A stretch of 64,000 nt of DNA from positions 1 through 64,000 of the forward strand of contig WAOW01000009.1 in NCBI GenBank assembly GCA_015521085.1. The letters run 5' to 3'. Shown piece by piece: positions 1 through 64,000 of this stretch (position 1 is its first letter; each line of letters begins with the position of its first letter). The translations under genes and the position numbers were made by a program. Origin of the DNA: Candidatus Thermodiscus eudorianus. Lineage in GTDB: Archaea > Thermoproteota > Thermoprotei_A > Sulfolobales > Acidilobaceae. The notes below the pieces were generated by a model. That model was not told the DNA's origin and did no database searches. It saw only the letters and a list, made by a program, of their open reading frames with translations.

Positions 1-2563
1 GCTGTTGACGAAGGCTCTTAGTCTTGCTTATTTTGAACTCTCTGCATATCTCGCACTCTATGGCATCACTCTCTCTTAGTCTTGCTTATTTTGAACACGG
101 TTGCTAGAGCCTCTATCTTGAAGGCATCTCTTAGTCTTGCTTATTTTGAACGAGGCGGTAACCGCCTCCCATGCATATTATATGATAACTCTTAGTCTTG
201 CTTATTTTGAACATAAACCTTGAGAACGCTGACCATGTATTATCTCTTAGTCTTGCTTATTTTGAACCGTTGCCGTAATAGTCTACTACAGGCCCCCCCT
301 CTTAGTCTTGCTTATTTTGAACACAAACTGTGTTTTGCGGAGAACGAATGCCTAGACTCTTAGTCTTGCTTATTTTGAACGCGGTGCATAAGAGCAAATG
401 GACCATCCTGGTATGCCGACTCTTAGTCTTGCTTATTTTGAACAAGCCCATACCGGGCCCCATACGGGGGTTGCTCTTAGTCTTGCTTATTTTGAACGTG
501 GTGAACAGCGTTTCAGCCCTCCTAGCCAATTCCAGAAGCTCTTAGTCTTGCTTATTTTGAACGCTACTTGTCCAGGTGTTAACTGGGGCCGCTGACTCTT
601 AGTCTTGCTTATTTTGAACGGGAGCGGTTTGGGGGTATGCGGTCGCACGCATATCTCTTAGTCTTGCTTATTTTGAACACGAATGCCCCTGAGAAACTCT
701 GCGCCTCTCTCTCTTAGTCTTGCTTATTTTGAACGCATCGATATCTGCATTGCTAACGCTGACGTCTCTTAGTCTTGCTTATTTTGAACACGGAGTAGCG
801 AAGGATGGGACTTACACCCTAGCGACTCTTAGTCTTGCTTATTTTGAACGGCATAAACTACTCGTGATAGCCGGAAATGCTACTCTTAGTCTTGCTTATT
901 TTGAACGGGGGAAAGTGGTATAGTGCACCTGTTACCTTGTCAATGGTTGCTCTTAGTCTTGCTTATTTTGAACGAAGAATAAGACTTTTGGAAGAAAGGA
1001 AAGAACTCTTAGTCTTGCTTATTTTGAACAAGTGTGTGAGGGAGGTGCACAGCTGTGAAGCTCCTCTTAGTCTTGCTTATTTTGAACGTAGATTTTCGGT
1101 GTGAATGCTGACTTGGCGAACCCGGAGCTCTTAGTCTTGCTTATTTTGAACTGAAGAAAATGTAACTGTAAAGAATAGTGTTAACGCGCGAGGTCCCTCT
1201 TAGTCTTGCTTATTTTGAACAAGCTTAGCGCCAACTTTAGTGGATACATTCTCTTAGTCTTGCTTATTTTGAACGAACAGGTTGAAGTGCTGGAGAAGCA
1301 TATAGACTCTTAGTCTTGCTTATTTTGAACAAAAAATCTCTGACTGTATAAGGGTGTTGCTAAGCTCTTAGTCTTGCTTATTTTGAACAGTCGATCGTGT
1401 AGCAGTTGGCGTGTGGATTGACTCTTAGTCTTGCTTATTTTGAACTACATGTACCCGAGGCCGGTCAAAATGGCAGCTCTTAGTCTTGCTTATTTTGAAC
1501 TGAAACGGCATAGCTCTACGCACTCGCTGGCTATCTCTTAGTCTTGCTTATTTTGAACTAACCATTTTTTCGGCTTATCTAGTCTTCGATGTCTCATCTC
1601 TTAGTCTTGCTTATTTTGAACTCATCGAGCTTTATAACGCCCGGTCGATCGCTCTTAGTCTTGCTTATTTTGAACTCATCGCTTAGCCAGCCATCGCCCT
1701 CGACTCTTAGTCTTGCTTATTTTGAACTAACCTGCTATACATACATACATACATAATAGAGGTTCTAGTTCCAGGATCTGCTCTTAGTCTTGCTTATTTT
1801 GAACGGGTTACCCCGCTAGTGATGAATCCTAAATGGACTTATACTCTTAGTCTTGCTTATTTTGAACTCTCGGTCCTCTCCTGTGTGGCGTGCTAACGCT
1901 CTTAGTCTTGCTTATTTTGAACATGCGTGGGGTCCCTTGCCTTACTGGGGTGGATCTCTTAGTCTTGCTTATTTTGAACAAGCAGGATAGCCTTCACAGC
2001 CAAGGAGTTGATTCCTCTTAGTCTTGCTTATTTTGAACTAGAGGGAGAAGGGTGCGTATTCGTGTAGGGGATATCTCTTAGTCTTGCTTATTTTGAACAA
2101 CAACGGCTCTGGCGGCTCAGGCTCTGATTCTCTTAGTCTTGCTTATTTTGAACGCGCTAGTCTCTTCATAGTCTGTAGGGATGTTACTCTTAGTCTTGCT
2201 TATTTTGAACTAGACGTAATTCGCGAAGTCGTCGTGAACCTTTTCTCTTAGTCTTGCTTATTTTGAACGGGAAGGAAGAGGTTCAGGGAGCTGATGGAAG
2301 AGCTTGACTCTTAGTCTTGCTTATTTTGAACAGGAGAGGACCGAGACGATAGATATATGGCATGGGACTCTTAGTCTTGCTTATTTTGAACAGGGGGGCG
2401 TTCTTTTCATCCCTATAGAGCTTGCTTCTCTTAGTCTTGCTTATTTTGAACTCAAGACATATATCTTCCCCTCGCCCAGGCAGCTCTTAGTCTTGCTTAT
2501 TTTGAACTACGCCATCCCATACGATACCGTGATCTTTGTCTCTTAGTCTTGCTTATTTTGAAC
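1..2563 (-). CRISPR. CRISPR array 1 (44 repeats, continues past left edge)
   Basis: I count 44 copies of a 24-bp repeat; on the minus strand it begins GTTCAAAATAAG and ends GACTAAGAG. Every copy I read is identical. The first in the window is at 15-38 and the last at 2540-2563. Bases 1-14 are the end of a further spacer, so the array extends left. Spacers are mostly about 30-45 bp, with outliers of 28 bp (1676-1703) and 53 bp (1728-1780). The leader lies at the right end, next to cas1. Transcription is therefore leftward, in line with the cas operon, and the newest spacers should be near 2540. Apparent ORFs here (peptides such as LLVLLILN) are translations of the repeat. Confidence 0.98.
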
Positions 2564-2630
2564 TGGTAGTGTTTGTTATGTTCTTTTACGTCGCCTGTAT
2601 TGGGCCCTACTCCACACAACCGTCAATCTG
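2564..2630 (-). repeat. Leader-proximal element of array 1, inverted copy of 12234-12300
   Basis: Read on the minus strand, these 67 bp are identical to 12234-12300, and both copies abut the first CRISPR repeat of their array. In this copy the segment carries the last 17 codons and TAA stop of cas1 (stop at 2576-2578), followed by 12 nt before the repeat. Sequence identity ends abruptly at 2630. The element is likely the leader region read during spacer integration and possibly the transcribed 5' part of pre-crRNA. That function is inferred from position. Confidence 0.9.
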
Positions 2631-3556
2631 TCTTCTCTGCATTTGCCCTCAAGGTGTTTTGCTAGGCAAAAAGCTTTTAAGTATAAGTGCTGGTATGGGG
2701 TCTTTTTAGTGTCTTTATGTTTTAGTGTTAAGTAATCGTATAGGTATTTTATTGCTGTGTTTACCCATGGGCGGGTCAGTTCTCCTTCGTCTAGTTCTGG
2801 TAAGCCTTCGTTGTTTATTAATGATATTGTGGCTTCTATTGCTATTGGCTTAAACATTTCACTATAATCGAATGTTAAAGGCGTGCTGTAGCGGGTTCTG
2901 TGTAGGAAGCCGTATGTGGGGTCTAGTCCGGCTGCGATTAGAGCTTTTGTGGTTAGCGAGTATATTGTTGCGTACATTACGCTTAGTGTTTTGTTGAAGG
3001 GATCTGGATGTCGTGGTTTTCTACCTTTAAAGCTATATTCTATGTGTAGTTTTTCTAGTATATTGGGGTCGAGTAGGCTCTGTAGGTTACTCCATAATAG
3101 GCTTGAGGCTGTGGATTCCCATAGTCTTATTTCGGCCTCGTATGTATCTGCGTCTTCGATATCTTGTGGTGGTGCTGGGATGTTGGGCGGTTCTACACCA
3201 TGGTATTTTAATATGTTGATCATTCCTTTGATTTTTGCCTCTATGTATCTTAACGCTATACTGAGTGCTTTTATCTTGTCGAGTTGGTACTGTAGCCTTC
3301 TATAGTTGTTATATCTCGTTACTATGGGATTCATCAAGATAGATATACTATCCTTGGCTAGGATCGCCAACGGGATATTGTGAAGGCTCAGGCTGGGAGG
3401 TACTGCCGAGTCTATGGATATCCCGGAGCCTATCACTAGAACCGAGTCTATATCTCTAAGCGCTTTTTCGCTTATACGGTCGCCTATCTTTATTACAAGC
3501 GTTGCCCTACCCTTTATCTTAAGAGTAGCCTTACTTCTTATGACGAGCAACCTCAA
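2576..3556 (-). CDS. cas1: CRISPR-associated endonuclease Cas1
   Basis: Cas1 is the integrase subunit that, with Cas2, inserts new spacers at the leader end of the array. The 326-aa product has the expected family length. It has a beta-rich N-terminal half and a helical C-terminal half carrying the metal-binding residues: Glu in RLWEST (about E147), His in YGFLHR (about H219) and the acidic pair in TFDYSEMF (about D230/E233). It is the last gene of the leftward operon and follows cas4 by 3 bp. Its basic C-terminus (RRRKRT) is encoded inside the leader of array 1, and the stop codon is only 12 bp from the first repeat. The gene looks intact. Confidence 0.96.
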   Translation of the reverse strand: MRLLVIRSKATLKIKGRATLVIKIGDRISEKALRDIDSVLVIGSGISIDSAVPPSLSLHNIPLAILAKDSISILMNPIVTRYNNYRRLQYQLDKIKALSIALRYIEAKIKGMINILKYHGVEPPNIPAPPQDIEDADTYEAEIRLWESTASSLLWSNLQSLLDPNILEKLHIEYSFKGRKPRHPDPFNKTLSVMYATIYSLTTKALIAAGLDPTYGFLHRTRYSTPLTFDYSEMFKPIAIEATISLINNEGLPELDEGELTRPWVNTAIKYLYDYLTLKHKDTKKTPYQHLYLKAFCLAKHLEGKCREDRLTVVWSRAQYRRRKRT

Positions 3557-3559
3557 GGA

Positions 3560-4180
3560 TCATATCACCCTGTAGGGACACTGGCTAGCCAGTTCGCAGA
3601 GGCTACAGAGGTTCGAGTTAGCTTCAAAGTTGCTACTCGGTTTATCTACGAGTTTCAGGAGAGCTACCTGATCCCGGTCTTCAACAACCTTATACATAAT
3701 TTTAAACGGTGATACGATCATTACTATTACTGGAAGCCGGAGCTCGTAGTATAATGCAATAGCCCTTAAGATAGCCTGCCACGGCTTAGCCACGTTAATC
3801 CTGCTCGATGCTATCTCGACATAGAGCGTAGCTAATGTTTTGCCAAGTTTCACATTATAGACTAGATCAGCCTTAGATCTAGCACATAAAAGATCATCGC
3901 CACGATATATCCCAAGCACGTGCTCGTATTCAGGATAAGTTGCCAGAATCCTATCTCCCAGGAACGCGTTGAGATGCTCATCTACAAGCTTCTTCAGAAC
4001 CTTATGTTGACTCTTGCTCTCCTCAGCCGTCGGATATAATGGCTGCTCTAACGGTGTTATCCCATGCCATAGCAGGTCTCTTGCATGAGGACATAGCAAA
4101 GCCCATCCGAGGAGGTTAAGCCTAGTATACCTCGAATCTTCGCTCTTGCACGATGTAGTAATCCTTGCCCTCAAATACAT
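3560..4180 (-). CDS. cas4: Cas4 family protein (PD-(D/E)XK, Fe-S), catalytic Lys apparently missing
   Basis: Cas4 normally trims and selects PAM-containing prespacers for Cas1-Cas2. The proposed product of about 206 aa starts at ATG 4180, inside cas2. The open frame extends to 4399, but that part only shadows cas2, and no other ATG/GTG start lies just upstream of the conserved region. Visible features are an N-terminal Cys (LLCPHARDLLW), the nuclease Asp in SKADLVYN, the Glu in LYVEIASS, a QhxxY-like stretch (QAILRAIALYYE) and a C-terminal cluster CSLCELASQC for a 4Fe-4S centre. The usual D/E-X-K lysine reads Ala (EIA), so nuclease activity is doubtful. The start is uncertain. Confidence 0.85.
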   Translation of the reverse strand: MYLRARITTSCKSEDSRYTRLNLLGWALLCPHARDLLWHGITPLEQPLYPTAEESKSQHKVLKKLVDEHLNAFLGDRILATYPEYEHVLGIYRGDDLLCARSKADLVYNVKLGKTLATLYVEIASSRINVAKPWQAILRAIALYYELRLPVIVMIVSPFKIMYKVVEDRDQVALLKLVDKPSSNFEANSNLCSLCELASQCPYRVI

Positions 4181-4412
4181 GTGCCCTCTGATACTCGTCC
4201 TCTCTAACCACGATAATAAACAGTGAATCGCTGTCTTCAACGAGCTTCTTAGCCTTCTCCGCCACGAGCCTCGCTGTAGTAGCTGTTCCAGGCCCAGCGT
4301 AGACGCTCCTGTTAACTCTAGACAAGCCCAGCCTCCGCAAGTAACGCCGCAATCTACCTCTCCTCGACTCATCCCCAATATCATAGGCGACAATAACAAT
4401 CACCCATGACAC
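4122..4412 (-). CDS. cas2: CRISPR-associated protein Cas2
   Basis: Cas2 is the small ferredoxin-fold dimer that scaffolds two Cas1 dimers in the spacer integration complex. The 96-aa product has the classic first strand VIVIVAYDI with the conserved Asp (about D11), an Arg-rich first helix (RRGRLRRYLRRLG) and the SVYAG strand. The ATG lies 1 bp after the cas3' stop, so the two are translationally adjacent. The 3' end overlaps the proposed start of cas4. Confidence 0.95.
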   Translation of the reverse strand: MSWVIVIVAYDIGDESRRGRLRRYLRRLGLSRVNRSVYAGPGTATTARLVAEKAKKLVEDSDSLFIIVVREDEYQRAHVFEGKDYYIVQERRFEVY

Positions 4413-4413
4413 C

Positions 4414-6546
4414 TCAGATAAAGATTACCGCATATCTTCTGCCTCGTGGTGACATGATTTCTGCTCCTTCTCCCGTATAGGAGAGGTAATCTGTGAGCTC
4501 CTCGCCAGCGTCAACTATGTAGACTAGTGCGTCTCCTGCTTGAATTGGGTCCATAGTGGTGTCTTCGCCAAGGTCTATTCGTCCTTTGAGAGTTTTGAGT
4601 AGTATCTTCAAATCGACGAATTTATCCTTGTAGATGGCCGGATTGCCTAGCACCGATATCCTTACACGTGTTCTGGCTGGCATTAGTGAAATTATTAATT
4701 CTCCGTTATGTGTTAAACCGTGGATAGCGAAGTTTCTCGCTATGAGGCCTATGCTGGATTCTCCCCGCTCATGCGTCTCTTTTACGATGTATTTGACGTT
4801 GAAGCCTGTTCTGCGGAAGACTAGGAGCTTCACGAAAGCGTTGGAGCCTACTACTGACTGGCGGAGTCTTCTTGCATGTTCAGGCGTAATTTTTAGCTTA
4901 TCGTATACTGATTCCATACCGGAAACTCTCGCTACTGAAACTAGGCCGACAGTATATATGAGTCTTCTCCTTGTTTTATGAAATTCGTATGGGATCAGAC
5001 GTGAGACTTCTCTTTTTCTCTTAGGGTAGTTTGGATATATAGTGTTAATTGTGGCTACTAGCCTCCAGTAGTCTAGACCAGTATTGATGTTGTCGATTAA
5101 TTTGAGCTTATTATTGGGGATAACAAGGTATATCTTTGAGTCTATTCCTCTCCGCCCTATCCTGCCTATTCTTTGAATTACGTCCTCGGACGAGATACCC
5201 CCTGTAATGCCTAGAATTACTTTTCCAAGGTTCACCCCTTGCGTTGTTGCTTCGCTACCAACTATTATCTTCGACCCCGGTGTGCAGACCTGGGAGGGTA
5301 CGATACTGGCTATGCACTCCGGTGCAAGCCCAGACGATGCCAGTTTCCTTGCTACGTCTGCTACCATCCAGAGCCTCTCAAGGATGAGTAGTGCCCGGCC
5401 ACCACTCAAGTTTTTAAGTTCATCCATTAAGTCACCTAACACTATACCCGGTACAGCATCACTAGCTTCATAGAATGCGCCTAGCCCTTTCCGCCTAGTG
5501 ACTACAGGTACTATTATAAACTCGGTTCTGCCTCTCACCTTAAACCCTTTTCCATTGCTCACTATCTCTGCTTTCAGTTGATGCACATTTATAGGCGTGT
5601 CAGATAGTTCTTCCTCTAAGATGTCACGTGCTGGTGTTGCGGATGAGAACACTACCGGTTTACCTATAAGTTCCTTATAGAGGTTAAGTAGTGCATGTAA
5701 TGCGTCTACCTCGTATAACCCGTATAGGTGGAACTCGTCGATGAAGAGGGGCTGGTTAAGTATTCTCTGGACAAATGCAATGGTTTCATCAACCTGGCTT
5801 CTGGTTAAGACTCCAGTCTTCCTAAGAATATAGTCTATGTCCTTCCCTTCTTCGATGGCTAGCAATAGGTTTTCTACAGTCTTGTTTACGAGGTCAAAGT
5901 CCCTGTACGCACCCGTCATGACAAGCAAGAATGTGTCAGGAGTTGAGAATACGATAACGTAGATTCCTTGTTTCCTGTAAGATAGTATTTTTCTTGCAAG
6001 GTTGTGGAGAGACTCACGTTTAGGAATACCATTAATGGAAGGAATATACCTGCCGGAGAGTGCTAGGAGTGCCACGTACTTAGCCCCATTCCAAGCATTC
6101 TGGATTCTTTCGGTGTCTATCTCATATATTGAGAGTGGCTCTACACACTCCCGAGACCAGTCTTTATAGCAACACTCGCACCTCCTGGAACTACCTTGCT
6201 CTATATCTTTACACGGTTGCGTCATGCAGTAACCCGAACTGTTGATAAGTCTAGCACCAAAGTGTTCCACAAGTATATCTTCTACAGTGCATAGTTGGTT
6301 TAGGAGCAAAGTGTTGTTAGGGTATAATGCTACAAATCCCGGTGTCCTCGTGTCTATACTATTATTTAGTAGCAGTGTAAGTGTCTTTCCTCCACCGGTT
6401 GGCGCAGTAAGTAAAATATCCTTCTTCTTGTTCAGCAGGTCATAGACTTCTGATTGGAACTGGTTTAGTCTGATAGTGTCTGTGACCTGTTTTTTCGAAT
6501 AGGGTATGGAGAAAGAGGGTACTGTAAAAGAAACAGGGTGCTCCAT
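4414..6546 (-). CDS. cas3: Cas3' helicase of type I-D (no HD domain)
   Basis: This is an SF2 helicase that would unwind and help degrade target DNA after recognition. The 710-aa product has Walker A APTGGGKT (48-55), DEFH box (270-273), SSATP (301-305) and motif VI QRIGRIGRRG. It has no HD nuclease domain; the HD is on Cas10d instead, which is diagnostic of type I-D. Six cysteines (about 107, 112, 123, 125, 126 and 134) lie between motif Ia and the DEFH box and could hold a metal or Fe-S cluster. The gene follows csc1 by 4 bp and precedes cas2 by 1 bp. Confidence 0.93.
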   Translation of the reverse strand: MEHPVSFTVPSFSIPYSKKQVTDTIRLNQFQSEVYDLLNKKKDILLTAPTGGGKTLTLLLNNSIDTRTPGFVALYPNNTLLLNQLCTVEDILVEHFGARLINSSGYCMTQPCKDIEQGSSRRCECCYKDWSRECVEPLSIYEIDTERIQNAWNGAKYVALLALSGRYIPSINGIPKRESLHNLARKILSYRKQGIYVIVFSTPDTFLLVMTGAYRDFDLVNKTVENLLLAIEEGKDIDYILRKTGVLTRSQVDETIAFVQRILNQPLFIDEFHLYGLYEVDALHALLNLYKELIGKPVVFSSATPARDILEEELSDTPINVHQLKAEIVSNGKGFKVRGRTEFIIVPVVTRRKGLGAFYEASDAVPGIVLGDLMDELKNLSGGRALLILERLWMVADVARKLASSGLAPECIASIVPSQVCTPGSKIIVGSEATTQGVNLGKVILGITGGISSEDVIQRIGRIGRRGIDSKIYLVIPNNKLKLIDNINTGLDYWRLVATINTIYPNYPKRKREVSRLIPYEFHKTRRRLIYTVGLVSVARVSGMESVYDKLKITPEHARRLRQSVVGSNAFVKLLVFRRTGFNVKYIVKETHERGESSIGLIARNFAIHGLTHNGELIISLMPARTRVRISVLGNPAIYKDKFVDLKILLKTLKGRIDLGEDTTMDPIQAGDALVYIVDAGEELTDYLSYTGEGAEIMSPRGRRYAVIFI

Positions 6547-6550
6547 AATT

Positions 6551-7231
6551 CTACCTCCTTATTACTGGTAGAACTACTTCATAGAGACGTCTTCCGACCC
6601 TTACTTGGTACTTGAGTGCACGTTCAGCTACACCGAACATGCCGATGTTTCCGGCTTCGTGTGTCATTATTGTAGCGTAGTTGTACACGTTTACAACATC
6701 GTCAGTATTGAACGGATGCGTTACTTGCTTTTGCTCTAATATTTGCGGTTTTATACTAGTTAGCCTCACGAGAAGCACACCCATTCGTTTTGCCCCAATG
6801 TTAATAACCATCTTATCAGGCAACGGGTCTTCAGAGATTACTAGTGTTCTTAACATGCTTCCCGGCATTAGTACAACGTTTTTCGTGAAAAAAGGATATG
6901 CAAGCCTTGACTGGCCTCTAATCATTAGTAGTCCTTCATTGTTTCCTGCCATCAGTACCTCTCCTAGAACCGCTTTGAAAATTAGAGGAGGGTAAGCGTA
7001 GACGCCGTATCTCCTGTATACTTCGAGAGGTCTTTTGTATTTCTTGACGTTGAATTTTGACGCGTATCCTGTGTCTGGGTCTACAATGAAACCAGCTAAG
7101 GCTAGTGTCAGCCCGTAGTTGTGGATGACGGGTGGGATTTGGGATATGTAGTACTGGCTTGATGGCTGTGCCTTGAAGTGATACCATAACATTCCGTCGA
7201 CTCTGATTTCGGCGTGGTAATAGCGTGGCAT
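6551..7231 (-). CDS. csc1: Csc1 (Cas5d), type I-D Cascade subunit
   Basis: Csc1 is the RAMP-fold Cas5 subunit that caps the 5' handle of crRNA in the I-D effector. Assignment rests on its place between csc2 and cas3', its length (226 aa) and its pattern: an aromatic N-terminal beta strand (RYYHAEIRVDGMLWYHFKA), a PPVIHNYG turn and a long basic beta-rich body. There is no catalytic motif to check, so gene order carries much of the call. It starts at ATG 7231, 14 bp after the csc2 stop. Confidence 0.85.
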   Translation of the reverse strand: MPRYYHAEIRVDGMLWYHFKAQPSSQYYISQIPPVIHNYGLTLALAGFIVDPDTGYASKFNVKKYKRPLEVYRRYGVYAYPPLIFKAVLGEVLMAGNNEGLLMIRGQSRLAYPFFTKNVVLMPGSMLRTLVISEDPLPDKMVINIGAKRMGVLLVRLTSIKPQILEQKQVTHPFNTDDVVNVYNYATIMTHEAGNIGMFGVAERALKYQVRVGRRLYEVVLPVIRR

Positions 7232-7245
7232 GGAGGGTTATCCCC

Positions 7246-8274
7246 TCACTTGAGGCCAGAAACTAGTTTATCCATCTGTTCCGCGAAGTCTATACTGGCG
7301 TCCCATAGTTCCTTGAATACTCCGTCTTTTTCTGCTGGGTTTACTCTTGAGAGGATGCCATCGTTGTTTATTGATATGAAGCCCATCTGGGTGATTATTT
7401 CTTTGAGTTTGCTGGTTATTTCGCTCGGTTTCTTGAGGTTCTCACTGGCAATCTTGTCTGCTAGGTCTAGTGCTGTTGTTAATGAGTATGTTCCACACCT
7501 TATTCCTAGGAGCTCTATTTTTACTGTCCCGTAGACGCCGCTTCTTCCACCTATTTCCTCGGTTGTTACGAGCGAGTATAGTACTGCTAGTAGTTCTGGC
7601 TCTGTCACGTCATGCAGGGTTACTCTACCGATGAATAATGTTCCCGGCATGACGTGTATATCGCTGAATAGCGCTCCTCCGGTTGTTGAAATTACTCCTT
7701 CTGTTACCTTATTGTGGGTTTCTGGCTGTACTTGTCTTGAAGTGGCGAATGCAGGGTCGAAGTGAACCCTTGTCTTTATCCCGACACTCATCTTGCTAGC
7801 CTTAGAGTACTGTGCGTCGGTTAGTGCGACTCCGAATATCGTACATGCGGGACAGTAGCCGTCCATTCCTGTGTCGGTGCTTTTTTCTCCGCTCTGTGCT
7901 AGTGGTGGCTGGATGGTGCAGTTCCATCCACTCTTCAAGTGCTCCTTTGCCTTCTTGAATCCTAGTTCGCTTGCCTTCTCTATGTATGGTTTGAGGTCTG
8001 CTCCACTATCCCTGTAGAGCCGGAGTGCTTGTAATAGTCTCCTTCTCACTGTTGCCATGAGCTTTTGTGGCTGGATTACTGGTACGCTTATTCCGCTCTC
8101 TGGTAGTGTAGCTTCGTTAATGTCTCCGGGTCCTTCGGTTCTTAGTAGTAGCATATTGGCCGCTTTTATTGTAAAGACTACCTCTATCTTCTTACCGTTT
8201 GGGAAGATGCGGCCCTCTTCCCCGATACTACGTAGACAGGGCCTAACCTCCTCTAAGATATGCTCGAGACTCAT
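7246..8274 (-). CDS. csc2: Csc2 (Cas7d), type I-D crRNA backbone subunit
   Basis: Csc2 is the Cas7-like subunit that polymerises along the crRNA spacer. The 342-aa protein has the Csc2 zinc-binding signature GYCPACTIFG near residue 140, followed by the KTRVHFDPAF strand and a Gly-rich HVMPGTLFIGRVTL segment. The start codon overlaps the stop of the upstream small gene by 4 bp (ATGA), consistent with coupled translation. Length matches the family. Confidence 0.92.
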   Translation of the reverse strand: MSLEHILEEVRPCLRSIGEEGRIFPNGKKIEVVFTIKAANMLLLRTEGPGDINEATLPESGISVPVIQPQKLMATVRRRLLQALRLYRDSGADLKPYIEKASELGFKKAKEHLKSGWNCTIQPPLAQSGEKSTDTGMDGYCPACTIFGVALTDAQYSKASKMSVGIKTRVHFDPAFATSRQVQPETHNKVTEGVISTTGGALFSDIHVMPGTLFIGRVTLHDVTEPELLAVLYSLVTTEEIGGRSGVYGTVKIELLGIRCGTYSLTTALDLADKIASENLKKPSEITSKLKEIITQMGFISINNDGILSRVNPAEKDGVFKELWDASIDFAEQMDKLVSGLK

Positions 8275-8753
8275 GCCTTCTCACCTCCTTCTTCAGATTG
8301 AGATTCAGGGGAGGAACCGGAATTAGAAAAAATAAATTTATATATTTCTTCCCCGACCGGAGCGCTAACTCCTCGTCTTGCCATTTCAGCTATCCCGGCT
8401 ATTGTCATGTTCATTAGGCGTATCCTCGCACCTATCGGCAGGTCATCCGTCGTTTCTTTGAATCTCTTGAGTAGACCTACAAGCAGTTCTTTAAAGCACT
8501 CCTTCATCTTCGGGCTACGTATTCCAGTAGGTATGTTAGCTTCCGCTACTACCAGTACGTATTCGTCGCTTCTATCCCAGATTGAAAACACTAGTGTATG
8601 CATTGCCCTTCGGATTTCGCTTACATATGCGTGGGTTGACGGCTTGCCGGGCCCTACTACTACTTTCAGTATTGCCGCTAGGCCGGAGGCATAGTGGTCC
8701 ACACCCCGGTCGGGGCTATATTTACATATATCCAACCCTTCCATACTTCTCAC
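8271..8753 (-). CDS. Candidate stand-alone small subunit (Cas11d-like), unrecognised sequence
   Basis: I do not recognise this 160-aa protein by sequence. It lies between cas10d and csc2 and overlaps both by 4 bp, so it is embedded in the effector operon. It is mostly helical, with a Ser/Glu-rich C-terminal tail (GSSPESQSEEGG). In studied I-D systems the small subunit Cas11d is made from an internal start inside cas10d. Here Cas10d ends early and this gene follows directly, so it may be the small subunit as its own gene. The start is GTG 8753 or ATG 8744. The function is inferred from context only. Confidence 0.55.
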   Translation of the reverse strand: MRSMEGLDICKYSPDRGVDHYASGLAAILKVVVGPGKPSTHAYVSEIRRAMHTLVFSIWDRSDEYVLVVAEANIPTGIRSPKMKECFKELLVGLLKRFKETTDDLPIGARIRLMNMTIAGIAEMARRGVSAPVGEEIYKFIFSNSGSSPESQSEEGGEKA

Positions 8754-10606
8754 CCCAACCTGTTCCTCAAAAATTCAAGAGTAGAATAAAGACCGGGCGA
8801 GGCATACTGGACTAGTAGGGGAGCGTATTCCGGAGGATAGTCGAGAATCTCTAGTAGTGCAGGGAGATTTTCCTTCTTGTTTTTCCTGTAATTTAGCTCT
8901 GAGAGAGCTAACATAGCGGTTGCAACATAAGGTGTGTATGCGCCGAGCTTCTTGTCTCTCGGCTGATAGTCGTATAACGGTCTTCTTCCCTTGTAGTATG
9001 TCAGTAGCGTCTCGGAGGGCGTGGACGGAACGGTTTCAGATACTGTGATCGGGTAAAAGCCCCATGCAGACAGCACTCCCGCTGTTACAATGTCACGGAG
9101 CCATTCGTCCTGATGTTGTTTCATTTTATTTCTATACGGGATTATAATAGTTGATGAGAACGCGTCGTAGAAGTAGTTCGGTGTCTCTGCCACATCTAGG
9201 CTCTCGCCTATTTCTTTAAGCTTCTTCTCGAAAATATCATAATCGCTATATATGAGACCCTCTACCGTAGTGGACCCTGGTATGCCTGTTCCCAGATTAA
9301 ACTTGAGAACGTATAGAAGCTTTCCAACTTCCTCTAGGACTTGGATTGGTGTTAGTGCCCTTACCGTCAAGCTTATGAGATACTGATATTGAGCTTGCCC
9401 CCTTATTATCGCTTCTCCTAGGCATAGCGGGTCTACTGCATAGGGCTTCACATCTTGCATAAGCCTGTTAACGCTTCCTGGGAAAAGAGAGCGAGTCCAC
9501 TGTTCTGTTGTCGCATTGCTCGAAAAGAACTGTAGGAAATCTCCTGTGACTCCAGCAGGTGTTTCAACACCGCATACAGGGCACTTCACAGCCCCCTTCT
9601 GATAAGATACACCATTAACTACGACACCGTTGAACATCCCCTTAACCTGCTCTGGCAGGACTATAGTGCCCTTAACCCTATTCTTGTAGCCGAAGTACAT
9701 TAACGCTATCTCATAGGAGCTCCTCTTTTTATTCCGGTACAGGCCTTTCTCGCAGTCTCTCTTCGTGAAACCGTGTTGTTTACATTCTTCTGGCTTACTT
9801 CTCTTACTGCATCTTTGTTTACACTCCGGGTTATGGCAACATTCGAAGTTCCACTTCAGGTTCTCTTCTAATCCTCCAGGGATTATGCCACTTCCATCGA
9901 AACCCTTTCTTATGTCATCCCAGTCTATGGTAACGGTTAAGTTTAGTTGGTCTGTTATTACTGCTAAGCCGAAAGGTGTTGCAATTGGTAATATGAACGT
10001 ACCTTTTGCTTGTATTTCGTTTATCTTCTCATGAACAAGTCGGCTTATCAGAGTCCTAAATAGTTGTTGCGGTATCATAACGTTTAGCAGACTTACATTG
10101 AGGTTCAGACCCAGGTCTTCTTTGGCTTTATTAAGTAGCGGAACTATGTCGAAGGGATTCTCGATTCCTTGCAATCTGTCTGCTAGCCATAATAGTCTCC
10201 ATATTTTATCGTCATATAAGGGGTCTCTGTTTCCCTCCGCTGGATTTGTATAGAGATAACGTGATAGCTCATCAGCCTCTCCGGGCGTAAAGCCTACTGC
10301 TTCTAATCTTTCCTTCACCCATGCTATTAGCTTACCCTCAGATGGTTTATCCCTTAACTTAATTTTCTGCCCCATATCGTGCAAAAATCCTATTACGAAC
10401 GCCTCTTTAGCCTCAGGAGCATCAATGTTACCAGCTATACTGTAGGCTTGAATGAACTCCTGAAAGGCCCTAGCTACGGTGTAGCTGTGTAGTAGGAGGC
10501 TTATGCTTGTCCAGTATTTTGCTGGTAGTGCTGATAGTGGTGGTGGTAAGAGTGTGTATGCTGTTTTGAGTCTTTCGGAGATGACTTCCAAGGGATTTGT
10601 CCCCAT
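8750..10606 (-). CDS. cas10d: Cas10d (Csc3), type I-D large subunit with HD nuclease domain
   Basis: This is the large subunit and the DNA-cleaving component of the I-D effector. The 618-aa protein has an N-terminal HD domain: His at about 40 (LLHSYTVAR), FLHDMGQK (H76/D77) and Asp in LWLADRL (about D143). A Cys-rich insert follows (C256, C257, C262, C266, C275, C285), then a second CPVC pair (342-345). No GGDD cyclase motif is seen, as expected for I-D. It is the first gene of the leftward operon, with ATG 10606 about 25 bp from a TTAAATAC box. It is shorter than the cyanobacterial Csc3 proteins I know, and its missing C-terminal part may correspond to the next gene. Confidence 0.9.
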   Translation of the reverse strand: MGTNPLEVISERLKTAYTLLPPPLSALPAKYWTSISLLLHSYTVARAFQEFIQAYSIAGNIDAPEAKEAFVIGFLHDMGQKIKLRDKPSEGKLIAWVKERLEAVGFTPGEADELSRYLYTNPAEGNRDPLYDDKIWRLLWLADRLQGIENPFDIVPLLNKAKEDLGLNLNVSLLNVMIPQQLFRTLISRLVHEKINEIQAKGTFILPIATPFGLAVITDQLNLTVTIDWDDIRKGFDGSGIIPGGLEENLKWNFECCHNPECKQRCSKRSKPEECKQHGFTKRDCEKGLYRNKKRSSYEIALMYFGYKNRVKGTIVLPEQVKGMFNGVVVNGVSYQKGAVKCPVCGVETPAGVTGDFLQFFSSNATTEQWTRSLFPGSVNRLMQDVKPYAVDPLCLGEAIIRGQAQYQYLISLTVRALTPIQVLEEVGKLLYVLKFNLGTGIPGSTTVEGLIYSDYDIFEKKLKEIGESLDVAETPNYFYDAFSSTIIIPYRNKMKQHQDEWLRDIVTAGVLSAWGFYPITVSETVPSTPSETLLTYYKGRRPLYDYQPRDKKLGAYTPYVATAMLALSELNYRKNKKENLPALLEILDYPPEYAPLLVQYASPGLYSTLEFLRNRLG

Positions 10607-10667
10607 TTATTGTATGGGTTGAGGTAGTATTTAACCTTTTATATCTGATTTGGTTGTTATTCTACTG
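10607..10667. promoter_or_regulatory. Divergent promoter region of the two cas arms
   Basis: These roughly 60 bp separate cas10d (leftward) and csa3 (rightward). AT-rich boxes are visible in both directions: a TTTTATAT-like box near 10636-10643 for csa3, and TTAAATAC on the minus strand near 10628-10635, about 25 bp before the cas10d ATG. Spacing suggests leaderless or nearly leaderless mRNAs. The Csa3 regulator encoded alongside is the obvious candidate to bind here. The boxes are seen; the regulation is inferred. Confidence 0.5.
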
Positions 10668-11324
10668 GTGTTGGTTGAATTGGGGTTGTGTTTGGTTATG
10701 CCGGTCGGGGTTACTGGGGAGACTGTTAGTGAGCTCTTGCGGCGGGTGGAGCCTCCATCGTGCATAGTTAGTGTGACTATTCCTGGGTTTGAGGGGGAAA
10801 AGGAGAAGATTAGGGATGCAAACGAGTCTCTTGCGAGGATGCTGGGGGCGAAGCATTTCTGGGTTGTAGTTAGGCCTTGGATCGCGAGGGATGTGGTGAG
10901 GATCTTAGAGTGTGTCGAGGAGGCGGAGGCTGACAGATTATTGGTTGTAACCATGACAGGGAGCCGATACCTTTACCTTGTCCTGTTGGAGGTAGCGTTG
11001 TTCTACTGGAGGACTGGGGTTGAGGTCTCTGTTATCCATGGGGTCGAGGGAGGGGATTATAGGATAGAGCCGCTAGCCGGTTATGTGGCTCCGTGTCTAA
11101 GGCTTACTAGGGAGCAAGAGAAGTTACTACTACTAATCTATAGTACAGATAAAGTGCTATCGGGTTCGAGGTTGATGAAGGAATATGGTTACAGTAAAGT
11201 CGTCTACAAGCTACTTAGTGAACTAGAGCAGAAGGGCCTGTTAAGGGTTAGGCGAAACCGAATCGAGAAGACATTCCCAGGCTACATTCTATATGAGATA
11301 ATTAAACATGCCAGGGGTGAATAG
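10668..11324 (+). CDS. csa3: Csa3-family CARF-wHTH transcriptional regulator
   Basis: Csa3 proteins sense cyclic oligoadenylate or a similar ligand through a CARF domain and regulate CRISPR genes. The N-terminal 130 or so residues show alternating strands and helices typical of CARF (MPVGVTGETVSELL, then DRLLVVTMTGSRYLYLVLLEVA). The C-terminus is a winged helix (LTREQEKLLLLIY...SKVVYKLLSELEQKGLLRVR). The open frame reaches TTG 10650. I prefer GTG 10668 because it is about 27 bp from a TATA-like box; ATG 10698 would cut the first strand. It overlaps cas6 by 17 bp. Confidence 0.82.
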   Translation: MLVELGLCLVMPVGVTGETVSELLRRVEPPSCIVSVTIPGFEGEKEKIRDANESLARMLGAKHFWVVVRPWIARDVVRILECVEEAEADRLLVVTMTGSRYLYLVLLEVALFYWRTGVEVSVIHGVEGGDYRIEPLAGYVAPCLRLTREQEKLLLLIYSTDKVLSGSRLMKEYGYSKVVYKLLSELEQKGLLRVRRNRIEKTFPGYILYEIIKHARGE

Positions 11325-12177
11325 TCGCTTGGAGAACGTTAAGGCGATCAGAGCATGGTTAACTATTGAAGCCGAAGAGCCGATAGCTACATTCACCGGG
11401 CAACTCGTCAAAACACTCCTCTACACTCTAAACAGGGAGATAAGGCTACTGCATGGAATGCGGGGAATCATATCGCCCATCCACATATCACCTTTATTCA
11501 CGCCTGGAAGGAGGTTTCACGAGCTAGGCACGCTAGTCACACCACTATACCGGTACAATAAAAATGTAAGAGCATATGAACTCGACCCCATCAAGCTAAA
11601 CGGGGAATACGTTATCCACATAGGGGGAGACGCGTCTCTCATAGACTTGGTCTCTAAGAGCCTTGCTAGGCTAAGGTCGAGCCTGATGCTAAAGTATACG
11701 GACAATATAGTAACGTTTAAACTAGAGAAAATAGAGGACGTGACAAGCCATATATCCAGGAAAAACCTAGATAGCGATAAGATCACACTATACCTCAAGG
11801 GACCCGTCAAACCGTTCAACGTAATAGCACCATCGCGACTCCCAAAATTCAGCATATCCTCATATGAAATACTAATCACGGGCTACATGTACTTCAAGAG
11901 AGTCTACACGCTAACATACCACGAGGTGGTAAATGCAATGAGAATACTAGGCCTCCTAGTCGAAACATACTACAGCCTAAACACGGTCAAGCCAGTACTC
12001 ATTCCCTACAAGGGCAAAGAACCCGCGATGATAGGCAAAATCACATATATCGTCGATACAAACAAACCAGAAGAAAAACAAACACTAAATAAAATACTTA
12101 ACATAGCAGAAATAACAGGAACAGGAGAATCGCGTAGCAACGGCTTCGGAACAGTAACCTGGATCACCAAGACATAG
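11308..12177 (+). CDS. cas6: Cas6 crRNA-processing endoribonuclease
   Basis: Cas6 cleaves pre-crRNA within the repeat. The 289-aa product shows two RAMP-like halves and the C-terminal Gly-rich loop characteristic of Cas6 (GTGESRSNGFGTV, about residues 271-283). An N-terminal His (LLHGMRG, near residue 49) could be catalytic, but Cas6 active sites vary. The start ATG lies inside the last codons of csa3. It is the last gene before array 2 and is co-directional with it, the stop being about 123 bp from the first repeat. Confidence 0.9.
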   Translation: MPGVNSRLENVKAIRAWLTIEAEEPIATFTGQLVKTLLYTLNREIRLLHGMRGIISPIHISPLFTPGRRFHELGTLVTPLYRYNKNVRAYELDPIKLNGEYVIHIGGDASLIDLVSKSLARLRSSLMLKYTDNIVTFKLEKIEDVTSHISRKNLDSDKITLYLKGPVKPFNVIAPSRLPKFSISSYEILITGYMYFKRVYTLTYHEVVNAMRILGLLVETYYSLNTVKPVLIPYKGKEPAMIGKITYIVDTNKPEEKQTLNKILNIAEITGTGESRSNGFGTVTWITKT

Positions 12178-12233
12178 ACGCCTTAATAAGGTTTCCGCCC
12201 AGAAAACAACTTAAACTCACCATGTCTAACTCG
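12178..12233 (+). promoter_or_regulatory. Candidate promoter of CRISPR array 2
   Basis: This stretch lies between the cas6 stop and the duplicated leader element. It holds a purine-rich run followed by CTTAAAC (about 12210-12216), a plausible BRE/TATA. Initiation about 25 bp downstream would fall near 12238, almost exactly where the element shared with array 1 begins. This suggests the shared 67 bp are the transcribed leader. Array 1 has no TATA at the same spacing; its nearest match (CTTAAAAG, about 2676-2683 on the minus strand) lies inside cas1. Confidence 0.45.
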
Positions 12234-12300
12234 CAGATTGACGGTTGTGTGGAGTAGGGCCCAATACAGGCGACGTAAAAGAACATAACAAACACTACCA
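12234..12300 (+). repeat. Leader-proximal element of array 2, copy of the cas1 3' end
   Basis: This is a 67-bp perfect inverted copy of 2564-2630. Bases 12235-12288 spell the last 17 codons and stop of cas1 without any cas1 gene attached, followed by the same 12 nt up to the first repeat at 12301. Upstream of 12234 the sequences are unrelated. Array 2 therefore carries a leader apparently derived from the array 1/cas1 junction, or both descend from a common leader into which cas1 has grown. Confidence 0.9.
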
Positions 12301-14199
12301 GTTCAAAATAAGCAAGACTAAGAGTGTATTCGAATTTTCGGCATATTTCCTTGTGTATAGTTCAAAATAAGCAAGACTAAGAGCCCATTACCTGGCACGG
12401 CGTCTTTATCGTCTTCCCGTTCAAAATAAGCAAGACTAAGAGTCTCCGAGGACGAGCTAGAGGACCTAGTCGAGGCTCTCCAGGGCCTGTTCAAAATAAG
12501 CAAGACTAAGAGTGGCCCTAGCCGTCATCTCCTTAAGTGCTCGTTCAAAATAAGCAAGACTAAGAGTTAATAAAGAAATACTATGAGGAAAACCCTGTTC
12601 AAAATAAGCAAGACTAAGAGCAAACGTCCAATCCGCCAGATCCCAGTGACTTAGCCCGTTCAAAATAAGCAAGACTAAGAGTGCTCCGCCATTTTTCCCT
12701 GGCCTCCAGGGCCCGTTCAAAATAAGCAAGACTAAGAGATTGGAAGGTCGCTGTCAGGCTACTCGACTCTTCAAGTTCAAAATAAGCAAGACTAAGAGTT
12801 GATACACGGGGGTTTGGTGGGTGGGTTATCGTTGGTTCAAAATAAGCAAGACTAAGAGCTCATAGCAAGATACCGTTCAACCTCATCCCTCCCCAGTTCA
12901 AAATAAGCAAGACTAAGAGAGGGTGCTGGAGCATGGAGCTGGACGAGGTCCGTTCAAAATAAGCAAGACTAAGAGAACAGCGGCATGCACTGGGACAAGT
13001 GCTATCGAATGTTCAAAATAAGCAAGACTAAGAGACATCCTCCCAATACGGGTAATCCACCTCTAGTTCAAAATAAGCAAGACTAAGAGGGATACCCGCC
13101 GAATGGGGCGAGGAACAAACCAAGTTCAAAATAAGCAAGACTAAGAGTCCATGGACATAGCCAGACTCCCACTCTCCCTTTAGTTCAAAATAAGCAAGAC
13201 TAAGAGATAATCGAGTTCGTAAGAAATGGTGTTACAGTAGTTCAAAATAAGCAAGACTAAGAGACGCCCTGCAACAACTCCCGCTGCACTGTCGGTTCAA
13301 AATAAGCAAGACTAAGAGGGCGGTGCTAGGAAGCTGGCTAGTAAGGCCTTCGTTCAAAATAAGCAAGACTAAGAGTATCATCATTTATAGCGAATCCATC
13401 CTGTCTAGTTCAAAATAAGCAAGACTAAGAGTCCAGTTTACCTTGCCGGTCACTCCACTCCAGTTCAAAATAAGCAAGACTAAGAGTTGTATACGCTGTG
13501 CCATATATCCAGGTAGATCCTGGTTCAAAATAAGCAAGACTAAGAGCCGTCAGCGAGGCGAGTAGCCTAACAATATTAGTTCAAAATAAGCAAGACTAAG
13601 AGTCGACTCCAACACCACGATATCATACTTCACAGTTCAAAATAAGCAAGACTAAGAGCGCTAAGCCTGTGCAGCTCAAGTAGCGAGGCCTTCCGTTCAA
13701 AATAAGCAAGACTAAGAGCATGCACTGGCCACCAATCCAACAGCGGACTCCACGTTCAAAATAAGCAAGACTAAGAGAAGTGGCTCGTGGCCCCGTTCGT
13801 ATTATCATGTTCAAGTTCAAAATAAGCAAGACTAAGAGGGAGTACCCCTTGTACCCGAGGAGACGGCTAGGAACTGGGTTTATCGCTATGTTCAAAATAA
13901 GCAAGACTAAGAGAGGATCAGGCTTATCTCGGCCTGTGTGCAGCTGTTCAAAATAAGCAAGACTAAGAGAGCATAACAACCCAGAACCTGACGGTCGAGC
14001 TAGTTCAAAATAAGCAAGACTAAGAGATGAACGATATAGCGTCGAACCTGTCGTATCCCGCGTTCAAAATAAGCAAGACTAAGAGGCGACTGGATGGCGA
14101 GGAAGGCCGAGAAGAGGGTTCAAAATAAGCAAGACTAAGAGCTAATGCTTTTATGAACATTTTCCTTGCGTATTCGTTCAAAATAAGCAAGACTAAGAG
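12301..14199 (+). CRISPR. CRISPR array 2 (33 repeats)
   Basis: There are 33 copies of the same 24-bp repeat as array 1, in opposite orientation, starting at 12301 and ending at 14199. All copies I read are identical, including the last; no degenerate terminal repeat is seen. Spacers are mostly about 30-40 bp, with a 51-bp outlier at 13839-13889. The leader is on the left, next to cas6, so transcription is rightward. The end of the array is about 30 bp from the stop of the convergent DUF1152 gene. Confidence 0.98.
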
Positions 14200-14232
14200 G
14201 TGGTGCATTCGTTGTTGGATTCTCTTGGTATG

Positions 14233-15192
14233 CTAGCAGTTTATTATCGCTGCGAGGCTTATCCCTTCTTGGCTTTGGCTGCTCGTGTATTTCTTAATTA
14301 TCTTTTTCAGCCATCCCTCTGGGTCTCTTTTGACTCGTTTCAGTATCCTCGCGTATTCCCGTGACGGGTTGGGGCGTTGCCAGTTTGCTATGCCGTCTAT
14401 CCAGTTTTCCAGGGCGCTCCTGCATAGTGGACTGGCTTCGCAGGTTCCCTTGGCGTCTAGTAGGAACACGTAGGGGGTCCACCAGTCTAGTTTGTGGTAG
14501 CCTGTGCTGTAGCCCTTCGTTATCCTTATAGCGGTCCTCCCCTCCAGCGATGCTATGTATAGGGGTAGCATTACTGATACCATCTCCTTGCCCGGATATA
14601 GCAGGAGCTTAGCCACGTGCACCGTGTCTCGGGGCGGGTCTATTACTCCAAGCAGGTGGCCTAGGCCCTCGTAGTAGGCGATGGCGGCTACCTGTTCTTC
14701 GAGGCTGAAGAGCCTCCTCCTACCGCCTTCTAGCTGGAGGGCGCCAACGGCCAGCGTGGAGTGTATCCTGTGTCTGGTGGCTACCTCGTGTAGGACTGCT
14801 CTAGCCAGTGTATCGGCTATGTAGCTACCTAGGCTCTCCTCGTAGCCGGTTAGGAGCCCGTCTCCTCCCAGGTCGGTGTGGAGCGTGCAGCGGGGCTTGT
14901 AGGTTGATATGAGCCACTCTACACCCTCCATGACCTCCTCCCGGGGAGCCCTCAGGCATATCTTGTAGACGGGGGCCTTTGGAGCGAGCTTCTTCAGGGA
15001 CCACTCGAAATCCCTGGGGTTGTAGGTTGCAGGGGTGAAGAGGCTCCTTACGATGCGGGAGCCGCCATACTTGTCCGGGCTGCAGCCCGAGAAGCTGGCG
15101 AAGACCGGCTTAGCGTCCTTGAGTTGCGCGGCCAGGATCAGGGCTAGGCCTATGTCGCCGCCCCCACCCAACCCGCCTACAATAAGGCTCAT
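14233..15192 (-). CDS. DUF1152 family protein
   Basis: The 319-aa protein belongs to a conserved family of unknown function found in archaea and some bacteria. The N-terminus has a Rossmann-like glycine-rich loop (IVGGLGGGGDIGLALILA), and a second glycine-rich motif DLGGDGL lies near residue 110. The rest alternates helices and strands, suggesting a soluble cytosolic protein. It converges on array 2, its stop lying about 33 bp from the last repeat. Base use is GC3-rich like the genes to the right, so it probably marks the edge of the CRISPR island. I cannot assign a reaction. Confidence 0.8.
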   Translation of the reverse strand: MSLIVGGLGGGGDIGLALILAAQLKDAKPVFASFSGCSPDKYGGSRIVRSLFTPATYNPRDFEWSLKKLAPKAPVYKICLRAPREEVMEGVEWLISTYKPRCTLHTDLGGDGLLTGYEESLGSYIADTLARAVLHEVATRHRIHSTLAVGALQLEGGRRRLFSLEEQVAAIAYYEGLGHLLGVIDPPRDTVHVAKLLLYPGKEMVSVMLPLYIASLEGRTAIRITKGYSTGYHKLDWWTPYVFLLDAKGTCEASPLCRSALENWIDGIANWQRPNPSREYARILKRVKRDPEGWLKKIIKKYTSSQSQEGISLAAIINC

Positions 15193-15307
15193 CCGCTCTA
15201 TCCCTCCCGGTGGGTCTCCTCAAGCTTCCATCGAGCACTAATTACCTCAAACTGCGGAGCGACGGGATAAAGAGTGGACAGGGGGCTACGAAGGCGGACA
15301 AGAGCCT

Positions 15308-15345
15308 CCAGGATAGCCTCTAAGGCAACAAACGCCTTATCCTGG
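15308..15345. other. Inverted repeat downstream of the nucleotidyltransferase pair
   Basis: CCAGGATA (15308-15315) pairs with TATCCTGG (15338-15345). A second, nested pair TAAGGC/GCCTTA (15321-15326/15334-15339) competes for the same bases. It lies about 10 nt after the stop of the 102-aa gene and before the start of the DUF1152 gene. It could be an RNA hairpin at a transcript end. Archaeal termination relies mainly on U-tracts, which are not seen here, so the function is open. Confidence 0.35.
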
Positions 15346-15354
15346 GGTGTCGTT

Positions 15355-15663
15355 CTATGGGGGTTTACGTGGCTCTAGGTATATCCTTGCCCTGTATACG
15401 CCGTCTGTTATTGTGATGTGGTTCTTGCCCCTGTAGACTCTTAGCTTCCTCCTCTTAGCCTCTTCGATCACCCTCTCCACGTCTCTACAGTGTAGCTGTA
15501 GGTATGGGGGGTGGTAGTCTATCGCTAGCAGGTTTCCTGCTTCGACTGCCTTCTTGGTTTGTTTGACGGGTTCACAGTACTCTAGGAGGAACCCCATGTA
15601 TCCGGGCACGGCCAGGCCCGGCACTATCCGGATCATCCCCGTCTGGGCCTCTTCCGAGTTCAT
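15355..15663 (-). CDS. Hypothetical 102-aa partner of the nucleotidyltransferase
   Basis: I do not recognise this small protein. It overlaps the end of the nucleotidyltransferase gene by 4 bp, so the two are translationally coupled. The sequence alternates short strands and helices (LLAIDYHPPYLQLHCRDVERVIEEAKRRKLRVYRG) and ends in a basic, Pro-rich tail. No signal peptide or membrane segment is seen. It may be a partner protein of the enzyme, possibly in a toxin-antitoxin-like pair; that is inference from gene arrangement only. Confidence 0.7.
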   Translation of the reverse strand: MNSEEAQTGMIRIVPGLAVPGYMGFLLEYCEPVKQTKKAVEAGNLLAIDYHPPYLQLHCRDVERVIEEAKRRKLRVYRGKNHITITDGVYRARIYLEPRKPP

Positions 15664-16298
15664 CCCAGTCTAAGCCTCCTCAATATCCTCTCCAGCTTCC
15701 TCTCTAATCCTGCCTGTCGAGCCCGCTTGTAGAGGTACTCCTTGTCAAGCCTATGCCACGTCTGGACGAGCATCTTCTTAACATCGTCCGTATCCTTCCT
15801 CTCTCCAGACATGAGTTTTAACACCACTATATCCTCTATAGAGGGCAGCAGTAGAATATCTCCAACTACACTCTTACTCCTCTCTATAAACTCTTCATCG
15901 AGCGTGAGTGGAGCATAGTTAATGTCTATGTGGATATCGTCCTCTACCAAGAATCCCCACTTCCTCCACTGCACCTTGAAACCCCTGGAGCGGAGCTCCC
16001 TAGTTATAGCATCTCGTAGCTCCGGCGTGAACGGCTTATCCACAGCTATGTCCCAATCCCGCGTCTCCCTACCCAAGTCCACTCCATGAACTATGGCGCT
16101 ACGAGCACCTATAACAAAGACTCTGAGACCGAGCTTCGCGAGGATCTCGGAGACCTGGAGCAGAGACCGATGAATACCGCCAACCCTCCCAGCCCGGTTA
16201 GCGTCTTCATAGAAATCCCGTGTCACCGATACTCCACCACCTTTTCCTACTCGGTGATGAACCACCTTAGACCTAGTACTGTAGACGTTTTCAGGCAA
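15660..16298 (-). CDS. Nucleotidyltransferase-fold protein (AbiEii/DUF6036-like)
   Basis: The 212-aa protein has the core of a minimal nucleotidyltransferase: VFVIGARSAIVHG (about 60-72), then TRDWDIAV with two metal-binding aspartates (about D81 and D83), and a third acidic strand DIHIDINY. This pattern is shared by family members that act as toxins modifying tRNA and by orphan enzymes, so the substrate is unknown. It is the upstream member of a two-gene unit with a 102-aa protein. The N-terminal 25 residues look poorly conserved and the start could be further in. Confidence 0.75.
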   Translation of the reverse strand: MPENVYSTRSKVVHHRVGKGGGVSVTRDFYEDANRAGRVGGIHRSLLQVSEILAKLGLRVFVIGARSAIVHGVDLGRETRDWDIAVDKPFTPELRDAITRELRSRGFKVQWRKWGFLVEDDIHIDINYAPLTLDEEFIERSKSVVGDILLLPSIEDIVVLKLMSGERKDTDDVKKMLVQTWHRLDKEYLYKRARQAGLERKLERILRRLRLG

Positions 16299-16416
16299 TT
16301 TACCTTCGGGTTTGTCTGGTCGCCATGGGGTTTACGGTCTTCATCGCCTGTTATGTGGGGCTCTGTTGACCGTCGTCCGCTCATCCCTGTATTGATTCTT
16401 GTCTTCCTGGGGGTGT

Positions 16417-17523
16417 TTATCTTGATCGTTCTCCCTTGATGAACTCTTGGAGCCAGTTGAGTGCATCCTCGTCGCTCGGCGCCTGCACTGGTGGGTGTTT
16501 GAAGAATGGTGCCGATACGCTTATGAGGGGCCCGCCTATCCCCCTGTCGAGCGCTATCTTCGTCGCCCTTATCGCATCTATCATCGCGCCTGCGAACATG
16601 CTTTTGTCGTCGACCTGTAGCTTGACTTCTAGCGTTACTGGGAAGCCGGCGAAGCTCTTGCCCTTCAGGTAGATGTATGCTATCTTGGTGTTCCCCAGGA
16701 ATGGGACGTAGTCGCTTGGCCCTATCCTAACCTTGCCCTCCCGCCAGAGCTTCTCGCCGTAGGGTAGTATGCTTGTTACTGCACTCGTCTTGCTTATCCT
16801 CTTGCTCGCAAGCCTCTCCTCCATGAGCATGTTCTCGAAGTCTGTGTTGCCCCCTATGTTTAACTGGTAGGTCTCCTCCACGCGCACGCCCCTCATGTGC
16901 ATGAGCCTTACCAGGGTCCTGTGGAGTATCGTGGCCCCCAGCTGGCCCTTGATGTCGTCTCCCACGAGCGGTAGCCGCTTCTCCTCGTAGAGCCTGGGCC
17001 ACTCGCCCGTGGGGTCGCCGGCTATGAATACTGGGATCCCGTTTATGAAGGCTGTCCCGGCTTCTAGAGCTGCCCTGGCGTAGAATCTGGTCGCCTGCTC
17101 GCTCCCTACTGGGAGGAAGTTGATTAGTATGTCGGCCTGGCTCTCTCTTAACACGTTTACTACATGGTCTAGTCCTACCTCTTCATCGTGGGGGTCGAAC
17201 CTCTCTCTCATGTGGGGTGCTACCCCGTCGAGCACGGGGCCTGGCTCGACGGTGACTCCTAGTTGCTTTGGTATGTCGGCGAATCTGGGTGTTATGTTTG
17301 GTGGCTGGAATATCGCTTCTGCTAGGTCTTTTCCTATCTTCTTTTTTGAGGCGTCGAATGCGGCCACCCATTCTATGTCGTCTACGTGGTAGCCTCCTAG
17401 CCTCACGCTGGTGAGGCCGGGTATCTCCTCGCCCTCGTCGGCGTGCTTGTAGTAGTATACTCCCTGTATGAGTGCGGAGGCGCAGTTCCCTACTCCTGCT
17501 ATTGCCGCTCTAATCCTCGCCAT
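16417..17523 (-). CDS. ino1: myo-Inositol-1-phosphate synthase
   Basis: This NAD-dependent enzyme converts glucose 6-phosphate to inositol 1-phosphate, used for archaeal phosphoinositol lipids and, in some hyperthermophiles, the solute di-myo-inositol phosphate. The 368-aa product matches the prokaryotic family length. It has the Rossmann motif [15 protein letters not shown], the [14 protein letters not shown] segment, and the conserved [18 protein letters not shown] and [12 protein letters not shown] blocks around the active site. It is transcribed alone on the minus strand. Confidence 0.95.
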
Positions 17524-17617
17524 GTTTCATCGCCACAAATATATCTACTGGTGAATATTGCATGGATCCATATAATAACCTTACCATGCGGAAAGGCAAT
17601 TAACCGGCTGAGGAGCC

Positions 17618-17944
17618 GTGGAGGCGAAGCCGCTGAAGCGCCTGGAGAAGAAGCTCACGGTAGAGGTGCTATGGCTGTACATCATAGCGGTCCTCCTGGA
17701 AAAGCCGACCTATGGCTACGACGTGAGGAGGAGGATAAGGGAGCGGTTCGGGTTCAAACCAGCCACGGTAACCACCTACACCGTGATATACAGGCTTGAG
17801 AGGGAGGGACTCATAGAGAAGAAGAGCGATGGAACCTACACCGTTACAGAGGAGGGGGAAATGATCTTCCAGGAGGGGGTCGAGATGCTGGGCAGGGTCT
17901 ACCAGCTCCTCTCCAGCCAAGCCAGCAACGTGCAGAAGGGATAA
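17618..17944 (+). CDS. PadR-like transcriptional regulator
   Basis: The 108-aa protein is a winged-helix regulator of the PadR type. The N-terminal region reads LTVEVLWLYIIAVLLEKPTYGYDVRRRIRE, with the usual TYGY motif, followed by the recognition helix TVTTYTVIYRLEREGLIEKK and a wing DGTYTVTEEG. The C-terminal helix is short, as in PadR subfamily 2. The start is GTG 17618. It lies about 95 bp upstream of aconitase on the same strand, and might respond to a metabolite and control neighbours, but no operator is evident. Confidence 0.85.
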   Translation: MEAKPLKRLEKKLTVEVLWLYIIAVLLEKPTYGYDVRRRIRERFGFKPATVTTYTVIYRLEREGLIEKKSDGTYTVTEEGEMIFQEGVEMLGRVYQLLSSQASNVQKG

Positions 17945-18038
17945 ACCCGGGGCCACCCGGAGAGTCTACGACCATCACATATATCAGATATCGAACAACA
18001 CCATCCTAAATAGGCAATGTAGACCCGGGTGAACTCGT

Positions 18039-20726
18039 GTGAGGATAGACAAGAAGGCATTTGAAGACTATATCGAGAGCCCGCGGGGAAGGGCCAAGAT
18101 ATACAGGGTCGACAAGATAACAGAGCTAGGGCTAGGCGACTACGCGGCGCTACCATACTCTATAAGGATAGTCCTGGAGAACCTGGTCAGGAACTACGAC
18201 GGCTACGTCGTCCGCGACGAGGAGGTGCTGGCAGCGGCCAATTGGAGAGACCACGCTGGTAAGAAGGACATACCACTCTTCCCGACCCGAGTGATAATGC
18301 AAGACTTCACGGGAGTCCCGGCAGTAGTCGACTTGGCGGCTATGAGGGACGCCGTGAAGGATTTCGGGAGGGACCCGGCATCGCTCAACCCCCTGATACC
18401 GGTACACCTCATAATAGACCACAGTGTACAGGTAGACTACTTCGGGACCGCCTACTCGCTGGCCTGGAACATAAAGAGGGAGTACGAGAGGAACTCCGAG
18501 AGATACACCCTGCTGAAATGGGCCCAGAAGTCCTTCAACAACATGAAGGTGGCACCGCCAGGTAAGGGCATAATACACCAGGTGAACCTAGAACACATAG
18601 CCCAGCTGGTATGGCTGGGGAAGTGGAACGGGGAGCTCACAGCCTACCCCGACAGCGTGCTAGGCACGGACAGCCACACAACGATGATCAACGGACTCAG
18701 CGTCCTGGGATGGGGAGTCGGGGGGATAGAGGCCGAGGCGACGATACTCGGCCAGCCCTACTACATGCTACTACCAGAGGTGGTAGGCGTCAAGCTGGAG
18801 GGAGAACTGCCGGAGGGAGCGACTGCCACAGACCTAGTCCTCTACATAACGGAGAAGCTCAGGAAGATCGGCGTGGTAGGGAAGTTCGTGGAGTACTTTG
18901 GAGAGGGAGTCAAGAAGCTGTCTGTCCCCGACAGGGCGACGATAGCGAACATGTCCCCAGAGTATGGCGCTACGATGGGCTACTTCCCGCCCGACGAGGC
19001 GACCATCAACTTCCTCCTACTAACAGGGAGGGACCCCGCCCACGTCAAGCTAGTCGAGAACTACCTCAAGACACTGGGGATATGGTACAGTCTAGACAAC
19101 CCGACGCCACAGTATACACAGGTCGTCGAGATCGACCTGAACGATGTAGAGCCCAGTATAGCGGGTCCAAGCCATCCGGAAGACAGGATACCGCTCCGCG
19201 AGGCCAAGAAGAGGACGAGGGAGATCGTGGAGTCTTACCTGAAGGAGAAGAAGAGGGGCAAGATAGTAGTCGAGCTGGAAACCGACGGGGAGAAATACAC
19301 GCTCGAAGACGGGCACGTGGTGCTAGCTGGTATAACCAGCTGTACAAACACCAGCAACCCCGGGCTAATGATAGCGGCTGGGCTACTAGCCAAGAAAGCC
19401 GTAGAGAGGGGGCTATCCACGAAGCCCTGGGTCAAGACCAGCAACGCACCGGGGAGCAGGGTCGTACCGGACTACTGGGAGAAGCTAGGGCTAATGCCAT
19501 ACCTAGAAGCGCTGCGGTTCCACGTGACGGGCTTCGGATGCACCGTCTGTATAGGTAACAGCGGTCCCCTACCGCCAGCTATAGAGGAGGCGATAAAGAA
19601 GAACGACCTATGGACGGCCACCGTATTGAGCGGGAACAGGAACTTCTCCGGCAGGATACACCCCCTGGCACGCGGGAACTTCCTAGCGAGCCCGCCACTA
19701 GTGATAGCATACGCCCTGGCAGGCAGGATAGACATAGACTTCTACAACGAGCCCATAGGCTACGACCCCAACGGAGAGCCGGTATACCTAAGGGACATAT
19801 GGCCCAGTGCAGAGGAGGTTAGAAAGGCCGTAGAGGAGGCACTAGACCCAGAATCCTACAGGCGGAAGTACTCCAACATATGGGAGGGCGACGAGCACTG
19901 GAATAAGCTCCCAGCCCACGAATCAGTGACCTATCCATGGGACCCCAAGAGCACGTACATAAAGAAGCCGCCCTTCTTCGAGGGCATGCCCCTGGAGCCC
20001 CCCGAGCCGAAGGACATAACCGGGGCCAGGGTACTAGTATGGGCGCCAGACAGGACTACTACAGACCACATAAGCCCAGCCGGCAGGATACTGCCTGAGA
20101 CGAAGGCTGGACAATACCTGCTAAGCCTCGGAGTCAAGCCACACGAGCTCAACACCTGCGGTTCAAGGAGAGGGAACCACGAGGTAATGATGAGGTGCAC
20201 GTTCGACAACCCACGCTTCAGGAACAAGCTAGTCCCGGACAGGGAAGGCGGGTGGACCATATTCTGGCCGACCAAGGAGGTAGTCCACGTCTATGACGCC
20301 GCGATGAAGTACAAGGAAATGGGCATACCGCTAATCATACTAGCCGGGAGACAATACGGTACAGGTAGCAGCAGGGACTGGGCCGCCAAGGGACCAGCAC
20401 TCCTAGGAGTCAAGGCCGTGATAGCCGAGAGCTACGAGAGGATACACAGGAGCAACCTCGTAGGCATGGGCATACTGCCCCTCGAATTCATGCCAGGCGA
20501 GAACGCTGAAAAACTCGGCCTAGACGGGAGCGAGGTCTACGACATCCTGGGCATAAGCGAGGGCCTATACCCCGGGAAGATACTAACCGTCAGGGCTAGG
20601 AAGGAGGACGGCAGGGTGATAGAGTTCAAGGTGAAGGCCAGGCTCGACACCCCGATAGAAGTGGAATACTACAAGCACGGCGGCATACTCCAGTACGTCC
20701 TGAGGACCAGGTTCCTCAAGAAATAG
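18039..20726 (+). CDS. acnA: Aconitate hydratase (AcnA/IRP1 family)
   Basis: This enzyme interconverts citrate and isocitrate in the TCA cycle through a 4Fe-4S cluster. The 895-aa length and domain order fit the AcnA/IRP1 branch. The cluster ligands are visible: Cys in GITSCTNTSNP (about residue 437) and the pair in GCTVCIGNSGPL (about 503 and 506). The swivel domain has the conserved GRQYGTGSSRDWAAKG motif. The start is GTG 18039, the first in-frame start before the family-typical DYIESPRGRAKIYRV. Confidence 0.97.
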   Translation: MRIDKKAFEDYIESPRGRAKIYRVDKITELGLGDYAALPYSIRIVLENLVRNYDGYVVRDEEVLAAANWRDHAGKKDIPLFPTRVIMQDFTGVPAVVDLAAMRDAVKDFGRDPASLNPLIPVHLIIDHSVQVDYFGTAYSLAWNIKREYERNSERYTLLKWAQKSFNNMKVAPPGKGIIHQVNLEHIAQLVWLGKWNGELTAYPDSVLGTDSHTTMINGLSVLGWGVGGIEAEATILGQPYYMLLPEVVGVKLEGELPEGATATDLVLYITEKLRKIGVVGKFVEYFGEGVKKLSVPDRATIANMSPEYGATMGYFPPDEATINFLLLTGRDPAHVKLVENYLKTLGIWYSLDNPTPQYTQVVEIDLNDVEPSIAGPSHPEDRIPLREAKKRTREIVESYLKEKKRGKIVVELETDGEKYTLEDGHVVLAGITSCTNTSNPGLMIAAGLLAKKAVERGLSTKPWVKTSNAPGSRVVPDYWEKLGLMPYLEALRFHVTGFGCTVCIGNSGPLPPAIEEAIKKNDLWTATVLSGNRNFSGRIHPLARGNFLASPPLVIAYALAGRIDIDFYNEPIGYDPNGEPVYLRDIWPSAEEVRKAVEEALDPESYRRKYSNIWEGDEHWNKLPAHESVTYPWDPKSTYIKKPPFFEGMPLEPPEPKDITGARVLVWAPDRTTTDHISPAGRILPETKAGQYLLSLGVKPHELNTCGSRRGNHEVMMRCTFDNPRFRNKLVPDREGGWTIFWPTKEVVHVYDAAMKYKEMGIPLIILAGRQYGTGSSRDWAAKGPALLGVKAVIAESYERIHRSNLVGMGILPLEFMPGENAEKLGLDGSEVYDILGISEGLYPGKILTVRARKEDGRVIEFKVKARLDTPIEVEYYKHGGILQYVLRTRFLKK

Positions 20727-20974
20727 ACACGACCCCGCGGGGGTAGACGAGCCCAATCCCTCTTTCCACTCCCTCTCCCATTTTTGATGCCCTGGAGGAA
20801 GAGGAACAGACTAGACATAGAGGGGTCCCTCCGTTGTAGCTAACTTGACGCCTATAACCCTCCCCAGCTAGACTATCTGACAGGCGGCGATGACGACCGC
20901 TGGGTTAAATGACCCCCATGGGATGAGTATTTCACGGACCATTGGAGCCGCCATGGACTAAACGCCTCCAGGTG

Positions 20975-21716
20975 ATGAGTCTTCAAGAGTAAAGATGAGA
21001 TAAGAAGGGAGGTTTGGAGGAGGCTCCAGGATTCTGGCGCGGCGAAACCGCCATTCCCAGTCGAGGGGAGGATTCCTAACTTCCAGGGCGCGGAGGAGGC
21101 CGCCGCTAGAATACTATTGCTGGAGCAGTGGCGTAGGGCCGAGGTCGTCAAGGTGAACCCCGATTCTCCCCAGAGGCCTGTTAGGCGCGCTGCACTGTCC
21201 CAGGGCAAGTTGCTCCTAATGCCGACGCCCAGAATCCGGAGAGGATTCCTCCTACTCGACCCCTCCAGGATACCGGCCAGGAGTATAGGCTGGGCTTCTA
21301 CAATCAAGGGCGCCTTCAGGCTTGGAATGCCCCTGGCGAGCCTGGATAAGCTGACGAGCGCGGTTGACAGGGTTGATTTCATAGTTGAGGGGAGCGTCGC
21401 TGTGAGCATACACGGCGATAGACTTGGAAAGGGCCATGGATACGGGGATCTGGAATGGGGCATATTATCGGAGCTGGGGCTCGTAGGTGAGGACACGCCG
21501 ATAGCGACTACGGTCCACGACCTACAAGTATACCGAGACCGGCTACCACAGGATAAACACGATGTACCCGTCGACTTGATAGCTACACCAACTAGGCTAA
21601 TCCAGGCCATGGATAGGAGGCCTAAGCCCAGAGGCATCTACTGGGACGAGCTAGACGCCACCAAATTAAACGAGATCCCGATACTCAAAGAACTAGCGGT
21701 GGAGAGAAATGGCTAG
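20975..21716 (+). pseudogene. 5-Formyltetrahydrofolate cyclo-ligase, 5' end frameshifted or non-canonical start
   Basis: The product would convert 5-formyl-THF to methenyl-THF with ATP. Codons from about 20994 give a clear family N-terminus (DEIRREVW, then EGRIPNFQGAEEAAARIL), and the frame runs to 21716. That frame has a stop at 20976-20978 and no ATG, GTG or TTG until TTG 21117, which would delete the conserved part. ATG 20975 opens the neighbouring frame (MSLQE) and hits TAA at 20990. Dropping one base near 20990 would join them as MSLQEKDEIRREVW. Possible explanations are a real frameshift, recoding, an unusual start codon or a sequence error. The rest of the protein looks intact. Confidence 0.75.
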
Positions 21717-22278
21717 GTGCTGGAGCCTCCCTAACGGCATAACCCTTATCGTAGAAGAGGGAGATATAACCAGGGCCAGGGTAGACGCGATCGTCAACGC
21801 GGCCAACAGCCTCCTCATAATGGGTGGAGGAGTCGCCGGGGCCATCAAGAGGACCGGCGGGAGAATCATAGAAGAGGAAGCCAGGAGGCATGCGCCTATC
21901 CCGGTGGGAAGCGCAATAGCCACGACGGCGGGGAGGCTCCCGGCCAAGTACGTCATCCACGCCCCCACAATGGAGAGGCCCGCTATGAGGATACCCCTTG
22001 AGAACGCCGCCAAGGCCACGAGGGCCGCGTTGAGGGAAGCCGAGAGGCTGAAGCTAGAATCCATAGCCCTCCCCGCTATGGGGGCGGGGGTTGGAGGGTT
22101 GAGCGTGAGGGACGTTGCCAGGGAGATGGCCAAGGTGGTCTCGGAGCACGGCGCTAGAAGCCTCAGAAGAGTCCACCTGGTAGCTTACGGTGAAGCGGCC
22201 TATAGAGAGATGATAGAGGGGGTCGAGGAGGCACTAGGCCGCGGTGGTACCAGTTGCCGGGGAGCCCTAGAGGAATAA
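21709..22278 (+). CDS. Macrodomain (ADP-ribose-binding) protein
   Basis: Macrodomains bind ADP-ribose and often hydrolyse ADP-ribose 1''-phosphate or O-acetyl-ADP-ribose. The 189-aa protein has the full pattern: [21 protein letters not shown] (strand and loop 1), [13 protein letters not shown] (ribose-binding loop), the VIHAPT strand and [17 protein letters not shown] (phosphate loop). It overlaps the cyclo-ligase end by 8 bp and the UbiX-like start by about 25 bp, so these three genes form an operon. The O-acetyl or ADP-ribose-phosphate substrate cannot be told from sequence. Confidence 0.93.
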
Positions 22279-22853
22279 ACACGGTATCGCTCGCCCTAAC
22301 CGGGGCCTCGGGGGTAAGAGTCGGAGTCGAGGCTGCAAAAGCCCTCCACAACGCTGGTGTAACTATAAAGGGTATTATCCTAACCCGAGGGGCCATAGAC
22401 GTGGCCCGCTATGAGGACGGCCTAAGCGAGAGCCAGTTAAAGAGCCTTCTAGAAGGCTACGGCCCAGTGTACAGGGAGGACGAGTTCAACTCGCCACTAG
22501 CCAGTAGCAGTAACCAGCCCGATGCGATGGCCATCGTCCCCGCTAGTATGAAGACCGTGGCGGCACTGGCCAGCGGGTATTCTAATAACCTTGTAACGAG
22601 GGCCGCGCTAGCTATACTGAGGCTGGGCAGGAGGCTCGTCGTAGCGCCCCGGGAGACGCCTGTTGGGGTAATCGAGTTGGAGAACATGGCTAGGCTCGCC
22701 AGGGCTGGGGCTGTAATAGTACCCCTCTGCATGGGTTACTACACTAGGCCGGAGACGATCGACGATGTGACGCGGTTCCTGGCTGGGAAGGTGTTGGATG
22801 CGCTGGGCGTGGAGAATGATCTCTATAGGAGGTGGAGGGGAGCGGAGAACTAG
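22254..22853 (+). CDS. ubiX: Flavin prenyltransferase UbiX-like protein
   Basis: UbiX attaches a dimethylallyl group to FMN to make the prenylated cofactor of UbiD decarboxylases. The 199-aa product shows the N-terminal flavoprotein motif [19 protein letters not shown], the [23 protein letters not shown] segment and [29 protein letters not shown], all family hallmarks. No UbiD gene is in this window. The open frame begins at TTG 22254 inside the macrodomain gene; the true start is uncertain by a few codons. Confidence 0.92.
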
Positions 22854-22901
22854 GGGGTCTTCACCGCGTCCTGGAGGGTCCCTCCAGAACCTTCCTAGAG
22901 T

Positions 22902-23300
22902 CTAGAACTTCTCCTCGAATTCGAAGTCCTTGTCCATCTCCATTAGCTCTTCCTCGAATTCCTTCACGCGCCGAGCCTTGACCGCTAGGGCACACCTCCC
23001 GTCGGGTAGCATGGCCCTCTTCTCGCAGTAGGCGAATCTACAGGCGGGTCCTATGCACTTGTCCCCTATCCATGCACACATAGCGATCTTTATCGGCCTG
23101 CCCTTGTACTGTTCTACCGTGAAGCGGAGGGCCCTCTTCTGGCACCTGAAGAATGGGCAGAGCGGGTTGCACTTGTCCCCTATAGGCCTGGGCTTCGGCT
23201 CCCTCCTGTCCCTTCTTGGCTCCTCCCTCCTCTGATTGGGGGGTCCCCGCCTCGGCCGCCGCGGCATGTATGTAGACACTATACGTACCCCCAACCTCAT
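22902..23300 (-). CDS. Cys-rich protein with two related metal-binding-like motifs
   Basis: This 132-aa protein has an Arg/Pro-rich basic N-terminus (about residues 13-40). Two similar blocks follow: IGDKCNPLCPFFRCQKRAL and IGDKCIGPACRFAYCEKRAML, each with three cysteines. An acidic C-terminal helix (EFEEELMEMDKDFEFEEKF) closes it. The repeated motif suggests an internal duplication binding two metal ions or one cluster, and the basic N-terminus suggests nucleic acid contact. I do not recognise a named family. It lies downstream of tRNA splicing endonuclease on the same strand. Confidence 0.75.
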   Translation of the reverse strand: MRLGVRIVSTYMPRRPRRGPPNQRREEPRRDRREPKPRPIGDKCNPLCPFFRCQKRALRFTVEQYKGRPIKIAMCAWIGDKCIGPACRFAYCEKRAMLPDGRCALAVKARRVKEFEEELMEMDKDFEFEEKF

Positions 23301-23336
23301 TTACGCGTCTCGACGAGTTCGCCTCCTTCTTAATAG

Positions 23337-23897
23337 TCACGGTACAAGCCATTTAAAGATTAGGTAACTAGCGGACCCACTGGGCTCGACCGACGCTAGT
23401 ATGAATGCCTTCCTAACGCTGTGGCTCAGCCTCCCCGCCCTGACTATGTCCGTGGGCTCTAGCTCTCCGCTGTAACTAGTTACGTGGACTATGTAGGGCG
23501 CGTGTTCTAGGCCGGGTCCAAGCCTGTAAACCGTGAAGTCTGCTCCGAACTTTAACCCGCTCCTCACTATGAGCCCTGAATCGCGTAGCCTCTTGTAGAC
23601 TGGATACTCCAGGTCCAGGTCTTTATACTGGACTGAGAGGATCTTAGAGACTTCTTCGGGGCTCAGCCTCCTATCGCTGGGATCATAGACCTCTAGTACT
23701 CCCTTCTCCATCAAGTAGAGGGTTTCTAGGGGAGAGAGCCTTACGGGCGAGTTGAAGTCGGCGGACTTGGGCTTCTCTACCCCCAGCGGGTGGCCGTAGA
23801 ATCCCATTCCGTAGAGGCAGCGCGAGTCCTCTATAGATTCAACTACCACTGAGAAGCCATATAGCCTTGCCCTAGCCTTACATTTCAAACCCTGCAT
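23337..23897 (-). CDS. endA: tRNA-intron endonuclease (EndA)
   Basis: The enzyme cuts pre-tRNAs at bulge-helix-bulge motifs, releasing introns such as those in the tRNA-Thr and tRNA-Lys genes of this window. The 186-aa protein has the catalytic-domain triad: Tyr in FTVYRLGPG, His in YIVHVTSYSGE and Lys in VRKAFILASV. The N-terminal half is a degenerate fold typical of the short archaeal subunits. Crenarchaeal enzymes of this size usually pair a catalytic with a structural subunit; the partner is not in the window. The start overlaps the PhoU-like gene by 20 bp. Confidence 0.93.
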   Translation of the reverse strand: MQGLKCKARARLYGFSVVVESIEDSRCLYGMGFYGHPLGVEKPKSADFNSPVRLSPLETLYLMEKGVLEVYDPSDRRLSPEEVSKILSVQYKDLDLEYPVYKRLRDSGLIVRSGLKFGADFTVYRLGPGLEHAPYIVHVTSYSGELEPTDIVRAGRLSHSVRKAFILASVEPSGSASYLIFKWLVP

Positions 23898-24606
23898 ACT
23901 CCGTCACGCCGGAGGCGGTGGCGCTTGAAGCCATGCCGACGCCGAGTATGAAGTAGTTCAATGATAGCTTGGCGAGTAGATCCATAGTGTCTTCCAGCGT
24001 GTTTACGGCGTCGCGGACTAGTATGTAGGTCTTGAAGTCACTGGTCGTATCAATTAGGAGGTCGAGCAACTCCCTGTATACCTCGTCGACAAGCCTCTCT
24101 ATCTCCTGCACCTTATCGTTCCTCTGCTCCATCCTCCTAGCTATCTCATTGTTGCCGTAGGCCCTTCCAGCGAGCCTGGCGAGCGTGGTTATGTGGCCGC
24201 TGGCCTCCGCGACGAGGCCAAGCATGTTAGCCATCCGCTCGACGATCTTCGAGTCGACCTCTGCCTCGGCCCTCCTAGCGAGCTTCAGCCTGTGGACGAA
24301 CGACTCTAGCTTGGTGATTGTATCCCTATAGCCCTCGGTTATCCTGAGGATTAGTTCCTTGGAGTCGACGAGCTCTATCCTCCCGGAAGCTATGTAGAGG
24401 AGGAGCTGGGCTATATTCTTCTCTATCCTCTCCTTGGCCATCACTAGGTCTTGCCTGAATATCTTGTCTATGACTTCCGCTGTTGGAAGACTCTTATCCC
24501 GGAATATACCGTTTATCGAGACTATTATGGATTCGAGCTCCCTCGCTATATTTACTAAGTGCTCTATCACTACCTCCCTGCTGATGTTACCAGAGCCTGC
24601 ATACAT
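23878..24606 (-). CDS. PhoU-like (DUF47-type) helical protein
   Basis: The product of about 242 aa is almost entirely helical with heptad-like spacing: IEHLVNIARELESIIVSI near the start and EIERLVDEVYRELLDLLIDTTSDFKTYILVRDAVNTLEDTMDLLAKLSLNYF near the end. The latter matches the second helical bundle of PhoU/DUF47 proteins, which associate with phosphate transport. No transporter gene is nearby, so the role is open. The open frame extends to GTG 24657; I prefer ATG 24606 because a TATA-like TTTAATA at about 24661-24667 would place transcription start near 24637. Confidence 0.65.
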   Translation of the reverse strand: MYAGSGNISREVVIEHLVNIARELESIIVSINGIFRDKSLPTAEVIDKIFRQDLVMAKERIEKNIAQLLLYIASGRIELVDSKELILRITEGYRDTITKLESFVHRLKLARRAEAEVDSKIVERMANMLGLVAEASGHITTLARLAGRAYGNNEIARRMEQRNDKVQEIERLVDEVYRELLDLLIDTTSDFKTYILVRDAVNTLEDTMDLLAKLSLNYFILGVGMASSATASGVTEYAGFEM

Positions 24607-24683
24607 ACTTAGTGCACCGTGCTCGCCGTTCACGTATGAAGTTGTGGGCGAACCCACTTATTAAAGCATTCAACAGGATCCGG

Positions 24684-25103
24684 CTATTCAAGGCTTGACA
24701 GTATTCTTGAGAAGACGCTCCTCAAGAGTTCCATGGACTTTCGATCGGAGTCGTCCACGTAGCCGCCCAGCATGGAGAGCAAACGCTTCTCCGAGTGGTA
24801 AGCAGCCTCTACATAATAGCCTGCCAGGGCATAGAGCTCCTCCACGCCATCGCCGCCCGGCGTTATATCGCCGCTCTCAATTGCATCGACCACCCGGAGC
24901 GCGTCCTTTAGCAGAGCCGATCTCAGGGATCTAAGCCTTGAGACAGCATCCCTGAGCTCCTCTGGACTCCTACTACTCATATCCGTGGACGCTAGCTCGC
25001 GGGCTATACCCTCTATTGTCTCCATCGCTTTAAGGTGCTCTTCGAGCTTCATAGAGAGTAGCTGGGCCATGATCTCGGTTCTTGAAGTCAATACACCGTG
25101 CAC
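24684..25103 (-). CDS. Hypothetical helical protein
   Basis: I do not recognise this 139-aa protein. It is predicted to be all-helical, with Glu/Arg-rich amphipathic stretches (MKLEEHLKAMETIEGIARELAS and SPEELRDAVSRLRSLRSALLKDALRVVDAI). It has a Gly-rich linker in the middle (GDITPGGDGVEE). It precedes the PhoU-like gene on the same strand and resembles it in helical make-up, so the pair may act together. The start is GTG 25103 or ATG 25070. Confidence 0.65.
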   Translation of the reverse strand: MHGVLTSRTEIMAQLLSMKLEEHLKAMETIEGIARELASTDMSSRSPEELRDAVSRLRSLRSALLKDALRVVDAIESGDITPGGDGVEELYALAGYYVEAAYHSEKRLLSMLGGYVDDSDRKSMELLRSVFSRILSSLE

Positions 25104-25135
25104 CCGGGAGAAGATAGGAATGAGTTCTAGGGGTG

Positions 25136-25573
25136 TTATACGTTGAGTTTTACCCCTAGTTTCTCGGTCCCCTTATATGCCCTCACAGTCGCTATGCTCT
25201 CATCGGCTATACCGTGTTCCTCCATCAGGTCAGGGTTCACGTGTACGTGGCCCTCGTCAACTTCCTCGTCTAGTATCGCCAGGAAAGCGAACCTATGTCT
25301 ACCGGCAACGACTATCTCAAGCTTATCCGTTATGCCTAGCTGGTTAGCTATACGCGGGTTTATCTTAGCCTTCTCTGGTGCTAGGGAGTCGTCGTACTTC
25401 AACCTAATCCTCTTCTCCCGCACCTGCTTCTGACTAGCCTTAAGGCTGGATGCAGGGGGTATCACGGCTAGTATATCCCTTATAGAGCCCCTAGGCCTGT
25501 CTGGCCTTACCTCCTCCGTGGCCTCGCCCTCGGAGTGCTCCACGCCTTCCTCCTCTATCCTCATGCACTTCAC
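25136..25573 (-). CDS. Conserved hypothetical protein (beta-barrel-like C-terminus)
   Basis: The 145-aa protein has an acidic, probably disordered N-terminus (about 1-40) and a basic middle (SQKQVREKRIRLKYDD). The C-terminal half has short strands and the motifs INPRIANQLGI and VNPDLMEEHGIADESIATVRAY. The C-terminal pattern is reminiscent of double-psi barrel domains such as the Cdc48 N-domain, but I cannot confirm this. It lies about 21 bp downstream of GlyRS on the same strand. Confidence 0.7.
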   Translation of the reverse strand: MKCMRIEEEGVEHSEGEATEEVRPDRPRGSIRDILAVIPPASSLKASQKQVREKRIRLKYDDSLAPEKAKINPRIANQLGITDKLEIVVAGRHRFAFLAILDEEVDEGHVHVNPDLMEEHGIADESIATVRAYKGTEKLGVKLNV

Positions 25574-25594
25574 CCTTTGGGCCCGGTCACACCA

Positions 25595-27370
25595 TTAACC
25601 TGCTTCTGTATCCTGTCCCGTGCCCTCGACGGGGGTACCCAATTCCACGATGTCTACTCCCCCGTATAAGAACTTTCTCAGGATAACAGGCGCGTCCTTC
25701 AGAGGGACCCTCACCTGCTTCCAAGTATCCCTGTCTCGAAGGGTCACGGTGTCGTCCTCCAGCGTCTGGTAGTCTACTGTGAAGACCGCGGGCACGCCTA
25801 TCTCGTCGAGCCTCGCATACCTCCTCCCGATACTCCCACTATCATCGTATACCACGTGGAACCCGTTCTCCACCAGCAAACGGTACAGGCCCAGGGCCCT
25901 CTCCCTTAAAGCCTCCTCCTTCTCGACTAGAGGGAGTACCCCGGCCTCTATAGGAGCTATGTCTCTGGGGAAGCTGAGCACGGTCCTTCCAGCCTTCTCC
26001 CGATACGCGTATTCAAACGCTACATACACTATCCTATCGGTTCCAAAGGAGGGCTCTACGACGTGTGGTATTATCTTCCTCCCAGATACCTTCTCGGTCC
26101 TCTCCACCACCTTGATAGCCTCCGGCGGGATCCTATAGCCTGCTATCTCGACCGGCTCTCCCTTCTCAGCCGCCTCAACCAGCCTCTCCATGGGTATCCT
26201 GCTGGCCTCTTCTAGGATCTTCTTGGCCTCCGACTTGAAGGTCCTCCCGATATAGGCCTTGTCGATGAAGGCCTTCTTCACCTTAACCTCACGGGGCTTC
26301 TCATAGGGCTTGAACACGGTCAAGTCGGCGCCGCTATACTCCATATGGCGTGAGAGGTCGTAGCTCCCCCTGTAGCTGTGGCCCGCTACCTCGACCCAGC
26401 CCCACCGGGAGACCTTGACCATCTGATCGAATGTCTGAGAGGAGTAGTGTGCCCTCTCGTGGGGGCCCTTCTCGTCGAAGAACATTGCCTCGTCGGGCAC
26501 CCCCAGGCTATTCATGAACCTCTTGCCGACGACCATCCAGTAGGCCAGGCACTTATGGATTATCACACCATCCCTTACGGCCTCGTCGACCCTGTACTCA
26601 CGGGGGCCCTCGCCCCTAGTCTTGGCCTCGTAGGTCCTTATCCTTAGGACCTCGTCCCTCACCCTATCATAGAAGGGACAGCTTCCGTCCTCATCTTCGG
26701 GGTCGATGAAATACTCCATCTCCATTATAGTAAACTCTCTCAGCCTCATCATCGCCTGCCGGGGGCTTATCTCGTTCCTACCCACACGCCCTATCTGGGC
26801 TATGCCCAGCGGCAGCCTGCCCCTCATCACGTCTAGGACCCGCTTGAACGCCACGAACATGCCCTGGGCGAGCTCCGGCCTGATGTAGCCCCTATTGCCC
26901 TCGTAGGGGCCTATCTGGGTGGGGAAGAGGAGGTTGAAGAGTTTGACCTCGCCCAGCTCTCCACCGCACACGGGGCACCGTATCCCGTGCTTTCTTATGA
27001 GGTCTGTCATCTCGCCCGGACTCAGCCCTTCAGCGTCGATACCAAGCTTCTCCTCTATGAGATGATCGGCCCTGAACTTCCTCCCGCACTTAAGGCATGT
27101 GACTATGGGGTCCGTGAAGTTCTCCACGTGGCCGCTGGCTTCGTAGACCCTTGAAGGCCCTATTATGGGGCTCTCTATCTCCACGACATAGTTGCTATGA
27201 TTCTTTACTATGAATCTACGCCACTTCTCAATTATCTTCCTCTTCAATAGGACACCGTAAGGGCCGAAGTCGTAGAAGCCGGCGACGCCGCCATATATCT
27301 CGTAGGAGGGCCAGAAGAACCCCCTCCTCCTAGCGAGCTCGACAACCTTAGAGTACAAGTCCTCTCCCAA
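25595..27370 (-). CDS. glyS: Glycyl-tRNA synthetase (class II, alpha2 type)
   Basis: This enzyme charges tRNA-Gly. The 591-aa single-chain dimer type is the archaeal/eukaryotic form. It has the N-terminal catalytic domain (RRGFFWPSYEIYGGVAGFYDFGPYG; class II motif 2 around RVGRNEISPRQ; motif 3 GTDRIVYVAFEYAY) and an interrupting zinc-like module with CLKCGRKF and CPVCGG. The C-terminal anticodon-binding domain starts near APIEAGVLPLV. A TATA-like GTATAAAT lies about 50 bp upstream on the minus strand (27419-27427). Confidence 0.97.
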   Translation of the reverse strand: MGEDLYSKVVELARRRGFFWPSYEIYGGVAGFYDFGPYGVLLKRKIIEKWRRFIVKNHSNYVVEIESPIIGPSRVYEASGHVENFTDPIVTCLKCGRKFRADHLIEEKLGIDAEGLSPGEMTDLIRKHGIRCPVCGGELGEVKLFNLLFPTQIGPYEGNRGYIRPELAQGMFVAFKRVLDVMRGRLPLGIAQIGRVGRNEISPRQAMMRLREFTIMEMEYFIDPEDEDGSCPFYDRVRDEVLRIRTYEAKTRGEGPREYRVDEAVRDGVIIHKCLAYWMVVGKRFMNSLGVPDEAMFFDEKGPHERAHYSSQTFDQMVKVSRWGWVEVAGHSYRGSYDLSRHMEYSGADLTVFKPYEKPREVKVKKAFIDKAYIGRTFKSEAKKILEEASRIPMERLVEAAEKGEPVEIAGYRIPPEAIKVVERTEKVSGRKIIPHVVEPSFGTDRIVYVAFEYAYREKAGRTVLSFPRDIAPIEAGVLPLVEKEEALRERALGLYRLLVENGFHVVYDDSGSIGRRYARLDEIGVPAVFTVDYQTLEDDTVTLRDRDTWKQVRVPLKDAPVILRKFLYGGVDIVELGTPVEGTGQDTEAG

Positions 27371-27468
27371 CAGTCATACCCCCAGCCGCAATCCCCCATC
27401 TCTACACTGATACTCCCAATTTATACGATAATCGGACAGCATGTATGCCACCTGGAGGTGTGTAGTAC

Positions 27469-28410
27469 TTGACTTACAGAGCCCTCTATACAGGGAGGGG
27501 AGAATGCTATTTTGGACCTCACAGGGAGGCGGAGAACCCACTCTACTCCATTCTGGGGGTCCCTCTCGACTCCACGTCCTCCTACCGTACAGGACAGCGG
27601 TTCGCTCCCTGTGAGGTGAGGAGGGCCTCATATAACATAGAGTGGAATAGCATGCTGGTCGAAGGAGCGTACCTATACGATGTTCCAATAGAGGATATGG
27701 GCGACCTAGCCGTGGTGCACGGAGACCCCCATACAACGCTAGACAGACTCTCAAGCCTCATACAGGAGGTTTCCTCAGAGGGTAAGATTCCCGTTGTCAT
27801 AGGCGGGGAACACACCATAACCTACGGCGTGGTAAAGGGGCTCGTGGATTCGACTGGTAGGCGTCCATGTATAGTTGTCTTCGACGCCCACTTCGACCTG
27901 CGCAGAGAGTATCTCGGGGCCAGCACAAGCCATGCGACAGTCATGAGGAGGATCTATGACAGGTCTATGGCGGAGCTACTCTACTATGTCGGAGTTAGAG
28001 CGTGGGAGAGGGAAGAGCTAGACTACGCGAGAGGTAGAAAGGGCATATACTATGCGACTAGCCTGAGCGTGAAGAGAATCGGCCCAGCCAACGTCGCGGC
28101 CGAGCTCAGAGGGACCCTCTCATCATGCGATAGCATATACGTCTCCATAGACATGGATGTCTTCGATCCAGCCTACGCCCCCGGGGTCGCCAACCCCGAG
28201 GCACTTGGAATCAACCCGGTGGAGGCAGCAACTATACTATACGAGTTGGCGAGCGATAATCGGCTAGCAGGAATCGATCTAGTCGAGGTCGCGCCACCCT
28301 ACGACCCTAGCGGGGCGACCAGTATCCTAGCCAGTAGGCTACTGGCAGAGACGATTATCATTAACAACCTCGTTAGGAGGGGAGAGAGTATACCTAGGAT
28401 CCTCTACTAG
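27469..28410 (+). CDS. speB: Agmatinase/arginase family enzyme
   Basis: The family hydrolyses agmatine (to putrescine and urea) or related guanidino compounds with two manganese ions. The 313-aa product has the ligand motifs GGEHT, DAHFDLR and SIDMDVFDPAYAPG in order, plus the ASTSHATVMRR substrate loop in which His is conserved. Agmatinase is the likeliest activity in archaea but arginase-like specificity cannot be excluded. The start is TTG 27469, preceded by a good ribosome-binding site GGAGGTG (about 27454-27460). Confidence 0.9.
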   Translation: MTYRALYTGRGECYFGPHREAENPLYSILGVPLDSTSSYRTGQRFAPCEVRRASYNIEWNSMLVEGAYLYDVPIEDMGDLAVVHGDPHTTLDRLSSLIQEVSSEGKIPVVIGGEHTITYGVVKGLVDSTGRRPCIVVFDAHFDLRREYLGASTSHATVMRRIYDRSMAELLYYVGVRAWEREELDYARGRKGIYYATSLSVKRIGPANVAAELRGTLSSCDSIYVSIDMDVFDPAYAPGVANPEALGINPVEAATILYELASDNRLAGIDLVEVAPPYDPSGATSILASRLLAETIIINNLVRRGESIPRILY

Positions 28411-28640
28411 ACGGCGTAGATCCTCCTCCTCTTAAGCGTCTCCGGCGGGGGCCTCAGTTTAACGAATATCCTGCCGCCACAGTTCTTGCACATCATCTCT
28501 GAGAACTGCGTGAGCTCCTCCCTACTCATGACGGTGCCGCATCGAATACACATGTAGTATACCGGCCTATCCCTTATACCATAGGGGAGGCTTTCCTCCT
28601 CCCCCCATTCATAGTCGTAGCCACTCACCGCAGTACACAC
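28407..28640 (-). CDS. rpoP: RNA polymerase subunit P (Rpo12) with N-terminal extension
   Basis: Rpo12 is the small zinc-ribbon subunit bridging RNAP assembly subunits. The core YMCIRCGTVMSREELTQF...MCKNCGGRIFVKLRPP has the two CxxC pairs. The usual protein is about 45-50 aa; here 77 aa are open, adding about 28 acidic/aromatic residues. A TTTAAG box near 28664-28669 on the minus strand sits about 25 bp before GTG 28640, so a leaderless start at 28640 and hence the long form are plausible. It overlaps the agmatinase gene by 4 bp. Confidence 0.88.
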   Translation of the reverse strand: MCTAVSGYDYEWGEEESLPYGIRDRPVYYMCIRCGTVMSREELTQFSEMMCKNCGGRIFVKLRPPPETLKRRRIYAV

Positions 28641-28745
28641 CCGTCTGCGTCACGTCCAGGGCTTAAACCTGGGCCGGGCGAAGGCTTATATCCCTTAGGC
28701 AACTATTAGATGGGATTGCGAAGGGAAAGGTGGGTAGCAAAGGCC

Positions 28746-29051
28746 ATGTCGGACTTTTCGATGTGCGGAGGCCTTCCGCCCGAGATATGCGAGCAGCTTT
28801 CTGCAGAGGAGCAGATCATAAAGATCAGGGTCGAGAGAAGACGGTTCGGAAGAGAAGTAACCATAATCGAGGGGATTAACGAGAAGGAATTCGACTTGAG
28901 GAAACTTGCAAGCACCCTAAAGAGCAAGCTAGCGACTGGAGGTACAGCAAAGAACGGTAGGATAGAGCTCCAGGGAGACCACAGGCACCGCGCAAAGAAG
29001 ATCCTGGTGGAACTCGGATTCCCCGAGGAGAACATAACAATCATAGAGTAA
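28746..29051 (+). CDS. Translation initiation factor aIF1 (SUI1)
   Basis: aIF1 binds the small ribosomal subunit and enforces start-codon fidelity. The SUI1 domain is evident ([56 protein letters not shown]). I chose ATG 28746 because the resulting N-terminus [15 protein letters not shown] fits archaeal homologs and a purine-rich GGTGGG precedes it. ATG 28710 is also possible, since a TTATAT box at about 28684-28689 would give a leaderless mRNA from there. Confidence 0.93.
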
Positions 29052-29083
29052 GACATAGCCGGAAGGTGTGAGAGTAAAGAGGG

Positions 29084-30238
29084 TCACATCCTAGCCTTCT
29101 TTAAACCCAAATAATACGCTAGGAGCGCGCCCGCATCCCCTGAAACCCCCTCCGATAACACCCTGAATAAAAGCTTGAACAACCTAGACGGGCTCGATAG
29201 AAGCGTGCTCACGAGAGCCTCATGGCCGTCGTATGTTAGCCTCCCACTAAGGGACTCGCAGAAGCCTCCCCGCAAGATCACGTCGAGGACTCGATATCCC
29301 CTATCCGGCGACGAGTAATAAGCCCTCGCTATCCTGAACTGCCTCGACAACAAGCCTACAACTTCTGAAGTAGCCTCATCGATCAAATGATAGTCCCCGG
29401 AAGCCAGGTCGCGGGAGGCTATCAAGTCCGCCAGGAGGCTATTCGGGTAGAGGCCTCCGCCCGTGAGGGGCTTGTTGAGGCCCGCTGCATCGCCGACAAT
29501 AACCACCCTCCCCAGTCTAGGCCTCTCTAGGGGAGGCCCATGGACTACGACTCCGCCGTAAACATCGGCTGGGGAACCGCCTAGCATCGCCTCTTCAAGG
29601 ATCCTCTTGGATTGCCTGGGGTTCCGTGATAGGGCTCCGTAGAGGGTCCCTCGGGGGAGAGGGACCCTCCAAGCGAACCCGGCGAGGCCTCTCCTGAACT
29701 CGATCACTATATACTCGCTGTTGTCGCTTGTATTAGGCGCTTCTACCTCTATGTTGTAGCCGTATGTAGTTAGGGGCCTCCACTCTAGGCCGAGGGAATG
29801 CCGGAGCCTGCCGTGTATGCCCTCGGCTAGGAACACCAGGTCGTATGTCCTGGTCTGGCCTCCTAGAGAGAGGCTGCCGTCGGGTTTGACCGATTCTACT
29901 CTGGTTTTCATGTAGATCTTAGCTCCGCCGGCCTCTGCCTCCCTCCTTAAATCCTCTTCCAGCTCTACCCTGTCGAGTTTTATCACGTCGTCAATGGTCT
30001 CTATTACACACTTGGAGGAGCCGGTTTCTAGAATGACACCCTTGTACCTGGATATTATATTCCTCTGCGCGGGTTCCCCTATCAGCTCGACTGTCCGGCT
30101 GGATACGAGGCCTGTACAGTGCTTTGGGAACCCGACCCTTGAATGCTCTTCGTAGAGGTCTACGTCGTAGCCTTTGGCAGCCAGCTTATACGCGAATAGT
30201 AGCCCCGCGAATCCCCCGCCTACCACTGCTATCTTCAA
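29084..30238 (-). CDS. Geranylgeranyl reductase family flavoprotein
   Basis: These FAD enzymes saturate the isoprenoid chains of archaeal ether lipids. The sequence has the N-terminal FAD fingerprint LKIAVVGGGFAGLLFAYKLAAKGYDVDLYEE, the family CTGLVSSR segment, and the second FAD motif VVIVGDAAGLNKPLTGGGLYPNS. I chose TTG 30238, which overlaps the stop of the upstream gene by 4 bp (TTGA), giving about 384 aa. The open frame reaches 30280 but the extra residues precede the Rossmann strand. It is the last gene of a lipid operon. Confidence 0.93.
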   Translation of the reverse strand: MKIAVVGGGFAGLLFAYKLAAKGYDVDLYEEHSRVGFPKHCTGLVSSRTVELIGEPAQRNIISRYKGVILETGSSKCVIETIDDVIKLDRVELEEDLRREAEAGGAKIYMKTRVESVKPDGSLSLGGQTRTYDLVFLAEGIHGRLRHSLGLEWRPLTTYGYNIEVEAPNTSDNSEYIVIEFRRGLAGFAWRVPLPRGTLYGALSRNPRQSKRILEEAMLGGSPADVYGGVVVHGPPLERPRLGRVVIVGDAAGLNKPLTGGGLYPNSLLADLIASRDLASGDYHLIDEATSEVVGLLSRQFRIARAYYSSPDRGYRVLDVILRGGFCESLSGRLTYDGHEALVSTLLSSPSRLFKLLFRVLSEGVSGDAGALLAYYLGLKKARM

Positions 30239-30918
30239 GCCAGGGCCTCCCTCAGAGTCCTTCCCAGCTCGACAAGACACTCCCTATCCATTGGTGATGA
30301 CACTATGACTCCATCCATTAAGTCCTCCAGCCCGCTGACGAGGCGAGGTACTTCGCTGCAACCGCCTTTCCCTGCCACCAGGTAGAGGTATACTTTCTTG
30401 CCCGCCTCGTGGGCTTTATCAACAGTCATGGAGAGGAGGCCAGTGTTAGACCGGCTCCTCCAGTCGTAGTTTAGGGCTAAGTAGAAACCCGCCGGCACCT
30501 CCAAGCGTTTGGCTATCTCTGCCCAGGGCTTCCTGAGGCTTAATAGGAGCCCGGGCTCGGGGGCTTCCGGCCTTGTTCTAGCGTAGTAGACCGCTTCTTC
30601 CGGACTCATATCCCCCACTGTGCTTCCCTGCTGTGGGGGATCGCCGCGGAGGTAGACTATCCTCTCTACTCCGAGGGATCCTATGGTCTTGGTTATGGTC
30701 TTGATTGCAATCGTGTTCACATCTGTGACTCTAAGATGGGCTATGACCCTGAAGCCCCTGGCCCTCAGGTATGCCGCTACTACGGGTGAATTATAGTTGG
30801 GCTTGCCTAGGGGGGCGTCGGGTATGTCGATCCAATCGTAGTATCTTGATATAGCTGTGGCTAGCTCCAGCAGTAGCCTCTTATCTCTGGGCGGGTCTAG
30901 CTCTGCTATCAGCTCCAA
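30235..30918 (-). CDS. Methylenetetrahydrofolate reductase-like protein
   Basis: The 227-aa protein resembles the TIM barrel of MTHFR, which reduces methylene-THF (or methylene-tetrahydropterin) to the methyl form. Visible pieces are the N-terminal ELDPPRDKRLLLELA strand, FRVIAHLRVTDVN and RIVYLRGDPPQQG, which match the pterin and FAD binding regions. It is shorter than the canonical enzyme of about 290 aa and lacks some C-terminal helices. It sits between UbiA and geranylgeranyl reductase genes, overlapping the latter by 4 bp, so its operon role is not obvious. Confidence 0.75.
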   Translation of the reverse strand: MELIAELDPPRDKRLLLELATAISRYYDWIDIPDAPLGKPNYNSPVVAAYLRARGFRVIAHLRVTDVNTIAIKTITKTIGSLGVERIVYLRGDPPQQGSTVGDMSPEEAVYYARTRPEAPEPGLLLSLRKPWAEIAKRLEVPAGFYLALNYDWRSRSNTGLLSMTVDKAHEAGKKVYLYLVAGKGGCSEVPRLVSGLEDLMDGVIVSSPMDRECLVELGRTLREALA

Positions 30919-30924
30919 GCCCCG

Positions 30925-31782
30925 TTACCCCGCGATCGAGCCCGCCATGAAACCTAGTAGCCCCAGTAGCATCGCTAGGAGTATGTTTCTCTTGTGGACG
31001 TATATCATTTCCCTGGAGTGGTTCCTGGCTAGCCGTAGCGCTTCATAGATTAGTATCGCGTCTACAACCGCCACGAAGATGGTGTAGGCGAGGGGGTGGA
31101 CTGCATGCCAGTATACCGGGAGAGGGCTTAGCAGTACCGCCGCCAGGTAAAGTGCTCCTGCTATGATCGAAGAGGGACCCTCTCCGAGTATTATCGGGAG
31201 GGTGCGCGCTCCGGCCCTCCTATCACCCTCTACATCGGCTATGTCCTTTGCTATCTCCCTCCCGAGTACTGTTAGGAACACCATGACCCAGAACACTGTT
31301 ATAGTCGGTGTCCAAACGCCAGCGACCGCCATGGCGTATGGGAAGGGAAGAGACGTGGAGAAGGCGACCATCAGGTTGCCTGGAAATCCGCTCCTCTTAC
31401 CCCAGACGTCGTATACGCTGCCGACAAGCCACCCCAATACCGCCACCACCAGGGGCCACGGGCCCAGCAATAGTGAGGCCGTTATGCCTGCGGTGCTCGT
31501 CGCTAGATAGCATAGCCACGCGGTCCTCGCGCTTATGGTGCCGGCCACCAGGGGCCTATTGGGCTGGTTTACACGGTCGATCTCCACATCTACTATATCG
31601 TTGAGGACCATGGAGCTAGCGGAGACGCAGCAACCTGTTATGTAGGCTAGAGCCAGTGCCTTAACGCCTAGTCCCAGCAAGTCGCCTCTAGTTACAATCG
31701 CTAGGCCCACGAGTACCGCTAAGCCCACCATGAGGCTATTGGCTATCCTCACCAGCCTTAAGCACTCTTTGATACGGTTCAA
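30925..31782 (-). CDS. UbiA prenyltransferase, probable DGGGP synthase
   Basis: The likely reaction adds the second geranylgeranyl chain to GGGP, making the digeranylgeranylglyceryl phosphate core of archaeal lipids. The 285-aa membrane protein has several hydrophobic helices and the two aspartate-rich motifs: NDIVDVEIDRVNQPNRPL (about 62-79) and DIADVEGDRRAGARTLP (about 180-196). Clustering with geranylgeranyl reductase supports the lipid role over ubiquinone or heme pathways. The start appears to be TTG 31782. Confidence 0.92.
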   Translation of the reverse strand: MNRIKECLRLVRIANSLMVGLAVLVGLAIVTRGDLLGLGVKALALAYITGCCVSASSMVLNDIVDVEIDRVNQPNRPLVAGTISARTAWLCYLATSTAGITASLLLGPWPLVVAVLGWLVGSVYDVWGKRSGFPGNLMVAFSTSLPFPYAMAVAGVWTPTITVFWVMVFLTVLGREIAKDIADVEGDRRAGARTLPIILGEGPSSIIAGALYLAAVLLSPLPVYWHAVHPLAYTIFVAVVDAILIYEALRLARNHSREMIYVHKRNILLAMLLGLLGFMAGSIAG

Positions 31783-31869
31783 TCCTGCCCAGCCACTTTA
31801 ATGCAAGGGATCCAGCCTAGGGTAAAATTATAGGATAGCAGTCCACATCGTGACGGTGGGGTACTGGGC

Positions 31870-33498
31870 TTGGAGGAGAGGCACTGGTTCGACGAGCTGG
31901 TTGAGAGGATCGAGGAAGCCCTCAAGGAACGCTACGCTAGGAAGGGCATCATAACCATAAACGGGGGGTTGAGCGTATCCGGGCTCCAGCACATCGGGAG
32001 GCTCCGCGGCGAGATCCTGTTAGGTGAAGCCCTAAGGAGGGAGCTAGAGAAGAGAGGCTACAGGGTTAGACAACTCCTAACTCTCTATACCGTGGATCCG
32101 TGGAAGGGGAAGGAGGGTCAAAGGAGGCAGTTCCCGGATCCAGAGGAGGCCAGGAGGTATGTGGGCTGGCCCCTTGAAGACGTGCCAGACCCTAAGGGAT
32201 GCCACAGGAACTGGATCGACCACTTCTGGAGCGACTTCGGCCCCTATATAGGCGAATTCACTGATGGCAGGATAGAGATCGTAACCACTGGAGACCTGTA
32301 CAGGGGTCCCTTCAGGAAGCTGATACTTGAGGAAGTTCTACCCAAGAGGGAGCTTGTGAGAGACGTAATCAACAAGTACCGGGGCAGGAAGCCTTACCCC
32401 GAAGACTGGATCCCCGTGGAACCCAGGTGTGGCTCCTGTGGCAGGATCGATTCTACCAAGGCCTTAAGCGTCCGCGATGACGGGAGGGTAGAGTACGTCT
32501 GCAAGTACTGCGGCTATAAGGGCGTAGCCGATGTCAGCGAATCGAAGCTTAACTGGAGGATTGAGTGGGCGGGCGTGTGGAAGGTCCTCTCAGTGGATTT
32601 CGAGCCCTACGGTAAGGACCATGCGACCCCAGGCGGTAGCAGGGATAGCTGTGTCGAGATATCCCGGGTAGTATTCGATTACGAGCCCCCACTGGGCGAG
32701 TGGTACGAGTGGGTGGGTCTGCGTGTTGGCGGTAAGGAGACCGACATGTCTAGTAGCGGCTTCACCGGCATCACGCCTAGGGAATGGCTTGAGGTCGCCC
32801 ACCCCCAGATACTCCGGTTCCTATACTTCCTAGTGCCTCCGAGGAGGAAGATCGTAGTGGATCCCGGCCAGATACCACAGTACTATGAGCAATACTATCG
32901 AGCCGAGAGAATATACTTCGGCGTGGAGGACGGCGAGGACGACGCTTACCTGAAGAGGACATACGAGTTAAGCCATCCCGGGAAGATACCCGATAGGCTA
33001 CCAGCCCAGGTGCCCTATACCCATGCAGCCATCCTAGCCCAGCTAGTACCCCGGGAGAAGGTCGACGAGGCTCTAGCCAGGCTTAGAAGGACCGGTCACC
33101 TGCCAATGGACGCCGACGAGTATAGTATAGAGTGGATTAAGGGCTTGTTGGAGAAGGCTAGGAGGTGGGTCGAACTATACGCGCCTAGTAGCCTCCGGGT
33201 CAAGATACTAGACAAGCTGGACGAAGCCGTGGCAGCATCCCTAAAGTACAAGGCTATATTCTCTAGGCTCGCCGACAGGCTTGAAACCCTGGAGGAGTGG
33301 CGTGAGGATAAGATAAAGGAGGCTATGATCGAGGCGACCACCGGGTTATCGGGGCGCGAGAGGCGGGAGTTCTATAGGGAATTCTATAGGGTATTCGTCG
33401 GAGAGGATAGGGGGCCCAGGGCCGCGCCGCTCTTATCGCTGTTACCCAAGGAGTTCGTATTGGAGAGGCTTAGGGAGGCTGCTGGTTTAAGCGATTGA
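31870..33498 (+). CDS. lysK: Lysyl-tRNA synthetase, class I
   Basis: This is the archaeal class I LysRS that charges tRNA-Lys, here including the intron-containing tRNA-Lys(TTT) at 53788. The 542-aa protein has the HIGH-like motif SGLQHIGRLRGE, two zinc-like pairs (CGSCG and CKYCG) and the KMSKS equivalent KETDMSSSG. The C-terminal helical domain is present. The start is TTG 31870, with a purine-rich GGTGGGG about 8-14 nt upstream. No class II LysRS is seen in the window. Confidence 0.96.
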   Translation: MEERHWFDELVERIEEALKERYARKGIITINGGLSVSGLQHIGRLRGEILLGEALRRELEKRGYRVRQLLTLYTVDPWKGKEGQRRQFPDPEEARRYVGWPLEDVPDPKGCHRNWIDHFWSDFGPYIGEFTDGRIEIVTTGDLYRGPFRKLILEEVLPKRELVRDVINKYRGRKPYPEDWIPVEPRCGSCGRIDSTKALSVRDDGRVEYVCKYCGYKGVADVSESKLNWRIEWAGVWKVLSVDFEPYGKDHATPGGSRDSCVEISRVVFDYEPPLGEWYEWVGLRVGGKETDMSSSGFTGITPREWLEVAHPQILRFLYFLVPPRRKIVVDPGQIPQYYEQYYRAERIYFGVEDGEDDAYLKRTYELSHPGKIPDRLPAQVPYTHAAILAQLVPREKVDEALARLRRTGHLPMDADEYSIEWIKGLLEKARRWVELYAPSSLRVKILDKLDEAVAASLKYKAIFSRLADRLETLEEWREDKIKEAMIEATTGLSGRERREFYREFYRVFVGEDRGPRAAPLLSLLPKEFVLERLREAAGLSD

Positions 33499-34278
33499 TG
33501 GTGCAAGCAGGTAGCGGACCCTGCTGCCGTCGGGGCTCTTGAACACCATCTCCAAGGGCCTCTCGCTTGAGAACTTGATGTCGACGGCCTCGGCTATCTT
33601 AGTCAGGTTTAGCACGTTCTTGAGGTAAGATACCTCGTAGACGCTTACAGACGGCTTCCTTACCTCAAGAAAGAGTAATGCGCTCGACACTCCCTCTTGA
33701 AGCACCGCCTCCACGCGTGCTCTCGTCTCGGCCTTGGCGCGTATAACAAGTTTCCCCTCCTCGGCCTCGAACTCTACATCCTTGCCCACGACCTCCACAT
33801 CCTTTATAGCCCTCTTGACAGCCTCGGCTATTACGCTAGCTTCAACGTCGTGTTCAAGGGTTAGATTCTCTGGTACGTCGATGAATACCTCGATGTTGGG
33901 TAGGAGGAACCTTTTGACGACGGCGCTCTCTACCTGGATGAATATCTTGTCGTCTGATACCTTGAAGAGCACCGATTCACCCTTCTTCCCCTTCTTTAGC
34001 GCGTTTACAAGGGACTCCAGCCTCACGCCCATGTAGACGGATTCCCGAGTCTCGTCAATGCTGTATTCAAGGAACGAGTCCTGGGGCATCCATATCTCTA
34101 TATAGGCTATCTTAGCCGGGTCCATGCCAGCTACCCTGACTCCATCCCTACCTATCTCGAACCGGGCCTCGTCTAGGATCTTTGAGAGGGCCTCTACAAA
34201 CTCCCTAAAACTCTTCGAATCCGGGTATCTCAGGGTAGCAACCACATCCTCTATCGAAGCCTCTAGCGTCTCAGCCAA
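33487..34278 (-). CDS. pcn: DNA polymerase sliding clamp (PCNA)
   Basis: PCNA rings tether replicative polymerases and FEN1. The 263-aa product has the two-domain PCNA pattern: VRVAGMDPAKIAYIEIWMP in domain 1, the interdomain connector near RFLLPNIEVFIDVPENLTLEHDVEAS, and the C-terminal LEMVFKSPDGSRVRYLLAPSIA. Crenarchaea often have several PCNA paralogs forming heterotrimers; only one is in this window. The start is TTG 34278, as no in-frame ATG precedes the conserved start. A CTATAAAG box lies about 35-40 bp upstream. It overlaps the LysRS end by 12 bp. Confidence 0.96.
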   Translation of the reverse strand: MAETLEASIEDVVATLRYPDSKSFREFVEALSKILDEARFEIGRDGVRVAGMDPAKIAYIEIWMPQDSFLEYSIDETRESVYMGVRLESLVNALKKGKKGESVLFKVSDDKIFIQVESAVVKRFLLPNIEVFIDVPENLTLEHDVEASVIAEAVKRAIKDVEVVGKDVEFEAEEGKLVIRAKAETRARVEAVLQEGVSSALLFLEVRKPSVSVYEVSYLKNVLNLTKIAEAVDIKFSSERPLEMVFKSPDGSRVRYLLAPSIA

Positions 34279-34434
34279 AACCCATCCCCATGCTATCGTG
34301 TATGCTATTATTCTTTATAGGGTTACTTGTTCTATTATGAAGGCTTCTTGGAGGGCCGATGAAGAATACGCCATCGCCCGACAAAACCCCTGTGTATGGG
34401 GAGGAACCGACCCCGAGAGGCCCCCTCTAAATAG

Positions 34435-34965
34435 CTACAGGTATTCGAGCTCGCCCTCCTCGGCCTGGAGCGCCGTGGCCATAGCGAAGAGGGCGTCGCT
34501 GAGCCTGTTTAAGGCCTTCAACGCCATCATCATAGAATCCTTACCAGCTTTGACCTCGACTCCCGACTCGATAACGGCCACCAGCCGTCTCTCCGCCCTC
34601 CTAACAACAGTCCTAGCTACATGTATACGCGCGCTGCACTCAGAGCCGCCGGGTAGTATGAAGCCCTTTAAGTCGACGTTTTTCATATAGTCGTCGGTTA
34701 TCTTTTCAAGGGCCTTTACATCCTCCTCGGTTATCCTATTATACCCTGATAGAGAGAAGCCAATCCTGAAAAGCAGCCTCTGGAACCTTCTAAGCGCATC
34801 TCCAACGGTATCGCTACACGCGATCCTAGCATATCCTAGCAGGGAGTTGGCTTCATCGATCGCACCCATGAATTCTATTAGGGGATGAGTCTTGGCGACC
34901 CTCGTACCTAGTGCCGCGCAGAATGTTGTGCCGTCGTCACCTGTTCTCGTGTAGATGCGTACCAT
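34435..34965 (-). CDS. Cob(I)alamin adenosyltransferase, PduO type
   Basis: The enzyme transfers the adenosyl group of ATP to cob(I)alamin, making coenzyme B12. The product of about 177 aa begins RIYTRTGDDGTTFCAALG, the PduO nucleotide-binding N-terminus, and has LIEFMGAIDEANSLLGYARI, FILPGGSECSARIHVARTVVRRAERRL and LNRLSDALFAMA, all conserved in the trimeric family. I chose ATG 34965; the longer open frame runs through the tRNA-Thr gene and is not coding. Confidence 0.93.
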   Translation of the reverse strand: MVRIYTRTGDDGTTFCAALGTRVAKTHPLIEFMGAIDEANSLLGYARIACSDTVGDALRRFQRLLFRIGFSLSGYNRITEEDVKALEKITDDYMKNVDLKGFILPGGSECSARIHVARTVVRRAERRLVAVIESGVEVKAGKDSMMMALKALNRLSDALFAMATALQAEEGELEYL

Positions 34966-35034
34966 TAAGATCACCGTTCCCAATACGAGGGAAATACGCC
35001 ATATTATAATCTGGGTATAATGAAAGGGGCTTGT

Positions 35035-35138
35035 TGGAGCCGCCGGCGGGATTCGAACCCGCGACCACCGGCTATCCCGCGACTCGGAGCCTTGCTGACC
35101 GTTACGAGGCCGGCGCTCTACCGCTGAGCTACGGCGGC
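35035..35138 (-). tRNA. tRNA-Thr(CGT), with intron, CCA encoded
   Basis: Read on the minus strand it begins GCCGCCGTAGCTCAGC and ends with T-arm GCGGGTTCGAATCCCGC, acceptor CGGCGGC, discriminator T and an encoded CCA. The anticodon stem CCGGC/GCCGG encloses 36 nt, so an intron of about 29 nt follows the base 3' of anticodon CGT (canonical 37/38 site). Without it the loop is CTCGTAA. The U73 discriminator fits archaeal tRNA-Thr. Splicing would need the EndA encoded at 23337-23897. Confidence 0.92.
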
Positions 35139-35393
35139 TCCCAGGATTAAATGAGGGGTTATGAGTTAGGCGATAATAACCGTTTCCCGTCGAGATCATC
35201 GCTGGTTATACCCGGGCGTCTATCACCCTAGTAGATGGCCTGTAGTGGCGTTTATCGGTCGCCTTGAGGTTCTCTCGTAATCGTAACGGTATACTCGGCT
35301 TGTAAAGTAATGGTGGAGCGTTTAGTTGACGTGGGGACTATAATAGAATCCTACAGCTACTTGACTTTTACATGCACAGATAAGTAGGCTACT
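35139..35393. other. Intergenic region, no gene seen
   Basis: About 255 bp lie between tRNA-Thr and the HARP gene. I see no convincing ORF, no full C/D-box pair (RUGAUGA with CUGA) and no strong hairpin. It should contain the tRNA-Thr promoter, but I cannot fix a TATA box with confidence. Confidence 0.5.
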
Positions 35394-36047
35394 TCACCCG
35401 GGTTTCTCTCTGGAGGAGGGCTTTGATTTCACCGAGGAGAGCATCCTTCTCAGCATGTTTACAAAGTCTGCCGGGTCTACCACGATTATGCCGAGCTGCT
35501 CTCCCAGTCTTTTTATGCCAGCGTCGCTAGTGACTATTATGCCCTTAAGCTCCATCGCCAACAAGATAGTGTCCAGGTCCTCCACGCTGTCTACTAGGCC
35601 TTTACGGGTGGCCTCTCTGTACCTGTCTCTCAGGTCCCTGATTGCGTTGCCGATGCACCCGCTTTCGGGCTCTGGGCATTCTCTAGCGGCTTTCCTGACA
35701 GCCGTCTCAGCGACCCTCAGCCCCTTATAGAGCCGCCTCCTTATGTCGGCTACGTACTCTGAGAAGACGCTGGCTGGTATGTGCAGTGAAAGTTTGTCCG
35801 GGGCTTTGACGGTTATCCACGCCGCGAGTTCCTGGATGGCGTTTAAGCTGACCGAGTTCCCAATGAGTATCCTCCTCAGCTCACTCCACGTTGATGGAGT
35901 CATGTAGAATCTAGCCTTAAGCAATAACCGGGCTTCCCTTATGAGTGACGCTATCTCTATGACTACCTCTTCTAGATTGTTTCTCCCTAGGGCTTGCCTT
36001 AGCCTTGCTTCAGTGACGCTGGTGGTGTCAAGCACGAAGATATCCAA
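35394..36047 (-). CDS. RNA-free RNase P homolog (HARP; RNA ligase partner family, PIN-like)
   Basis: This family, once annotated as RNA ligase partner, includes the protein-only RNase P of Aquifex, which matures tRNA 5' ends. The 217-aa protein fits: N-terminal FVLDTTSVTEARLR with the first PIN Asp (D7), YMTPSTWSELRR, an Arg-rich helical insertion and C-terminal EDLDTILLAMELKGIIVTSDAGIKRLGEQLGI with further acidic residues. Archaea normally also have RNA-based RNase P, so this may be a second or specialised nuclease. The TTG start (36047) is about 26 bp from a TAATATAG-like box. Confidence 0.85.
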   Translation of the reverse strand: MDIFVLDTTSVTEARLRQALGRNNLEEVVIEIASLIREARLLLKARFYMTPSTWSELRRILIGNSVSLNAIQELAAWITVKAPDKLSLHIPASVFSEYVADIRRRLYKGLRVAETAVRKAARECPEPESGCIGNAIRDLRDRYREATRKGLVDSVEDLDTILLAMELKGIIVTSDAGIKRLGEQLGIIVVDPADFVNMLRRMLSSVKSKPSSREKPG

Positions 36048-36125
36048 TTCAGCGCCACCTCAATATCCTCACCACTATATTACCCCTACACGACTTAATT
36101 ATTGGCTACTTGGTGCCATCACCGG

Positions 36126-36515
36126 TTGACTAGCCAGGGAAGAGAGAAGCTGCCTCCCTTCGCCTCGGGGCGGCTAGCCGGCGACTATAGACCCCTCTTC
36201 GAGTACTGGAAGATAGCTAGGAGTAGGAAGAGGGAGGACCTTGTAGAGAAAGCCATGTTAAGCAACAACGACTACAAGCTGCTGGAAGACGTCTTGTCTG
36301 GGAAGGCCAAGGTCGCTGCACTCGACCTAATAGATATTCTAACAGAGAAGCTTGCTGATAGGATAGACCCAGACATAGCCCTGGAAGCCATGGCTAGACT
36401 AGGCTATAATCTGAACAGGGACGAGGCCAGGCTCTTCATAGCCAGGCTACTCGCGACATGGCTCGTCGAAGCCGGCGACTATTGGAGGATTCTGAGACTC
36501 ACCGGGACCCCCTAA
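36126..36515 (+). CDS. Hypothetical protein
   Basis: I do not recognise this protein of about 129 aa. It is mostly helical, with acidic/basic helices (FEYWKIARSRKREDLVEKAM and ALEAMARLGYNLNRDEARLFIARLLATWLVEAGDYW). The GC3-rich codon use matches nearby genes, supporting coding. I chose TTG 36126 because a TTAATTA box at about 36094-36100 would put transcription start near 36120. It is divergent from the HARP gene and converges on the HTH regulator, overlapping it by 17 bp. Confidence 0.65.
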   Translation: MTSQGREKLPPFASGRLAGDYRPLFEYWKIARSRKREDLVEKAMLSNNDYKLLEDVLSGKAKVAALDLIDILTEKLADRIDPDIALEAMARLGYNLNRDEARLFIARLLATWLVEAGDYWRILRLTGTP

Positions 36516-36897
36516 GCCAGGCAGGCCTGGCCCTCATTCCCGCGACCATAGCTAGCTTCACTCTACCAACCACATCCGACAACCCTATTACATGGCTTGG
36601 AGCTACTAGGTCGCTTTTGACGAGTTTTTCGAGCAGTGCTTCCAGCTCTTTTGCCAAGTCTTCCATAATGATTTCCCCGATCTCGGCTAAACCGAGGTCT
36701 CCAGCTAGATCGATCGCCCTACACATGATTTCATCGCGGGGGGTTGACCTCCCCGTGAGGTACTTGTGTATCGCGGAAGGCGTCACGCCCAGGCTACTGG
36801 CCAATTGTCTGTAGCTTAGGCTTAGCGATAGCTGTTCTATGATCCTCCTTCTAGTCTTTGGGCCGATTAGCGATACGCCTTGGCACCTGTCTTCCAA
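36499..36897 (-). CDS. HTH-type (XRE/Cro-like) DNA-binding protein
   Basis: The 132-aa protein has an N-terminal helix-turn-helix (IEQLSLSLSYRQLASSLGVTPSAIHKYLTGRSTPRDEIMCRAIDLA, about residues 19-63) of the XRE type, in which SAIHKYLTGRSTP is the recognition helix. A helical dimerisation tail of Glu/Leu repeats follows (IMEDLAKELEALLEKLV). Similar short proteins act as local repressors in archaea. Its target is unknown; the aminotransferase downstream on the same strand is about 50 bp from the start. Confidence 0.82.
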   Translation of the reverse strand: MEDRCQGVSLIGPKTRRRIIEQLSLSLSYRQLASSLGVTPSAIHKYLTGRSTPRDEIMCRAIDLAGDLGLAEIGEIIMEDLAKELEALLEKLVKSDLVAPSHVIGLSDVVGRVKLAMVAGMRARPAWLRGSR

Positions 36898-36950
36898 AGC
36901 CTATCCCGGCTGATAGTTTGCCTGGAAGGTAAAAAGCGGGGTTAGCTCAT

Positions 36951-38159
36951 CTACCCGAGCTTATCCTTTACTAGAGAGGCCACCCTCTTTACGCCTTCCT
37001 TGATCTCCTCTATTGATGGGAAGCTGTAGTTGAGGCGCATCGTGTTCTTCTTCTTACTTACTGGGAAGAAGCTCTCCCCCGGGACATAGGCGACCCTATA
37101 CTTCTCCACAGCCTCGACCATCAGGCTCTTCATATCTATCTCTCCCTTCACGTATACCATCGTGAAGAAGCCGCCGACGGGCCTCGTCCACTCCGCTAAA
37201 CCCGTCATGTATTCGTCTAGCGCATCCATCATGGCATCTCTCTTGGCCTTGTAGATTGATCTAGCCCTCTCTATGGTGTCGTCTACGATGCCCCTCTTTA
37301 TAGCCTCCATTATTATATACTGGGAGAGAGTCGAGGAATGGAGATCCACCCCCTGCTTAGCCAGCTCTACATACGCCATAAGATCCCTTGGCCCCAGTAT
37401 CCAGCCTATCCTGAGACCGGGTGCTAGTATCTTGCTAAACGACGAGATATAGATTACCCTTCCACTGTTGTCCAGTGTTTTCAGATAGTCTACGTTTATT
37501 GGCTCGAAAGTGAAGAAGCTATAGGGATCATCTTCGATGACTAGGAGGTCGTACTCCTCTGCCAGCTCGACTACGTGCTTTCTCCTCTCCTGGCTCATAG
37601 TAGACCCGCTTGGGTTTTGAGATGTAGGTACTAGATAGACTAGCTTGGGCTTCTTGCCCTCTTTCTTTAGGGTCTTGAGCTTCTCCTCCAGTATATCAGT
37701 CTGCATGCCCTCGCTATCCAGCGGTACTGCTTCGAATACAGCTCCGTGCTCTTTGAATACATTGACCGCGGCTAGGTACGTGGGCTCTTCGACTATAACT
37801 ATATCGCCTGGATCTACGAGTATCCTCGCTAGCAGAAACAGTGCCTCCTGGCTCCCCGTAGTCACTACCACCTCGTCGTCGTCAGCAACCTTAACCCGCT
37901 TTTCCCTGGCGAAGTCCTTGAGCACCTCTCTGAAAGCTGTCACACCAGAGGTGGGTGAATACTGGAGTACCCTCTCCCTCTCCTTGACCAATAGCTCCCT
38001 AGTTAGGTCGGCCAACCTCGCATCAAAGACGGATGGATCTGGTAAACCGCCTGCTAAGCTGATAACGTTCTTCCCCTCGGTGAGCTTCAGTAACTCTCTT
38101 ATCTCTGATGCCTTGAACAATGACGCTCTCTTGGAGGTAAATCTCCTATATCCATCCAC
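36951..38159 (-). CDS. PLP-dependent aminotransferase (class I/II, LysN/Aro8-like)
   Basis: The 402-aa enzyme is a fold-type I aminotransferase. It has VISLAGGLPDPSVF at the N-terminus, the ITTGSQEAL-like motif (VVTTGSQEALFLLAR), YLVPTSQNPSG with the conserved Asn, and the PLP lysine in YISSFSKILAPGLRIGW. This subfamily includes 2-aminoadipate and broad aromatic/branched-chain transaminases of thermophilic archaea, so the substrate is not fixed. It stands alone between the HTH gene and the gap-pgk operon. Confidence 0.92.
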   Translation of the reverse strand: MDGYRRFTSKRASLFKASEIRELLKLTEGKNVISLAGGLPDPSVFDARLADLTRELLVKERERVLQYSPTSGVTAFREVLKDFAREKRVKVADDDEVVVTTGSQEALFLLARILVDPGDIVIVEEPTYLAAVNVFKEHGAVFEAVPLDSEGMQTDILEEKLKTLKKEGKKPKLVYLVPTSQNPSGSTMSQERRKHVVELAEEYDLLVIEDDPYSFFTFEPINVDYLKTLDNSGRVIYISSFSKILAPGLRIGWILGPRDLMAYVELAKQGVDLHSSTLSQYIIMEAIKRGIVDDTIERARSIYKAKRDAMMDALDEYMTGLAEWTRPVGGFFTMVYVKGEIDMKSLMVEAVEKYRVAYVPGESFFPVSKKKNTMRLNYSFPSIEEIKEGVKRVASLVKDKLG

Positions 38160-38249
38160 GAGAATCCACCATCGCTTAAGTGGTTAAGGGGAAATAAAAG
38201 AACATAGCGCATATCAAGATAAGTGTGAGAGCCGTGGGATCCCTCTCCA

Positions 38250-39278
38250 TCACCATAGACTCTTGGTTAGACCCAGCACCTCGTCCGTACTCTTTATAGC
38301 CCTATTCCTATCGGTTTCAAGGCCGCTCATAGCCTTGATGGCATCTATATTCTCGGGCACAACTATTGATTCCTGGTGTACCGCCTGGAATAACACTAGC
38401 TCCTTCCCCTCTATATGCACGGAATCCTCGAAGATCACGAGCTCGGGGATGTCATAGCGGTGGCGTACCTCGCGGGCAGCCTCAACGAGTTGGGCTGTGG
38501 ACTTTATCCCGGATTTCTCGGACGAGACGAGCATAATCCTAGGAGCATCCCTCAATGCTGCAAGGACCTCTTCTCTCGAAGCCTCTCCCTTGAGAGTTAT
38601 CAAGAGGCTGTGGACATGCATGAGGGTCGTGGGGACTACTAGGGCCGAGGTCCATATGTCAAGCCATGGCAGGACGCTCTTCACGTCTAGCGCATGGTGG
38701 CTAGGCAGTTTCGGCGGGTTCAAGACTATGCTGTTGACGGGACCCCTCTTTATCTCCTTAGGGTCAGCGGCCCTCCTAACTATAGTGGCTCTCACTTTTT
38801 CCACGCCGAAGGCATTGTTGAGGGTACAAATCGTTCTGAGTAGCCCGGTCGTGTTACATGAAACCACGCGCACGCTAGCCTTACCCAGCGCGTCCTCATA
38901 GTTGCACAGGCTGCTAAAGGATATCTCGGCTACATCGCTCTTCTCGCCGCCTTGATATATGGCCTTTACGTTTGCCTTCTCATAGACGGGTTTATACTTG
39001 GCTCCTACACCGCCCGGCGTGGCGTCCACGATTAAATCGACCTTGTCGAGCAACTCCGTTAGGGTTCCCGCCACCTCTAGGCCCGACTCCTTGAACTTGC
39101 CAGCGGCCGGCTCGTCGGGCGCGTAGACCTCTATGCCTAGGCTGGTGGCTTGGAAAGCTGAGTAGTCGGGCGTCCTCTTGACTACACCTACTAGTTCGAG
39201 ACCCGGGGTCTTGAGGACTGCTGTTGCTATTCTCTTCCCTATGGTGCCATACCCGTTGATCCCTACCTTTACACTCAT
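38250..39278 (-). CDS. gap: Glyceraldehyde-3-phosphate dehydrogenase, archaeal type II
   Basis: This phosphorylating GAPDH works mainly in gluconeogenesis in hyperthermophilic archaea. The 342-aa protein has the Rossmann start KVGINGYGTIGKRIATAV and the active-site VVSCNTTGLLRT with the catalytic Cys. The archaeal RRAADPKEIKRGPVNSIVLNP block follows. It overlaps the upstream pgk stop by 4 bp (ATGA), so pgk and gap form a coupled operon catalysing adjacent steps. Confidence 0.97.
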   Translation of the reverse strand: MSVKVGINGYGTIGKRIATAVLKTPGLELVGVVKRTPDYSAFQATSLGIEVYAPDEPAAGKFKESGLEVAGTLTELLDKVDLIVDATPGGVGAKYKPVYEKANVKAIYQGGEKSDVAEISFSSLCNYEDALGKASVRVVSCNTTGLLRTICTLNNAFGVEKVRATIVRRAADPKEIKRGPVNSIVLNPPKLPSHHALDVKSVLPWLDIWTSALVVPTTLMHVHSLLITLKGEASREEVLAALRDAPRIMLVSSEKSGIKSTAQLVEAAREVRHRYDIPELVIFEDSVHIEGKELVLFQAVHQESIVVPENIDAIKAMSGLETDRNRAIKSTDEVLGLTKSLW

Positions 39279-40528
39279 CCCCTAGCACCCGCTATGTACC
39301 TCTCATAGGATATGGCTAAAGATTCTAATCCTGGCAGCTTTCGCCCTGATAGGAAGTATAGGAGGGCGCCGCCCCCAGTACTTATATGGCCGACTCGTTT
39401 CTTTAGTTCCCCTGGTATCTCGTTTAGTATCGAGTTGAAGTGCCCCCCGCCGAATACCACGTAAGCCTTCGACTTTAACGCGTTCTCTACGAGTTCCCTT
39501 GTACCACGCCGGAAGCGTGGGTCTTCTATCACGCCCGCAGGGCCCCTCATAACTATTATCTTGGCATTCCTCATCTTCCAGGAATAGTATTCTATTGTAG
39601 AAGGGCCGACGTCCTTAGGCGCGCCAACTATGTTATTTGCGTCAACCAGTTCGATGCCTCCATCTATTTCGGAATAGAAGTCGAGTGGTGTCCTTATCGG
39701 GGCTCCCCTAGCCACTAGCTTCCTGGCAGTCTCTACGGTCGCTTCATCGACCTTCTTCTTAACTATCTTCTCTGCGTCGCCGATTCGGACTCCAGCTACC
39801 AGTAGTAGGAGGAGGCCGACGAGCCCGGTTGTTAATATCTCGTCGGCTACCTTCGCGTCTACTAGGTGCTTGATTACTTTTATCGTGTCTTTTATCTTGG
39901 CTCCTCCTAGGACGAAGACTTTCGGTCTTTCATCCCTTGACATTATCCTTGAAAGCACCCGTATCTCTTTTTCCATGAGCCTACCCGCCACGCCTGGGAG
40001 TGCAAGGGGGAATCCCACTATGCTGGCCTGGCTTCTGTGGGCGGTGGCGAACGCGTCGTTGACATATATGTCGACGTGCTTTGAAAGGGTTGAAACCATT
40101 ATTCCTCTAGCGTGTACTTCGGGGTCCGCTTCAACGTAGTCTTCGGAGATTATTCTTGTGTTATCTAGTAGTAGGAGGTCTCCGGGCTCCAGCGAATTTA
40201 TCTTCCTGATGGCTTCTGGGCCTATTACATCCGGTACATAGTCTACCCTGCGTCCTAGTAGCCTTGACAGTAGTTGGGCGTGCTTGTCTAGTCTAGTGAA
40301 GTCGTCGCTGGTGGGCCTGCCTTGATGACTCATCATCACTATGGAAGCATTCCTGTCTAGGAGGTCCTTGATCGTGGCGACATGTGCCTGGAACCTGGTG
40401 TCGTCTAATATCGCGCCTGTCTTGGGGTCTATTGGAGAGTTAATGTCGATGCGTAGGAGCACTTTCTTCTCTTTAACAGTAACATCGTCTAGAAACCCTA
40501 TTTTCCTACCAAGATATTCGAGTGGCAC
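39275..40528 (-). CDS. pgk: Phosphoglycerate kinase
   Basis: The enzyme interconverts 1,3-bisphosphoglycerate and 3-phosphoglycerate with ADP/ATP. The 417-aa protein has the N-terminal substrate loop LLRIDINSPID and the MMSHQGRP basic motif. It also has VFVLGGAKIKDTIKVI in the nucleotide domain and the C-terminal GGGHFNSIL...HISTGGGALLYFLSG loop. The start is GTG 40528. A TTAATTTA box lies about 35 bp upstream on the minus strand, in the short region shared with the divergent hydrolase gene. Confidence 0.97.
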   Translation of the reverse strand: MPLEYLGRKIGFLDDVTVKEKKVLLRIDINSPIDPKTGAILDDTRFQAHVATIKDLLDRNASIVMMSHQGRPTSDDFTRLDKHAQLLSRLLGRRVDYVPDVIGPEAIRKINSLEPGDLLLLDNTRIISEDYVEADPEVHARGIMVSTLSKHVDIYVNDAFATAHRSQASIVGFPLALPGVAGRLMEKEIRVLSRIMSRDERPKVFVLGGAKIKDTIKVIKHLVDAKVADEILTTGLVGLLLLLVAGVRIGDAEKIVKKKVDEATVETARKLVARGAPIRTPLDFYSEIDGGIELVDANNIVGAPKDVGPSTIEYYSWKMRNAKIIVMRGPAGVIEDPRFRRGTRELVENALKSKAYVVFGGGHFNSILNEIPGELKKRVGHISTGGGALLYFLSGRKLPGLESLAISYERYIAGARG

Positions 40529-40589
40529 CCGAACCCCCGGATTCTAAACGAGCCGACCCGTAAATTAAGATTTAGTAGTCCCCCTTGCC

Positions 40590-41267
40590 ATGCAGATCCT
40601 GGTGGCTGGTTTGACTAGCGTGGAGATTAGGTGGTACGGACACTCATACTTCGCCCTCAAGTACAAGGGCTACACTATAGCCTTGGATCCTCACGACGGC
40701 GGTAGCCTGAATCTTCCAGAGACGCGTATAGCGGCAGATGCTGTACTGGTAACCCACAACCACTATGATCATAACGCTGTTGAAATGGTGACTGCTGAAA
40801 AGGTCGTGAAGTGGCAGAGAGGGGACTTCAAGCTAGGCCCCCTACGAGTCAAGGGCCTCTCTTCCTACCACGACATGAGTGGAGGGCAGTTACGCGGCGA
40901 TAACACGGTCTATATAATTGATGCTGACGGCCTCAAGCTAGCCCATCTGGGAGATATAGGCCATTTACCGGGAGAAGATCTCCTGGCGGAGCTTCTAGGC
41001 ACGCATATAATAATGATACCTGTGGGCGGGGTCTACACCATAGACGCGCATGAAGCATGGGAGTTTATCCAGCTAGTTAACCCGTCCCTTGTAATCCCGA
41101 TGCACTTCTGGACTCCCTACTCTACACTACCCTTAGACCCGTTGGACAGGTTCCTTTCGGTTTCAAAGACCAGACGGCTAAGACTGGAGGATAGACTCCT
41201 AGAGATTACACGCCACGATCTACCGGAGAAGACGACTGTCGTTGTAATGCCGCCTCCGGTAACGTAA
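40590..41267 (+). CDS. UPF0173-type metallo-beta-lactamase-fold hydrolase
   Basis: The 225-aa protein has the MBL metal-binding set: VEIRWYGHSYFALKYKG at the start, VTHNHYDHNAVE (HxHxDH-like), then YHDMSGG, HLGDIGH and IPMHFWT. These match UPF0173 proteins of unknown substrate, related to UlaG. An AAATTAAG box at about 40562-40569 precedes ATG 40590. It stands between pgk and tRNA-Ser and appears monocistronic. Confidence 0.9.
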   Translation: MQILVAGLTSVEIRWYGHSYFALKYKGYTIALDPHDGGSLNLPETRIAADAVLVTHNHYDHNAVEMVTAEKVVKWQRGDFKLGPLRVKGLSSYHDMSGGQLRGDNTVYIIDADGLKLAHLGDIGHLPGEDLLAELLGTHIIMIPVGGVYTIDAHEAWEFIQLVNPSLVIPMHFWTPYSTLPLDPLDRFLSVSKTRRLRLEDRLLEITRHDLPEKTTVVVMPPPVT

Positions 41268-41282
41268 CCTTTCTGGTAAAGA

Positions 41283-41371
41283 TGGCGCCGGGGGCGGGAT
41301 TCGAACCCGCGCCCCCCGTGAGGGGGAACGGGTCTCCAGCCCGTCCCCTTGGTCCGCTCGGGCACCCCGGC
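41283..41371 (-). tRNA. tRNA-Ser(GGA), CCA encoded
   Basis: On the minus strand the gene begins GCCGGGGTGCCCGAGC. It has anticodon stem ACGGG/CCCGT with loop CTGGAGA (anticodon GGA), a long variable arm (class II), T-arm GCGGGTTCGAATCCCGC and ends CCCCGGC-G-CCA. The long variable arm and anticodon identify serine. No intron is seen. It lies about 85 bp downstream of rps10 in the same direction, a placement common in archaea. Confidence 0.95.
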
Positions 41372-41456
41372 TTCCAGGTCCAGGCTAAGATATGCTCGGT
41401 GGGGGTTTTAGGATTTACAGGGCCTAGATTACGATCAAGGAGTGTGGACTTGGAGT

Positions 41457-41771
41457 CTAGCCCCGCATCTGCTTGATCTCTATCCTAACGTCCCTCGGGA
41501 TCTGGATCCTCATGAGTCTTCTCAGGACTCTTTCATCGGCGGCCAGGTCTATTATCCTCTTGTGTATCTTTAGTTCCCAGTGCTCCCAGTATTTACTTCC
41601 TTCCCCGTGTGGTAGACGGAAGATCGGGACTTCCAGTCTCTTGGTTGGTAGTGGTATGGGTCCCTTTATCGGTGCCCCCGTCTTCTTAGCTATTTCCCTT
41701 ATCTGCTCGACGACCTGCTGTAGACTCTTTACATCGGTGCTCCACAGGTATATCCTTATCTTGAACGCCAT
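41457..41771 (-). CDS. rps10: 30S ribosomal protein S10 (uS10)
   Basis: uS10 is a head protein of the small subunit. The 104-aa product is full-length for archaea: [61 protein letters not shown], then the C-terminal strand [16 protein letters not shown]. It is the last gene of the translation block and precedes tRNA-Ser. Confidence 0.97.
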
Positions 41772-41909
41772 CTCGATCCGCCACCACTCCCGTATTGGAT
41801 CTGCCGGCGGGATTATAAAGTAAATGTTGGGTTGCGAGGGTTTGGAAAAGACGCGTTCAGTTCCAGGCTTGGGCGTGTTGTGGTTTGAGGATAAAGGTTG
41901 TGGAGGGCT

Positions 41910-43223
41910 CTACTTCTTCCTGATCTCTACCTGAGCCGGCTTGACGTCTGTTATTATGCCGATTCCTATCGTCCTGTTCATGTCTCTCATAGCGAATCTT
42001 CCCAGTGCTGGGAAGTCGCTGAATTTCTCTACTACCATTGGCTTCACGGGCTTGAATCTTACTATAGCGACGTCTCCCGGCTTCAGGAACTGTGGTTTCT
42101 CCTCGACGACCTTGCCAGTCCTAGGGTCTAGCTTTGCGAGTATCTCGACCATCCTAGCTGATATGCTTGCTGTGTGCGCGTGGATCACCGGCGTGTAGCC
42201 TGGTGCTATAGCGCTTGGGTGCCAGATCACGAAGATCCTGGCGGTGAACTCATCAGCCACTGTTGGCGGATTGTCCAGGTGACCAGCGACGTCTCCCCTC
42301 CTTATATCGTTCTTGCTTACACCCCTCACGGCGAATCCGATGTTGTCGCCGGGCTCTGCCTTCTCTAGGTCTTGGTAGTGCATCTGTATACTCCTGACCT
42401 CTCCGACCGCGCCCGGCGGCATGAATACTACCTTGTCGCCTACCCTCAGTACTCCGGTTTCTACTCTACCTACAGGCACAGTGCCCGCTCCGGGTATGGT
42501 GTATACGTTCTGTATGGGTATACGTAGGGGCTTGTCGACGGGCTTCGCTGGAGGCTTCAGCTGGTCTAGCGCCTCCACGAGTGTTGGCCCCTTGTACCAT
42601 GGCATGTTGGGGCTTCTCTCGATGAGGTTGTCTCCCTTCCAGGCGCTTACTGGGATGAACGGTATCCCTTCTACCTTGAATCCTAGTCCCTTCATGAACT
42701 TCTTGAGTATCCCGACTATTTGCTCGTACCTCTTCTGGTCGTAGTTGACATCGGGGGCATCCATCTTGTTTACAGCGACTATCACCTGCTCGATACCCAT
42801 AGTCTTTGCGAGTAGTAGGTGCTCTCTGGTCTGGCCCTCCGGGCTCATGCCAGCCTCGAACTCTCCCTTCCTAGCCGAGACCACCAGTATAGCGGCATCG
42901 GCCTGGCTAGCGCCCGTAATCATGTTCTTGACGAAGTCCCTGTGGCCTGGCGCGTCGATTATGGTGAAGATGTAGTTCCTGGTCTCGAACTTCATGAAGG
43001 TGAGGTCAATCGTTATACCCCTGTCCCTCTCTTCCTTCATTTTGTCTAGAATCCATGCGAACTTGAAGCTCTCCTTACCCTTGGACTTGGCCTGCTCCTC
43101 TAGCTCCTTTAGCTTCTTCTCGTCTACCAAGCCGAGACGGAATAGTAGGTGGCCTACTAGAGTACTTTTCCCGTGGTCGACGTGACCGATTACTACCAGG
43201 TTCATGTGTGGTTTCTCGGGCAT
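41910..43223 (-). CDS. tuf: Translation elongation factor EF-1 alpha
   Basis: This GTPase delivers aminoacyl-tRNA to the ribosome. The 437-aa protein has G1 GHVDHGKSTLVGHLL, G3 DAPGHRDF, G4 VNKMDAPD and two beta-barrel domains ending in FSDFPALGRFAMRDMNRTIGIGII. A TTTTTAAC box about 60-70 bp upstream (near 43284-43291 on the minus strand) is a likely promoter. It lies between rps7 and rps10, the classic archaeal str-operon order. Confidence 0.98.
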   Translation of the reverse strand: MPEKPHMNLVVIGHVDHGKSTLVGHLLFRLGLVDEKKLKELEEQAKSKGKESFKFAWILDKMKEERDRGITIDLTFMKFETRNYIFTIIDAPGHRDFVKNMITGASQADAAILVVSARKGEFEAGMSPEGQTREHLLLAKTMGIEQVIVAVNKMDAPDVNYDQKRYEQIVGILKKFMKGLGFKVEGIPFIPVSAWKGDNLIERSPNMPWYKGPTLVEALDQLKPPAKPVDKPLRIPIQNVYTIPGAGTVPVGRVETGVLRVGDKVVFMPPGAVGEVRSIQMHYQDLEKAEPGDNIGFAVRGVSKNDIRRGDVAGHLDNPPTVADEFTARIFVIWHPSAIAPGYTPVIHAHTASISARMVEILAKLDPRTGKVVEEKPQFLKPGDVAIVRFKPVKPMVVEKFSDFPALGRFAMRDMNRTIGIGIITDVKPAQVEIRKK

Positions 43224-43316
43224 TCCCTTCTACACCCCGTAGCTCCATCTAGAGCCATTAGGAGTCTGGTATAATAAGGAGTTAAAAAGCCACCGCTTCG
43301 GGGAAGAGATGTGGGA

Positions 43317-43928
43317 TTACCTAGAGCTTAGAGCTATCCTCTCTATCTCCTCCTTCTGCCTTATGGCATGACTCTGTGGATCGCTCCTGCTAGCCAGTAT
43401 TATCTCCTGGGCTAGACACTCCTCTATGGGCTTGGGATTGTTGAAGGCGCAGTTCCTGGCTCCCTCCGCTAGGAACCTGAGGGCGAGGTCTACTCTCCTC
43501 TGCGGCGACACGTCTACGGATACCCTATAGGTTATACCACCGTATACTATCCTAGTAGTCTCTTCTCTGGGAGCCGCGTTCTCTATAGCCTTGACGAGGA
43601 CTTGTATGGGGTTCTCGCCAGTTTCAAGGTATATTATATCGAAGGCGACCCTGACTATATTGTATGCTAGGTGTTTCTTGCCTCCATTCCTGCCCGGCCT
43701 CATAAGCTGGTTTATCAGCCTCTCAACTATAGGGACCTGGCTTTTCGCGAACCGCCTGTGCTCGTGGCGCCCGCCGGTGTGCGGGATCCATATGGGTCTA
43801 AGGCTTATGTATCTTTTGAGGCCTGGGTCTTTGACCTCTACTCCTACCCAGCTCCACTTACCGAACAACCTGATAGTATCGGCTCTTACCTCCACGTCCT
43901 CTGGCAGCTCTACGTTCGTAGCTGACAC
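43317..43928 (-). CDS. rps7: 30S ribosomal protein S7 (uS7)
   Basis: uS7 nucleates assembly of the small-subunit head. The 203-aa protein has the archaeal N-terminal extension ([25 protein letters not shown]) and the core: [34 protein letters not shown], the [28 protein letters not shown] beta-hairpin and the C-terminal helix. Together with the DUF151 gene it lies between rps12 and tuf. Confidence 0.97.
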
Positions 43929-44067
43929 TCCTCTCTAGCACCCCTTGGGATTCCGTCGCATCCTAGACCTTTATAAGCTATCCTCGGTCCCGTGGAGACC
44001 CGGCTGAAGGATTTAGTTGATAAGCCCCGGTTGGGGCTCTTAGGGCTTAGATGTAGGTGGGCCGCTG

Positions 44068-44574
44068 TTGGGTGAGATGTATAGGGTAGTCGATGTCGCG
44101 CCAATATACCAAGTAGTGTATAGCAACGACGAGGACTACATAGTAATCGGGAATCAGGAGCGGTATCCGGTCGGGCTTAGATTATACCTAGAAAACGGAG
44201 AGATCTTTGAAATGTACTATGTACCGCCGGAGGTTATAGAAGCCCTTGAAATGATCCGGAAGGGAGACCCGCCCCCTAGGAGACAAAGCATCTTCTCCCT
44301 GCTAGCCTTCCACAATGACTTCAGGGATATGATAGAAGCCAGCCTGGATAAAGTTGTTATAGACGAATACGACGAGGCTACAGGCGTCTACACCGCTACC
44401 GCGCACTTCGAATCAGACGGGCTCCACGTGACTATAAAGATGATACCAAGCCACGCCGTATACCTGGCAACCATATCGGGCAAGCCCATCTATGTCACAC
44501 AGGAGCTCGTAGAGATATCAAGCGAGTTAGACGAGGATAATAGTGGCGAAGAAGAGTATGGAGCCCCATACTAG
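44068..44574 (+). CDS. DUF151 (bifunctional nuclease domain) family protein
   Basis: The 168-aa protein has the DUF151 core: VIEALEMIRKGDPPPRRQSIFSLLAFHNDF, DKVVIDEYDEATGVYTATAHFESDG and PSHAVYLATISGKPIYVTQELVEIS, the last matching the family RPSDA/PIYV region. Some plant members show nuclease activity; archaeal members are uncharacterised. The acidic tail (SSELDEDNSGEEEYG) is unstructured. It is the only plus-strand gene inside the minus-strand RNAP/ribosomal block, lying between rps12 and rps7. Confidence 0.82.
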   Translation: MGEMYRVVDVAPIYQVVYSNDEDYIVIGNQERYPVGLRLYLENGEIFEMYYVPPEVIEALEMIRKGDPPPRRQSIFSLLAFHNDFRDMIEASLDKVVIDEYDEATGVYTATAHFESDGLHVTIKMIPSHAVYLATISGKPIYVTQELVEISSELDEDNSGEEEYGAPY

Positions 44575-44605
44575 ATACTCACTGGATCCTGCGAGCCGCT
44601 TTATT

Positions 44606-45049
44606 CTACCGCCTGGGCTTCTGCTTCTTCCCAAGCCATAGCGCCTTCAGAGATACACCATTAACCATCACTACCTTGTACCTAACTCCTGGGATGTCAC
44701 CCATAGAACGGCCTCTTGGCCCCCCTATACCCTCTATTATCACCTCGTCGTGCTCGTCTATGTATAGGATTCCTCCGTCCCGTGGGACGAAAGCTGTAAC
44801 TACCTTCTTATTCTTAACCAACTGTACGCGGACACACTTTCGAAGCGCTGAGTTTGGCTGCCTGGCCTCGACTCCTACTTTTTCCAGGACTATACCCCTA
44901 GCCATAGGCGCCCCTTCTAGTGGATCGTATTTCTTCTTTAGTCCTAGACGCCTCCTCTTGAACTCTAGCTGGCTCCACCTGAACTTCATCCTCTTCCTCC
45001 TGAGCTTTCTAGCCGCGAAGAGCCCTACTGGCGACTTTTTACCCGTCAT
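44606..45049 (-). CDS. rps12: 30S ribosomal protein S12 (uS12)
   Basis: uS12 lies in the decoding centre. The 147-aa protein has the archaeal N-terminus ([18 protein letters not shown]) and the conserved core [76 protein letters not shown], including the PNSALRK loop near residue 60. It follows nusA on the same strand. Confidence 0.97.
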
Positions 45050-45129
45050 GCCTACCGTTACCCCCGAGCATTCTGGGAGCCCTGGTCTTTAAAAACTAGT
45101 GGGGTGGCACTGCCCCGGGTGTTTATATA

Positions 45130-45561
45130 CTACCTTACAACTACCGACGAGATACCGTACAGCTTCTGAAGGACTAGCCTGGCCCTCTTTATATTTCTAC
45201 CCTCTTTCCCGATGGCCTTGCCCTTATCCTCTTCTGCGACGCGTACCGTTACCTGTTTCTCCCCGTTTCTCTCGCTGACGTCTATCCCGAGTATCTTGAC
45301 CGAGGGGAATAGGTTTCTGACCATAGATTCTAGATCGTCACCATAGGGGACAATCTCTATGTTCTTTTTCAGTAATACTCTCATGAGCTTCACGTTCTTG
45401 CCTCCCTTGCCGATGGCCTTCCCAACGTCGGTCTCCTTTACTAAGAATATTAGTCTATTGTTTTCATCGTCTATTATACATCTTATACCGAGCGCCCCAG
45501 TCAGCTCCTCCAGTATGGACAGATAGCGGAGTTCCTCGGGCGTTATTCTCTCTCCCGCCAT
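45130..45561 (-). CDS. nusA: NusA-like transcription factor (KH domains)
   Basis: Archaeal NusA consists only of the two KH domains of bacterial NusA and is thought to act in termination or antitermination. The 143-aa protein shows both: DVGKAIGKGGKNVKLMRVLL (first GxxG) and GKAIGKEGRNIKRARLVLQ (second GxxG). It lies between L30e and S12, its usual place. Confidence 0.95.
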   Translation of the reverse strand: MAGERITPEELRYLSILEELTGALGIRCIIDDENNRLIFLVKETDVGKAIGKGGKNVKLMRVLLKKNIEIVPYGDDLESMVRNLFPSVKILGIDVSERNGEKQVTVRVAEEDKGKAIGKEGRNIKRARLVLQKLYGISSVVVR

Positions 45562-45572
45562 GTCTGGCCCTC

Positions 45573-45875
45573 CTATGCTATCAACTCTAGTATCTTGGAG
45601 GAGCCCTCATCTATAACGCCGATAAGAGATACGACGAAGGGCTTGCCCAGCACGTGGCCTAGCTCATCGCTTGTACCCTCATACTCTATTACTGGTACGT
45701 TGCCCAGCCTCGCGTAGTATCTAACGCGTTCTCTTATCTCGGGCGGCGTGTTTTTAGCCATTATAACCACCTTTGCCTTGCCAAGCTTTAGCAGTTTCAG
45801 GGTTTGCTTGGTTCCTAGCACGTAGTTGCCTGTCCGGATTAGATTCCTCAACTCCCTCTCTATAGACAGCGCCAT
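45573..45875 (-). CDS. rpl30e: Ribosomal protein L30e
   Basis: The 100-aa protein belongs to the L7Ae/L30e fold that binds kink-turn RNA. The N-terminal RNA-contact region GNYVLGTKQTLKLLKLGKAKVVIMAKNTP is typical, followed by the hydrophobic core VPVIEYEGTSDELGHVLGKPFVVSLIGVIDEG. It lies between rpoA2 and nusA, as in most archaea. Confidence 0.95.
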   Translation of the reverse strand: MALSIERELRNLIRTGNYVLGTKQTLKLLKLGKAKVVIMAKNTPPEIRERVRYYARLGNVPVIEYEGTSDELGHVLGKPFVVSLIGVIDEGSSKILELIA

Positions 45876-45895
45876 GCCTCACCCACCTCAACTAG

Positions 45896-49793
<3,898 letters not shown>

Positions 49794-49806
49794 CTAGACC
49801 ACCCCC

Positions 49807-52800
49807 CTAGCCCGAGCTTCCACGCGTGCCATCGCCATTCCTCGCCATGCCGCGTTGCAGCATCGATAGGCTGAAACCTGGCAGCTTGTTTAAGATGTCT
49901 ATCTTGCTTAAGACAACGAGCTTCGGTTTTATGAACATGCTGGTTATCTCCTGTAGGAGCAGCTTGAAGGCATAAGGTACTATAACCGGCTTGATATCGC
50001 CGTCTTCCTCGTGGATGGGGCACTCGTATACTCCTCTCCGGGCATTGTACCACGCTATATGGCCGCACTTATTGCATACCAGCATCTCGTACTTGTCGCT
50101 GTTGAACAGCATTCTATCCCTCAATAGAGCGGTTGCGCCATGGCCTATCAGGCAATCCCTCTCCATTTCACCGAACCTGAGTCCGCCCTGTCTAGCTTTA
50201 CCCTCTGTAGGCTGTCTAGTAAGTAGCTGCACCTTCCCCGTAGCCCTGGCATGCATCTTGTCCGATACCATGTGGTAAAGCCTCTGGTAGAAGGTCACAC
50301 CAATTGTAATCGGTTTTTCGATCCTTTTACCGGTCCTGCCATCGTACATTACTTCACGCGCGTTGGGGTCGTAGCCACGCTTCAAGAGCTCAATCCTTAG
50401 CCCATCTATGTTCTCCTTGTAGAATGGCGTGCCATCGATGTATCTAGCCATTAGAGCCCCTGCCTTGCCCGCGATTGTTTCCAGGAGTTGCCCCACGGTC
50501 ATTCTAGATGGGATCGCGTGGGGGTTGAGTATTATGTCGGGGACTATACCGTCCTCTGTATAGGGGAGGTCATACCGTGGTAACAATATACCTATAACGC
50601 CCTTCTGTCCGTGCCTGCTGGCGAATTTATCCCCTATCTCCGGTATCCTCTGTTCCCGAACCCTCACTTTGACCAGCTTGAACCCCTCCAGGTTCTGGGT
50701 GAGAACAACCGTGTCAACTATGCCCCTCTCGCCGTAGCGTAGCTGTATGCTAGTGTCTCTCCTGACTAGGGCGGTCGAGACCATGACTCTCTCTTCACCG
50801 ATGAACCTGGGCGGGCTCACCCTTCCTATCAGGACGTCGCCACCCTCGACCTCGACTTCGGGCTCTACTATCCCGTCCGGCCCTAGTTTCTTGTAGAACT
50901 CGTCTCCCTTGTGGTCTAGCAGGTTTGGCTCGGGTATTCTTATCTCGTCCATGGCGCCTCCCGCGTAGAGGTTCTGCACTGCAGTATAGACCCTGAAGAA
51001 ATGCGCTCTTGCCAGGCCAAAGTCCACGCTTGATTTGTTAAAGACGAGTGCGTCCTCCATGTTATATCCCATATAGGCCATAAGCGCTACGACCACGTTC
51101 TGCCCGGCAGGTCTTTCATTATAGCCTATGAGGTCTAACGTCCTTGTCTGGACAATCGGTTTTTGGGGATAGTGGAGTAGGTATGAGTGGCTATCAGCTC
51201 TATACTTGAAGTTTAATGCATACAAACCTAGGGCCTGTTTCGCCATCGCCGACTGGTAAGTGTTTCTTGGGCTCTGGTTGTGCTCTAGATACGGGATCGT
51301 AGCGGCTGCTACGCCGACGATCCCGTGAACCCATAACTCTAAGTGCGTGTGCTCCTCTGTAACCTCCCATGGGAACTCTGCTATGTATGCGTTCTCCTCT
51401 TCGTCCGGGTCTAGAAGCTCTATCACACCCTCTCTAACTAGGTCCCAAAAGCTGATTTCACCTTTAGCTAGTTTCTCAACGTGGCTTTTAGTTAGCTTGG
51501 GTTTCCCATTCTCGACGACTATGAGAGGCCTCATAAGCCTCCCTTCATCGGTATTGACGTAGACCTCGTTGTAGTACTCGGACTGGATGTGGGCTACGTT
51601 GACCTCATAGTGCAGCTTGCCTTTTCTCCTCAGCGAGCGCAGCTCCTTCACTAGTTTCTCGCCGTCGGGGTGGAATCCTACGGGTCTACCGTTTAGGAAG
51701 ACCTTGGCTCCGTACTCCATGACCTCTGGAGGCTCGCCCGATTCGACCGCTTCCTCAACGACCTCCTTTATAGGCACAACCCCCATTTCATAGAGTAGCT
51801 CCTCGATCTCCTCCTCCGGGATCCCAACCGAGATATAAGCTAAGAGGGCCAGGTTCTTGACTAGACCACAGTTTATCCCCTCTGGAGTCTCGAATGGACA
51901 GAGGCGAGCCCAATGGGTTCCATGGAGGTCTCTGGCTTCCAGGTGGACCTGTCCCCTGCTTAGGGGGGATATGACCCTCCTCAAGTGGCTATGAAGACTT
52001 ATCCAGTTTGTCCTATCTAGGGCCTGGCTCACACCGGTCCTGTCGCGGCCCCAGTTGCCTGTGGCAAGCGCTGTCCTCAGTTTATCCGTGATTACATCCG
52101 GCCTAATGAGATGGGATAAGCGAAGGGTGTTGACGGGCCTCTGGGTCAGTAGCCTCTCTAGTTGTTGTTCCACTGAGTACACGAAACTATTCAACGCCTC
52201 CCTGAGTATCTCAGCCAGCAGGTCTCCGGCTAGCCTCAGCCTCTTATTCGCATAGTGGTCCTTATCGTCGGCCTCCCTCTTGCCCAGGTATAGCTGTAGA
52301 ACCCTGTTAGCCATCTCGGCCAGGTAGAAGGCCTTCTTAACCCTATCCTCTGGCTTGTTGCCGAGATGTGGTAGGAACTGGGTGTCCAGGAACTCTAGGG
52401 CCCGTTCAATCCTCTTTTCGCGGGGCTGTCCACTGGCTAACCTATTGCCGATGTACTCCAGGGCCTCCTCCTGGGTTGTTATAGTCGCCGAGACCTTCTC
52501 GAAGCTAGTTATGAGTTCCCTATGTATGTCGGGGTCCGCTGATACGGAAAACGCGATTCTGGGCTCTTCAACTACGCCGAGAGCCCTCATCAAGACAACA
52601 AACGGGATCCTAGCGTTCAACCGGGAAATCGAGACTTCTAAACTACCGTCGCTCATCCGGTCTACTATAACCTGTCTCCTGACTCCTAGCATGGTCGAAA
52701 CTACCTTGGCGCTGTGAGTTATCTTTGCTGTCCCAGCTACGGCGGGGCCTACAATAATCCTGTTGACCGCGAGATCCTCCTGGACAACTATTACCTTCTC

Positions 52801-53346
52801 GCTACCATTTATTATAAAATACCCTCCAGGGTCGTACGGGTCCTCGCCAATGCTTATCAGCTCAAATTCCGACAGCTTAGATATTGGGTCGATCTCGGAC
52901 TTCACCATGACCGGAAAGTCGGCTATCTTGACTAGCTGCTTTTCCTTCTGGACTCCATTTATTATGAGAGATGCTTCGACATAGAGAGGAGCCGTATAGG
53001 ATAGATTCCGCATCCTACAGTCGAGCGGGTAGATCCTAGTCGTATATCCGGCCCCCCTGGCCTCAGGTATACCCATAACCACCTTTCCCAGCTTTATCCT
53101 AACGTCAGGTAAGGCTACGGGGGGTATAGGGGTACGACGCCTACGCGCCATCCGCCAAGCAGGGGTTATCTCTCCTATATCATTAATCATCTCCTGTATT
53201 TTATGATCAACCAACTGGTTATATGATGCTATGTGTTGCTTCGCTAAACCCATACTCAACAAATAGGAGCGAAATAGAATCCATAGATCTTCCGGCGTTA
53301 TGTAAGTGGCATCCTCTAGGCTATTACCGTTAGACTCTACCGACAT
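49807..53346 (-). CDS. rpoB: DNA-directed RNA polymerase subunit B (Rpo2, unsplit)
   Basis: The 1179-aa second-largest subunit is one chain, as in crenarchaea; many euryarchaea split it. It has the DGSLEVSISRLNARIPFVVLMRALG region, the catalytic-side SPRNTYQSAMAKQALG and GYNMEDALVFNKSSVDFG, GDKFASRHGQKGVIG, and a C-terminal zinc ribbon (CNKCGHIAWY). It follows rpoH by 20 bp. Confidence 0.98.
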   Translation of the reverse strand: MSVESNGNSLEDATYITPEDLWILFRSYLLSMGLAKQHIASYNQLVDHKIQEMINDIGEITPAWRMARRRRTPIPPVALPDVRIKLGKVVMGIPEARGAGYTTRIYPLDCRMRNLSYTAPLYVEASLIINGVQKEKQLVKIADFPVMVKSEIDPISKLSEFELISIGEDPYDPGGYFIINGSEKVIVVQEDLAVNRIIVGPAVAGTAKITHSAKVVSTMLGVRRQVIVDRMSDGSLEVSISRLNARIPFVVLMRALGVVEEPRIAFSVSADPDIHRELITSFEKVSATITTQEEALEYIGNRLASGQPREKRIERALEFLDTQFLPHLGNKPEDRVKKAFYLAEMANRVLQLYLGKREADDKDHYANKRLRLAGDLLAEILREALNSFVYSVEQQLERLLTQRPVNTLRLSHLIRPDVITDKLRTALATGNWGRDRTGVSQALDRTNWISLHSHLRRVISPLSRGQVHLEARDLHGTHWARLCPFETPEGINCGLVKNLALLAYISVGIPEEEIEELLYEMGVVPIKEVVEEAVESGEPPEVMEYGAKVFLNGRPVGFHPDGEKLVKELRSLRRKGKLHYEVNVAHIQSEYYNEVYVNTDEGRLMRPLIVVENGKPKLTKSHVEKLAKGEISFWDLVREGVIELLDPDEEENAYIAEFPWEVTEEHTHLELWVHGIVGVAAATIPYLEHNQSPRNTYQSAMAKQALGLYALNFKYRADSHSYLLHYPQKPIVQTRTLDLIGYNERPAGQNVVVALMAYMGYNMEDALVFNKSSVDFGLARAHFFRVYTAVQNLYAGGAMDEIRIPEPNLLDHKGDEFYKKLGPDGIVEPEVEVEGGDVLIGRVSPPRFIGEERVMVSTALVRRDTSIQLRYGERGIVDTVVLTQNLEGFKLVKVRVREQRIPEIGDKFASRHGQKGVIGILLPRYDLPYTEDGIVPDIILNPHAIPSRMTVGQLLETIAGKAGALMARYIDGTPFYKENIDGLRIELLKRGYDPNAREVMYDGRTGKRIEKPITIGVTFYQRLYHMVSDKMHARATGKVQLLTRQPTEGKARQGGLRFGEMERDCLIGHGATALLRDRMLFNSDKYEMLVCNKCGHIAWYNARRGVYECPIHEEDGDIKPVIVPYAFKLLLQEITSMFIKPKLVVLSKIDILNKLPGFSLSMLQRGMARNGDGTRGSSG

Positions 53347-53366
53347 CTTATTCGCACCCCCAGCGT

Positions 53367-53627
53367 CTAGAAGGCTACAACTATCCGATAATATACCGCT
53401 TCTCCAGCGGTGGGGGATCGCCTAGTTATACGTATAATGTCTCCCGGCTTGGCTCCTAGGAGTTGCACGATGGGGTCGTTGACACTAATAGAGGGTAGTC
53501 TATTAGGGGCGATGCCTAGTCTACGCAAGACCTCTGTGGCTTCCTCGAATGACAACACCTCGTGTTTAGGAACGAGTTCATGCTCCAGTATCTTCTTGCT
53601 GACCTTCCTCCTAGCCCTGGATGGCAA
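53367..53627 (-). CDS. rpoH: DNA-directed RNA polymerase subunit H (Rpo5)
   Basis: Rpo5 contributes to the assembly platform and the jaw. The 86-aa protein matches the archaeal core form: HELVPKHEVLSFEEATEVLRRLGI, LPSISVNDPIVQLLGAKPGDIIRITRRSPTAGEAVYYRIV. It is the first gene of the RNAP operon and starts downstream of tRNA-Lys on the opposite strand. Confidence 0.97.
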   Translation of the reverse strand: MPSRARRKVSKKILEHELVPKHEVLSFEEATEVLRRLGIAPNRLPSISVNDPIVQLLGAKPGDIIRITRRSPTAGEAVYYRIVVAF

Positions 53628-53787
53628 CCTCTACAAGCCCCCTACATACTCGCAAAGTTGGGGGGTGCCAAACGGTTCTTATAGCCTTTTCGTGCATATT
53701 CCGGTTCTCTAGCAACGGTAGCTACCGAGACAGTGCTATGGGTAGGAGTTTTAACCCCTAACACACAGACCACTCTGAGAAGGATAT

Positions 53788-53902
53788 GGGCCCGTAGCTC
53801 AGCCTGGAGAGAGCGGCGGGCTTTTAGCGGGGGTAGACTGGGTCCTGGCCCCCAGGGGAAGATACCCGTAGGTCCCGGGTTCAAATCCCGGCGGGCCCGC
53901 CA
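53788..53902 (+). tRNA. tRNA-Lys(TTT), with intron, CCA encoded
   Basis: The gene reads GGGCCCGTAGCTCAGCC at the 5' end and finishes with T-arm CCGGGTTCAAATCCCGG, acceptor CGGGCCC, discriminator G and CCA. The anticodon stem GCGGG/CCCGT encloses a long insert. After removal of about 37 nt at the 37/38 site, the loop is CTTTTAA with anticodon TTT. The intron is GC-rich and can form a strong hairpin (TGGGTCCTGGCCCCCA). This tRNA would be charged by the class I LysRS at 31870. Confidence 0.93.
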
Positions 53903-53973
53903 CAAACACCACACCGAGGGCTCCTAACTAGCTTAAAACCGGTTTCCGAGAGGTTACCCAAAGGGTGTCTATA

Positions 53974-54696
53974 ATGACAGGAGACGATAGCTGCGATAGA
54001 GGGATGAGATATGCCACGGCAGTGCTTGAGACCATCGATGAGATCCCCCGCGAGGTCTCAGAGCGCTACCATGACTTAATCGACGCTAGCAGGAGATACG
54101 CCGAAGACGCAATCTACTACGCTGAGAAGGGGGATTGCAGCACGTCTCTATCAGCTGCCAGTTATGCCGAGGGATTACTTGACTCGCTCAAGTACATGGG
54201 TATACTAGAGCCGAAGTGGCCTACACCGGCCTGGGAACAGTCTACGGTCTTCCTGGCAGGAACCTTCGACATCATACACCCAGGCCATATAGAGTTATTC
54301 CGCTTCGCGGCAAGACATGGTAAGGTCCATGTAGTTATCGCTAGGGACGAGAATGTCGCAAAGGAGAAGGGGAAAGTCCCGGTACTAGACGAGGAGAGCC
54401 GCCTTAAGGTAGTATCCGCCATCAGATATGTGTACAAGGCCCGGCTCGGCGACCTAGAGGATAAACTCAAGCCTCTAGAGGATATAAAGCCCGACGTGAT
54501 AGTTCTAGGCCCCGATCAGTCCTTCGATCCAGAGTTTTTAGCTAAGCTAGTGCAGGAGAGGACCGGCAAGAGGCCCAGGGTATTTAGATTTAAGTCGAAG
54601 CTAGAGTTCTCGGATGAAATGAAGAGCACGAGCGATATCATATCAAAGATATGCCGTGAAAGCTACTGTCAGAACACCTGGAAAAGCCGTGGGTAA
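53974..54696 (+). CDS. DUF357 domain fused to cytidylyltransferase-family enzyme (FAD synthetase-like)
   Basis: The protein of about 240 aa has two parts. The N-terminal 80 residues or so are helical (VLETIDEIPREVSERYHDLIDASRRYAEDAIYYAEKGDCSTSLSAASYAEGLLDSLKYMGIL), matching DUF357. The C-terminal part is a nucleotidyltransferase of the HxGH family (TVFLAGTFDIIHPGHIELFRFAARHGKVHVVIARDENVAKEKG), similar to archaeal FAD synthetase RibL. The ISSIS-like end reads STSDIISKI. I chose ATG 53974 over GTG 53965 because AAGGGTG lies 7-8 nt upstream. The substrate is not certain. Confidence 0.85.
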   Translation: MTGDDSCDRGMRYATAVLETIDEIPREVSERYHDLIDASRRYAEDAIYYAEKGDCSTSLSAASYAEGLLDSLKYMGILEPKWPTPAWEQSTVFLAGTFDIIHPGHIELFRFAARHGKVHVVIARDENVAKEKGKVPVLDEESRLKVVSAIRYVYKARLGDLEDKLKPLEDIKPDVIVLGPDQSFDPEFLAKLVQERTGKRPRVFRFKSKLEFSDEMKSTSDIISKICRESYCQNTWKSRG

Positions 54697-55393
54697 TGCC
54701 ACTAGAGATAATTTTCCTCTTAACGGTCTTCGAGATCTTATCGGCTATTCTAGTGGGCTCGGGGAGCCTCCTCCCGCCCCTCAACATGGAGGCTACTAGC
54801 TTAGCCGCACTTAGCGGTGTTATTTTATTCCCGGGGCTAACATAGATCCTAGACCCCCTCCCACTCTCCACTATAACTGCTATTATATCTCCGTTTTCAT
54901 CCAATAGAACACGTTTTCCCGCCGCTATCGACTCCCTGCCGTAAAGCCTCTTCTTAGCCACACCGATTGATGGCTTGTCGAGCACCACCCCGATGTGACT
55001 CGCTATGCCTAGTTTACGTGGATGCGCTATTCCATGTCCATCAACAACGTATAGATCTATGTTGTAGAGGGACTCTAACCGGATTACCGCGGGGGCTAGG
55101 ACCGCCATTTCCCTGAAGGCGAGTAAACCCGGGATGTACGGTATGCATACTCTAGACACGTACACTACGCAGTCAATCAGTGATAGGGAAGGGTATGAAA
55201 GGACGACGGCGACGCCTATACCCGTCGTGTATTCGCCTCTGCCCGCATATGCGACGTCTAAACCCGCTATACGCCTAATCTGCCGGTAATCATCTCTCAC
55301 AACCACTTTTCTCGATAGAACTTCTTGGGCCCTCCTAGCCCTGGCCTGGGAGAACCTGGCGTGTGTTTCGCTACAATTTATCGATGCGTGCAT
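54638..55393 (-). CDS. nfi: Endonuclease V
   Basis: Endonuclease V cleaves near deaminated adenine (inosine) in DNA, which matters at high temperature. The 251-aa protein has the catalytic Asp strand RIAGLDVAYAGRG, YIPGLLAFREM with the conserved Glu, and VVDGHGIAHPRKLGIASHIGV, all hallmarks of the family. It converges with the DUF357 fusion, their 3' ends overlapping by 59 bp. The stop is about 14 bp after the psmB-like gene start. Confidence 0.95.
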   Translation of the reverse strand: MHASINCSETHARFSQARARRAQEVLSRKVVVRDDYRQIRRIAGLDVAYAGRGEYTTGIGVAVVLSYPSLSLIDCVVYVSRVCIPYIPGLLAFREMAVLAPAVIRLESLYNIDLYVVDGHGIAHPRKLGIASHIGVVLDKPSIGVAKKRLYGRESIAAGKRVLLDENGDIIAVIVESGRGSRIYVSPGNKITPLSAAKLVASMLRGGRRLPEPTRIADKISKTVKRKIISSGITHGFSRCSDSSFHGISLI

Positions 55394-55406
55394 CCCCTAT
55401 CTACGC

Positions 55407-56057
55407 CTATTCCTCTAGATAGGTTATACGGAGTTTCACTCTTCGTTCCCTTACCCCTTCCGGCGATATAGCCACTATGTCGATTCCATCGCCGCTACCA
55501 GCATCTCTAATTATAGCGGTCCTCACGGCCTTCTCAGCGATCTTCTCTGCCTCATCTAGGTTTATATCGTTTCTATAGTTGGCCTCAAGATATCCGAAGG
55601 CCACCGTCGCACCGCTACCCACTGCTGCGTAGGGCTCCTCGGTTATAGACCCTAGAGAGTCTAGGACATATAGCCTCGCCCGGCCGTCCGGGTCCAAGCC
55701 CGCTACTATAGTTTCGACCCAGAACGGGAGCATTTTATAAGAGTACATTATAAGTGATAGCCTTTTAGCTATTGTTAATACCGTCGGCCTATTACCAGTC
55801 GTAATAGCATAACTCCTTATGTCCGCTTCTAGAAACCGCATGAGGCCGCTTATATCGCCATAGAGGCCCGCGAAAGCTATGCCCACATTATCGTTTACTA
55901 AATAGATCTTCTTGGCGTTCTTACTCATTATAAAGGTCCCATAGGACATCCTCCGATCAGTTGCTAATACAACGCCGTTCTTAGCCTTAACCCCAACGCT
56001 GGTCGCTCCAAAGTAGCTAGACACCTCTATGCACCCGCACCAGACACAGCCATCCAA
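55407..56057 (-). CDS. psmB: Proteasome beta subunit, apparently non-catalytic (Thr1 replaced)
   Basis: The 216-aa protein is clearly a 20S beta subunit (SVGVKAKNGVVLATDRR; GSGATVAFGYLEANYR; IIRDAGSGDGIDIVAISPEG). The autoprocessing site reads FGATSVG, so the residue aligned with catalytic Thr1 is Ala18, where active subunits have GTTTVG. Lys of MSKNAKKI is still present. Crenarchaea with two beta subunits often have one unprocessed, inactive type, which fits this gene. The active paralog is at 62895 on the plus strand. Confidence 0.92.
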   Translation of the reverse strand: MDGCVWCGCIEVSSYFGATSVGVKAKNGVVLATDRRMSYGTFIMSKNAKKIYLVNDNVGIAFAGLYGDISGLMRFLEADIRSYAITTGNRPTVLTIAKRLSLIMYSYKMLPFWVETIVAGLDPDGRARLYVLDSLGSITEEPYAAVGSGATVAFGYLEANYRNDINLDEAEKIAEKAVRTAIIRDAGSGDGIDIVAISPEGVRERRVKLRITYLEE

Positions 56058-56201
56058 TAGAGACGAAATAAAGAGGTGTTATAATACTATGTCCGGGAAG
56101 CTATAAACGCTATCCAATTATCCCTCACCCCCACCAAGACATCCAGCACCCTACCAACCCTTCACTAACCTAGAAGCTAACTACATGCTGGGAGTACGGC
56201 T

Positions 56202-56744
56202 ATGAAGTGCCCCATATGCGGCTCCACGAAAGTGGCGTTGAACCCCCTTACCGGCGAGATAGTATGTAGCACCTGTGGTGCGGTCCTCGAAGAAAACCCT
56301 ATAGACGACACCTATACTCGGGATCGGAGAATCCCTTACTACGAGAGTCTCTCAAGCAACTATAGAGCCAGAGCCCGATTCTATAAAGTCCTTACACTCG
56401 ACTCTAGAAACTGGGGTCTGAAAAAAGCGAATAGCCATAACACGAACCGCCCCTCCCTCAAGGGAGACCATCCAAGGTTAAACCACATAGTCGGCTTTCT
56501 AACGTCAGAGTTAATGAAGAACAGATCCTTCAAGTCTAGAACACTAACAGCCATAGCAATTTACGTGGCTGAGAGATCGGAGGGGGCAAGTAAGAACGCT
56601 GCAATGCGAAGCGCCTCTAAGCTAGCCGGAGTCAGTTTAAAGACCCTTGAAAGGATAATACGTGAGTACAGAGACGACCTAGAAGATGCCATAAGAAGAG
56701 TCGCTCGGAGTGATGAAGGTGAAGATGTACAGCAACCCGGCTGA
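56202..56744 (+). CDS. Short TFB-like protein (zinc ribbon plus partial cyclin fold)
   Basis: The 180-aa protein starts with a TFIIB zinc ribbon: KCPICGSTKVALNPLTGEIVCSTCGAVLEENPID. A B-reader-like stretch follows, then one cyclin-like helical region (HPRLNHIVGFLTSELMKNRSFKSRTLTAIAIYVAERSEGASKNAAMRSASKLAGVSLKTLERIIREY). Full archaeal TFB is about 300 aa with two cyclin repeats, so half is missing. The second-repeat residues resemble a TFB recognition helix. It overlaps the next gene by 35 bp and may be a regulator rather than a general factor. Confidence 0.75.
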   Translation: MKCPICGSTKVALNPLTGEIVCSTCGAVLEENPIDDTYTRDRRIPYYESLSSNYRARARFYKVLTLDSRNWGLKKANSHNTNRPSLKGDHPRLNHIVGFLTSELMKNRSFKSRTLTAIAIYVAERSEGASKNAAMRSASKLAGVSLKTLERIIREYRDDLEDAIRRVARSDEGEDVQQPG

Positions 56745-57747
56745 GGTTGCAAAGAATATACACGTTCCAACATACGAGGAGATCCTCGAAAGAATTAAGG
56801 CAAAGTATCCTAGGAAGGCTAAAACGCTCTTTGATAAGGAGCAAGCTGCGCTTCAAAGGACATACGATATCGTAATGGCTAAGACCGACTTTGTCCGTGA
56901 ACTGGCCAAGCTCCTAGACGACTTGCATCCCTTCTATTGGAGGCTGATAGAGATTGAATTCAACCGGGACCAGGTCCATAGGTCCCTGTCCTGTATAAGC
57001 AAGAGTAGGAAAATCGCCGCGAAGCTCTTCAGTAAATACCGCTTCTTATTGATGGCGGTCGAGAATAGAAGAGAGCTTGCGAAGACTGGTAGCGAGGGCC
57101 GGGGGAGAATACTATCATTATTCAAAAAGTGTAGGCGGTCACTCTACTATTTAAGAGACCTTGTGATCTTCATACAGAAGCTCCCCACAATCGATCCATA
57201 CCTCCCCACGATAATAGTTGCAGGACCCCCAAGCAGTGGTAAATCCACGCTAGTCAGAAACGCCACGCGAGCTAAGCCCAAGGTCGCGTCCTATCCCTTT
57301 ACAACCAAGAACATACACATAGGACACTTCACCATAGGAGACAACAAGGTCCAGGTAATAGATACGCCGGGTCTCCTCGACAGGCCCATGGAAGAGATGA
57401 ACAACGTAGAGAGAAAAGCCGTAGCTGCCATGAAAGAGCTACACGGAGTCATACTATTCCTGGTCGACGTTAGTAGAGAGGCCTACACGGACCTAGACAG
57501 CCAATTTAACCTACTGTCAAACATAATAAAGATAACACCCGACAAAAAAATATATCTTGCATTAAATAAAATAGACGAGGCCGACCAGGACCTTCTAGAA
57601 ATAGCACGTGAGAAGGCTTCCCTCTTACTAGGGAAAGGAAGAATAGTAGGCTACCACGAAATATCCACGCTAGACCCGGACCAAGTAAGAAACCTAGTCC
57701 ACAAAATAGGATTAAACCTCATCTCATCAAACCAACCCCGTGAATAA
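56710..57747 (+). CDS. Nog1-like GTPase
   Basis: Nog1 GTPases act in late 60S/50S ribosome assembly. The 345-aa protein has an N-terminal helical domain rich in basic residues and a C-terminal GTPase domain: G1 [15 protein letters not shown], switch [11 protein letters not shown]3 [11 protein letters not shown] and G4 ALNKIDEAD. The start is GTG 56710 or a nearby ATG. Its 3' end overlaps the convergent rtcA gene by about 29 bp. Confidence 0.92.
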
Positions 57748-58792
57748 CAGCCTTGAAGGGAGACTCTCCCTCCACCTTAAATTCAAAACCATCTATTATC
57801 GTCTTCAACAGTTTGAATACAGTCATGGCGTGACTAGTCAACACTGCGCCCGTGAAGCGTGAAACTCCTCTAGCCAACGCCATATACACCGGTAACATGT
57901 CGGAAGCGTGCCTGTCGACAGCCGCCCCTAATTTAAGATCCTCCAAAAGCCCACGAGCAGCCTCCTCGCCAACCCTCTCAGCAGGCTTGCCACGCGCGCC
58001 TAAAGCGTCGGAACCCAGCACGCTACGCTCAGTTATAGCCCATAGGGTGATTCCACTACCAGGCCCTAGATGAGGGTCCCTCTCCGGCTTATACCACTCT
58101 ATCTCTATCTCGGGCGCTATACCAAGCTCACGCTCTATTAAACGAGATGCGGCTCTAGCCTGCCTCTCAGCAACATGCCTAGGCAGCCTCACCGCATGAC
58201 TACGCCCTCGGAGACTATTAATCGGGCCCCGCTCCACTATGTCAACAGGATTCAACATGCCCGGGGGCTCGTCGATCTCTAGCTCGACAATCCCACCTCC
58301 ACGAGGATAATGCCCTCTCCTAAGGAGCCTAATCCTTATCAGATAACTGAACCGGGCCAGCAAGCTGGATAGAACCTCCCTCATATAATCTATCGACGGT
58401 GACATGGGCACATCGGTCCCCCCACTAATCCTAACATAGACAGGAGAGTCAGCATAGGCTAGAGCGGGAAGCAACGCCTGTAAAACTAACGAGACGCTTC
58501 CCGCAGTCCCCACGTCGAAGGTATACCGGCCCCCTCTAACCGGACCAGGCCAGAACTCTATCTCCATACTCCCCACAAAGGCGCCTTTAACGCGGGCCCG
58601 GGTTATGTCGGCGAGTGCCTTGACCGCCGTCAAGTGCTGGGGCCTCAAGCCGGGATTCCGCCTCTTGGCCCGGATATTCACTACCCTTACAGGCCTCCCG
58701 GTCACAGCGGAAATCGCTAAGGCCGTCCTGAGTATCTGCCCTCCCCCCTCACCCATAGAGCCGTCGATAACTATGGCTTCGCCTCTACTCAA
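57719..58792 (-). CDS. rtcA: RNA 3'-terminal phosphate cyclase
   Basis: RtcA converts RNA 3'-phosphate ends to 2',3'-cyclic phosphate with ATP. The 357-aa protein has the N-terminal [63 protein letters not shown], and [11 protein letters not shown], with the conserved catalytic His in the last. Archaeal Rtc enzymes may participate in RNA repair or tRNA splicing products. Confidence 0.95.
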
Positions 58793-58802
58793 TAGGATCC
58801 AC

Positions 58803-59333
58803 CTAGTCCTTATCAGCCAAGCCCACTAGCCTGCTCACGAACCCTATCCTCTCAAGATCCTCACGGATCTCCTCGGGAATACATCTATCCCACCTAATAC
58901 CTCTCACGATATTCTCCCTTATCCTAGTTCCCTCACAGTCTTGCCTGTCATACATGGGCTGCTCCACCACCTTGTAACCAGAGTCCAGGAATAACTCCCT
59001 CACCAGAGGATTCCTAGTGACAACGCCTTCGAAAGGCGGCAACAGCATCTCCAGGTAGCGCACCCATACCTTGTTCATGTTTATATCCATTACAGGAACT
59101 ATTTTAACGTCACAGTAGCGGGATCCCAGCCTGCTCTTTAGAACCTTGTCCAACAGATAGATCCTCTCTCCCGCCGTGAGCGGGTTCTTAAAAGAGAAAG
59201 AGTCCTGAGCAGAACCCACAACTACAACCACTTCATCGCTCAACCCTAAAGCGTATTCGATCAACTTGACGTGGCCCATGTGCGGTGGCTGGAACCTCCC
59301 AACAACCAGTAGCCGTTTAAACCCTGGAGTCAT
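58803..59333 (-). CDS. nadM: Nicotinamide-nucleotide adenylyltransferase
   Basis: The enzyme makes NAD from NMN and ATP. The 176-aa protein has the HxGH motif [18 protein letters not shown] near the start, [21 protein letters not shown] and the C-terminal [13 protein letters not shown] loop equivalent to the ISSTXXR motif. It lies 10 bp upstream of rtcA on the same strand. Confidence 0.95.
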
Positions 59334-59429
59334 TTACTCGGCACCCCAGGGGCATTGGGCCGAGCCCCAGGGAAATATTCTATTTTACCAGTGGCGTGCA
59401 CATGACCTCTGAGAACGGAGACCGAGGCA

Positions 59430-60437
59430 ATGAACTCGAAACTAGCGAAAATAATCAATAAACTCCGAGAGAAGCCTGGAAGACAGGCGGTAGAGCTGGC
59501 CGAGAAATACGGATATCTACCCTATATGGTTGAGAGGTATATAGACGTCCTAGGCTATGAAGGCGCTGTCGAACTGCTTGAGGCTAATGAGAGGCCTATC
59601 CCCGAGACAATACGCTGTAATGATTACTTAATAAGATGCAAGGATCTCGTCGAGAGGTTAGAGGAAAAAGGATACTCTCTAGAGAAGATACCCTTCCTGC
59701 CCCACGGGTTCAAGGTGACCAGAACCGGGATAGGCAGCATAGGAGGGACCCACGAGTACCTCCTGGGCTACTACTACGTGCAAGATCCGGCCTCGATGAG
59801 CATAGTGTACTCGCTCGATCCCAGACCAGGCGAGCTGGTCATTGATATGGCGGCGGCGCCAGGAGGTAAATCGACCCAGATACTCCAGCTGACGCGTGAT
59901 GAGTCATTGCTGGTAGCAGTCGAAAAGAGCCCTAAAAGGATAAAGAGCCTCAGATCAAACCTTCAACGGATGAGATTTAATAACTATATCATTGTGAAAG
60001 GCGACTCGCTACGAGTAAAGCTACCCAAGCCTAACCGAGTTCTAGTCGACGCGCCAAGTACAGGCGAAGGCGTGATCAGGAAGGACCCGGCCCGTAAGAA
60101 GTCCCGGGGAGTCGATGACCTGGTATACATACACGGCGTCCAGATAGGCATGCTAGAGCGGGCCATCAAGCTCCTTAGGGAAAACGGCGGTGTAATAATG
60201 TATAGCGCTTGTACGCTTGCCCCAGAAGAAGGCGAGCTAGTCGTCGACTATGTACTTGAGAAGTATGATTTCGTTGAGGTAGTCCCGCACAATACTATAG
60301 CCTCGGAGGGTATAACGGAATACCTGGGGATACCCCTCGACGACAGAGTTAGATACTGCGGTCGTTTCTGGCCTCATATACACGATACCGAGGGCTTCTT
60401 CCTCTGTAAATTGAGGGTCTCAGGTGGTAGAGGATGA
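59430..60437 (+). CDS. RsmB/NOP2-family RNA m5C methyltransferase
   Basis: The family methylates cytosine C5 in tRNA or rRNA using SAM. The 335-aa protein has the SAM motif VIDMAAAPGGKSTQIL, motif II LLVAVEKSPKRIKSLRSNL, the VLVDAPSTGEGVIRKDP motif IV (in which TG replaces the usual PC) and the MYSACTLAPEEGE motif VI with catalytic Cys. The next gene overlaps by 4 bp and may be its partner. Confidence 0.9.
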   Translation: MNSKLAKIINKLREKPGRQAVELAEKYGYLPYMVERYIDVLGYEGAVELLEANERPIPETIRCNDYLIRCKDLVERLEEKGYSLEKIPFLPHGFKVTRTGIGSIGGTHEYLLGYYYVQDPASMSIVYSLDPRPGELVIDMAAAPGGKSTQILQLTRDESLLVAVEKSPKRIKSLRSNLQRMRFNNYIIVKGDSLRVKLPKPNRVLVDAPSTGEGVIRKDPARKKSRGVDDLVYIHGVQIGMLERAIKLLRENGGVIMYSACTLAPEEGELVVDYVLEKYDFVEVVPHNTIASEGITEYLGIPLDDRVRYCGRFWPHIHDTEGFFLCKLRVSGGRG

Positions 60438-60976
60438 AAAAGCCATCCATTATCCTCTACACAGCCAGATCGCGTTACTGGTCGGTCTTCGACGGGTTCC
60501 TCGCAGGACAGGGGCTATCCCTTGGCAAGCTCGTTGAAGGGGATAAGAGACTCTTTGCAATATCGAGGCCCGGAGCTAGTTATGACGAGGTCTTCCTGGC
60601 CAGCGGCAGAGTATATAGATTACTAGAGAAGCTCGATATAGAGACAATATACTCCCTCGGGCTATACGCTGGGATGATAAAACCCGGCTCGTGGTTCAAG
60701 CCTAGCCTCCCATTAGCCCATTACCTGGCTCCACTGTGCAGAGGGGAAATTAATTGCATAGCGGTCGATGGCATCGGTGAGAAGTTCTTCCTCTATGGCA
60801 GACGGGTAGTGGAGCCGAGGATAGCCAGGTGGAGGAGGGGATTGTCGCTCGTTATTAACGTCCTCGGGGAAGCCCTAGGATGGGGGATCGGGAAGATAGC
60901 TAATATAGGGGGAAAGACTAGGCGGGTAGTGGAGCCTGTCTGGGATATGGGCTGGTACTTGAGGAGAGGTGGCTAG
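60434..60976 (+). CDS. Conserved archaeal protein linked to the m5C methyltransferase
   Basis: I do not recognise a named family in this 180-aa protein. It overlaps the methyltransferase end by 4 bp (ATGA), implying coupled translation. It has mixed strands and helices and a characteristic C-terminus KTRRVVEPVWDMGWYLRRGG, which resembles RNA-associated end domains (PUA-like), so it may recognise the RNA substrate. That is inference. Confidence 0.7.
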   Translation: MKKPSIILYTARSRYWSVFDGFLAGQGLSLGKLVEGDKRLFAISRPGASYDEVFLASGRVYRLLEKLDIETIYSLGLYAGMIKPGSWFKPSLPLAHYLAPLCRGEINCIAVDGIGEKFFLYGRRVVEPRIARWRRGLSLVINVLGEALGWGIGKIANIGGKTRRVVEPVWDMGWYLRRGG

Positions 60977-60979
60977 GCC

Positions 60980-61729
60980 GTGCCCCTAAGCGATGGCGAC
61001 GTGGTGGAGATCCACTATACTATAAAGGTTCTAGAGGATGGAAAGGAAGTATTATACGAGACGACGAAAGAAAGCGTGGCTCGGGAATATAACGCTTTTG
61101 ACCCGGAGAAACGGTACACTCCAATATTCGTCATTGTTGGAAGAACAAAGCTACTAGACCCCATAGAGAAGATTATAAGGGAGATGAACCCAGGCGAGAA
61201 AAGAGAGATAAAAGTTGAGCCAGAAGAAGCCTTCGGACCCTACAGAAAAGACCTAGTCATAGCGGTCCCGGTTAAGACACTGCGTAAAAGCGGAATCCGT
61301 CCGACCGTTGGGAAGGAGATCGAAGTCGAAGGCAGAAAGGGAGTTATAAAGAAGGTGACGGAGCGCTTCGCATATATAGACTTCAACCATCCCCTGGCAG
61401 GGAAGACCCTGAAGATAGAGATCGAGGTCCTACGTAAACTAGAGAACGATGAAGAAAAAATTAAAGCCATAGTCCTCCGCTATCTGCCCTTTAGAGAGGA
61501 ATCAGTTAAGGTTAAGGTAGAGGAGTCTAAAGCATACGTGGAACTACCCGGCTCTGTGATAGCTGTGAAGGATTTAGACAGCATCCTACAAACTATATTA
61601 TCGATGGTATACGAACTAACCGGGGTAGAAGAACTAGTCTTCACAATTCGAATACCCCTAAAGAGGGAAACGGGCGGGAAGACAGGCGAGGAGAATAGTA
61701 AAGAGGAAGAGGCTAAACCCTCTCAATAA
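60980..61729 (+). CDS. FKBP-type peptidyl-prolyl cis-trans isomerase with C-terminal extension
   Basis: The 249-aa protein begins with an FKBP domain split by an IF-like insert, as in SlyD (GDVVEIHYTIKVLEDGKEVLYETT; NPGEKREIKVEPEEAFGPYRKDLV; FAYIDFNHPLAGKTLKIEIEV). About 90 extra residues follow, ending in a Glu/Lys-rich tail. The start is GTG 60980, 3 bp after the upstream gene. The 3' end overlaps the convergent egsA by 17 bp. It probably folds nascent proteins. Confidence 0.93.
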   Translation: MPLSDGDVVEIHYTIKVLEDGKEVLYETTKESVAREYNAFDPEKRYTPIFVIVGRTKLLDPIEKIIREMNPGEKREIKVEPEEAFGPYRKDLVIAVPVKTLRKSGIRPTVGKEIEVEGRKGVIKKVTERFAYIDFNHPLAGKTLKIEIEVLRKLENDEEKIKAIVLRYLPFREESVKVKVEESKAYVELPGSVIAVKDLDSILQTILSMVYELTGVEELVFTIRIPLKRETGGKTGEENSKEEEAKPSQ

Positions 61730-62807
61730 CGCCGGTCCTCCTAGCTAACTCCTCGGCTGCTTCCCGGGTCAACCCCCTCTCGCCTAGGATAGTATATCTT
61801 TCAGGTCTTATCCTAGCCGCCATGACCAGCGCCTTGATAACCTCGTCCTCGGAGACCCCCAGCTCGCGGGCTGTGACCGGCAGGCCCACTCTCTTGAGGA
61901 GCCTCTTGATCTTCCTCCAAGCGAGCCCATGTAGATACGCCATTAGTATAGTTCCGACCCCCACGGCCTCTCCATGGAGGGGCTTGTTCTCTGCTACCAT
62001 TGAAAGCGCGTGGGCGAATAGGTGTTCGCTACCGCTGGCTGGCCTGGTACTGCCTGCTATGCCCATAGCGACACCGCTACTTACGAGGGCTTCCAATAGG
62101 ACGCGGAGGCCTGTACGGGTTCCGAGAGCTATCTCTCTGTAGTATGCACTGACATGGCGAGCGCTTAAGAGTGCGAGGCTTGCCGAATACTCTCCATAAT
62201 ACTCTCCCCGAAGCTTATGGGCGAGCCTCCAGTCCCTAACCGAGGTGAATTTGCCTATCAAATCGCCGAAGCCGGCCATATTATACCTCCTCGGTGCCGA
62301 TGCGACTACATCAACGTCGATGAGGATCAAGTCGGGCGTCTTAGCCTTAACCGACATAGGCTTTTCGAAGCCTCTTAGGCTGGCGAAGGGGCTCGTTATA
62401 CCGTCGTGGCTCGCTACTGTGGGCATGCTGACAAAGCTCTTCCCAGACTCCTTTGCGGCAAACTTTGCTAGATCAATGGATCTACCCCCGCCGAAGCCTA
62501 TGATCACATCTGCATCTATCTCTCTAGCCTCTTCAGCGACCCTCCTAGCAGTTTCCACACTCGCGTCATCGGCAATCGAGTAGGATAGCTCGAAGCCTGC
62601 TCCTTCCAGGGCCGCTCTAAGCCTGGGATAGAACCTTGAGTAGACGTTGGGCCCGGTTACCAGGTGCACTCTCGCCCCGCGTGGATAAACCATTCTAAGG
62701 AACACATCGGCTCTATCAAGTATATCGTGGCCTACGACCACTTTCTTTGGGATGTCTATTATGTGGATGTTATCCGTGTACAAACCCTGTAACCTCCCTC
62801 GGCCCAA
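61713..62807 (-). CDS. egsA: sn-Glycerol-1-phosphate dehydrogenase
   Basis: This NAD(P)-dependent enzyme makes sn-glycerol 1-phosphate, setting the stereochemistry of archaeal lipids. The 364-aa protein has VIGFGGGRSIDLAKFAA (nucleotide-binding), SMPTVASHDGITSPFASL, and the zinc-site stretches GFGDLIGK, SEHLFAHAL and LHGEAVGVGTILMAYLHG. With the UbiA and reductase genes at 29-31.8 kb it supplies three steps of the same lipid pathway. The start appears to be TTG 62807. Confidence 0.96.
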   Translation of the reverse strand: MGRGRLQGLYTDNIHIIDIPKKVVVGHDILDRADVFLRMVYPRGARVHLVTGPNVYSRFYPRLRAALEGAGFELSYSIADDASVETARRVAEEAREIDADVIIGFGGGRSIDLAKFAAKESGKSFVSMPTVASHDGITSPFASLRGFEKPMSVKAKTPDLILIDVDVVASAPRRYNMAGFGDLIGKFTSVRDWRLAHKLRGEYYGEYSASLALLSARHVSAYYREIALGTRTGLRVLLEALVSSGVAMGIAGSTRPASGSEHLFAHALSMVAENKPLHGEAVGVGTILMAYLHGLAWRKIKRLLKRVGLPVTARELGVSEDEVIKALVMAARIRPERYTILGERGLTREAAEELARRTGVIERV

Positions 62808-62894
62808 ATAACTAGCCAGCTAGGGGATATAGCAATAACATACACCCTTTAAGCTCGACAGTCCATAACTTACCCGGAGGCAGGGTGTGTACTA

Positions 62895-63530
62895 GTGTAC
62901 CCGGAGTGGAGGATGCCACAGAACGAGGCGCGCCCAAAGGCTATACATGGAACGACTACCGTGGGTCTAATAGCAGGAGATAATGTAGTGCTAGCGGCTG
63001 ACAAACGAGCCACGGCTGGGACCCTCATAGCCAGTAGAAGGGTCAAGAAGATAGTAAAGATAACTGAGAGGGCCGCAATGACCGTCTCCGGGCTCGTAGC
63101 CGACGCGCAGGCGCTAGCCGACCTGCTGAGGGAAGAGGCACGGTTCTATTATCTCACGCATGGTGTACAATTATCTATTAGGGGGCTGGCGACGCTTCTC
63201 TCAAACATCCTATTCTCATCGAAATGGTTCCCTTACATGGTTCAACTGATAGTCGGCGGGTACGATGTAAAGCCGAGACTATATACGCTAGACCCCTATG
63301 GCAGCATAACCGAGGACAACTACACGGCCACAGGATCGGGAAGCCCTATAGCTTACGGTGTGCTTGAGGACAACTATAGAGAGGGTTTAACTGTCGAGGA
63401 GGCCATTGATATAGCGAGGAAAGCCTTGAAGTCGGCCATAATGAGGGACTCGGCGACCGGAGACGGAATAGACGTCGTCATAATAGGCAGGGACTCCTAT
63501 GAAGAAAGATTTATACCCTTTAACGGGTAA
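62895..63530 (+). CDS. psmB: Proteasome beta subunit, catalytic (Thr1 intact)
   Basis: The 211-aa subunit has a propeptide of about 19 residues ending at G|TTTVG, so Thr20 is the catalytic N-terminal Thr after autoprocessing. The rest is typical: VVLAADKRATAGTLIASRRVKKI, GSGSPIAYGVLEDNYREG and IMRDSATGDGIDVVII. It pairs naturally with the apparently inactive beta at 55407. The start is GTG 62895 or ATG 62913. Confidence 0.95.
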   Translation: MYPEWRMPQNEARPKAIHGTTTVGLIAGDNVVLAADKRATAGTLIASRRVKKIVKITERAAMTVSGLVADAQALADLLREEARFYYLTHGVQLSIRGLATLLSNILFSSKWFPYMVQLIVGGYDVKPRLYTLDPYGSITEDNYTATGSGSPIAYGVLEDNYREGLTVEEAIDIARKALKSAIMRDSATGDGIDVVIIGRDSYEERFIPFNG

Positions 63531-63629
63531 GCCATTTCCTGGCGTGACATCCCTTAGCTCCTAGGCCTGGCCGCAAGCCAGGCTAGGGGATCCTAGGAGT
63601 GCGGTGTTGGAATCGACGAGGTGGTTGGA

Positions 63630-64000
63630 TTGACAACGGTTACTACGCGGGAGAGAGTGAGCGGAGAAGAGCTGAGGAGGCAGATAATCTTCGAGATCTA
63701 CAAGGCATTGCGCGGAGCCGAGATAACAAGGATTGAGTTCGAGGGGCCCGAGATAGCTGTTTACGTGAAGAAGCCAAAGTACATCCTAGAAAACGAGAAG
63801 ATAGTGAGTGAAATAGCCAAGAAGCTTAGGAAGCGGATAGTCCTGAGGACAGACCCTGGGAGTAGGAAGAGTCCAGAAGCGACGAAGAGGTATCTTCTCG
63901 AACTCCTGCCTAAGGAAGCCGGTATATCTCCTAGCGATATAGAATTCGATGAGAGGCTGGGCGAGGTAACCATACTCGCTGAGAACCCTGCCGTGATCCC
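63630..64000 (+). CDS. KH-domain beta-CASP ribonuclease (aCPSF1), N-terminal part only
   Basis: aCPSF1 (FttA) is the archaeal termination and 3'-end processing nuclease. The window holds about 123 residues: the archaeal KH region (EELRRQIIFEIYKALRGAEITRIEFEGPEIAVYVKKPKYILENEKIVSEIAKKLRKRIVLRTDPGSRKSPEATKRYLLELLPKEAGISPSDIEFDERLGEVTILAENPAVI). The MBL and beta-CASP domains lie beyond the edge. I chose TTG 63630 with GAGGTGG 6 nt upstream. Confidence 0.85.
   Translation, partial: MTTVTTRERVSGEELRRQIIFEIYKALRGAEITRIEFEGPEIAVYVKKPKYILENEKIVSEIAKKLRKRIVLRTDPGSRKSPEATKRYLLELLPKEAGISPSDIEFDERLGEVTILAENPAVI

Follow-up and report, generated by a model that had tools for sequence, protein, structure and literature searches.

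A type I-D cas operon between two inverted CRISPR arrays

The window, which is the whole stretch of 64,000 nucleotides analysed from the genome of the thermophilic archaeon Candidatus Thermodiscus eudorianus (G000), contains a type I-D cas operon flanked by two inverted CRISPR arrays (Table 1). Each of the arrays follows a cas gene and runs in the same direction as that gene; array 1 (A1) lies beyond cas1 and array 2 (A2) beyond cas6. The assignment to type I-D follows from cas10d, from csc1/cas5d and csc2/cas7d, and from the presence of a separate cas3' helicase gene, cas6, cas1 and cas2. The position of the small gene between csc2 and cas10d is kept in several relatives. This gene possibly encodes a separate Cas11d-like small subunit.

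None of the A2 spacers is the same as any A1 spacer. A1 is cut by the contig end, and the start of a second contig of the assembly (G000:C8:1-1625) carries 27 repeats, the last of which is degenerate. This second array is probably the leader-distal continuation of A1.

Table 1. Positions of the arrays, leader segments and cas genes in the window.
Feature	Position	Strand	Remarks
CRISPR array 1 (A1)	1..2563	-	44 perfect 24-nt repeats within the window, to the window edge; leader side at 2563
Repeat-proximal leader motif AAAAGAACATAACAAACACTACCA	2564..2587	-	common to noncoding leaders of relatives; contains last cas1 codons and stop
A1 leader block, 67 bp	2564..2630	-	identical to 12234-12300; cas1 last 17 codons and stop
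cas1, 326 aa	2576..3556	-	
Distal part of copied block within cas1	2649..2681	-	codons for LKAFCLAKHLE; TATA-like CTTAAAAG at start (2674-2681, -118)
cas4-like gene	3560..4125	-	without profile match; called by position and C-terminal CSLCELASQCP motif; 5' end uncertain
cas2	4122..4412	-	
cas3' helicase (Cas3d)	4414..6546	-	
cas5d / csc1	6551..7231	-	Cas5d E = 9.6e-56
cas7d / csc2	7246..8274	-	Cas7d E = 2e-26; Pfam Csc2 E = 1e-52
Small gene between csc2 and cas10d	8271..8753	-	overlaps cas10d end; without profile match
cas10d large subunit	8750..10606	-	PADLOC Cas10_Id E = 1.1e-108
CARF regulator (Csa3/CasR-like)	10650..11324	+	
cas6	11308..12177	+	
Decayed distal part of cas1 copy	12182..12214	+	begins 5 nt past cas6 stop; TATA-like CTTAATAA at 12182-12189 (-119)
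A2 leader block, 67 bp	12234..12300	+	exact copy of cas1 3' end; noncoding here
CRISPR array 2 (A2)	12301..14199	+	33 perfect repeats

The shared leader block is the 3' end of cas1

We compared the sequences abutting the first repeat of each array. As a preliminary description of this locus had claimed, the 67 bp at this place are identical in the two arrays and inverted relative to each other (67 of 67 bases), and in both arrays the block is followed by the same 24-nt repeat (GTTCAAAATAAGCAAGACTAAGAG). A whole-genome search found only these two full copies in the assembly, both of them at array starts. Chance is excluded as the source of this identity. In A1, the block includes the last base of cas1 codon 309, codons 310-326 (RLTVVWSRAQYRRRKRT) and the TAA stop, whose end is separated from the first repeat by 12 nt. 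The further claim that cas1 coding DNA stands in the leader position of A1 is therefore correct. This short distance differs from that in seven unfused relatives, where 116-292 nt separate the cas1 stop from the first repeat (G384, 116; G115, 121; G065, 137; G169, 163; G250, 196; G038, 273; G324, 292).

The block has some of the features by which CRISPR leaders are recognised and lacks others. It directly adjoins the first repeat, and it carries a repeat-proximal motif that is common to the leaders of the family. Leaders are also noncoding and A+T rich; the A1 copy is cas1 coding DNA, and G or C is found at 31 of the 67 bases, compared to 51% in the window. With their opposite directions and identical leader ends, A1 and A2 are paired inverted arrays, as are the arrays of two further genomes, G116 and G115.

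In a four-row alignment, the Cas1 proteins of relatives remain alignable over the shared codons, and residues W315 and Y320 do not vary. These codons thus have homologous counterparts in the Cas1 of relatives whose leaders are ordinary and noncoding, so cas1 is the source of the block and A2 carries the copy. This agrees with the earlier proposal that one of the leaders arose as a copy of the other, and gives it a direction, from the cas1 side to the cas6 side.

Similarity between the leaders resumes beyond 67 bp

The preliminary description also stated that identity stops sharply outside the block. This is true of the exact match, but similarity resumes at about -86 to -119, counted from the first repeat. 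Here, A2 at about 12182-12214 aligns collinearly with A1 at about 2649-2681, with agreement in 26 of 34 columns, two gaps included. The alignment is better than expected from dinucleotide shuffles (p = 0.0075), and its score was reached by none of 20,000 random segments of the window. Because similarity resumes this far out, the original copy must have been about 120 bp long. Its middle part has since decayed, and the inner 67 bp were either retained or renewed.

A second genome has the same layout

The same cas1-array fusion, which had been proposed as something to look for in related genomes, was found in G116 (locus L009; Desulfurococcales archaeon EvPrim.Bin23). This metagenome-assembled genome (MAG) belongs to the same order but to another family, and its Cas1 is about 65% identical to that of the window. 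The layout is the same in both genomes. In G116, the leader of the second array, which lies downstream of cas6, repeats the cas1 3' end at 122 of 125 bp, and this copy begins at TTTAAAAG, where the window copy begins as well. G116 is a low-coverage MAG (4.6x), and the fused genomes found are only two. When the block DNA was searched against 229 genomes of the class, strong matches were limited to G000 (two places), G116 (two places) and the cas1 gene of G114. Searches for Cas1 relatives in viral contigs and for the block in plasmids gave no hits.

The two copies match closely within each genome, at 98-100% over the block (67 of 67 bp in G000 and 122 of 125 bp in G116). Between the two genomes, only 57% of the bases and 48% of the residues agree over the last 25 aligned codons. 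This match within genomes and divergence between them implies that, after the two lineages separated, the copies were renewed, either through gene conversion or through repeated duplication. The two arrays of G116 carry different repeat variants, which have either T or C at position 9. An array gains new repeats by duplication of its first repeat (PMC3396285), and the two arrays must therefore have grown separately.

The G116 cas1 frame passes through the leader and the first repeat, and its stop lies in the first spacer (L009:10200-10293). The junction holds one extra C that is absent from the second copy; if this is a read error, the stop falls in the first repeat. Unless it is, the predicted Cas1 C-terminus of G116 would change with each new spacer.

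A Cas1 tree grouped G000 and G116 weakly (69/87), whereas concatenated Cas proteins did not group them. In view of this disagreement, a single origin of the fusion is only a possibility.

Short or solitary repeats were also observed elsewhere. In G114, a relic array of two repeats (L070:11039-11117) lies only 36 nt after the cas1 stop. This genome also has an array in the opposite direction at the contig end, and cas6 was not found on that contig. Two genomes have, downstream of arrays, similar genes for a small membrane protein with a lone CRISPR repeat at the 3' end (L010:13379 and L073:9335). Both of these repeats match the repeat variant of their own genome, and in L010 the gene ends inside the repeat. 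In a single-contig genome (L049; G005:C1:933480), a leader-like stretch is followed by one solitary repeat of the same family as that of the window.

The repeat-proximal motif and the Cas1 C-terminus

We scored leader ends with a weight matrix made from the last 24 nt of the leaders of eight unfused relatives. The window junction ranked among the best 0.004% of all 24-mers in the window (p = 0.02 versus its own shuffles), and the A2 junction of G116 also scored highly (p = 0.0035). The G114 relic fits the matrix as well, with a score of 13.8. The Cas1 residues KRT and the stop fall within this leader-end motif of roughly 24 bp. A search for a hairpin in the leader end gave no support for one in the window (z = 0.59).

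By comparison with related leaders, the last ~24 bp are the best candidate for an integrase site, or anchor, of Cas1-Cas2. In a Sulfolobus islandicus leader, Cas1 binds from -25 to +7 and Csa3a from -143 to -94 (PMC9456107). The earlier suggestion that the shared part is what Cas1-Cas2 reads is supported only in part: the proximal ~24 bp show the family-wide motif, but the rest of the block is conserved between genomes only as Cas1 codons.

It had also been suggested that the leader role shapes the basic C-terminus of Cas1. Relatives with noncoding leaders end in SYKRQIAR, NYTKI and KNYK. As these unfused relatives also have basic tails, we rejected the leader role as the origin of the basic Cas1 tail. 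Nor did a synonymous test single out codon conservation beyond coding need, giving p = 0.03 for G000 and G116 but p = 0.009 for an unfused control pair.

A possible promoter at the outer edge of the block

A TATA-like pattern, chosen after seeing the sequences, has one match on the cas1 coding strand, at -118 on the outer edge of the block; the other three leaders (window A2 and those of G116) have it at -119, -125 and -126. On the basis of this pattern, a promoter at -118 within the cas1 codons is plausible. By analogy with the S. islandicus leader, the distal part from -86 to -119 may represent a promoter or regulator site. Unlike several noncoding leaders, the block is without a TATA-like site near -40. 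In Pyrobaculum, AAAAACTTAAAAA is an ultra-conserved promoter-like element of 37 arrays, and purifying selection or gene conversion has been proposed as the cause (PMC3396285).

Alternative explanations

Read-through from cas1 and cas6 is a serious alternative to a promoter in the block. The arrays would then be transcribed as the tails of cas operons (cas10d to cas1 and A1; csa3-cas6 and A2), and only the last ~24 bp would matter, for integration. That both arrays directly follow cas genes in the same direction is in line with this, as is the lack of a TATA-like site near -40 where several noncoding leaders have one. Read-through leaves unexplained, however, both the identity of 67 bp and the extension of the copied block, in the two genomes, as far as the TATA-like point. 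We consider it unlikely to account for the locus.

An improbable explanation is that the start of A1 (67 bp and array) underwent a single recent inverted duplication, so that the identity reflects recent age and the cas1 codons have no lasting leader role. An exact match of 67 of 67 bp with an abrupt outer end speaks for such an event. Against it, the decayed homology beyond 67 bp shows an older and longer copy, G116 shares the arrangement with near-identical copies, and the junction carries the family motif.

We also doubt, rather strongly, that the leader came first and that the cas1 frame was extended into an existing noncoding leader, the tail codons being leader sequence read by accident. 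This is true for the very end, since the family leader motif includes KRT and the stop, and the continuation of the G116 frame into the first repeat or spacer also speaks for it. Most of the block contradicts it: only the last ~6 codons fit, relatives with separate noncoding leaders conserve the codons as far as Y320, and it is A2 that carries cas1 codons and not the reverse.

A misassembly as the origin of the second copy is highly improbable, since each copy has its own outer flank and its own spacers, and G116, as an independent MAG, has the same layout, even though the assembly is fragmentary (10 contigs) and A1 runs off a contig end.

A probable leader within the integrase gene

We consider it likely that, in this inverted pair of arrays around a type I-D operon, the A1 leader lies inside cas1 and a cas1 end of ~120 bp was copied to A2. 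According to this reading, noncoding DNA after cas1 would have been lost, so that A1 now begins 12 bp past the cas1 stop and the leader is within the gene. Such a leader would consist of two layers. The first would be the family motif of ~24 bp, the putative Cas1-Cas2 anchor, which the last Cas1 codons and the stop have entered. The second would be the upstream cas1 codons, beginning with the TATA-like CTTAAAAG at -118, as a possible source of promoter or regulator sites. The A2 leader just past cas6 is a copy of the roughly 120-bp cas1 end, and its proximal 67 bp would be kept identical through copying between the leaders, by gene conversion or renewed duplication. This copying most likely runs from cas1 to A2, because only the cas1 copy is also under selection on Cas1. 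Both arrays of G000 would presumably take up new spacers.

One stretch of DNA thus probably serves both as integrase coding sequence and as part of the site at which that integrase makes its insertions. A more far-reaching possibility, which we raise tentatively and hold to be rather doubtful, is that the integrase gene contains, within its coding sequence, the very leader at which integration takes place. The C-terminal end of Cas1 would then evolve jointly with the DNA site that Cas1 recognises, and both would be passed on to the second array by copying; in G116, every new spacer could rewrite the C-terminal residues of Cas1.

If our reading is right, selection acts on the same DNA in two ways, for the protein that it encodes and for its share in the site where this protein carries out integration. 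It would provide a natural case where synonymous changes separate leader function from coding need, and would show how small an archaeal leader can become. Leader copying between arrays would also become visible, as the source carries a reading frame.

Comparison with known systems

A search of a partial literature collection found no report of a leader that overlaps a cas gene or lies inside cas1 coding DNA. The closest loci are those of the seven type I-D Thermoproteota relatives (G115, G065, G038, G324, G384, G169 and G250), which have the same Cas1 family and the same order of cas1, leader and array. They differ in that their leaders are noncoding and their arrays begin 116-292 bp past the cas1 stop. 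One of them, G115, also has an inverted array on the cas6 side with an identical leader (119 bp run), which is noncoding. In G041, a genome of the same genus as the window, the leaders are noncoding and two of them are identical over their last 52 bp, which makes a common core of such length unremarkable.

The type I-D leader of Synechocystis resembles the one described here in having motifs, one of which is similar to an integrase anchoring site. It differs in its length of 202-220 bp and its own promoter, and the available part of that report mentions no overlap with cas1 (PMC10212523). In Pyrobaculum, an element of the CTTAAAAA type is common to all arrays studied, whereas the similar element here lies in cas1 codons at -118, where a promoter role is only inferred (PMC3396285).

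Paired inverted CRISPR loci with identical leaders are described for the type I-A system of Sulfolobus islandicus REY15A (PMC9456107). Like the window, REY15A has arrays in opposite directions with identical leaders, and the Cas1 and Csa3 sites given there are comparable in position to the two conserved parts found here. The available part of that report describes no coding leader, whereas in the window the leader is the cas1 3' end, of about 120 bp, in a type I-D system. Paired inverted arrays with identical leaders are therefore already known. What is new is that the shared core is cas1 coding DNA and that A2 carries a noncoding fragment of cas1.
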